A DNA stretch of 35,796 nt from Bacteroides sp. (GTDB taxonomy: Bacteria; Bacillota; Clostridia; Oscillospirales; Ruminococcaceae), in the NCBI GenBank assembly GCA_023663265.1, contig JAMPHV010000016.1, positions 1 through 35,796 of the forward strand, in the 5' to 3' direction. Within the stretch, counting starts at the first letter, position 1. Each line of letters starts with the position of its first letter. The notes under the pieces are model-generated. The model searched no databases. It was not told the DNA's origin and saw only the letters and a program-made list of their open reading frames with translations. The translations under genes were made by a program, and so were the position numbers. Positions 1 through 35,796 of the stretch are shown in pieces.

Positions 1-3
1 CTC

Positions 4-50
4 GGGAGGGGGAAAATCCTCGCTTTGACGGGTTTGCTTGTCCCCCTCCC
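4..50. repeat. Short GC-rich inverted repeat
   Basis: Ten-base arms GGGAGGGGGA (4-13) and TCCCCCTCCC (41-50) are perfect reverse complements around a 27-base loop. They lie directly outside the long dispersed repeat that begins at about 58. Only a short T run (57-60) follows, after a C-rich stretch, so a terminator for an upstream gene outside the window is possible but weak. It may simply belong to the repeat. Confidence 0.4.
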
Positions 51-57
51 GCCCCCT

Positions 58-239
58 TTTGGTGTCACCTTAAGCCCCGCGCGGGAGCGCACATTGCACT
101 CGCTTTCGAGTAAAAGAAAACATCACATAATATGCAATATTAAAAATTAGCATACTGAAACTTTTATAAGAAATAATGTTTAATATTAAGCGCAACCATT
201 AAAAGATTTTCTCTGATTGAGAAATTTTGGGGAAACTTT
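58..239 (+). repeat. Dispersed intergenic repeat, left copy of an inverted pair
   Basis: This non-coding stretch matches the reverse complement of 35637-35796 in ordered blocks. The blocks are TTTGGTGTCACCTTAAGCCC, CGCTTTCGAG, AACATCACATAATATG, CTTTTATA, TTAAGCGCAA, ATTAAAAG and TTGGGGAAACTT. The blocks are conserved while the sequence between them has drifted, so the copies are old or independently inherited. The core GGTGTCACC is itself palindromic. I see no ORF in it. It fills the gene-free stretch upstream of the aspartate kinase promoter and is probably a genome-wide interspersed family. Confidence 0.8.
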
Positions 240-278
240 ATAGGTGGAAACTCAAAAGGAAACTCAAAAAATAAACAT

Positions 279-307
279 TTGCTTTTTTCCTTTTTTTATG
301 TTATAAT
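279..307 (+). promoter_or_regulatory. Sigma-A promoter of the aspartate kinase gene
   Basis: TTGCTT at 279-284 is followed by a 17-base spacer and TATAAT at 302-307. Transcription would start near 314, leaving a leader of about 75 bases, too short for a lysine riboswitch or T-box. Three GGAAACT repeats lie just upstream (around 232-265) and might be regulator sites. Confidence 0.75.
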
Positions 308-389
308 ATTAAATACGTCTACTGTCAAATTTTCACAATCGAGCAAATAATATAGTAAAATATTTTTTCGTAAGGAAAGGTTTATCGAT

Positions 390-1706
390 ATGGCTAAAGT
401 AGTAAAATTCGGCGGAAGCTCTCTTGCGGACGCCAATCAGTTCAGAAAGGCAGCTCAGATAATCAGAAGCGATAAGAGCAGGCGTTACGTGGTCCCCTCT
501 GCGCCGGGAAAGCGCAGCTCCGATGATATAAAGGTGACGGATATGCTTTATTCCTGCTATGACGCGGTGGGCTTGGGGAGAAACGCGACGGCTGAGTTCC
601 TGCCCATCGCCGAAAGATTCAACGGGATAATCGGCGATCTGGGCTTGACTATCAGCCTGGACGACGAATACGAGAGGATAACCGAAAATTTCAAGAAAAG
701 AGTGGGCAGAGATTATGCCGCCAGCAGGGGAGAGTATCTTAACGGCATTATCCTTGCGAATTACTTGGGCTTTGAGTTTGTGGACGCGGCAAAATGCGTG
801 TTCTTTACCGCAAGGGGCGAGTTTGACCCCGATTTGACGGACGCCTGCCTTTCCTCCGTGCTGGGCGGGTATTCCGAGGCGGTGATCCCGGGCTTTTACG
901 GCGCTAAGCCCGACGGCACGATACAGACCTTTTCGAGGGGAGGAAGCGACTTCACGGGCTCGATCGTGGCGAGAGCCATCAACGCGGAAATGTACGAAAA
1001 CTGGACGGACGTAAGCGGCTTTTTGGCTGCCGACCCGCGCATAGTGGACGATCCCGAGATAATCGACTACATTACCTATAAGGAGCTTCGCGAGCTGTCC
1101 TATATGGGCGCGCAGGTGCTGCACCAGGACGCTATTTTCCCCGTCCGCACCGCGGGGATCCCCATAAATATAAGAAATACCAATCTTCCCGACGCGCCGG
1201 GAACCATGATAGTGCCCGAGGCGCCCGAGGGAAGCGAGCACAAAATAATCACGGGCATTGCGGGTAAAAAGCATTTCAGCGTTATTTCCATAGAAAAGGA
1301 CGAAATGAACTCCGAGGTGGGATTTTTAAGGAGAATACTCACCGTGCTGGACAACGAGGGCTTCGGCTTCGAGCATATCCCCACGGGAATAGACACCATG
1401 AGCCTTGTTGTAAGCACGGAGGAGCTGGAAAAGCACCCCGACACGGTGAAGCGCATAACTCAGATCACTCACGCGAATCACATAGAGGTCATCAACAATT
1501 TGGCGTTGGTGGCGGTGGTCGGCAGAAATATGAGGGAGAAAAGGGGGACCGCTACCCGCATTTTCGCCGCTCTGTCCCATGCCGATATAAATATTAAAAT
1601 GATAGACCAGGGCTCCAGCGAGCTCAATATAATCGTGGGCATTGACGAAAGAGATTTTGAAAAGGCGGTCAAGGTGATCTACGATATGTTTATGCTGTCC
1701 GAATGA
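390..1706 (+). CDS. lysC: Aspartate kinase (monofunctional, ACT-regulated)
   Basis: This cytoplasmic enzyme phosphorylates L-aspartate with ATP, the first step towards lysine, threonine, methionine and diaminopimelate. The product has 438 residues, the usual length for monofunctional aspartokinases. The N-terminal kinase signature KFGGSS is at residues 6-11, RGGSDFTGS is near 182-190, and a TDVSGF...DPR segment is near 205-217. The last ~130 residues match the paired ACT domains that bind feedback amino acids. The ATG is preceded by AAGGAAAGG at a suitable distance and by a good promoter. Which amino acid inhibits it cannot be read from the sequence, so the symbol lysC is generic. The next gene starts 20 bases downstream and is probably cotranscribed. 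Confidence 0.93.
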   Translation: MAKVVKFGGSSLADANQFRKAAQIIRSDKSRRYVVPSAPGKRSSDDIKVTDMLYSCYDAVGLGRNATAEFLPIAERFNGIIGDLGLTISLDDEYERITENFKKRVGRDYAASRGEYLNGIILANYLGFEFVDAAKCVFFTARGEFDPDLTDACLSSVLGGYSEAVIPGFYGAKPDGTIQTFSRGGSDFTGSIVARAINAEMYENWTDVSGFLAADPRIVDDPEIIDYITYKELRELSYMGAQVLHQDAIFPVRTAGIPINIRNTNLPDAPGTMIVPEAPEGSEHKIITGIAGKKHFSVISIEKDEMNSEVGFLRRILTVLDNEGFGFEHIPTGIDTMSLVVSTEELEKHPDTVKRITQITHANHIEVINNLALVAVVGRNMREKRGTATRIFAALSHADINIKMIDQGSSELNIIVGIDERDFEKAVKVIYDMFMLSE

Positions 1707-1726
1707 CAGGAGGAGGGGATCGGTAA

Positions 1727-2284
1727 ATGAAGCTTGAAAATATACGAGTTTACGATATGGAGGAGTGCTTCAAGGCGAGCAAGTACCCCATGGCGGTCGA
1801 CACCGAGGCGGTAAACGGAGACATCACCGACAGGATAAAAAGCCTTGCTCAAAGCCCCAAGGGAGAGGGGCACGACCAGTTTTTAACGGGGATAAGGGTA
1901 GCCTTCGACCTTACCTTTACCGTCAAGGCGTGGACGGAGGCGGAAAGATACCGCTTTTTGGAGTTCGTTTCCAGCCAGTCCACCATGCACCGCATAGCGA
2001 AATTCGACCTGTCCAAGCAGTACAACAAATACGTCGATCCCCGTATGATAGAGATAATGGAGGAGCTGAAGGAGCGCTACAACGAGACCAACGACCCCGA
2101 GGACTATCTGAGGCTCCTATATTCCAATCCCTGCGGCTTCGAGCTGACCGCGAGACTGACCACCAATTACCGCTGTCTCAAAACGATTTACAGCCAAAGA
2201 AAAAACCACAGGCTCCCCGAATGGAGGGAGTTCTGCGTGGAGATAGAAAAGCTGCCTTATGCAAAAGAGTTGATAACGGGCTGA
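1727..2284 (+). CDS. Conserved hypothetical protein of a phage-associated family
   Basis: The product has 185 residues, no signal peptide and no membrane segment. Its organisation (FDLTFTVKAW in the middle, then SSQSTMHRI, then a C-terminal RKNHRLPEWREFC and a LPYAKELITG end) recalls a protein family common in Firmicute phages and integrative elements. Some members of that family resemble ThyX-type flavin-dependent thymidylate synthases. I recall this only by pattern and no catalytic motif is certain. GGAGGAGG about 10 bases before the ATG is a strong ribosome binding site, and the gene sits 20 bases behind lysC. Overlapping ORFs in other frames are shadows. The function is unknown, and a nucleotide-related role is a guess. 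Confidence 0.75.
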   Translation: MKLENIRVYDMEECFKASKYPMAVDTEAVNGDITDRIKSLAQSPKGEGHDQFLTGIRVAFDLTFTVKAWTEAERYRFLEFVSSQSTMHRIAKFDLSKQYNKYVDPRMIEIMEELKERYNETNDPEDYLRLLYSNPCGFELTARLTTNYRCLKTIYSQRKNHRLPEWREFCVEIEKLPYAKELITG

Positions 2285-2401
2285 AATAAGCCGATAATTT
2301 ACAGTCCGTTATCGATTTGTGTTAAGTGTAATTTCTGATACCTTATTTTTGTTATTTTTAACAAAAAACATTGACAATGTGAAAAAAATTTCGGTTTTTT
2401 A

Positions 2402-2430
2402 TTGTACATTTGGGGAATTTGTGTTATAAT
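2402..2430 (+). promoter_or_regulatory. Extended -10 promoter of the type IV pilus operon
   Basis: TTGTAC at 2402-2407, a 17-base spacer and TATAAT at 2425-2430 form the promoter. TG one base before the -10 (2422-2423) makes it an extended -10. Transcription would begin at about 2436-2437, exactly at the first base of the leader stem described next. A consensus TTGACA at 2371-2376 lies too far upstream to serve this -10. Confidence 0.75.
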
Positions 2431-2436
2431 GGTGAT

Positions 2437-2512
2437 AAGCCGTAACGGAGGTTGGCGCGAATTTGGACCCGAAAGGGGGGAGGATTTGCGAAAATCGGCT
2501 GGTTATCGGCTT
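2437..2512 (+). ncRNA. Structured leader RNA before pilC (unassigned, riboswitch-like)
   Basis: Three nested helices can be drawn. P1 pairs 2437-2446 (AAGCCGUAAC) with 2502-2512 (GUUAUCGGCUU) around one bulged U. P2 pairs CGCGAAUU (about 2456-2463) with GAUUUGCG (2483-2490). An inner stem closes a GAAA tetraloop (CCC-GAAA-GGG, 2468-2477). The two sides of the P1-P2 junction are purine-rich. About 50 bases separate P1 from the GTG of pilC. It does not match the c-di-GMP-I or c-di-GMP-II consensus I know, although such switches control T4P genes in other clostridia. Whether it senses a ligand is inference. Confidence 0.45.
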
Positions 2513-2561
2513 TATGCGCGTTTATTTTTACTAACATCAAAACTATGCGGAGGTAATCAAA

Positions 2562-3755
2562 GTGGCTATTTTCAGGTACACCGCCACCGACATCAGCGGT
2601 AAAACCGTTCGGGGCAAGGAAAGCGCCGAGGATAAGACCGCGCTGGTCCAAAAGCTGAAAAACAAAGGCTTGTTCTGTACGTCCTTTACCGAGGAAGCGG
2701 AAAAGACCCAGGACGCAAAGGTAAAGTTCAAGACCAAGGACCTTGCCTTTTTCTCCCGTCAGATAAGCACCATGCTTACTTCGGGCATCAGCCTTGTAAA
2801 AGCTCTGTCTATCCTCATCAATCAGCAGGAGGATAAAAAGCAGAAGGCTCTCCTTATGGAAATGTACGACGACGTACAAAGGGGCAAGTCCTTCTCCGAG
2901 GCTCTTATGGCACAGGGCAACGCGTTCCCCAATCTGTTCGTCAGCATGGTCGCCGCGGGCGAGAGCAGCGGTAACCTCGATCACATTATGCAAAGGCTCT
3001 CCGCTCACTACGATAAAGAAAACAAGACCAACAACAAGATAAAATCCGCTATGAGCTACCCTATTATTTTGGGTATCATAATGGTGGTCATCGTTGTGGC
3101 GCTGTTCGCGTTCGTAATGCCGAGCTTCGCGGATATGTTCACGAATCCCGACGACATTCCCGCGTTCACCGCGGCTTTGCTGGCGGTCAGCGACAGCATG
3201 GTGCATTACCCCTATATTTACATAGGCGTTATCATCGGCTTGGTGCTGCTGATCAAGTATATGAAGAAGGTGCCCGCGGTTAAGCTTTGGTGGGACAGGA
3301 CCAAGGTAAGGATACCCAAGGCGGGCAAGCTTATCTGTACGATCTATACCTCCCGTTTCGCACATACCATGAGCAACCTGTTTTCCTCGGGTATGCCTAT
3401 GGTCGAGTGCATACAGAAATCCGAGCAGGTATTGGGCAACAGCTACATAAGCAACGAATTTGTAACGGTCATCGAAAACGTAAAGCAAGGCGAGAGCTTT
3501 TCCACCGCCCTCGGGCGCACGGGAATATTCGACCCTATTTTCGTATCGGTAATACTGGTCGGCGAGGAATCGGGCACCCTCGATGAAATTCTCGAAAAGA
3601 CCGCCGATTACTACGACGATGAATCCGACACGGCTATAGACCGTCTTACCGCGATGCTCCAGCCTGCCATGATCCTTATTATGGGCGTTTTGGTATGTAT
3701 GATACTTCTTGCCGTATATCCCGCGATGTACGAGGCTATGGGCAATATGGGCTAA
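2562..3755 (+). CDS. pilC: Type IV pilus inner-membrane platform protein PilC (GspF family)
   Basis: This membrane platform protein couples the cytoplasmic ATPases PilB/PilT to pilin polymerisation. The 397-residue length is typical. Two repeated GspF domains are visible, with FFSRQISTMLTSGISLVKAL near residue 63 and a second copy (SRFAHTMSNLFSSGMPMVEC) near 265. Hydrophobic segments lie at about 166-187, 215-234 and 371-391. The GTG start at 2562 is set by GGAGG 8 bases upstream, and an earlier start would enter the leader RNA. It is the first gene of pilC-pilMN-pilO, driven by the promoter at 2402-2430. Confidence 0.93.
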   Translation: MAIFRYTATDISGKTVRGKESAEDKTALVQKLKNKGLFCTSFTEEAEKTQDAKVKFKTKDLAFFSRQISTMLTSGISLVKALSILINQQEDKKQKALLMEMYDDVQRGKSFSEALMAQGNAFPNLFVSMVAAGESSGNLDHIMQRLSAHYDKENKTNNKIKSAMSYPIILGIIMVVIVVALFAFVMPSFADMFTNPDDIPAFTAALLAVSDSMVHYPYIYIGVIIGLVLLIKYMKKVPAVKLWWDRTKVRIPKAGKLICTIYTSRFAHTMSNLFSSGMPMVECIQKSEQVLGNSYISNEFVTVIENVKQGESFSTALGRTGIFDPIFVSVILVGEESGTLDEILEKTADYYDDESDTAIDRLTAMLQPAMILIMGVLVCMILLAVYPAMYEAMGNMG

Positions 3756-3796
3756 GCTTTAATTTACAACAAATAAACCGAAAGGAATAATAAAAT

Positions 3797-5296
3797 ATGC
3801 TTTCACTTGACTTTACCGACCGTCAAATAAAGGTAGTACGCGGTTCGCTCTCGGGAAGTAAAATAAGAGTCATTCAGGTAGAGGCCCTGTCTCTTCCCTC
3901 GGGACTTGTAGAGAACGGCTTTATTGCCGACGTTCCCATGCTTGCCAGCGAGCTGCTGGAATTTCTCAGCACCAACGATATCAAGGAAAAAGAGATCATC
4001 GCCGAGATTGGCTCGGGTCTTATCCTTAACAAGGAGCTTATACTCCCCAAGCCCAAGAATCTCAAAAACTCCTTTGTGATTGAGACCATGATCCAAAGCA
4101 ATATGAATCTGAGCTCCGATTACAACATTTCCTTTAATATAGTGGAGGAGCTGGAGGACGAAAACAAGAACCCCATGATAAGAGTTCTCGCCACCGCCGT
4201 TCCTCAAAGACTGGTGGACGGCTACACAAGGCTTTTTTCTCAGCTTGGTCTTACGCTTAAGGCGCTTTACGTCAGCACGGGCTGTATCACCCGTATGGTA
4301 GAGAACAGCCAAAAGCTTGCGGGTCAAATGCCGTTGATGATGGTGCAGATAGAGTACGACTTTATCAGTATCAACCTGTACGACAACGGGCGCCTTATGT
4401 TCTCGAGACGTATGAGCATTGACGCGGACGAGATAAACGGGGACGCGGACGCATTGGTACAGGCTGTTTACGACAACGTGTTCCATATGATCCAGTTCTT
4501 GAACAGCAGACCCAACACCAAGCCCTTGAGCGAGATCAACTTTTACGGCAAAATCCCCGATCTTATTTTGCTCACCAACGCCATGTCTTCCTTTAACACC
4601 AAGAGCCATGTGCTGAACGCGCCCGGCAATATCGTAGCCTTTTGCGAATACGAGTTCGCGGAGTACGCCAACGCCATTTCCGCGTTCTTTAAGCCCAAGC
4701 GCGACTATGACCGTATCGACCTTTTAAAGGCGAGCGCGGCAAAGGAAAAGAAGCCCACCAGCTTTTACGGCATGGTTTTGGCGGGGAGCATCGTTATTTC
4801 CGCCGCTCTCGTTGCGGGCGCTTACTTCCTTATAAATGCGATAAACAACGACCTTATATCACAGAAAAACGTTGTCGAGGCGGAGATAAACTCTCCCGAC
4901 ATACAGAACCGCGTTAATGTTCTGAACGCCAAGATAGAGAGGCTGTCGGGCATCACCCAGTACAGCAGCAACGTTATGCTGGCGAAATACCTTTTCGACT
5001 TCCAGCCCACCGCTGTCAGCGAGGTCGTGGATAAGCTTCAGGAGCCCTTGCTTGACGGCATGGAGATCGTCGAAACGGTAAGGATAAGCGGCTATAACGT
5101 CTCGGCTACCTTTACGGCGGACGCGGACAATAAGCCTTCCGAATACGTTCAGGCGCTTGTGGAGCAGGGATATTTTGAAAATATCAGCTACAACGGTTAC
5201 GAGGGCACGCCCGACGAAGAGGACGAGGACAACGTAACCTACAGGTTCAGCTTGACTATGCTCTTGAAGGGAGGCAACGCATATGAAATTAAGTAA
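3797..5296 (+). CDS. pilM: PilM-PilN fusion protein (GspL-like topology)
   Basis: The 499-residue product joins two T4P alignment-complex proteins that are usually separate. Residues 1 to about 315 resemble the actin-like PilM ATPase (MLSLDFTDRQIKVV start, IAEIGSGLILNKELILP near 65-82). One transmembrane helix follows at about 322-347. The rest has PilN features: a coiled-coil stretch with QNRVNVLNAKIERL, a VVDKLQEPLLDGMEIV segment and an extracytoplasmic alpha/beta tail. T2SS GspL has this same layout. AAGGAATAA before the ATG is the ribosome binding site. The end overlaps pilO by 14 bases, which implies coupled translation. The reading frame is open throughout, with no sign that the fusion is a sequencing artefact. 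Confidence 0.85.
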   Translation: MLSLDFTDRQIKVVRGSLSGSKIRVIQVEALSLPSGLVENGFIADVPMLASELLEFLSTNDIKEKEIIAEIGSGLILNKELILPKPKNLKNSFVIETMIQSNMNLSSDYNISFNIVEELEDENKNPMIRVLATAVPQRLVDGYTRLFSQLGLTLKALYVSTGCITRMVENSQKLAGQMPLMMVQIEYDFISINLYDNGRLMFSRRMSIDADEINGDADALVQAVYDNVFHMIQFLNSRPNTKPLSEINFYGKIPDLILLTNAMSSFNTKSHVLNAPGNIVAFCEYEFAEYANAISAFFKPKRDYDRIDLLKASAAKEKKPTSFYGMVLAGSIVISAALVAGAYFLINAINNDLISQKNVVEAEINSPDIQNRVNVLNAKIERLSGITQYSSNVMLAKYLFDFQPTAVSEVVDKLQEPLLDGMEIVETVRISGYNVSATFTADADNKPSEYVQALVEQGYFENISYNGYEGTPDEEDEDNVTYRFSLTMLLKGGNAYEIK

Positions 5297-6197
5297 TAAA
5301 GAAAAGGTGATCCTTGCGGTATTTTTGGCGATAGTTATCATAGCGGCGGGGTGCTTCCTGCTTGTTGTCCCCGAGTACAACAAGATAGAGGGCAATCGCA
5401 GCAGCTTAGAGGCGGCAAAGGCGCAGAGAGATCAGCTTTACCAGACCCTCACAAGAGAATCCACCATTGACGAGGAGCTGAAAACCGCGGCGGAAAACGC
5501 GGAGACCTTCGCAAACTATTTCTATGACGATATGACCACCTACGAGGCGGATGCCATGTTCAGAGAGATCATAGAAAACGGCGGTTTAAAGACCGACTCT
5601 CTAAGCATAGGACAGTTCACCACCTCTACCCTTGCGGTAAGCGAGTATGTGGAGACCTTCGTTACATATCCCTTGAAGGAATATTCGGGCTATAAGGACG
5701 ATTTGGGGCTTGCGGCGATAGATTTCAGCGGGTTCCCTCTCCAGTTTGACGAGGACGGAAACGTCGTTGAGACGGACCAGCTCAAGGAAGCCTTGGGCGA
5801 CGTTCAAGACGCTCTTAAGGAGTACATAAACACCATGCTCACTCTTACCGAGCAGACCTTGGGCTCGATCTCGGCGAATTTCGACATCGTCTGCACAAGA
5901 CAGCAGTATCTTGACTTTTTGGATTATATCCACGGCTTGGAGCGCGCCACCTATGTAAGCGGCGCGGAGGTCAACTTTACCAACGTGGGCGCGGTGAACA
6001 ACGATAACAACACCGCTGGCAATCAACAGCCCACACTCGACGCCGAGGGCAACGAGGCAGGTCGGCAGCAAAACAACAACACCCCCGAGGACACAAGGGT
6101 AAAGGAAACCGACGAGTTCACCTATAGGATAAATCTTACCCTGTACTGCGCAAAGGCATTGCAGACAGAGGTAGTAACGGAAGCTCCCGCGGCTTGA
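5283..6197 (+). CDS. pilO: Type IV pilus alignment protein PilO-like
   Basis: The product has 304 residues: a short cytoplasmic N-terminus, one membrane helix at about 8-28 (VILAVFLAIVIIAAGCFLLVV), and a Glu/Ala-rich coiled coil at about 35-75. An extracytoplasmic alpha/beta region and a low-complexity Asn/Gln-rich stretch (about 238-265) come before a final strand. This is the PilO/GspM plan. It would dimerise with the PilN half of the preceding fusion to carry signals from platform to fibre. GGGAGG precedes the ATG inside the end of pilM. It ends the first transcription unit, and a MITE-like element begins 27 bases after its stop. Confidence 0.8.
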   Translation: MKLSNKEKVILAVFLAIVIIAAGCFLLVVPEYNKIEGNRSSLEAAKAQRDQLYQTLTRESTIDEELKTAAENAETFANYFYDDMTTYEADAMFREIIENGGLKTDSLSIGQFTTSTLAVSEYVETFVTYPLKEYSGYKDDLGLAAIDFSGFPLQFDEDGNVVETDQLKEALGDVQDALKEYINTMLTLTEQTLGSISANFDIVCTRQQYLDFLDYIHGLERATYVSGAEVNFTNVGAVNNDNNTAGNQQPTLDAEGNEAGRQQNNNTPEDTRVKETDEFTYRINLTLYCAKALQTEVVTEAPAA

Positions 6198-6223
6198 CAA
6201 GAGATAAAACGCGTGGTAAAATA

Positions 6224-6386
6224 AGAGCATGTTCTCATAGGAATTGGCGCACATCTTTTCGGCAAAATTTTCCGCACTCTGCGTCAAAATCCCTTGAAAT
6301 ACATACAGTATTCCTGCGGAATTTTTCCTTGACTGCGAAAAATTTTGCTCGAAAATCCGTACACCATTCCTATGAGAACAAGCTCT
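6224..6386. mobile_element. 163-bp MITE-like palindromic element with 4-bp target duplication
   Basis: The left end AGAGCATGTTCTCATAGGAA (from 6224) and the right end read inwards (AGAGCTTGTTCTCATAGGAA, from 6386) match with one difference. Inner parts also pair imperfectly, so nearly the whole element can fold into one hairpin. The bases AATA flank it on both sides (6220-6223 and 6387-6390), as expected for a 4-bp target-site duplication. It encodes no transposase, and small ORFs across it are artefacts. It is probably mobilised in trans by an insertion sequence elsewhere in the genome. In RNA the hairpin could shield or end the pilO transcript. Confidence 0.75.
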
Positions 6387-6403
6387 AATATAAACAGAGA
6401 AAA

Positions 6404-6450
6404 CCGCCGAAGCCCGATCCACGGCTTCGGCGGGAAAAATCGGCTTTTTT
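6404..6450 (+). promoter_or_regulatory. Strong hairpin(s) between pilO and the tip-pilin operon
   Basis: CCGCCGAAGCC (6404-6414) pairs perfectly with GGCTTCGGCGG (6423-6433). A partly exclusive pairing, AAGCC-CGAT (about 6410-6418) with ATCGGCTT (6439-6446), would end directly at a run of T (6445-6450). The pair resembles an antiterminator/terminator switch, or two overlapping weak terminators. On the minus strand the first stem is followed by TTTTCT. I see no clear promoter between here and the next gene at 6493. Confidence 0.4.
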
Positions 6451-6492
6451 GTTAAATCCGCTTACGGTCGGCGGTGAAAGGACGGCATAATA

Positions 6493-8661
6493 ATGAGGAG
6501 ACTGCTTGATAAAAGGGGAAGCGTGCTTTTCCTTGTTGTGGTTGTGATGTCGATACTGATAATTGCGGCTTCGGCAACTTATTATATCGTTAATAATCAG
6601 CACAGCTCGGTCAACGTTAGGTACAGCAGCGAGCAGAGTTATCAGACGGCGGTGTCGGTGAGCGATACGGTGTCGGATTATATCGATGGCTACCTTAAAG
6701 CCATAAGCATGAGCGGAAACGAAATGAGCGATTATAACAATACGATAATCGGCAAAATGCTGAGCATGTCGGTGGGAGGTACGCAAAATATAACCGGCGA
6801 CATTGACTTAACAAGCAGCGGAATGGGCGACGCCGACATAGTTATATCCAAGACGGGGCAGCGTCCTTCGGGCGATAAGACCATACATACTTATGAGATC
6901 ACCACCAGCGCCGAGGTCAACGGAGAGACTGTAAAAATAGTTCAAGTAAAGGAAATTATATCGGGACCCACCGATTATTTCACAAGATTTTTCACAAGTA
7001 CGGGACACAGACCCGAGGACGTAGTTATCCGTTCCTCCACAATATTGACCGATGTTTATTTTGAGAACGACTTTTCCACATTGTTGGCTACAATGAAAGG
7101 GTCGATATATGCGTCGGGCGCATTGCACGATTCCGGTGTAATCTATTCTCCCGGTATGGTCAAGGAAATAGTAGTCGGAGAAAACTTTATTGCGGACAGT
7201 AACTTAAGCACCAGCACGGACGCAGACTATATATACGTAGGCGGAGATTATACCGCCAACGCAATGCCGAAGGCAGACGAGGTATACGTACTCGGTGATT
7301 TTTATTTGGGCTCGTTGAGCGGCGGAGCCAATGCGGGCGACATTTACATTAACGGCGACTGTTATATTGACACCTCGGTCACTAACGGAGCCACGTTTTA
7401 CGTTAACGGAAATCTTTACTTTAAAAATGTTGCTACTTATCATCAGCAAGGCACGTTTTATGTAAAGAAGAACGTTTACGCACCGCAAGCTACAAACTGG
7501 GACGGAAGTCTTATGTGTTCGATAACCGCGCAGGGCGTAGAATATGTCGGCGATGTTATTTATCCTGACGGCACAACGGCGGATACTTCGTCTTGGACGG
7601 GATTTTCAAAGGTAGCTTCGTTGTCGGCTTCCTTTGACGATGATTTGGTTTCTGATAAAAGCGCCTATATTTCTTCTTCCGTTTCAAAGGGCAAATATCA
7701 GACATGGGACGCGGAGCAATATTACAATAACAATATTTTGGGCATCGATGAGGTCATTACTCCCGGAGTGGACAACACCGTAGAGGTGAGCGGCAGATTA
7801 AGATGCACCATTACCGATAGCTGCAGGTTAAGAAGCTGGGCGGATCTCGGCTCTTACCAAGACGCCGACGGCAACTGGAAGTGGAGCTACGGCAGCGGTG
7901 ATATTATAATTGATACGGGAACAAAGGGCGCAGGCGGTCACGACATCTATATTTACTTAGATTCGGACGGAAGAGATTATTTTACTTTCGGCACTGATTC
8001 CGTTGGGTACGGCGGTACAAACGTTCTTGTTACGGGCGATTATTCCGTTATATTTGTATTGCCCGAAAATACCGATTTTAAATTGGACTTTCAAGTGTAT
8101 ATAGGACATATGGACCTGGCATTGCAACTTAGGGGTCAAAGCTCCTACGACAGCTTGAACAACAGCGTTTACAATGGTTTATCCACAGGCGATATTATCG
8201 GAGCGCCGGGCGAATCGGGAAGCTTGTTGCAAAAGGTGAGCGTTGATTCGACCACCGATGTTACCATATTCGATACAGCCGCTTTCACAAACTCTCCCAC
8301 TCATGTTCATAACAATATTTTCTTGGTTACCAAGGGAAAAAACAATGTGGTTGATTTTTCAAATCACGGCTTGTTTTGCGGCTTTGTATATGCTCCCGAC
8401 TCTATACTTATGACCGATCCCGGCATGGACGAACAGAAGATATCGGTTTTGGGCGGTATGATAATCGGAAGCTATGCTTACCGCACCACGACAAGAGTTC
8501 TTGCATTTACATCGCCTTATGATTATGTAGACTTGTACGGACTTACAAAGCCCAACGATATAGTAAAATATTTGATAAACTTTGCCAACAGCGGCGGAGT
8601 CGGTTCACCGGGAGGAGATTCCGTATCTCTTCAAGGCTGGAGAACGGCAGGTTATAAATAA
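6493..8661 (+). CDS. Large GspK/PilX-like minor pilin, candidate pilus-tip protein
   Basis: The product has 722 residues. The N-terminus (MRRLLDKRG then SVLFLVVVV) is a short basic leader ending in Gly before a pilin-type hydrophobic helix, so PilD could cleave after residue 9. The +5 residue is Leu, not the Glu of ordinary pilins; lack of Glu5 is the mark of GspK/PilX-type tip subunits. Residues about 170-310 contain repeated short strand motifs (SIYASGAL, YIYVGGDYTA, VYVLGDFYLG, IYINGDCYI, FYVNGNLYF) that suggest a beta-helix or bactofilin-like fold. GspK proteins are about 300 residues, so this one is far longer. GAAAGGA precedes the ATG. It leads two minor-pilin genes. Confidence 0.7.
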   Translation: MRRLLDKRGSVLFLVVVVMSILIIAASATYYIVNNQHSSVNVRYSSEQSYQTAVSVSDTVSDYIDGYLKAISMSGNEMSDYNNTIIGKMLSMSVGGTQNITGDIDLTSSGMGDADIVISKTGQRPSGDKTIHTYEITTSAEVNGETVKIVQVKEIISGPTDYFTRFFTSTGHRPEDVVIRSSTILTDVYFENDFSTLLATMKGSIYASGALHDSGVIYSPGMVKEIVVGENFIADSNLSTSTDADYIYVGGDYTANAMPKADEVYVLGDFYLGSLSGGANAGDIYINGDCYIDTSVTNGATFYVNGNLYFKNVATYHQQGTFYVKKNVYAPQATNWDGSLMCSITAQGVEYVGDVIYPDGTTADTSSWTGFSKVASLSASFDDDLVSDKSAYISSSVSKGKYQTWDAEQYYNNNILGIDEVITPGVDNTVEVSGRLRCTITDSCRLRSWADLGSYQDADGNWKWSYGSGDIIIDTGTKGAGGHDIYIYLDSDGRDYFTFGTDSVGYGGTNVLVTGDYSVIFVLPENTDFKLDFQVYIGHMDLALQLRGQSSYDSLNNSVYNGLSTGDIIGAPGESGSLLQKVSVDSTTDVTIFDTAAFTNSPTHVHNNIFLVTKGKNNVVDFSNHGLFCGFVYAPDSILMTDPGMDEQKISVLGGMIIGSYAYRTTTRVLAFTSPYDYVDLYGLTKPNDIVKYLINFANSGGVGSPGGDSVSLQGWRTAGYK

Positions 8662-8678
8662 TGAGAGGTGCGGCGGAT

Positions 8679-9515
8679 ATGAAAAGATTAAAAATAAAAA
8701 GCGGTTTTACCCTTGTTGAATGTATAGTCGCAATGGCGGTGCTTACCATAATGTCGCTTCTGTTGATGATGATTTTATCTATGACGGTAAATCAGCGAAA
8801 CAGCAATATGACCATGGAACGGGAATTGGATCAACAGGTCGGTATGCTTGTTGAAGCGGGGGCTGTCGTTACCGAAGCTCAGAACGATGAAATTGTATTT
8901 AAGCAAAACGGAGCGGAAATCGAAAAAATCCCCGGGCATAATTCCGAGGGAATGGTAGCGAACAAGGTCTATTACGATAATATGGACAGTGAGCTTGACG
9001 CTTTGGATTATGATTTCAGCGGATACGAAAAATTTGAAGATATTTCACACGGAGGCGGTGGTGACGGAGACAGCGGAAGCGGCGGAACGTCAAGAGTTTA
9101 CGGCGCCGTGGATTTAAGCGGAAACGTTTCAATTCAAGAAACAGGCAATGTTGACAGCGCTGACGGAACGACAAAAACCGTAACCTTGGTAGTGACATTC
9201 ACTCCGTCCGATCCGTTTGATTACGATGGAAGCTACGGAACAGGCGTTGATAAGGGGGTAAAAATCAAGGTTCCTTCAAGCGCCGACGTCACGTCTGCAA
9301 AAATCTTATCTTCAAGCGGAAGCTGCTACAAGATTTCAAAGAATGTCGTGAGGGTTCAGCCGACAAGCGCCAGTGAGCATAAAGCTGAAATCATTTTTGA
9401 AATAAGCACAAGCGCGTATGACGACAGCTTTAAGAACGTTTCACATTTTTACACGGGTTCGGGCACCTCAAACACTGTCAGCGTAGCTATAAATACCGAA
9501 ATAGAAAATCCGTGA
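8679..9515 (+). CDS. Type IV minor pilin (prepilin)
   Basis: The product has 278 residues. The leader MKRLKIKSG and the mature start FTLVE give a classic class-A cleavage site with Glu5, followed by a helix of about 20 hydrophobic residues. I chose the ATG at 8679 over the in-frame ATG at 8661. It gives the usual 9-residue leader and has GAGAGG upstream, whereas the earlier one overlaps the previous stop. A Gly/Ser/Asp-rich linker lies at about 122-136, ahead of a beta-rich C-terminal domain that I do not recognise. It is the second of three pilin genes in tandem, probably a PilV/GspI- or GspJ-type tip subunit. Confidence 0.8.
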   Translation: MKRLKIKSGFTLVECIVAMAVLTIMSLLLMMILSMTVNQRNSNMTMERELDQQVGMLVEAGAVVTEAQNDEIVFKQNGAEIEKIPGHNSEGMVANKVYYDNMDSELDALDYDFSGYEKFEDISHGGGGDGDSGSGGTSRVYGAVDLSGNVSIQETGNVDSADGTTKTVTLVVTFTPSDPFDYDGSYGTGVDKGVKIKVPSSADVTSAKILSSSGSCYKISKNVVRVQPTSASEHKAEIIFEISTSAYDDSFKNVSHFYTGSGTSNTVSVAINTEIENP

Positions 9516-9533
9516 GAATAAGGAGCGGATAGT

Positions 9534-10325
9534 ATGAAAAAAGGAATAAAACGCATATTAAGTAAAAGAGGCATGAGCCTTGTGGAAATATTGGTCGTGC
9601 TTTTTGTTTCCTCAATATTGCTCGGGTGTGCAATGGGAATGCTTACTCCCGTAAACAATCTTCTTAATTCCCTTAAGGTAAATGCACATCTTGACTCGCT
9701 CTGCGATACTGCCAACGAATATATACGCGGTTCTTTCCAAAATGCAACGGCGATTTCCGTGTTGAAATATGACGGAAGCACAACCGCAATCGAAACAAAA
9801 ATCAATGAATACGAAACGCTTTCAAATAACAGCACCGACTATAGGTTAAAGGTTAAAGCGCTTGCCATTTTGGACAGCGGCGACCAAAATTTCAGATTGT
9901 ATGATTTGGGCGTAGTTACCGCCTCGGGGATTGGCAGCCGACTTTCGTCTCCCGCCGATGATGACGCGGTGTTTATGAATGATTACTATGAAAATAGAAG
10001 TCTTGCCGTTACTTTTGAAAATGCCGCTGCAAATTCGATAGACGTAACGGACAGCGACGGTAACGTTATTGAATCCTATGCTTCTGCGCAATGGCTAAAG
10101 GTTTACAGTCAATGCTATTCAATAGATGACAGCGGAAACGCAAACGTTTCCAATCAAATCAGAGGGCTTTCCTTTAAAATACTCGGCGGCAGCGTAAGGT
10201 TCGGCGGTAATACTTCGGCGATCGTAAACGATGACGGAAGCGGAATAAAATCATTTGATATTGACGATCTCGATAAGGGTATAGTTATAGTTTATGCTAC
10301 CAAGGATTTTAACGACGCCGTTTAA
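9534..10325 (+). CDS. Type IV minor pilin (PilW/GspJ-like prepilin)
   Basis: The product has 263 residues. The leader MKKGIKRILSKRG is followed by MSLVE, so the mature protein would begin with Met instead of Phe but keeps Glu5 and the hydrophobic helix. The C-terminal part (from about residue 40) is beta-rich and I do not recognise a subfamily. GGAGCGG lies 8 to 10 bases before the ATG, and the gene begins 18 bases after the previous stop, so the three pilin genes form one operon. It is probably the third member of a tip-initiation complex. Base composition looks more AT-rich than in pilC-pilO. Confidence 0.78.
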   Translation: MKKGIKRILSKRGMSLVEILVVLFVSSILLGCAMGMLTPVNNLLNSLKVNAHLDSLCDTANEYIRGSFQNATAISVLKYDGSTTAIETKINEYETLSNNSTDYRLKVKALAILDSGDQNFRLYDLGVVTASGIGSRLSSPADDDAVFMNDYYENRSLAVTFENAAANSIDVTDSDGNVIESYASAQWLKVYSQCYSIDDSGNANVSNQIRGLSFKILGGSVRFGGNTSAIVNDDGSGIKSFDIDDLDKGIVIVYATKDFNDAV

Positions 10326-10425
10326 TTCTTAAGGAAATACTAAGTAATAACATATTGTTCGCCTACGCCGTAAGCGGTTGAAAAGCTTTAACGCTGTAAT
10401 CATATATCCCAAACGGAGAATAAAA

Positions 10426-11217
10426 ATGCCTCAAAAAATCCTAAGACCTAAATTAGACCCTGTTTTCAAAGGATTGTTCAAAAACGATGAAACGCTTTTG
10501 AAGCCGCTTCTGGAAGCTTTGCTTGATTATCCTGCGGGGACGATTCGAGAGGTGACGGTAGCCGATTCCGAGATCGTGCCCGAGGGAGAGGGAGACAAGG
10601 CGGGGTTTATGGATTTGAAGGTGTGGATAGACAGTGCTGTTGTAAATGTCGAGATGCAGCTTCAAAGTCAAGATTCCTATAGGGAAAGAGCTATGTATTA
10701 CTGGGCAAGAGCCTATACCAATGATTTTAGAGAGGGCTATACCTACGACAAGCTAAAAAAGACTATTTCAATAAATATTGTTGATTTTCGTATTTTTGAT
10801 GCGCCTGAAATATGTTCCGTTTTTACTCTTACGGAGGCAAAGAGGCGTGAACAGCTTACGGACAAATGCTGTTTTATCTTTTTTGAGCTTCCGAAGCTGA
10901 AAGGAGGAGTCGATATGACCGAACGTCAGAAGCTGTGGCTGAATTTTATTGACGCAGAAACGGAGGAGGATATTGCTTCTCTTAATAAGCTGGAGGTGCC
11001 CGAGATAAAAAAGGCTATAGATAAGCTGGAAAAAATAAGCGCGGATCCTTTTATACGCGAGAGGATTTTGCGGTATGAAAAGCAGCTTTCCGACGAAGCC
11101 AATATCCGAGCCACCGATCTTAGAATCGGGAGAGAGGAAGGGAGAAAAGAGGTCATAGACCAGCTTCGCAAAAGCGGTATGCCCGATGAGGAAATTCAGA
11201 GAATACTGAGACTATAA
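10426..11217 (+). CDS. Rpn-family PD-(D/E)XK nuclease / putative transposase
   Basis: The product has 263 residues and begins with the LDPVFKGLFKN motif common at the start of this family. The nuclease core shows Asp63 (FMDLKVWID) and Glu76-Met-Gln78 (NVEMQLQ), the D...ExQ pattern of the family. The C-terminal tail (GREEGRKEV...GMPDEEIQRIL) is also typical. An ATG at 10426 with CGGAG upstream fits better than the one at 10378, which adds a non-conserved extension. Rpn proteins are DNA endonucleases that promote recombination in Escherichia coli; their natural role is unsettled. It sits alone between the pilin operon and the divergent pilD gene, as an inserted cargo gene might. Confidence 0.85.
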   Translation: MPQKILRPKLDPVFKGLFKNDETLLKPLLEALLDYPAGTIREVTVADSEIVPEGEGDKAGFMDLKVWIDSAVVNVEMQLQSQDSYRERAMYYWARAYTNDFREGYTYDKLKKTISINIVDFRIFDAPEICSVFTLTEAKRREQLTDKCCFIFFELPKLKGGVDMTERQKLWLNFIDAETEEDIASLNKLEVPEIKKAIDKLEKISADPFIRERILRYEKQLSDEANIRATDLRIGREEGRKEVIDQLRKSGMPDEEIQRILRL

Positions 11218-11225
11218 TAAACACA

Positions 11226-11254
11226 GCAAAAAACGGAGGTTCAAAACCTCCGTT
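11226..11254 (-). terminator. Rho-independent terminator of pilD
   Basis: AACGGAGGTT (11232-11241) and AACCTCCGTT (11245-11254) form a 10-bp stem with a 3-base loop. On the minus strand the stem is followed by a run of T (complement of the A run at 11228-11233), so it ends the pilD transcript. On the plus strand it may weakly stop the nuclease gene as well. Confidence 0.8.
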
Positions 11255-11274
11255 AAGCTGTTATTGCGCTTGCG

Positions 11275-12021
11275 CTATCTTATCAGCCCCAAGTAAGCGT
11301 TTATTATCTCCTCGCCCCAAAGGTAACCCGCGAATATGCCCATGGACAGGAACGGTCCGAATACTATCAAGCTGCTTTTGGTCACTATCTTAACGAATAT
11401 GCCGAACGCGGCGCCGATAATAATGCCTATCAGCGCGGAGGGCACTATGCTCCAGCCAAGAAGCAGACCCGCCGCCGCCATAAGCTGAACGTCCCCTCCG
11501 CCCATTGCGCCGAGAAAACAGAGTATGCCGAAGGGCACGGCGACTATTACGGCACCGATAAGGTGCTCATACCAAGGGATCTGCGAGGTGAACACGGATA
11601 CGACCCCCATTACCGCGATAAGAATACTGCAAGTGTAGGGGATCTCCTTTCGGTCGATGTCCCAAAGGCTCAGAACGATAAGCACGGGGAACAGCAGGAG
11701 GGCGTATATCAAGTCAACGGTCAAGCCGAGAGTAAGATACGCCGTCAGATAGGACAGCGCGGACAAAAGCTCCACCACCATATACCTTGACGAGATACGC
11801 TGCTTGCAGTAGCGGCAGCGCCCGCCAAGCAAAAACCAGCTCAGTATCGGGATAAGATCGTGATTTTTGATCTGTTTTCCGCAGGAGGTGCAGTGGGAGC
11901 GCCCCTTAACTATCGATTCCTTTTTGGGTATGCGGTAGGCGAGGACGTTTAAAAAGCTGCCTATCACGCTGCCCAAAATGAAGATCAAAACCGCAGATAT
12001 TACATTGAGAAATGTATTCAT
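11275..12021 (-). CDS. pilD: Prepilin peptidase / N-methyltransferase PilD
   Basis: This membrane aspartyl protease removes prepilin leaders and methylates the new N-terminus. The product has 248 residues from the ATG at 12021, which has AAGGCGG upstream; the longer frame to 12141 would overlap the antitoxin gene. The two zinc-binding CxxC pairs are at Cys44/47 and Cys69/72. Catalytic aspartates are Asp121 (LWDIDRKEIP) and Asp177 in the GGGD motif. About seven to eight hydrophobic segments are present. It is the only divergent gene in the pilus locus and acts on the five pilin-like products encoded here. Confidence 0.93.
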   Translation of the reverse strand: MNTFLNVISAVLIFILGSVIGSFLNVLAYRIPKKESIVKGRSHCTSCGKQIKNHDLIPILSWFLLGGRCRYCKQRISSRYMVVELLSALSYLTAYLTLGLTVDLIYALLLFPVLIVLSLWDIDRKEIPYTCSILIAVMGVVSVFTSQIPWYEHLIGAVIVAVPFGILCFLGAMGGGDVQLMAAAGLLLGWSIVPSALIGIIIGAAFGIFVKIVTKSSLIVFGPFLSMGIFAGYLWGEEIINAYLGLIR

Positions 12022-12128
12022 TATAGAATCCGCCTTTGTATGTATTTTTGTTATGTTTATTTTAACATTTTTGAGGGAAAAATGCAATAGGTGACAGAAC
12101 TTTATGTTTTTTAGAGGAGGAGTTTTAA

Positions 12129-12398
12129 ATGGGAAAAACAAGCTTTTCCATGAGAATAGACGAAGAGCTGAAAACCGAGGCGGAGGAGCTTTTCGCGGAT
12201 TTCGGAATGTCGTTGAGCACAGCCGTCAGAATCTTTCTTAAGCAGGCGGTAAGACAGCAGAATATGCCTTTTGCCATTAAGGAAAATATTCCGAACGATG
12301 AAACGATCAAAGCGATCGAGGACGCAAGAAAAGGAATAGGCGTTACTTCATTTAATACCGTTGAAGAGCTTTTGGAGGATTTGCATGCTGAAAGTTGA
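12129..12398 (+). CDS. dinJ: DinJ/RelB-family antitoxin
   Basis: The product has 89 residues. The N-terminal ribbon-helix-helix (KTSFSMRIDEELKTEAEELF, then GMSLSTAVRIFLKQAV) is the signature of DinJ antitoxins, which bind DNA as dimers and mask the toxin with their C-terminus. GAGGAGG lies 8 bases before the ATG. The last 14 bases overlap the toxin gene, so the two are translationally coupled. The usual autorepression operator would lie in the 107 bases between pilD and this gene; I see no obvious long palindrome there. Confidence 0.88.
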   Translation: MGKTSFSMRIDEELKTEAEELFADFGMSLSTAVRIFLKQAVRQQNMPFAIKENIPNDETIKAIEDARKGIGVTSFNTVEELLEDLHAES

Positions 12399-12663
12399 AT
12401 ACGGCAAGATGTTTAAAAAAGATTATAAACGCGCCGTAAAAAGAGGCTATAACGTCAAATTGCTCGATGAAGTAATCACTATGCTTGCAAATGAAAAAAA
12501 GCTGCCGAAAAAATATATGGATCATGCTTTGGAGGGCAAATATAAGGGCAGCAGAGAATGTCATATCACTCCCGATTGGCTTTTGGTTTACGAAATATAC
12601 GAAAACAGACTTATTTTGCATTTAAGCAGAACAGGTAAGCACAGCGAGCTTTTTGGAATGTAA
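12385..12663 (+). CDS. yafQ: YafQ-family mRNA interferase toxin
   Basis: The product has 92 residues, close to Escherichia coli YafQ. Residues matching its active site are visible: His47, His60 and Asp64 in ECHITPDW, and His86 with Phe90 in TGKHSELF. YafQ-type toxins cut mRNA in the ribosome and are neutralised by DinJ. I started it at the ATG at 12385, because the frame open from 12361 would add non-homologous residues inside the antitoxin. All key residues are present, so it looks active. It separates pilD from pilB, and the pair is probably a later arrival. Confidence 0.88.
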   Translation: MLKVEYGKMFKKDYKRAVKRGYNVKLLDEVITMLANEKKLPKKYMDHALEGKYKGSRECHITPDWLLVYEIYENRLILHLSRTGKHSELFGM

Positions 12664-12668
12664 TACAG

Positions 12669-12705
12669 TAATTTCATAACTTGAACAATAATTTCACAAC
12701 TTGAA
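12669..12705 (+). repeat. Two 17-bp direct repeats upstream of pilB
   Basis: TAATTTCATAACTTGAA (12669-12685) and TAATTTCACAACTTGAA (12689-12705) differ by one base and have a 20-bp period, about two helical turns. They end just before the ribosome binding site of pilB. They could be tandem regulator sites or a duplication left by an insertion. Confidence 0.6.
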
Positions 12706-12720
12706 AGGAATTAGATCAAT

Positions 12721-14415
12721 ATGAAAAGTGTACCCATAGGACAATTGCTTGTAGATTCGGGCTATATCACCGACGTTCAGCTTAACGACGCCTTGGTCAA
12801 GCAGAAAACCGATTTCGCGGGTGAAAAGATCGGCGAGATACTGCTTAAGCTTGGCTACGTCAGCGAAACGCAGGTGGTGCATGCCCTTTCCGCAAGGCTT
12901 AAGGTGCCTTACATCGATTTGGTCACCTCAAAGATCGACATTGAAGCGGTCAAGAAAATACCCGAGGACGTGGCAAGAAAAAACACGGTCATCGGCTATA
13001 AGACCCAGGGCGGGCGGCTGTACGTCGCAACCAACGACCCCGTTAACTTTTACATTTTCGAGGAGCTGAAAATCACCTCGGGCATGGAGATATACCCCAT
13101 GCTTGCCACCAAATCCGCCATTGTTGACGCTATCGACCGCGCTTACTCGCAAAACACCGTAAGCGACATGATGAACGACATCAATAAAGAGTATGACGCC
13201 AACGAGGCGCTTATGCAGGCGGAGCTGGACAATTCCGACGAGCGTATCGACAACGCGCCTGTTGTAAAGCTGGTCAATACCCTTGTGGAGAACGCGTTCC
13301 ATAAAAACGCTTCGGATATCCATATCGAGCCGTTTAAGACCAAAACGAGGATACGTTTCCGTTTGGACGGCGACCTGGTGGAGCAGATGTCGGTCAAGCC
13401 CAACGTACATAATGCGCTTGTTACCCGTATCAAGATACTTGCGGGCATGAATATAGCCGAAAAGAGAATCCCTCTTGACGGACGTTACGGCGTAAATATC
13501 AACGGCGTTAACCTTGACCTCCGCGTCAGCTCGATACCTACCGTTTACGGCGAAAAGGTGGTTATCCGTCTTCTTTCCACCGCCGACGAAAAGGCGAGAA
13601 AGATAACCGACCTGGGTATGACGGACTATAACTACGAAATGTTCAAGAATATTATCCGCTGTCCTCACGGCGTTATGCTGGTAACGGGTCCTACGGGCTC
13701 GGGTAAATCCACCACCCTTTACGCCGCCTTGGGCGAGCTGTCCAAGCCCACCGTAAATATCGTAACGGTAGAGGACCCTGTGGAAAAGAAAATGGACGGC
13801 ATAAACCAGGTCCAGATAAACGACAAGGCGGGCATGACCTTCGCCGCCGCGCTTCGTTCGATACTCCGTCAGGACCCCGACGTTATAATGCTCGGTGAGA
13901 TACGTGACGGCGAAACGGCGGATATCGCCATAAGAGCCGCCATTACGGGACACCTTGTGCTTTCCACACTCCATACCAACGACGCGGCGGGCACGATAAT
14001 GCGTCTTGTTGATATGGGCGTTGCGCCTTATATGGTGGCTTCCTCCCTTATCGGCGTTATAGCGCAGAGACTTGTTAAGCTGCTTTGTCCGCACTGTAAG
14101 GAAAAGCTTATCCTTAACGATCCCGCCGACCTCAGACTGGTGGGCAAGACCGAAAGAACGGCAATTTACACTCCCCGCTTGGGCGGCTGCCGCGAGTGCG
14201 GCGGAACGGGCTATCACGGTCGTACCGCCATTCATGAGATAATCGTTACGGGCAACGATATAAAAGAGCTTATTTCCAAAAACGCAAGCCAGGAGGAAAT
14301 AGCGAATCTTGCAAGAAAGCACGGCACAAAGCTGCTGCGCGAAAACGTAACGGAAATGGTTTTGGCGGGGGAGACCTCGCTGGACGAATTGGTCAAGGCT
14401 ACATACTCCGTTTAA
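12721..14415 (+). CDS. pilB: Type IV pilus extension ATPase PilB
   Basis: This cytoplasmic hexameric ATPase drives pilus assembly on PilC. The product has 564 residues. A GspE/MshE N-terminal domain (MKSVPIGQLLVDSGYITDVQ onwards) occupies the first ~150 residues. The catalytic core has Walker A GPTGSGKST from about residue 323, an Asp box and Walker B (DPDVIMLGEIRDGETADIA), and a His box (GHLVLSTLHTNDAAGTI). Cys456/459 and Cys490/493 form the tetracysteine zinc motif of extension ATPases and separate it from PilT. MshE-type N domains bind c-di-GMP in some bacteria; whether this one does is open. AAAGGA precedes the ATG. pilT follows 21 bases after the stop. Confidence 0.95.
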   Translation: MKSVPIGQLLVDSGYITDVQLNDALVKQKTDFAGEKIGEILLKLGYVSETQVVHALSARLKVPYIDLVTSKIDIEAVKKIPEDVARKNTVIGYKTQGGRLYVATNDPVNFYIFEELKITSGMEIYPMLATKSAIVDAIDRAYSQNTVSDMMNDINKEYDANEALMQAELDNSDERIDNAPVVKLVNTLVENAFHKNASDIHIEPFKTKTRIRFRLDGDLVEQMSVKPNVHNALVTRIKILAGMNIAEKRIPLDGRYGVNINGVNLDLRVSSIPTVYGEKVVIRLLSTADEKARKITDLGMTDYNYEMFKNIIRCPHGVMLVTGPTGSGKSTTLYAALGELSKPTVNIVTVEDPVEKKMDGINQVQINDKAGMTFAAALRSILRQDPDVIMLGEIRDGETADIAIRAAITGHLVLSTLHTNDAAGTIMRLVDMGVAPYMVASSLIGVIAQRLVKLLCPHCKEKLILNDPADLRLVGKTERTAIYTPRLGGCRECGGTGYHGRTAIHEIIVTGNDIKELISKNASQEEIANLARKHGTKLLRENVTEMVLAGETSLDELVKATYSV

Positions 14416-14436
14416 AGAAATGAAAGGAAAAAGATT

Positions 14437-15504
14437 ATGGCACTCGATATCAATGAAATTCTCGACGAAGCAAGAGCAATAAAAGCCTCCGACGTACATT
14501 TCACCGTAGGACTGCCCCCGATAGTCCGTATAAACGGCGATATCAAAAAATTCGCGAAATACCCCGATATGACGGAACCTCTTATAGTCAGCATTATCAA
14601 TCAGATAACCACCGTTAAGCATAAGCAGATAATACAGCAGGGCTTGGACGCCGACTTTTCCTATGTTTCCACCGCGGGACAGAGGCACAGAGTCAACGTT
14701 TACCGTCAGCGCGGTTACCACGCGGTGGCGCTTCGTCTGCTGCTGAACGAGATACCCACGCTGAAGGACTTGGGTCTGCCCGCGCTGTTGGGCGAGTTCG
14801 CGCTGAGACCGAGAGGAATGGTGCTGGTAACGGGACCTACGGGCTCGGGCAAGTCCACCACCCTTGCGGCGATGATAGACTATATCAACCGTCAGAAAAA
14901 CTGCCATATCATCACGATAGAGGACCCTATCGAATACGTGCACAATCATAAGCAGTCCATGATCACACAGCGCGAGGTAAACGTGGACGTTGAAAGCTTC
15001 TCAAAGGCTCTGCGCTCCTCCCTCCGTGAGGACCCCGACGTTATTTTGGTGGGAGAAATGCGCGACTTCGAGACGATAAACGCCGCCGTTACCGCCGCAG
15101 AAACGGGACATTTGGTGCTTTCCACCCTGCATACCACGGGCGCGGCAGAGACCCTTGACCGTATCGTTGACGTGTACCCCGCCCACTCTCAGGGGCAGAT
15201 ACGCTCCCAGCTCAGTAACGTGCTTGTGGGCATAGTTTCGCAGACCCTTGTGCCCACGGCGGACAAAAAGGGGCGCGTGGCGGCTCTCGAGCTGCTTAAG
15301 GGCACCGACGCGGTGGCGGCTCTTATCCGCGAGGGCAAGATATTCCAAATACCCAACTCCATTGCCACGGGCAAGGCGGACGGTATGTTTACCCTCGATC
15401 AGCACTTGGCTTCATTGGTGAGAAGCGGCAAGATCACCGAGGATATCGCCAAGTCCCGCTGTCACGACCGCAAGGAATTTGAGCAGTATTTGGGAATGAG
15501 ATAG
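14437..15504 (+). CDS. pilT: Type IV pilus retraction ATPase PilT
   Basis: This ATPase disassembles pilin at the base and powers twitching. The product has 355 residues, the usual size. It has a short PAS-like N-terminal domain (ASDVHFTVGLPPIVRINGDI) and Walker A GPTGSGKST from residue 133. The Asp-rich Walker B region is DPDVILVGEMRDFETI and the His box is GHLVLSTLHTTGAAETLDRI. There is no tetracysteine motif, which distinguishes it from PilB. ATGAAAGGAAA gives the ribosome binding site. A dedicated retraction motor implies dynamic pili. It is cotranscribed with pilB, and the major pilin that follows has its own promoter. Confidence 0.94.
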   Translation: MALDINEILDEARAIKASDVHFTVGLPPIVRINGDIKKFAKYPDMTEPLIVSIINQITTVKHKQIIQQGLDADFSYVSTAGQRHRVNVYRQRGYHAVALRLLLNEIPTLKDLGLPALLGEFALRPRGMVLVTGPTGSGKSTTLAAMIDYINRQKNCHIITIEDPIEYVHNHKQSMITQREVNVDVESFSKALRSSLREDPDVILVGEMRDFETINAAVTAAETGHLVLSTLHTTGAAETLDRIVDVYPAHSQGQIRSQLSNVLVGIVSQTLVPTADKKGRVAALELLKGTDAVAALIREGKIFQIPNSIATGKADGMFTLDQHLASLVRSGKITEDIAKSRCHDRKEFEQYLGMR

Positions 15505-15595
15505 GAAAAATTTTTAAAAATTTATTAAAATGCAACTTTTCTTTCGTTGGTTTTATACAAATTTGGTAAAATGTCTAAAAACTTTTAGAAAAGAG

Positions 15596-15624
15596 TTGAT
15601 TTTTTTATCGACCTGTGCTATAAT
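15596..15624 (+). promoter_or_regulatory. Extended -10 promoter of the major pilin gene
   Basis: TTGATT at 15596-15601, a 17-base spacer and TATAAT at 15619-15624, with TG at 15616-15617 as extended -10. The surrounding region is very AT-rich, like an UP element. The 5' UTR is about 56 bases and holds a small hairpin (ATGCT/AGCAT, 15642-15659) ahead of AGGAGGG. The strength fits a highly made structural subunit. Confidence 0.8.
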
Positions 15625-15686
15625 AAAGTCACAAAATAAAAATGCTTGTAGGAGAGCATAAAACTATTTAGGAGGGCTTAAAAGCT

Positions 15687-16226
15687 ATGTTAAACAAAAT
15701 ACGCAAGCTGAGGGAGAAGAAAGGCTTCACCCTCGTTGAGTTGATTGTAGTTATCGCAATCATCGCAATCTTGACCGCAGTTATCGTTCCTTTGGTAGGT
15801 AGGTATTCGGCTCAAGCTACATATACCACGCTTCAGGACGCTGCAAAGACCATTTCCAACAACACCAATACCGTTATTTCCGATGTTACAATGATGGGCT
15901 CTGTTATCAGCGGCGTAACCGTAACAGGTTCTAAGGCGAGCGGAACTCTTACTATTGCCGATGTAGCGGCAACAGGAACAACTCCTGCTGATTTCAAGAC
16001 TAAGTTGCAGTCATCCTTGCAGGATGCCGTTCCCGACGGCGCAGTGTTCGTAGTTTATATTACCACAAACACCGTTGGCGGCGTTCGTTATTCCACAAGC
16101 GAAACATTGGCTAATTTGCAGAGCGGCACCGTAAGCTCCGTAACCGGTTTCAATGAAGCATATCAGCTTACTGCCAGTGGTAACACTACTCCTGTTGGCG
16201 TTGCGGGCAACCAGATAACCAGCTGA
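15687..16226 (+). CDS. pilA: Major type IV pilin (probable)
   Basis: The product has 179 residues. The leader MLNKIRKLREKKG (13 residues) precedes FTLVE, the canonical class-A cleavage and methylation site with Glu5, and a long hydrophobic helix (LIVVIAIIAILTAVIVPLV). The mature part is rich in Thr, Ser, Ala, Val and Gly, ends in TS and has no cysteine, so it lacks the disulphide loop of proteobacterial pilins. AGGAGGG lies about 9 bases before the ATG. I call it the major pilin from its own strong promoter, small size and position behind pilT. A strong hairpin follows its stop codon. Confidence 0.88.
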   Translation: MLNKIRKLREKKGFTLVELIVVIAIIAILTAVIVPLVGRYSAQATYTTLQDAAKTISNNTNTVISDVTMMGSVISGVTVTGSKASGTLTIADVAATGTTPADFKTKLQSSLQDAVPDGAVFVVYITTNTVGGVRYSTSETLANLQSGTVSSVTGFNEAYQLTASGNTTPVGVAGNQITS

Positions 16227-16261
16227 TGAAACTTAAAAAATCCTAACCACATTAAACTAAT

Positions 16262-16293
16262 AATTTACCCCGCTCCAAAAGGCGGGGTGAATT
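16262..16293 (+). promoter_or_regulatory. Hairpin between major and minor pilin genes
   Basis: AATTTACCCCGC (16262-16273) pairs with GCGGGGTGAATT (16282-16293), 12 bp including one G-U pair, with an 8-base loop. There is no T tract. It ends only a few bases before the AGGAGG of the next gene. It could protect the 3' end of the pilin mRNA, or partly block read-through or translation of the second pilin. Either would give more shaft pilin than minor pilin. Confidence 0.6.
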
Positions 16294-16309
16294 TGTAGGA
16301 GGTTCCTCT

Positions 16310-16915
16310 ATGAAAAGGCTCTTTAAAAAACAAGGCTTTACCTTGGTCGAAATGATAGTCGTTGTTGCAATTATCGGCATTATGCTCGGCATCGTCGTGC
16401 CCCTGCTCAACACCAATTCCGCAAGGGAAAGGGAGGCAAGGGAGAACGCAAGAGCCTTTTATTCCAACGTTCAAGAGCTGATGATCGACGAGAAGCTCAG
16501 CGGAACGGCGTTGGGCGGGACTTATACGTTGATCTACGCGACCGTCGCACCGCAGCCCGGCGTAAGCACGGTCCCCGAGGTCAAGGTATATAAGCATAAC
16601 AGCACCTCTATCAGCGGCTTCTCTTCCGCCGTCGCACCCGTTGAGATCGCGGCGGGCGACCCTTGGGAGGAGTTTGCGGGCTCTCTTAAGAAGCTGCTTT
16701 CCTCAAACGACCAGGGGGTAAACGTTTATTATTACGCGGTGGTGGACGACAAATACCGCGTGGTCATCTCCTATTATTCCCTTGACACATACAGCGAGAT
16801 AGCGGGCAGAAGCTTTGCGGGAGACTGCCGCGTTAACAGCGCAAGCGGCGACCAGGTATGGACGGGAGCTTATCCCTACGCCAAGTCGGTTTCGGGGGAA
16901 ACCGTGTTCGGTTAA
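16310..16915 (+). CDS. Type IV pilin-like protein (prepilin)
   Basis: The product has 201 residues. The leader MKRLFKKQG precedes FTLVE and a hydrophobic helix (MIVVVAIIGIMLGIVVPLL), a textbook prepilin. After the helix comes an Arg/Glu-rich coil (NSAREREARENARAFY) and a beta-rich globular part with no recognised subfamily. AGGAGG precedes the ATG. It follows the major pilin by 83 bases, probably on the same transcript behind the hairpin at 16262-16293. It could be an accessory shaft subunit or a GspH-like minor pilin. A strong terminator follows. Confidence 0.85.
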   Translation: MKRLFKKQGFTLVEMIVVVAIIGIMLGIVVPLLNTNSAREREARENARAFYSNVQELMIDEKLSGTALGGTYTLIYATVAPQPGVSTVPEVKVYKHNSTSISGFSSAVAPVEIAAGDPWEEFAGSLKKLLSSNDQGVNVYYYAVVDDKYRVVISYYSLDTYSEIAGRSFAGDCRVNSASGDQVWTGAYPYAKSVSGETVFG

Positions 16916-16934
16916 GGAAATTTTATGAGGCTGT

Positions 16935-16970
16935 AAAAAAACGACCTGTCGGAGACGGGTCGTTTTTTTA
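16935..16970 (+). terminator. Rho-independent terminator ending the pilus locus
   Basis: ACGACCTG (16941-16948) pairs with CGGGTCGT (16956-16963) including one G-U pair, flanked by an A run before and seven T after (16963-16969). It is symmetric enough to work on both strands. The stem sequence is almost the same as that of the terminator at 19493-19515. Confidence 0.9.
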
Positions 16971-16976
16971 ATAATA

Positions 16977-17007
16977 ATTGACAATTGATAATTGATAATT
17001 GACAATT
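16977..17007. repeat. 7-bp tandem repeat (ATTGAYA) next to the nuclease gene
   Basis: Four head-to-tail units, ATTGACA, ATTGATA, ATTGATA and ATTGACA, plus a partial fifth. A related tract lies at 18015-18032 on the other side of the nuclease gene. A small hairpin (GTCGG/CCGAC, 17013-17027) follows. Between here and the end of the nuclease gene at 17094 I see nothing else. Confidence 0.8.
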
Positions 17008-17093
17008 AAGGTGTCGGCTTCACCGACGGATTTTGATTTTGCGGTGATGATTTATAGGTTTGATGTTAATAATTAACAAATGAAAGCGTTTCG

Positions 17094-17939
17094 TCAGCTT
17101 TGCAGGCTCCGATCGGCGGATTTTAGCCGAATAGACAGCTCACGAATTTTATCGAGAGGCAGCTTTGTAGCCTTTGCAATATCTTCCTCGGAAACGGTGC
17201 CTAACTGTAAAAACTCATAAGCAATCTCAATTGTTTTTTCGACTGCTCTCTCATTAAGTCTATCTTCCATAATTTTGCTCATATACTCCACTCCTTTCGG
17301 TGTTTCCTTAAAAAACTTCATTCTCTCGGCTAAGGGCTTAAGAAGCATTTCATCAGCCTTGCTGCACCTAAGATCGTGTATCAGCTTCGCAAGCTCCGAT
17401 GTATCTTCTGTATTATTATACGATCCGTTGATATAAATAATATGCTCGCCGTCGTTAAAGGGCTCTCCCGTTGTAACATTCATACGTTCAATTCGGTAAA
17501 CCGCCTTTCCTTTTCCAAAGAAATCGTTTTCGGTAATGAATATCACGTATGTATTCGGAAGCGCGTTAAAGTTTTTGTTAGCCTTTAGATTATCTACGTC
17601 CATTGCGCTTGAATGGTACCTTGCTCTGTGAGGGTCTGCGCCTTTGTCCTGTCTTTGCACTTCGATGTCATACTGCTGTCCTTGACTGTCAACTCCGAAC
17701 ACATCAAGGCAGACGGAACGCTCGCCGAACAAATGCTGTAGATCGTATTGCGTTTCTTCCTTGGTAAGTATCAGATCGGGACGGTCTACTATAATGCGGA
17801 GAACAAACTGCGCCAGTTCAAGATCGTTTCTGAACAATTCCCGCATAAAATCATCGTCAAGAGGACGGTACTGTTCAAGCTGTGCGAGATTTTTCAAGCG
17901 CTCCTTTTCGGAATTTATTCCGATTTCTGCTCCTGCCAA
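17094..17939 (-). CDS. Rpn-family PD-(D/E)XK nuclease / putative transposase
   Basis: The product has 281 residues from a TTG start at 17939, which is preceded by GAGGGGGA and by a good promoter. The nuclease core shows Asp79 (VCLDVFGVD) and Glu93-Val-Gln95 (YDIEVQRQD), followed by the RARYHSSAMD segment typical of this subgroup. The C-terminus is a charged helical tail with a degenerate LGTVSEEDIAKAT motif. It belongs to a different subgroup from the nuclease at 10426, so the two are not a recent duplication. Related ATTGATA repeats bracket it. Role inferred only from the family: DNA cleavage linked to recombination. Confidence 0.85.
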   Translation of the reverse strand: MAGAEIGINSEKERLKNLAQLEQYRPLDDDFMRELFRNDLELAQFVLRIIVDRPDLILTKEETQYDLQHLFGERSVCLDVFGVDSQGQQYDIEVQRQDKGADPHRARYHSSAMDVDNLKANKNFNALPNTYVIFITENDFFGKGKAVYRIERMNVTTGEPFNDGEHIIYINGSYNNTEDTSELAKLIHDLRCSKADEMLLKPLAERMKFFKETPKGVEYMSKIMEDRLNERAVEKTIEIAYEFLQLGTVSEEDIAKATKLPLDKIRELSIRLKSADRSLQS

Positions 17940-17980
17940 TGAAATCCCCCTCTTACTGCGTTTTGGTTCCTTATAAGTGT

Positions 17981-18009
17981 ATTATATCATTTTTCTATAA
18001 ATAAATCAA
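17981..18009 (-). promoter_or_regulatory. Promoter of the second Rpn-type nuclease
   Basis: Read on the minus strand: TTGATT (18009 to 18004), a 17-base spacer, and TATAAT (17986 to 17981) with TG one base upstream as extended -10. The leader is short, about 35 bases. Confidence 0.75.
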
Positions 18010-18014
18010 TAGTA

Positions 18015-18032
18015 ATTGATAATCGATAATCG
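18015..18032. repeat. ATYGATA tandem repeat, right side of the nuclease gene
   Basis: Units ATTGATA, ATCGATA and a partial ATCG run head to tail. They match the tract at 16977-17007 with T-to-C changes. The pair brackets the nuclease gene and its promoter. Confidence 0.6.
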
Positions 18033-18139
18033 AAAGCTGCTCAGCATATAAAAAGGCGTTCCGCCGCCGAGGGGGCTTGTTTTCTTAACGATCCCCCAAC
18101 AATTTTCATAAGAAGATCACAATTTTTTAAATTTACCCT

Positions 18140-18168
18140 TTTACATTCAAGCAATAATATGTTATAAT
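18140..18168 (+). promoter_or_regulatory. Extended -10 promoter of the foldase lipoprotein gene
   Basis: TTTACA at 18140-18145, a 17-base spacer and TATAAT at 18163-18168, with TG at 18160-18161. The transcript leader is about 35 bases. Confidence 0.75.
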
Positions 18169-18208
18169 AAAAGGAACAAAAAAGAAAGGAAGCTGTATTT
18201 TTGTAAAA

Positions 18209-19465
18209 ATGAATAAGAAGATCATATCCGTGTTGACCGCCTCCGCGGTTTTGCTTACCTCGCTGACCGCCTGCAAGAAAAATGAAATAAACGGCGTTGA
18301 CCCCTCGGCTCCCGTGGCGCGTATCGAAGCTCCGCCCGAGGGCGCAAGGGATCGCTTTACGATCACATATAAGGATTTTTTCAGCGAATACGATTTTTAT
18401 ATGGCAAGAGGAGGCTATACCGAGGAGCACGACCCCGAGCTTGCCGAGACGCAGCGGGATAATACCATAAGATATTTGGTGCAGGAAAGAGTTATCCTCT
18501 ATTTGGCGGAGCAAATGGGCATAACCTCGGACTCGCTCACGGAGCAGGAAAAGCAAGGTATAGACGAGATCGTACAGGAAAATATAGACAGCTGGTGCGA
18601 CAGCTACAGCTCCGACGCTGCGTCCGAGCTGGGACAGACCTATACCGAGGAGGAGCTTCGCAATAAGGAGCTGGAGCTGTTTTCCGCATTTTTGGCTGAG
18701 TCGGGCTTGACCACCGACAGCTTTTATACGTGGGAGATAAACGGAGCCATAAGAGATAAGTTTGTCGAGGGGGTTTCCGACAGTATAAGCGATGAAACGG
18801 TGCTTGAATTTGTGCAGGACACGGTAAACGACGCCATGGATAAGTACGAAAACGATCTTGCGGTTTTTGAGCAGTCCTATACCGCCTTTTACGTGCCCGA
18901 GGGCTCCCGCAGGGTACAGCAGATACTGGTAAAGATAGACGACACCTCTATAAGCGAGGTGGCGGCTTACCGCAAGGACGGCGACGACCAAAAGGCGGAC
19001 GAGATATTGAACGAGGCTCTTCAAAAGATCAGATTCAGAATAGACGAGGCTTACTCCAAGCTGGAAAGCGGCGAAAGCTGGGAAACGGTACAGGCGGAAT
19101 ACAACGACGAGACCGACACAAACGGCGTTGACTATATGCTGTACCCCAAAAGCACCACCGTAAAATCCGAGGTAATAAACGCGGCTATGGCGATACCGCA
19201 GCCGGGAGAGTATTCGCCCGTATGCAAAAGCGATTCGGGCTACTTCATAATTTATTATACGGGTAAGGCGGAGCTGTCCGACGAGCGCATAGAGGAGCTT
19301 AACAGACAGGCGCGCGAATTTCTCGCAAGCGAGGAGTCCTACAAGCGTATAACCGATTTTATGACGGAATACCCTTACCTTTACGATTACGAGCTCCTTG
19401 ACCTGGAGGAGGGAAGCTTGGAGATGAGCTCAGACTCAACCTCGGCACAATCAGACGAACAATAA
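18209..19465 (+). CDS. PrsA/parvulin-like foldase lipoprotein
   Basis: The product has 418 residues. A lipoprotein signal peptide ends in LTAC, so Cys22 would be lipidated and the protein anchored outside the membrane. A SurA/PrsA-like N-terminal helical region (about 50-225) precedes a parvulin (PpiC) rotamase domain at about 230-360: RRVQQILVKID, SGESWETVQAEYNDETDTNG and PGEYSPVCKSDSGYFIIYYT. Such proteins help secreted proteins fold after Sec export, and pilus or surface proteins could be clients. The Shine-Dalgarno AAAGGAAG ends about 16 bases before the ATG, unusually far, with no better start in frame. The acidic Ser-rich tail is not conserved. Confidence 0.85.
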   Translation: MNKKIISVLTASAVLLTSLTACKKNEINGVDPSAPVARIEAPPEGARDRFTITYKDFFSEYDFYMARGGYTEEHDPELAETQRDNTIRYLVQERVILYLAEQMGITSDSLTEQEKQGIDEIVQENIDSWCDSYSSDAASELGQTYTEEELRNKELELFSAFLAESGLTTDSFYTWEINGAIRDKFVEGVSDSISDETVLEFVQDTVNDAMDKYENDLAVFEQSYTAFYVPEGSRRVQQILVKIDDTSISEVAAYRKDGDDQKADEILNEALQKIRFRIDEAYSKLESGESWETVQAEYNDETDTNGVDYMLYPKSTTVKSEVINAAMAIPQPGEYSPVCKSDSGYFIIYYTGKAELSDERIEELNRQAREFLASEESYKRITDFMTEYPYLYDYELLDLEEGSLEMSSDSTSAQSDEQ

Positions 19466-19492
19466 AAACTTGTCAATTATTATAACGAAAAA

Positions 19493-19519
19493 ACGACCTG
19501 TTTCCGACAGGTCGTTTTT
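19493..19519 (+). terminator. Rho-independent terminator after the foldase gene
   Basis: ACGACCTGT (19493-19501) and ACAGGTCGT (19507-19515) form a perfect 9-bp stem, preceded by A6 and followed by T7. It probably works in both directions. Confidence 0.9.
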
Positions 19520-19558
19520 TTACAGCCCGTTTTTATTATTACAAAAAAAATTCCCCCC

Positions 19559-19587
19559 TTGACAAGTCTTTGTTTATCATATATAAT
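19559..19587 (+). promoter_or_regulatory. Consensus promoter of the zur-znu operon
   Basis: TTGACA at 19559-19564, a 17-base spacer and TATAAT at 19582-19587: both hexamers are perfect. The -10 is the left edge of the palindrome described next, so a bound repressor would block RNA polymerase. Confidence 0.88.
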
Positions 19588-19616
19588 ATGAAATTGAAAC
19601 TCAATTTCATATTATA
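19582..19616. promoter_or_regulatory. 35-bp perfect palindrome, probable Zur/Fur operator
   Basis: Arms TATAATATGAAATTGA (19582-19597) and TCAATTTCATATTATA (19601-19616) are exact reverse complements around AAC. It covers the -10 and the start of transcription and lies about 30 bases before a Fur-family gene followed by zinc transporter genes. Autorepression by that regulator with metal bound is the simplest reading. It does not look like the Bacillus Zur box core. Confidence 0.85.
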
Positions 19617-19644
19617 AGCTATTGATCAAAAACGGAGTGATCCC

Positions 19645-20058
19645 ATGAAAGAACAAAAATCCTATAAAACACGTCAGCGTTCTCGGGTGCTGGAATGTCT
19701 CGTTCGGAACAGCGACAGGCATATGACAGCCGAGGAAATATTCGAGGAGCTTAAAACGACAAATACGGAAATAGGGAAATCCACCGTTTACCGTACTCTC
19801 GAAAAGCTCATTGAAGAGGGAAAGGCGCGAAAATACTTCTCCGACGAGGGAAAAAGCGCTTGCTATCAATACATTGACGAAAACGGGAGCTGCGCCAGTC
19901 ATTTTCATTTGAAGTGCACTCGCTGCGGAAGACTTATCCATTTAAAATGCGATTATCTGACCGATGTTGAAAAGCACGTTTACGAACGCCACAGATTTAC
20001 CGTGGATAATACCAAGACCGTACTGTACGGAGTTTGCGAGGATTGCGGCGGTGAATAA
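19645..20058 (+). CDS. zur: Fur-family metalloregulator, probably Zur
   Basis: The product has 137 residues. The N-terminal winged helix (MTAEEIFEEL...IGKSTVYRTLEKLIEEG) is the DNA-binding part. The C-terminal dimerisation half carries HFHLKC and two CxxC pairs, Cys91/94 and Cys131/134, the structural zinc site. His86 and His88 are likely regulatory ligands. Because znuA, znuC and znuB follow with overlaps, I assign it to zinc (Zur), not iron or peroxide; sequence alone cannot settle this. It would act at the palindrome 19582-19616, turning off its own operon when zinc is plentiful. Confidence 0.88.
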   Translation: MKEQKSYKTRQRSRVLECLVRNSDRHMTAEEIFEELKTTNTEIGKSTVYRTLEKLIEEGKARKYFSDEGKSACYQYIDENGSCASHFHLKCTRCGRLIHLKCDYLTDVEKHVYERHRFTVDNTKTVLYGVCEDCGGE

Positions 20059-21025
20059 AAAAATTATTTCTTTTTTGACCGCGCTCCTTTTGAGCGCCGC
20101 GGCTTTGACCGCCTGCGCGCCCTCCGACAGAGAGCTTGCGGACGGAGGTATAAGCGTTGTGACGACGATTTTCCCCCAATATGATTTTGCGAGACAGATC
20201 GGAGGGGACAGAATAAGGCTTAAAATGCTTACCACCCCCGGGGGCGAAAGCCATTCCTACGAGCCTACCCCTCAGGATATAAAGGTTGTCTCGGAATGCG
20301 ACATATTTATCTGCGCAGGCGGAGAGTCGGATATTTGGTATAACTCGGTCCTGAAAACGGTAGATACCTCGGATATGACGGTCATAAGCCTTATGGACTG
20401 CGTCGAGACGGTGGAAGAGGAAGCCGTCGAGGGAATGAGCGAAAAGCTGTCGGTCTTCGGCGGCGAAGCAGAGGAAAAGGAATACGACGAGCACGTCTGG
20501 ACATCTCTGAAAAATGCGCAGCTCATCTCAAAGAGGATCGGTGAGGCTATGGCAGCCGCCGACAGCGCAAACGCGGATTTTTACGCGAGCAGCACGGACG
20601 AGTATATCAAAAGACTTTCCGAGCTTGACTTGAAATATGCGCAGGCTGTGGAGAGCGCAGAGAATAAAACGCTTGTTTTCGGCGACCGTTTTCCTTTTCG
20701 TTATCTTTTTGACGATTACGGCTTGAAGTATTACGCCGCCTTTCCGGGGTGCAGCACCGATTCCGACGTAAGCGCCAAGACAATGCTTTTTTTGATAAAC
20801 CGCGTTAAAGAGGAAAAGCTGCCCGCCGTATACTATATCGAGTTCGGCGCAAAAAAAATAGCGGACGCGGTAGCCGAGGAAACAGGCGCGGAGCCTCTTC
20901 TTTTTCATTCCTGTCACACGGTGTCGAAAGAGGAGTTCAACAGCGGCGCTACTTACCTGTCCTTAATGGAACAAAATCTTGAAAATCTGAAAAGAGGGCT
21001 TAACATTGAATCTGATCGAATGTGA
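20051..21025 (+). CDS. znuA: Zinc ABC transporter substrate-binding lipoprotein (ZnuA/AdcA type)
   Basis: The product has 324 residues from a GTG start at 20051, 8 bases inside the end of zur; the longer open frame to 19964 lacks a signal peptide. The lipobox LTAC gives Cys22. Ligand candidates are His68 (GGESHSYEPTP) and His148 (DEHVWTS). The third histidine of classical ZnuA is replaced in a DRFPFRYLFDDYGL context, and a later FHSCH motif may contribute. The loop between the ligands is acidic (Glu/Asp), not His-rich. It captures zinc (or manganese) outside the membrane for ZnuBC. Its 3' end overlaps znuC by 20 bases. Confidence 0.88.
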   Translation: MNKKIISFLTALLLSAAALTACAPSDRELADGGISVVTTIFPQYDFARQIGGDRIRLKMLTTPGGESHSYEPTPQDIKVVSECDIFICAGGESDIWYNSVLKTVDTSDMTVISLMDCVETVEEEAVEGMSEKLSVFGGEAEEKEYDEHVWTSLKNAQLISKRIGEAMAAADSANADFYASSTDEYIKRLSELDLKYAQAVESAENKTLVFGDRFPFRYLFDDYGLKYYAAFPGCSTDSDVSAKTMLFLINRVKEEKLPAVYYIEFGAKKIADAVAEETGAEPLLFHSCHTVSKEEFNSGATYLSLMEQNLENLKRGLNIESDRM

Positions 21026-21725
21026 AGGACTTACAATGTCGTACGAGGGGGTCGCGGCGCTCAGCAATGTGTCCTTTTCCCTTGAAAGCGGCGATTATAT
21101 GCTTATCTTGGGCGAAAACGGCTCGGGAAAAAGCACTTTGATAAAGGGTCTCTTAGGGCTTAAGTCCGCCTCCTCGGGGAAAATATCCTTTAACGGGATA
21201 ACTTCGAGGCAGATAGGCTATCTTCCGCAGCAAAACGCCATACAAAAGGACTTTCCCGCTACGGTAAGGGAGGTCATACTGTCGGGCTGTTTGGGCGCGG
21301 GCGGGTTTTCGCCCTTTTATACCAAGGCGCAAAAGGAAAACGCCGAAGAGTGTATGAAGCACCTCCACCTTTACGAGATACGCAAAAAGAGCTTCCGCGA
21401 CCTTTCGGGAGGACAGCAGCAGCGCGTGCTCATAGCGAGGGCGCTGTGCGCCGCGGATAAGCTTTTGCTGCTGGACGAGCCTGTAACGGGGCTTGACGCG
21501 GTGGTTACCGCCGAGCTGTACGACCTTATCGACCATTTGAACACTGTTCATAATATGACGATAATTATGATATCCCACGATCTTTCAAACGCCTTGAAGT
21601 ACGCCAACAAGGTGCTGCATATTTCCTCGGACAGCTCCTTTTTCGGCTCAGCCGAGGAATATTTAAAGACCGATTTTTACAAAAATATGAGCGGAGGTAA
21701 CGGTCATGACGGATATTCTTGCTGA
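21006..21725 (+). CDS. znuC: Zinc ABC transporter ATP-binding protein ZnuC
   Basis: The product has 239 residues from a TTG start, preceded by AGAGG inside znuA. Walker A is GENGSGKST (about 36-44), the Q loop lies in GYLPQQNA, the signature is LSGGQQQR, and Walker B is LLLLDEP followed by the switch His in MISHD. It powers zinc import with ZnuB. The 20-base overlaps on both sides fix it in one operon with zur, znuA and znuB. Confidence 0.93.
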   Translation: MNLIECEGLTMSYEGVAALSNVSFSLESGDYMLILGENGSGKSTLIKGLLGLKSASSGKISFNGITSRQIGYLPQQNAIQKDFPATVREVILSGCLGAGGFSPFYTKAQKENAEECMKHLHLYEIRKKSFRDLSGGQQQRVLIARALCAADKLLLLDEPVTGLDAVVTAELYDLIDHLNTVHNMTIIMISHDLSNALKYANKVLHISSDSSFFGSAEEYLKTDFYKNMSGGNGHDGYSC

Positions 21726-22533
21726 AATGCTGTCCTTTGAGTTTATAACGAGGGCTTTGATCGTGGGGATACTCGTATCGCTCTGCGCCTCTTTGTTGGG
21801 GGCAAGTCTTGTGCTCAAGCGGTACTCCATGATAGGGGACGGGCTGAGCCATGTGGGCTACGGAGCGCTTGCCGTTGCCGCTGCGTTCGACCTTGCTCCT
21901 CTTCGGGTGGCGATCCCCGTGGTGGTGGCTGCCGCGTTTTTTCTTCTGCGGCTGAGCCAAAACGGGAAGCTCAAGGGGGACGCGCTTATAGCGATCATCT
22001 CGTGCAGCGCCCTGTCGGTGGGTATGATAGTGGTGTCCGTTTTCGAGGTCAGCATCGACGTGAACAGCTATATGTTCGGCAGCATATTGGCCTTGCAGTC
22101 CGAGGACCTGATATTAAGCGTTGTTTCCTCGCTTTTCGTGATAATTCTTTACGCGCTCTTTTATAACAAAATATTTGCCGTTACCTTTGACGAAAGCTTT
22201 TCCAAGGCGACGGGAATAAGGACCTCTATGTACAACGCGCTTATAGCCCTGCTCACCGCCGTTGTTATCGTTGTGGGAATGAGGCTTATGGGCGCGCTGC
22301 TCATATCGGGCTTGGTGATATTTCCCTCTCTGAGCGCTATGCGTATCTGCAAAAGCTACCGCGGAGTTACATTGACGTCGGTTTTCATATCGGTGATATG
22401 CTTTATTGCGGGAATGTTCGTTACCTTTTATGTGCCCGTACCCACGGGGGCCTGCATAGTGGTCACAAATCTTGCGGCTTTTCTCGTCTGCGCCTTGGTC
22501 GGAAGGATACGCACCGCTATAGTAAGGCAGTGA
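21706..22533 (+). CDS. znuB: Zinc ABC transporter permease ZnuB
   Basis: The product has 275 residues and about eight hydrophobic segments, and matches the ABC-3 permease family (MLSFEFITRALIVGILVSLCASLLGASLVLKRYSMIGDGLSH near the start, LMGALLISGLVIFPSLSAMR near 195). GGAGG lies before the ATG within the end of znuC. It forms the membrane channel for the metal delivered by ZnuA and ends the operon. I see no clear terminator in the 40 bases after the stop. Confidence 0.93.
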   Translation: MTDILAEMLSFEFITRALIVGILVSLCASLLGASLVLKRYSMIGDGLSHVGYGALAVAAAFDLAPLRVAIPVVVAAAFFLLRLSQNGKLKGDALIAIISCSALSVGMIVVSVFEVSIDVNSYMFGSILALQSEDLILSVVSSLFVIILYALFYNKIFAVTFDESFSKATGIRTSMYNALIALLTAVVIVVGMRLMGALLISGLVIFPSLSAMRICKSYRGVTLTSVFISVICFIAGMFVTFYVPVPTGACIVVTNLAAFLVCALVGRIRTAIVRQ

Positions 22534-22572
22534 GGCTTTATGAAATTATCCTCTTTTATTTTTCAAATTTTA

Positions 22573-22601
22573 TTGACTGTAGGGAATTTTTGAGGTAAAA
22601 T
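22573..22601 (+). promoter_or_regulatory. Promoter of the GH2 glycosidase gene
   Basis: TTGACT at 22573-22578, a 17-base spacer and TAAAAT at 22596-22601. It separates the glycosidase from the zinc operon. Confidence 0.7.
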
Positions 22602-22622
22602 ATAAGAACAAGTTTTAAAAAA

Positions 22623-22634
22623 GCGGTATACCGC
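22623..22634. promoter_or_regulatory. 12-bp palindrome, candidate operator of the glycosidase gene
   Basis: GCGGTATACCGC is a perfect palindrome placed just downstream of the expected start of transcription (about 22608) and ahead of the ribosome binding site GGAGGAAG. The position suits a repressor of a sugar-inducible gene. No regulator gene is adjacent. Confidence 0.5.
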
Positions 22635-22658
22635 GAAACGATCGGAGGAAGCTAAGGC

Positions 22659-25600
22659 ATGAGCCGTAAGATATTATTCTGCGACAACTGGGAGTTTTCA
22701 AAGCAGCCCTTGGGCACGGAGTATTCGGACGGATTTGATTGGAAAAAGGTCGATATCCCTCACGACTATCTGATAGGAAATACAAAAAATCTTTACGAGA
22801 CCTCGACAGGCTGGTACAGGAAAAGCTTCGATTATCACAAAAGGGAGGGCGGCGCCGTCTCTCTTCGCTTCGAAGGCGTTTATATGGACAGCGAGGTATT
22901 TGTAAACGGCTGCTCGGCGGGAGAATGGAAGTACGGTTATTCCACCTTCGAGCTTGAAATAACCGACCTGCTTCGGGAGGGAAGCAACCTTGTCGCCGTA
23001 AGAGTCAATTATCAAAGCCCAAATTCACGCTGGTATTCGGGCGCGGGGATATACCGCAGCGTATGGCTTAAGGAAATGCCCGCCGCCCACATCGTTCCCG
23101 ACGGAGTTTACATAAGCACCGAGGATAACGTTATAACCGTTTCCACCGAGACAGTCCGCCCCGAGGGGGAGGAAAACCGCTTTGAGATAAGACAGACCGT
23201 TACCGATACGGACGGAGCCGTCATTGCGGTAAACACGGCGGCTGCGGGAGCCGTCGATATAAGCGCGGTACCTCCCGCCGTAAGAAAAAAGGGCTGCGCT
23301 TACGCCGCGGCGGTGCAGAAAATAAAAGCGGATAACCCAAAAATGTGGGATATCGAAAGCCCGTATCTTTACACCATGACCACCGAGCTTATAAAAAACG
23401 GCGAGGTCATCGAGACCGAAAGCTGCAAATTCGGGTTCAGGCGGATAGAATTTACCTGCGACAAGGGCTTTTTCCTGAACGGAAGGCATGTCAAGCTGCA
23501 CGGCTCCTGCGAGCATCACGACCTCGGCGCGCTGGGGGCGGCGCAGAACAAGGCGGCACTGCGCCGACGTCTTGTTCAGCTTCGCGAAATGGGGATAAAT
23601 TCGATAAGAACAAGCCATAATATGCCCTCCGTCGAGCTTATGGAGGCGGCGGACGAAATGGGCTTTCTCGTTTTGTCCGAGGGCTTCGATATGTGGGAAC
23701 GCTCAAAGACCGAATTTGACTACGGGCGTTTTTTCAAGGAATGGGCGGCTGTTGACGCTGCCGCATGGGTAAGGAGAGACCGCAATCACCCCTCGATAAT
23801 AGGCTGGAGCATCGGCAACGAGATATACGACGTTCACGCCGATGAGAGAGGGCAGGAGATAAACGCCATGCTGGCGTACAACGTAAGACTTCACGACCCG
23901 CGCCGCAACGGATATATCACCAGCGGCTCCAACTATTTGCAGTGGGAAAACGCGCAGAAATGCACCGATCTGTTTAAGCTGGCGGGCTATAATTACGGGG
24001 AAAGGCTGTATAAGGAGCATCACGAAAAGCACCCCGACTGGATGATATACGGCAGCGAGACCGCTTCGGTGGTGCAGAGCAGAGGCGTTTATCACTTCCC
24101 TTTGTCACGGCTTGTATTGGCGGACGACGACGAGCAGTGCTCCTCTCTCGGCAACAGCACCACGGGCTGGGCGGCTCCGAACACCGAGGGCTGCATTATT
24201 CCCGACCGCGACGCGGAGTACTGCGCGGGGCAGTTTATCTGGAGCGGCTTTGACTATATAGGCGAGTCCACCCCGTACAGCACGAAAAACAGCTATTTCG
24301 GACAGATAGACACCGCGGGCTTCCGAAAGGACAGCTCATACATTTTCCAATCGGAATGGACCGACTACAGAACGGCTCCCGTTATACATATTTTCCCCTA
24401 CTGGGATTTTTCGGAGGGACAGGAGATTGACGTGCGCGTTACCACAAACGCGCCCTATGCGGAGCTGTTTTTCAACGGACGTTCTCTCGGCAGGAAGCAT
24501 ATCGACCATTTGCGCGGCACGGAGCTTACGGCTGATTATCTTATCCCGTACGAAAAAGGCGAGCTTATCGCAGTGGGTTACGACGAGGACGGAAACGAGA
24601 TCGCGCGAGATGTTCAGCGCTCCTTCGGCGATACGGCAAGACTTTTCTTAAAAGCCGACAAGACCGAGCTTAAGGCGGACGGACGCGATCTGATCTTCCT
24701 TGAAATATCTGCCGAGGACAAGGACGGAAATTTTGTCGCCAACGCCAACAACCGCGTCAACGTCGAGGTCGGCGGAGCGGGAAGGCTTATAGGCTTGGAC
24801 AACGGCGACAGCACGGATTTTGAACAGTATAAGGGCAAAAGCAGACGGCTGTTTATGGGCAGGCTTTTGGCGATAATCGCGGCAAAAACCTTTTCGGGAG
24901 ACATAAACGTTAAAATAACCTCAAAGGCGCTGCCCGACAGTGAAATCGCCTTAAGAGCGTCAGACTGCGGAGAGATCGCCGGAATAACGGCGATAGAGGA
25001 AAATACGGATTTTGCGCCCGACAGCAGGTGCGGATACGATGAAATACCCGTAAGAAAGATAGAGCTTTGCGCGCCGCTGTTAAGATTGAACGGCGAGACC
25101 CGCGAGATCAAGGTAAACACCCTCGTTTTCCCCGAAAACGCAAGCTATAGGGAAGAGATAGAGTATCGGATCACGAACGAGACAGGCATAAGCTCCAATT
25201 TGGCGGAGATAAAGGGAGTTGAAAACGGAACGGTCACCCTGTGCGCCAAGGGCGACGGACGGTTTTATCTAAGGGCGCTTTGCAAAAACGGCACGGATAA
25301 ATACCGTGTGCTGACCGCTCTGCAATTTGACGCCGAGGGCTTGGGCGCGGCTTCCTTCGATCCTTACGGCTTTGTTATCGGCGGACTTTATACCGTCAGC
25401 GGAGGAAGCATAGGCAACGGCATTGAAAGGGGAGCGGGCTTTGAATCGGAAAATGCCTGGTTCGGCTTCGACAACGTGGATTTCGGCAGGACGGGAAGCG
25501 ATACCGTTACCGTTCCCATTTACGCCAACTGCACCACCCCCGTTAAGATAAAATTCTACGACGGCAGACCCAACGAGGGCGGCGAGCTTATAGGAGATTT

Positions 25601-26105
25601 CGTGTACCACGAGCCGCCCGAATGGCTGACCTATAAGCCCAATACCTTTAAGCTCTCAAAAACGCTTAAGGGCATGCATACCTTCGTTATGATGTCCTCC
25701 GACAGGTATCATATCAAGGGCTTCGGCTTTGAAAAGCCCGATGCCGATTTTGCCGTGCGCAAGGCTGCGGAATGCGATAAAATTTACGGCGACCGCTTCG
25801 AGCTTAGCGGGGACTGTGTAACGGGCATAGGAAACAACGTCGTTCTGGATTTCGGCGAGTTCGAGTTTGAGGAAAAGCCCAAAAGCGTCGTTATATGCGG
25901 AAGATCGAAGCTGCCGACAAACAGTATACACATCACCTTTAAGGGCAGGGAGACCGTGCGGCAGATAGCGGAATTTGCGGGCTGCGGCGAGTACAAGGAA
26001 AGACGGTTCGAGCTTGGGGCAATCGAGGGAAAATGCAGCGTTTCCTTTACCTTCCTGCCGGGCAGCGATTTTGATTTCGGCTGGTTCAGATTTGAGAAAG
26101 AATAA
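22659..26105 (+). CDS. GH2-family glycoside hydrolase (beta-galactosidase-like)
   Basis: The product has 1148 residues and no signal peptide, so it probably acts in the cytoplasm on imported oligosaccharides. Residues about 1-165 form the sugar-binding jelly roll (FDWKKVDIPHDYLI, GWYRKSF, GVYMDSEVFVNG, NSRWYSGAGIYR). The TIM barrel holds the acid/base Glu388 (WSIGNEI) and the nucleophile Glu467 (YGSETAS). The RTSHN and GFDMWERSKTEFDYGRFF segments are family hallmarks. C-terminal regions include a DUF4982-like part, an Ig-like region near 660-750 and two beta-sandwich modules after about 890 that resemble CBM6-type domains. Exact sugar specificity (galactose, glucuronic acid, mannose) cannot be read. 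GGAGGAAG precedes the ATG. Confidence 0.88.
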   Translation: MSRKILFCDNWEFSKQPLGTEYSDGFDWKKVDIPHDYLIGNTKNLYETSTGWYRKSFDYHKREGGAVSLRFEGVYMDSEVFVNGCSAGEWKYGYSTFELEITDLLREGSNLVAVRVNYQSPNSRWYSGAGIYRSVWLKEMPAAHIVPDGVYISTEDNVITVSTETVRPEGEENRFEIRQTVTDTDGAVIAVNTAAAGAVDISAVPPAVRKKGCAYAAAVQKIKADNPKMWDIESPYLYTMTTELIKNGEVIETESCKFGFRRIEFTCDKGFFLNGRHVKLHGSCEHHDLGALGAAQNKAALRRRLVQLREMGINSIRTSHNMPSVELMEAADEMGFLVLSEGFDMWERSKTEFDYGRFFKEWAAVDAAAWVRRDRNHPSIIGWSIGNEIYDVHADERGQEINAMLAYNVRLHDPRRNGYITSGSNYLQWENAQKCTDLFKLAGYNYGERLYKEHHEKHPDWMIYGSETASVVQSRGVYHFPLSRLVLADDDEQCSSLGNSTTGWAAPNTEGCIIPDRDAEYCAGQFIWSGFDYIGESTPYSTKNSYFGQIDTAGFRKDSSYIFQSEWTDYRTAPVIHIFPYWDFSEGQEIDVRVTTNAPYAELFFNGRSLGRKHIDHLRGTELTADYLIPYEKGELIAVGYDEDGNEIARDVQRSFGDTARLFLKADKTELKADGRDLIFLEISAEDKDGNFVANANNRVNVEVGGAGRLIGLDNGDSTDFEQYKGKSRRLFMGRLLAIIAAKTFSGDINVKITSKALPDSEIALRASDCGEIAGITAIEENTDFAPDSRCGYDEIPVRKIELCAPLLRLNGETREIKVNTLVFPENASYREEIEYRITNETGISSNLAEIKGVENGTVTLCAKGDGRFYLRALCKNGTDKYRVLTALQFDAEGLGAASFDPYGFVIGGLYTVSGGSIGNGIERGAGFESENAWFGFDNVDFGRTGSDTVTVPIYANCTTPVKIKFYDGRPNEGGELIGDFVYHEPPEWLTYKPNTFKLSKTLKGMHTFVMMSSDRYHIKGFGFEKPDADFAVRKAAECDKIYGDRFELSGDCVTGIGNNVVLDFGEFEFEEKPKSVVICGRSKLPTNSIHITFKGRETVRQIAEFAGCGEYKERRFELGAIEGKCSVSFTFLPGSDFDFGWFRFEKE

Positions 26106-26122
26106 TTTTGAGGATGACGAAA

Positions 26123-26521
26123 ATGTACGATTATTTCAAAAGCATTATCGACAACGATAAAAATGCGGTAGTGATATGCAATTTAAAGCACGAGATCATT
26201 TATATGAATCCCGCGGCGGTAAAAAGATACGAAAAAAGAGGCGGAGAGAGACTTTTGGGCGCAAGTCTGCTGAACTGTCACAGCCCCGCATCGATCAAGC
26301 ATATTGAAAGATCGATCCTGTGGTTTCATGAAGGTCCCGAAAACAATATTGTGTACACTGCATATAACGAAAAGCAAAATATCGATATTTACATGGTGGC
26401 GCTCCGCGACGGGGCGGGAAATTTGATAGGTTATTACGAAAAGCACGAATGCAGAAGCAGAGAAACGGAGAAGCCTTATTACTACGGAAACAAGCATACA
26501 GACTCGGCGCCTCTGCGGTGA
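26123..26521 (+). CDS. Small single-domain PAS protein
   Basis: The product has 132 residues from the ATG at 26123, which has TGAGGA 8 bases upstream; earlier TTG/ATG codons would overlap that site. It consists of one PAS fold (NAVVICNLKHEIIYMNPAAVKRY, LLGASLLNCHSPASIKHIE, YMVALRDGAGNLIGYYEKHE) and a short polar tail. There is no kinase, GGDEF or DNA-binding part, so it can only sense or bind, perhaps passing a signal to a partner. The gene starts 17 bases after the glycosidase stop and lies 30 bases before ppa. Ligand unknown. Confidence 0.75.
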   Translation: MYDYFKSIIDNDKNAVVICNLKHEIIYMNPAAVKRYEKRGGERLLGASLLNCHSPASIKHIERSILWFHEGPENNIVYTAYNEKQNIDIYMVALRDGAGNLIGYYEKHECRSRETEKPYYYGNKHTDSAPLR

Positions 26522-26551
26522 CCGACCCAATAAAAAGAAAGGATCATCACA

Positions 26552-27097
26552 ATGAACGTTTGGCACGACATCAACCCCGACCGTATTACCCCTCAGGATT
26601 TTCTCGCCATAATAGAAATATCCAAGGGAAGCAAAAACAAGTATGAGCTTGACAAGGAAAGCGGCATACTCATTCTTGACCGAATTTTGTACACCTCGAC
26701 ACATTATCCCGCAAACTACGGATTTATCCCCAAGACTCTCGCCGACGACGGAGACCCGCTGGACGTGCTTGTTTTATGCAACGAGCCGATTCAGCCCATG
26801 GTCTTGGTGCAGTGCTATCCTATAGGCGTTATAACCATGGTGGACAACGACAAAAACGACGAGAAAATTATAGCCATTCCCTTTGAGGACCCCACCTTTA
26901 ACTCCTACCGCAGCATAGAAGCCCTGCCCCAGCACATTTTTCAGGAAATGCAGCACTTTTTTACGGTATACAAGCAGCTTGAGAACAAGCATACCGCGGT
27001 GAACGAGGTAATGGGGCAAAAGGCGGCTCTCGAGGTCATACGACAGTGTATAGAAAATTATCGGAATAAGTACGGAGAACGGGAGATAAACAAGTGA
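26552..27097 (+). CDS. ppa: Inorganic pyrophosphatase (family I)
   Basis: It hydrolyses pyrophosphate to phosphate in the cytoplasm and pulls biosynthetic reactions forward. The product has 181 residues. The Mg-binding signature DDGDPLDVLVL is complete. The active-site tract NKYELDKESG, the YPANYGFIP segment and a second acidic site (DNDKNDEKI) are present. GAAAGGA precedes the ATG. Its stop overlaps the start of maf by 4 bases. Confidence 0.94.
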   Translation: MNVWHDINPDRITPQDFLAIIEISKGSKNKYELDKESGILILDRILYTSTHYPANYGFIPKTLADDGDPLDVLVLCNEPIQPMVLVQCYPIGVITMVDNDKNDEKIIAIPFEDPTFNSYRSIEALPQHIFQEMQHFFTVYKQLENKHTAVNEVMGQKAALEVIRQCIENYRNKYGEREINK

Positions 27098-27657
27098 AGC
27101 TGATTCTTGCCAGCGGCTCCCCGAGACGGAGGGAGCTTTTGAAGCTGATACGGGAGGACTTTGAGGTAATTCCCGCAGACTGCGCGGAGGACCTCGATAC
27201 CGCTCTTGACCCCGCCGAGGCGGTAAAGGCTCTTGCGGTACGAAAGGCGGAGCATATTTCCGCAAAATATCCCGACAAAGCGGTCATAGGCGCCGATACC
27301 ATGGTGTTTTACGGCAATACCCCCTTAGGGAAGCCCAAGGACGCAGCCGACGCCGCGGGAATGCTTTCCCTGCTTTCGGGAAAAAAGCACACGGTGATCA
27401 CCGCCGTGGCGGCAGCGGTGGGCGGGAGGACAAGGCTTTCCTTTTCCCAAGAGACGCGGGTGGAATTTTACCCCCTTTCGGAAAGCGAGATACGGGAGTA
27501 TATAAAAACGGGCGAGCCGATGGACAAGGCGGGCGCTTACGGTATACAGGAAAAGGGCGCCCTGCTCGTCAAGGGGATAGAGGGAGATTACTATACCGTT
27601 ATGGGGCTTCCCGTGGCTGAGCTTTACCGAAGGCTTAAGGAGCTTGATATAATTTAA
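27094..27657 (+). CDS. maf: Maf-family nucleoside triphosphate pyrophosphatase
   Basis: The product has 187 residues. The N-terminal ASGSPRRRELL loop, the VIGADTMV segment with the catalytic Asp, the GKPKD motif and the DKAGAYGIQEKGALLVKGIEGDYYTVMGLP block identify a Maf protein. The group with this motif set hydrolyses dTTP/UTP or modified nucleotides as house-cleaning. It produces pyrophosphate-linked products next to ppa, which fits the ATGA-type overlap of the two genes. The gene converges on clpC with only 6 bases between the stops and no terminator visible. Confidence 0.92.
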   Translation: MKLILASGSPRRRELLKLIREDFEVIPADCAEDLDTALDPAEAVKALAVRKAEHISAKYPDKAVIGADTMVFYGNTPLGKPKDAADAAGMLSLLSGKKHTVITAVAAAVGGRTRLSFSQETRVEFYPLSESEIREYIKTGEPMDKAGAYGIQEKGALLVKGIEGDYYTVMGLPVAELYRRLKELDII

Positions 27658-27663
27658 TAAGCT

Positions 27664-30069
<2,406 letters not shown>

Positions 30070-30190
30070 TTTCATTTTCCTTTCTTTTTTGGGGAAACGC
30101 TTATAAAGCGCAGCGCAATACATCGAGCGGGGCGATTTAATCAACGCTTCCTTGAGTAACACAAAAAACGCTTCGACATATATTGTAGTA

Positions 30191-30202
30191 TGAAACGTTT
30201 CA
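30191..30202. promoter_or_regulatory. TGAAACGTTTCA palindrome in the clpC / small-peptide intergenic region
   Basis: A perfect 12-bp palindrome, with TATTGT (30181-30186) and ACAATA (30205-30210) as outer half-sites. It resembles LacI-family operators such as those of FruR/Cra, not CtsR or CIRCE heat-shock boxes. It lies between a minus-strand TTGTTT/CAATAT pair (17-base spacer) and the plus-strand TATAAT at 30209-30214. It could therefore control clpC and the small peptide together. Confidence 0.6.
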
Positions 30203-30233
30203 AAACAATATAATCATTAAGGAGGCAACCAAT

Positions 30234-30389
30234 ATGTTTGGTAACAACAACTGCTGCTGGATCATAATCCTTATTCTTCTCTTCACCTGCGGCGGATGCG
30301 GCGGAAGCGCATACTCCAACAGCAACGGCGGCTGTGGCTGCGGCAATAACAGCGGATGCGGCAACAACGACTGCGGCTGCGGCTGCTGA
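30234..30389 (+). CDS. 51-residue Cys/Gly-rich membrane peptide
   Basis: This frame is short but has a perfect ribosome binding site (AAGGAGG at 30219-30225), a TATAAT at 30209 and its own terminator, so it looks real. The peptide begins MFGNNNCC, has one hydrophobic helix at about 9-17 (WIIILILLF), and ends in a Gly/Asn/Ser-rich tail. Ten of 51 residues are Cys, six of them in CxC or CxxC-like spacing at the end. The layout recalls small YjcZ-like hydrophobic/Gly-rich peptides, but the cysteines suggest metal binding, disulphides or modification. No modification or export gene is adjacent. Function unknown. Confidence 0.75.
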   Translation: MFGNNNCCWIIILILLFTCGGCGGSAYSNSNGGCGCGNNSGCGNNDCGCGC

Positions 30390-30422
30390 TCAGCGCCGCT
30401 GACCGATCGAGTTCCTGAGAAA

Positions 30423-30455
30423 ACGGCGGGGGAGACTCTCCCGCTGTTTTTTTCG
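30423..30455 (+). terminator. Rho-independent terminator of the small peptide gene
   Basis: A stem built from GCGGGGGA (30426-30433) and TCTCCCGC (30437-30444) with a 3-base loop, including one G-U pair, is followed by T7 (30447-30453). It isolates the peptide gene from bipA. From here to 30646 I see only a possible -10 (TATAAT at 30584-30589) for bipA. Confidence 0.88.
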
Positions 30456-30646
30456 TTTATATTTATGCGTGGGACAAGCCTTTAATACCATATCGGATAT
30501 ATTGTGCAATTTTTCCAATTACTTATCCAAAGAAAAAAACAAGATTATTGAAAAAGTACCTATCTAATTGTCAAAAAAAGGAGTATAATATAGTTTTAGG
30601 ACATAAACAGCAAAACAGAAAGAGCAAAAGAAAAGAGGAAACAGCC

Positions 30647-32473
30647 TTGATAAGAGAAGATTTAAGAAACATAGCCATTATAGCGCACGTTGACCACGGC
30701 AAAACCACGCTTGTGGACGAAATGCTGAAGCAGGGCGGCGTGTACCGCGAGAACCAAGCCACCGTAGAGCGTGTAATGGACAGCAACGACCTTGAGCGGG
30801 AAAGAGGCATAACGATACTCGCCAAAAACACCTCGGTATACTACAAGGATATTAAGATAAATATAGTGGACACCCCCGGGCATGCCGATTTTTCGGGCGA
30901 GGTGGAACGCATACTGAAAATGGTGAACGGCGTTCTGCTGTTGGTGGACAGCTTCGAGGGCACCATGCCCCAGACCCGCTTCGTGCTTCAAAAGGCTTTG
31001 GAGCTGGGACACAAAATAATCGTTGTCGTAAACAAGACCGACCGCCCGGACGCAAGGAACAAGGAGGTGGTAAACGAGGTCCTGGAGCTCCTTCTCGACC
31101 TGGATGCCACCGAGGAACAGCTTGACAGCCCCGTTGTGTTCTGCTCGGGAAGAATGGGCTGCTCCTCTTATAATCCCGACGATATGGGCGATAACTTCGT
31201 GCCGCTTTTTGACAAAATAGTCGAGCATATCCCCGCCCCCGAGGGGGACGAAAACGGCGAGCTCCAGCTTCTTGTTTCTTCTATAGATTATAACGACTAT
31301 GTCGGCAGAATAGCCGTGGGACGCGTTGAAAGAGGCAAAATAAGGGTAAATCAAGAGGTCGCGGTCTGCGATCATCACAACAGGACGGCTCCCTACCGCG
31401 CCAAGATAGTGAGCCTTTATCAGTTTGACGGCTTGGGAAAAACCGCCGTTGAGGAAGCGACGGTAGGCGATATCGTGGCGTTCAGCGGAATAGAGAGCAT
31501 CACCATCGGCGAAACCGTATGCTCCGTTAACGCTCCCGAGCCGCTGCCCTTTGTTAAAATATCCGAGCCCACCGTTGAAATGACCTTCTCGGTAAACGAC
31601 AGTCCCTTTGCGGGCAAGGAGGGCAAGTTCGTCACCTCGCGACAAATACGCGAAAGGCTTCACCGCGAGCTTTTAAAGGACGTTTCCTTAAGGGTCGGGG
31701 ACAGCGATACCACCGACAGCTTCGACGTGGCGGGCAGAGGCGAGATGCACCTTTCGATATTGATAGAGACCATGAGGAGAGAGGGCTACGAGCTGTCGGT
31801 AAGCACTCCCCGCGTACTGTATAAGGAAATTGACGGGGTAAGGTGCGAGCCTATGGAAAGACTTGTCATAGACGTGCCCAACGAATCGGTAGGGGCGGTT
31901 ATGAGCAAAATGGGCGTGCGCAAGGGAGAAATGGTCTCCATGAATCCCGTGGGCAGCCGCACCCGTCTTGAATTTATCATTCCCGAAAGAGGACTTTTCG
32001 GGTATAAGAGCGAGTTTTTGACCGATACCAAGGGCGAGGGGGTCATGAATACCGTTTTTGACGGATATCAGCCCTATATGGGAGAGATACCCACCCGCAC
32101 CACGGGCTCGCTTGTTGCTTTTGAGACAGGCACCGCCAGCGCTTACGGGCTCTTTAACGTTCAAGACAGGGGACAGCTTTTCATAGACGCGGGAACAGAG
32201 GTGTACGAGGGCATGGTGGTAGGCGTTTCGCCTAAGGCCGGAGATATAAACATCAACGTCTGCAAGAAAAAGCATCTCACCAACACAAGAGCCAGCGGCA
32301 GCGACGAAGCGCTCAGACTTGTGCCCTACAAGCGCATGAGCCTTGAGGAAAGCCTGGAATTTATAGGCGGCGACGAGCTGGTGGAGGTGACGCCGCAGAA
32401 TATACGCATCAGAAAGCGCATTTTGAACAACGAGCTCAGAGCCAAGGATCAGGCTAAGCATAAAAATAAGTGA
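30647..32473 (+). CDS. typA: Ribosome-associated GTPase BipA/TypA
   Basis: The product has 608 residues from a TTG start with AGAGGA upstream. Translation from the ATG at 30548 would add 33 residues unlike the family. G1 is [11 protein letters not shown]2 lies in RGITI, G3 is DTPGHADF and G4 is NKTD. EF-G-like domains III and V and the BipA C-terminal domain ([30 protein letters not shown]) follow. It helps 50S ribosome assembly and stress adaptation, notably in the cold. Its TGA overlaps the ATG of dusB. Confidence 0.94.
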
Positions 32474-33471
32474 TGGATTATATTAGGATAGGAAACGTAA
32501 AAATAGAGAAAACAGCCGCCCTTGCCCCAATGGCGGGAATGGCGGATACCGCTTACCGTTTGACGGCGAAAAAATACGGCGCGGCTTTGGTCTGCGCCGA
32601 AATGGCAAGCTGCAAGGGCTTGTGCTACACCGACAGGAAAAGCGCGTCTCTGCTTACTGTCACGCAAGAGGAGCGTCCTATGGCGGTCCAGCTTTTCGGG
32701 AGCGAGCCCGAATTTTTTTCAAGAGCGGCAAGAATCGCGGAAGCCTACAAGCCCGATATCATCGATATAAACTGCGGCTGTCCCGTGCCCAAGGTGGTAA
32801 ACACGGGAGCGGGCTCGGCGCTTATGAAGGAACCGAAGCTGATAGGCGAGCTGGTAAAGGCGGTAAGATCCGCCACGGATATACCCGTTACGGTAAAGCT
32901 GCGGCTGGGCTGGGACGGCGGCACGGTCAACGCTTCCGAAGCGGCAATGATCGCCGAGGACAGCGGAGCCGCCGCGGTGACGGTGCACGGACGGACAAAA
33001 ACGCAGATGTACAGCGGACAAGCCGATTGGGAAGCCATTGCGGGGGTAAAGGAAGCGGTGAACATTCCCGTTATCGGAAACGGAGACGTTGCCGACCCGT
33101 TAAGCTGCGAAAAAATGTATAAGGAAACAGGCTGCGACCTTGTTATGATAGGAAGAGGCAGCTACGGCAGACCGTGGGTCTTTGAGGAGATAAGACACTA
33201 TTTTGAAACGGGGGAGCTGCTGCCCGAAAAAAGCCTTGAGGAAAGGCTGGAGGTCCTTGACGAGCATATAAGGCTTATCGTAAGCCTTAAGGGCGAGGCA
33301 ACGGGTATGCGGGAGGCGAGAAAGCACGCCGTATGGTATATGAAGGGCATATCCAACGCCGCGCAGTACAGGAACAAATGCGGCTCTCTTTCCTCCATAG
33401 ACGATTTCTTAAGGCTTAAGGACGAGGTTTTACGGGATAATCGGACGATTATAATTACGAAAGGACGGTAA
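32473..33471 (+). CDS. dusB: tRNA-dihydrouridine synthase (DusB-like)
   Basis: This flavoenzyme reduces uridines in the tRNA D-loop using NADPH. The product has 332 residues. It has LAPMAGMADTAYR near the N-terminus, the catalytic-cysteine block INCGCPVPKVVNTGAGSALM, the phosphate/FMN-binding TVHGRTKTQMYSG and IPVIGNGDV, and GCDLVMIGRGSYGRPW. I took the ATG at 32473 (overlapping the TGA of bipA as TGATG), not the GTG one codon earlier. DusB is the usual Firmicute paralogue, but the exact tRNA position is not certain. Confidence 0.92.
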   Translation: MDYIRIGNVKIEKTAALAPMAGMADTAYRLTAKKYGAALVCAEMASCKGLCYTDRKSASLLTVTQEERPMAVQLFGSEPEFFSRAARIAEAYKPDIIDINCGCPVPKVVNTGAGSALMKEPKLIGELVKAVRSATDIPVTVKLRLGWDGGTVNASEAAMIAEDSGAAAVTVHGRTKTQMYSGQADWEAIAGVKEAVNIPVIGNGDVADPLSCEKMYKETGCDLVMIGRGSYGRPWVFEEIRHYFETGELLPEKSLEERLEVLDEHIRLIVSLKGEATGMREARKHAVWYMKGISNAAQYRNKCGSLSSIDDFLRLKDEVLRDNRTIIITKGR

Positions 33472-33476
33472 CGAAA

Positions 33477-34661
33477 ATGAAATTGCCTTCCGCAGAGGAT
33501 TTCTTTTCCTTTGAAATAAACGACAGCGAATTTTTGCGCGCCTACCGCGGAATACAGTCGGGAAAGGAAAAGGCGGTAAATTCATATACCGAGCTTTGCA
33601 AAACGCTGCTTTTAAACAATAAAACACTGAGCGGATATGTTCACGATACTCTCATTTATTCGGAGCAGCCGCTGATCGAAAGGTATGTTAAGGAAAAGGA
33701 CCTCCGCATATTGTCGGCGATAAGCTACGACATTGAAAGAATAAAGGAGATATGCGGGCTCAAAGCCTCGGATATAAAAAAATACCTTTCGGAGACCGTG
33801 GGCAGAGATATGTCCGCGCTTCCCGAATACGAAAAAGGCGAATTTGCCTATACCGCGGAGTATTTTATCGACCGCTGCGCCGAAAACGGAAGCGGGATAT
33901 TTGCACGCTATAAGGCTTTCAGCTGCCTTGATTCGGAAAAAAGGCTTGTACCCGTGGCTAAGCCCGATCCCATACGGCTTTCGGACCTCAAGCGGTACGA
34001 GGCTCAGAGAAAGCAGATCGTTGACAACACCTATTGCTTTATCAACAATAAGCCCGCAAGCAACGTCCTTCTGTACGGCGACAGGGGAACGGGAAAATCC
34101 AGCACCATAAAGGCGCTGCTGAACGAATATCCGACGCTTAGGATAGTTCAGCTCGACAAAAGGCAGATATCTGCCATTTTCGGCTTATATGAAAGACTTT
34201 CCTCGGTTCCGCTCCATTTTATCGTATTTATAGACGATCTGTGCTTTTCCGAGGACGACGACGGATTTTTTGTGCTTAAGCAGGCGCTTGAGGGCTCTCT
34301 GACCGCAAAGCCCGACAATGTGCTTATTTATGCCACTACCAACCGCCGCCATATCATAAAGGAGACAGCCGCCAACCGCGTGGAAAACTATGTTCACAAA
34401 AGCGACGCGGTGGACGACAATATGTCCCTGTCGGAGAGGTTCGGCTTATTTGTTACCTTTACGGCTCCCAATAAGGAGCAGTTTGTTGACATAGCAAGAA
34501 AAATAGCCTTGGACAGAGGAATAAATCTTGACGAGGAAGCCTTTGCGGCGGGCGTTGAGCGTTTCGCTCTCAAGCGCGGCGGACGTTCCCCGAGAATAGC
34601 CCGACAGTATGTGGATATGCTCGAGGGCAGGCTTACGCTGGGATTATCTCTTGACGATTGA
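33477..34661 (+). CDS. DUF815-family AAA+ ATPase
   Basis: The product has 394 residues. An N-terminal helical region of about 190 residues precedes an AAA+ core: Walker A GDRGTGKSS near 202, Walker B FIVFIDDLCF near 244 and a sensor-1-like YATTNRRHII near 280. The SLSERFGLFVTFTAPNKEQF block is typical of DUF815 proteins. These are MoxR/DnaC-like ATPases of unknown job. The gene begins 5 bases after dusB, with AAAGGA as ribosome binding site, so it shares the bipA-dusB transcript. Confidence 0.88.
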   Translation: MKLPSAEDFFSFEINDSEFLRAYRGIQSGKEKAVNSYTELCKTLLLNNKTLSGYVHDTLIYSEQPLIERYVKEKDLRILSAISYDIERIKEICGLKASDIKKYLSETVGRDMSALPEYEKGEFAYTAEYFIDRCAENGSGIFARYKAFSCLDSEKRLVPVAKPDPIRLSDLKRYEAQRKQIVDNTYCFINNKPASNVLLYGDRGTGKSSTIKALLNEYPTLRIVQLDKRQISAIFGLYERLSSVPLHFIVFIDDLCFSEDDDGFFVLKQALEGSLTAKPDNVLIYATTNRRHIIKETAANRVENYVHKSDAVDDNMSLSERFGLFVTFTAPNKEQFVDIARKIALDRGINLDEEAFAAGVERFALKRGGRSPRIARQYVDMLEGRLTLGLSLDD

Positions 34662-34691
34662 TAATACCCGCATAGAAGGGATCGAAAAAAT

Positions 34692-35621
34692 ATGATAAAT
34701 ATCAAAAAAATACTTTGCTGTTTTCTGACCGCAGTGGTTTTAACGACTTTTTCCGCCTGCAAAAGGGAAGAGGAGCAGCCTACCGTCGAGACCGAAACGA
34801 CGACCGCCGAGGCGGAGCCCGAGCCTTACCCCATTACGATAAACGACGTTGAGATAGCCGCCAAGCCCGAAAGGGTGGTTTGTCTTTCTCCCGCCATTGG
34901 GGAAATAATTTTTGAGATGGGCTACGGAGCTTCGGTCATCGGAAGAAGCGGCTACTGTCAATATCCCGAGGAAATACTTTCCGCAAGGAACGTGGGAAGC
35001 ACCGCAAATCCCGATATAAACGCCATAACGGACCTGATGCCCAATTTGGTCATCACCTCCACGCCCATAGCCTCCAAGGACATTTTTACTATGGAGCAGG
35101 CTGGAATAGCTACGCTTATAATCCCCGCGCCCACCACTCTCGAGGGCTTCGCTTCCGTATACAACGCCTTGGGCTTGATATACGAGGGAATGTTCACCGG
35201 CATTGAAAGGGGCGAGGAGGCTTATTCGGGCATATCCAAGCTTTTGGGAAATACGGAGGCGGTAAATATCGGAAAATTTGTTTACGTTACCGAAAACCTT
35301 TCCGTTGCGGGCGGGAACACCTTTGAAAGCGCGGTCCTGTCCTGCTTCGGCACAAATGCCGCCAAGGAGGGCACAGGCTACGGCTACGACAAGCAGCAGC
35401 TTTTGGATACCCCTCCCGACGTTATTCTGCTGAACAGCAAATACTCAAGAGCCGATCTGTTGGAGGACGAGGTTTTATCTCAGCTTGACGCGGTCATTAA
35501 TTACCATATAATCTATATCGACAACATCTTTTTTGAAAGACCGACCGCAAGGCTCTCCGAGCTGATAAACACACTCCTTGCGGATTATAAAAAGCTTGGT
35601 GATGATGTTACTATGGAATAA
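34692..35621 (+). CDS. Fe-siderophore/B12-type substrate-binding lipoprotein
   Basis: The product has 309 residues. The lipoprotein signal MINIKKILCCFLTAVVLTTFSAC ends at Cys23, followed by a Glu/Thr-rich linker. The Periplasmic_binding_2 fold is recognised by PERVVCLSPAIGEIIFEMGYGASVIGRSGYCQYP, then NPDINAITDLMPNLVI and DTPPDVILLNSKYSRADLL. It resembles BtuF/FecB-type receptors for cobalamin or iron chelates. No permease or ATPase gene follows; the frame is followed by the inverted repeat and the window ends. It may work with an importer elsewhere. AAGGGA about 11 bases before the ATG is a modest ribosome binding site. Confidence 0.85.
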   Translation: MINIKKILCCFLTAVVLTTFSACKREEEQPTVETETTTAEAEPEPYPITINDVEIAAKPERVVCLSPAIGEIIFEMGYGASVIGRSGYCQYPEEILSARNVGSTANPDINAITDLMPNLVITSTPIASKDIFTMEQAGIATLIIPAPTTLEGFASVYNALGLIYEGMFTGIERGEEAYSGISKLLGNTEAVNIGKFVYVTENLSVAGGNTFESAVLSCFGTNAAKEGTGYGYDKQQLLDTPPDVILLNSKYSRADLLEDEVLSQLDAVINYHIIYIDNIFFERPTARLSELINTLLADYKKLGDDVTME

Positions 35622-35636
35622 ACGGAAATAACCTTT

Positions 35637-35796
35637 AAGTTTCCCCAAAAACCCTTTTAATAATTGCGCTTAATATAACACTTGATTTTTATAAAAGTGT
35701 GATTTACTAATTCTTAAAAATTCATATTATGTGATGTTCTCTTATTCTCGGAAGCGAGAGCAGCGCGCCTCCCGCGGGGCTTAAGGTGACACCAAA
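35637..35796 (-). repeat. Dispersed intergenic repeat, right copy (inverted)
   Basis: Reverse complement of the family at 58-239: AAGTTTCCCC, TTGCGCTTAA, TATAAAAG, CATATTATGTGATGTT, CGGAAGCGAG, GGGGCTTAAGGTGACACC in this order. The window ends inside the copy, in the GGTGTCACC core. The two copies face inwards across about 35 kb. No ORF is seen in it. Confidence 0.8.

Follow-up and report, generated by a model that had tools for sequence, protein, structure and literature searches.

The window (the whole stretch of DNA analysed, 35,796 nt) is part of a 2.39-Mb draft genome, rated 96.5% complete (contig C41), and carries a type IV pilus operon preceded by a 185-aa ORF that has no Pfam match and by an aspartokinase-like gene (Table 1). 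The operon starts with a pilC gene, includes a PilM match under the Pfam cut-off, and encodes two proteins with N-methylation motifs. Upstream of pilC, an extended -10 promoter is followed by a leader of about 125 nt. The MshEN domain can bind c-di-GMP, and its presence on the pilus assembly ATPase would offer a protein-level route for this signal. Two adjoining small ORFs (89 and 100 aa) at 12129-12663 in the pilus region resemble, by eye, a RelB/DinJ-type antitoxin and a YafQ-type toxin. In the PilC comparison, the closest named relatives of the window were Oscillospiraceae bacterium MAGs; the proteins of L033 and L039 are 97% and 98% identical over the compared part.

Table 1. Features of the pilus promoter, the leader and the pilus region in the window
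Feature	Position	Strand	Sequence, pairing or evidence
Upstream box A, conserved promoter element	2353..2368	+	TATTTTTAACAAAAAA; start 72 nt 5' of the -10
Promoter	2403..2430	+	-35-like TGTACA, 16-nt spacing, extended -10 TGTTATAAT; hexamer TATAAT 2425-2430
5'-terminal hairpin of the leader, 81 nt, 31 pairs	2435..2515	+	predicted fold, covariance model
Basal helix, 5' arm	2435..2448	+	AUAAGCCGUAACGG, pairs with 2499-2515; one pair is UA in L033 in place of CG, both sides changed
Inner stem, 5' arm	2456..2464	+	CGCGAAUUU, pairs with 2482-2490 (GGAUUUGCG); double changes at two pairs
Apical stem-loop	2467..2478	+	GAAA loop in the window; L033 and L039 each have another, U-rich loop
Spacer and Shine-Dalgarno, 5' of the GTG start	2516..2561	+	GCGGAGGUAAUC
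First operon gene, PilC/GspF-type inner-membrane protein	2562..3755	+	PF00482 T2SSF, E 1.9e-64
PilM match in the pilus operon	3797		under Pfam cut-off
Prepilin peptidase	11275-12141	minus	
PilB/GspE-type pilus assembly ATPase	12721-14415		MshEN domain PF05157, E 6.4e-17

The sequence-only reading of this locus had placed an extended -10 promoter ahead of the operon, and this was borne out (TGTACA-16-TATAAT, with TG preceding the -10). We found a pilC match in 64 genomes of the genus, of which G152 was left out, its gene start being missing. The 67 upstream regions included 4 duplicates, leaving 63 distinct regions. The promoter caller, which rewards TG, assigned an extended -10 to 62 of them, with doubtful calls for L084 and L099. 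Removal of L071, L084 and L099 for doubtful promoter calls gave the set of 60 leaders used below, and L033, with too short an upstream region, was further removed for the box A analysis (59 promoters). The window belongs to a clade of 11 leaders with PilC about 79% identical or more; its members are related, and counts within it are not independent.

An EM motif search over the 59 related promoters detected box A, with the consensus nAATTTnCAYAAAAA and an information of 11.7 bits versus 5.9-6.0 bits in three shuffled sets, a value inflated by the relatedness of the promoters and compared with controls that had fewer EM restarts than the real run. The best sites begin 66-79 nt 5' of the -10 in 55 of the 59 promoters. 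A matrix made from the non-clade sites, taken from the EM run that had included the clade, placed the best site at 69-72 nt in all ten clade promoters examined (shuffle fractions 0 to 0.035). Among 28 loci scored in the family's other genera, 10 had their best site at exactly 67 nt (5 of these with P <=0.05) and the others had it elsewhere. Box A is possibly the site of a regulator or a UP-type element. The box A pattern had 11 matches in the window's own genome versus 3 in the control, and several of them were copies of a repeat, thus revealing no clear regulon. This dispersed repeat, present on contigs C9, C21, C66 and C77, is palindromic around CGACC..GGTCG or a similar sequence, with a T-run into TGTTATAAT, and it produces false box A matches. 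Judged by these sequence comparisons, the promoter (extended -10 and box A) is better conserved across the genus than the leader.

The leader opens with a predicted hairpin. Folding of positions 2434-2520 gave an MFE of -32.5 kcal/mol, with none of 200 dinucleotide shuffles as good, and the whole 160-nt range considered earlier showed a weaker excess (z -1.65, 9 of 200 shuffles). The basal stem, the inner stem and the GAAA-capped tip that had been described from the letters are all predicted; the purine-rich junctions of that description are internal loops of one unbranched hairpin, in a model that has no branch points. From the position of the -10, the first transcribed base is expected at about 2437 (2435-2438), on or just inside the first pairs (basal pair at 2435), so that a hairpin beginning exactly at the +1 is plausible from the promoter model. 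The Shine-Dalgarno is outside the hairpin, being about 46% unpaired with the hairpin present versus 31% in a fold from 2519; the GTG start codon is about 10% unpaired with the hairpin and 16% in the fold from 2519. A weak 5-pair helix of the spacer with the Shine-Dalgarno is also present in the window fold. As a predicted structure, the hairpin is real.

The fold was better than shuffled sequences in all three homologues, the window, L033 and L039 (z -2.93, -4.27 and -2.94; 0, 1 and 1 of 200 shuffles as good). The alignment of these three sequences, from which the structure used in the covariation test was itself derived, has 91 of 93 pair cells standard. Compensatory changes in the stems, the check proposed for this leader, were found: 4 of 31 pairs changed on both sides (3 by a second count), while slid controls paired at just 40-52%. 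Column shuffles reached the covariation score in 14 of 500 cases and the number of further pair types in 108 of 500. Relative to the same number and kind of substitutions placed at random, the differences between the window and L033 preserved 30 of 31 pairs (24.7 expected, P 0.0006), and those between L039 and L033 likewise preserved 30 of 31, not significantly (28.1 expected, P 0.15). Invariant columns comprised 45 of 62 paired positions versus 7 of 20 unpaired ones, and the GAAA cap is lost in L033 and L039, which have U-rich loops instead. The helix is thus kept while the sequence changes and the loops vary, and the claim of a structured leader stands; on these three sequences, the hairpin structure is probably maintained by selection.

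Among 71 genomes of the genus, a covariance model built from the window, L033 and L039 matched strongly in three, scoring 104-106 bits once in each at the pilus promoter, and these were the same sequences as the model input. Three more weak matches (18-22 bits, E 0.08-0.86) were located elsewhere in the 71 genomes. In a sample of 197 genomes of the family, the sole match at E <=0.1 was the window's own genome, the two other carriers evidently not being sampled; the search filters scored part of the candidates in each genome, so weak members could be missed in these searches. L034, with PilC 89% identical, has a 41-nt leader unrelated in sequence, and relatives with PilC near 80% carry other leaders. 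The hairpin is lineage-specific and narrow in these sequence data, restricted to three closely related species.

This distribution bears on the fairly unlikely explanation that there is no function at the RNA level, and that an imperfect palindrome, for instance a decayed small mobile element, lies by chance after the promoter. The presence in a single lineage with no trace in L034 is consistent with it, as is a covariation signal drawn from three sequences, but paired changes maintain the helix and the hairpin is single copy in its genome, where a DNA search at E up to 10 detected a sole other match of 14 bases. A dispersed repeat or MITE was rejected on account of this single copy.

Neither the window nor 40 loci of relatives contained an Rfam match at gathering score, and a search of 2285-2600 at E up to 10 yielded just two irrelevant matches, both 5' of the promoter and neither a riboswitch. 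The leader therefore matches neither of the c-di-GMP riboswitch classes, as had been supposed from its sequence. In the own genome, searches with the c-di-GMP-I and -II families found nothing, but the control genomes were equally silent, so absence from the genome does not follow. The premise that c-di-GMP riboswitches control type IV pilus genes of clostridia holds for C. difficile pilA1, according to an excerpt of PMC6200980. There, the c-di-GMP-II riboswitch (RF01786) is likewise a structured leader before type IV pilus genes in a member of the Clostridia, whereas the leader here has no match to the family and its hairpin is unbranched and without a terminator. The c-di-GMP-I riboswitch (RF01051), a leader RNA that precedes surface and motility genes in C. 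difficile by the same excerpt (PMC6200980), has no match in the window or in this leader.

It had been suggested that the leader could be a new regulatory RNA class, potentially a riboswitch or other ligand-sensing RNA, perhaps for c-di-GMP. A structured leader with covariation and without Rfam match, the precedent of pilA1 and a genome with 16 GGDEF matches, which make c-di-GMP signalling likely, are all in line with this suggestion. A ligand-binding RNA should have an unpaired core more conserved than its helices, and the opposite was detected, so the variable loops and the lost GAAA speak against it. The hairpin is also unbranched, single copy and found in one gene context, with just three strongly matching genomes out of 71 in the genus; it is clear of the Shine-Dalgarno, no terminator was called on the + strand at 1800-3200, and relatives with the same operon carry other leaders. 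We consider a riboswitch very improbable and find no support for a new RNA class. There is a similarly slim chance of a very young and narrow sensor RNA, in which the internal loops, on binding a nucleotide or a protein as signal, would adjust expression of the pili in the three species, the RNA having replaced another leader in their common ancestor.

Protein binding or translational control, for example CsrA acting on GGA motifs of the hairpin and the Shine-Dalgarno to repress pilC translation, appears unlikely. The genome has a csrA gene (73.5 bits), and GGA occurs in the window leader at an internal loop, close to the tip and within the Shine-Dalgarno; L039 retains the first of these motifs, and both relatives retain the one in the Shine-Dalgarno. 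However, GGGGG replaces the first GGA in L033, the tip motifs are present in neither relative, and the tip loop sequences differ.

Control at the transcription level, by a nascent hairpin that pauses the polymerase promoter-proximally or by a weak attenuator with the U-rich 2521-2529, is quite improbable. The U-rich tract begins 5 nt past the stem, and GUUUA is present in all three sequences, but no terminator was called at the site and the U-run is interrupted in L039. An ordinary intrinsic terminator would have its U-run closer to the stem. Alternative pairings were judged by eye. A leader peptide was also considered and rejected: the frame from an ATG inside the -10 stays open through the leader, but its start would be untranscribed, L033 is shifted by one base, and many of the codon differences alter the amino acid (by eye).

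The anatomy of the leader, with its 5' end in a stem and the spacer and Shine-Dalgarno outside it, suggests a lineage-specific 5'-terminal stem-loop of an ordinary kind that may shield the pilus mRNA from 5'-end-dependent decay. This is the likeliest of the readings considered, with about an even chance; the protection, its consequence for expression and the exact start site are inferred. A long imperfect hairpin would open the leader with its basal pair at the expected transcription start, and the 5' end, buried in the stem ahead of the spacer and Shine-Dalgarno, would leave no single-stranded entry for a pyrophosphohydrolase or RNase J. Blocked entry could result in a longer life of the long pilus mRNA. 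If the helix alone matters and its sequence is free, the element would turn over between lineages.

In the stabilizing 5' stem-loops of aprE, ompA and papA, the helix counts more than the sequence. RNase J is encoded in the own genome (644 bits), in which no RNase Y passed its cut-off (best 27 bits; genome 96.5% complete). The 5' exonuclease activity of RNase J1 is said to explain the stabilizing effect of 5' roadblocks in the part of PMC3997798 consulted, and its reference list includes titles on 5' stem-loops or 5' UTRs of aprE, ompA and papA. The B. subtilis aprE leader and the E. coli ompA and papA 5' UTRs resemble the leader here in having a stem at the 5' end, a spacer and a Shine-Dalgarno; unlike them, the hairpin here has 81 nt and 31 pairs, occurs in three species, and its stabilizing effect is predicted. 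None of the literature titles found, in a search that was not exhaustive, names a pilus leader or promoter box of such a kind in this group.

Protection depends on the start site, which is predicted, since transcription beginning a few bases further upstream would put unpaired nucleotides ahead of the stem. The unpaired 5' end of L004, a member of the clade, the 41-nt leader of L034 and the low accessibility of the start codon count against a protective role. With a strong RNase J match and no RNase Y over its cut-off, mRNA decay in this organism may differ from that of B. subtilis, or the RNase Y gene may be in the missing part of the assembly.

We analysed the 5'-end structure across the clade and the genus. 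Within the clade, pairing of the first 12 nt exceeded the mean of the shuffles for 10 of 11 leaders, with P <=0.05 in 5 of 11; outside it, pairing of the 5' end was near chance (P <=0.05 in 1 of 49 leaders). Over all 60 leaders, 5'-end pairing was 0.49 versus 0.43 in shuffled sequences, and the mean folding z was -0.96 (P <=0.05 in 14 of 60). For the seven long-leader members of the clade, three of which are the hairpin's own homologues, 90-nt windows had a mean z of -2.6 at offset -10 and -2.1 at offset 0 from the +1, with -2.2 to -1.6 at offsets -30 and -20, -1.9 at +10, and 0.0 to -0.7 at -110 to -40. There was no clade peak at the 50-nt width, because the clade hairpins are longer. Outside the clade, 50-nt windows had a mean z of -1.18 at the start site (42 leaders) versus +0.16 to -0.62 upstream, relatedness being ignored. 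With 45-nt windows in 25 representatives, the mean z reached -0.66 at offsets -2 and +7 and was close to 0 from -38 to -11, with values of -0.4 to -0.57 at several offsets further upstream. The difference in 5' pairing between the clade and the remaining leaders suggests that a structured 5' end is a feature of the clade and no rule for the genus. A general 5'-hairpin rule for the genus was considered and set aside as weakly supported.

Our results lower the case for a new riboswitch class and point to turnover of 5' leaders, in which the pilus promoter is conserved and the 5' ends behind it, often structured, differ from lineage to lineage. Should the stabilizer reading prove right, leader hairpins would amount to a simple means of setting pilus expression that evolves fast, and a search for the regulator would do better to start from the conserved upstream promoter box. 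Another subgroup of the genus (L061, L062, L064, L065, L067 and L069) shares a different leader, with GTGATAATAAT..TTTTTGG.. and AATGGGGGATA at the Shine-Dalgarno, which is possibly a structured element of its own.
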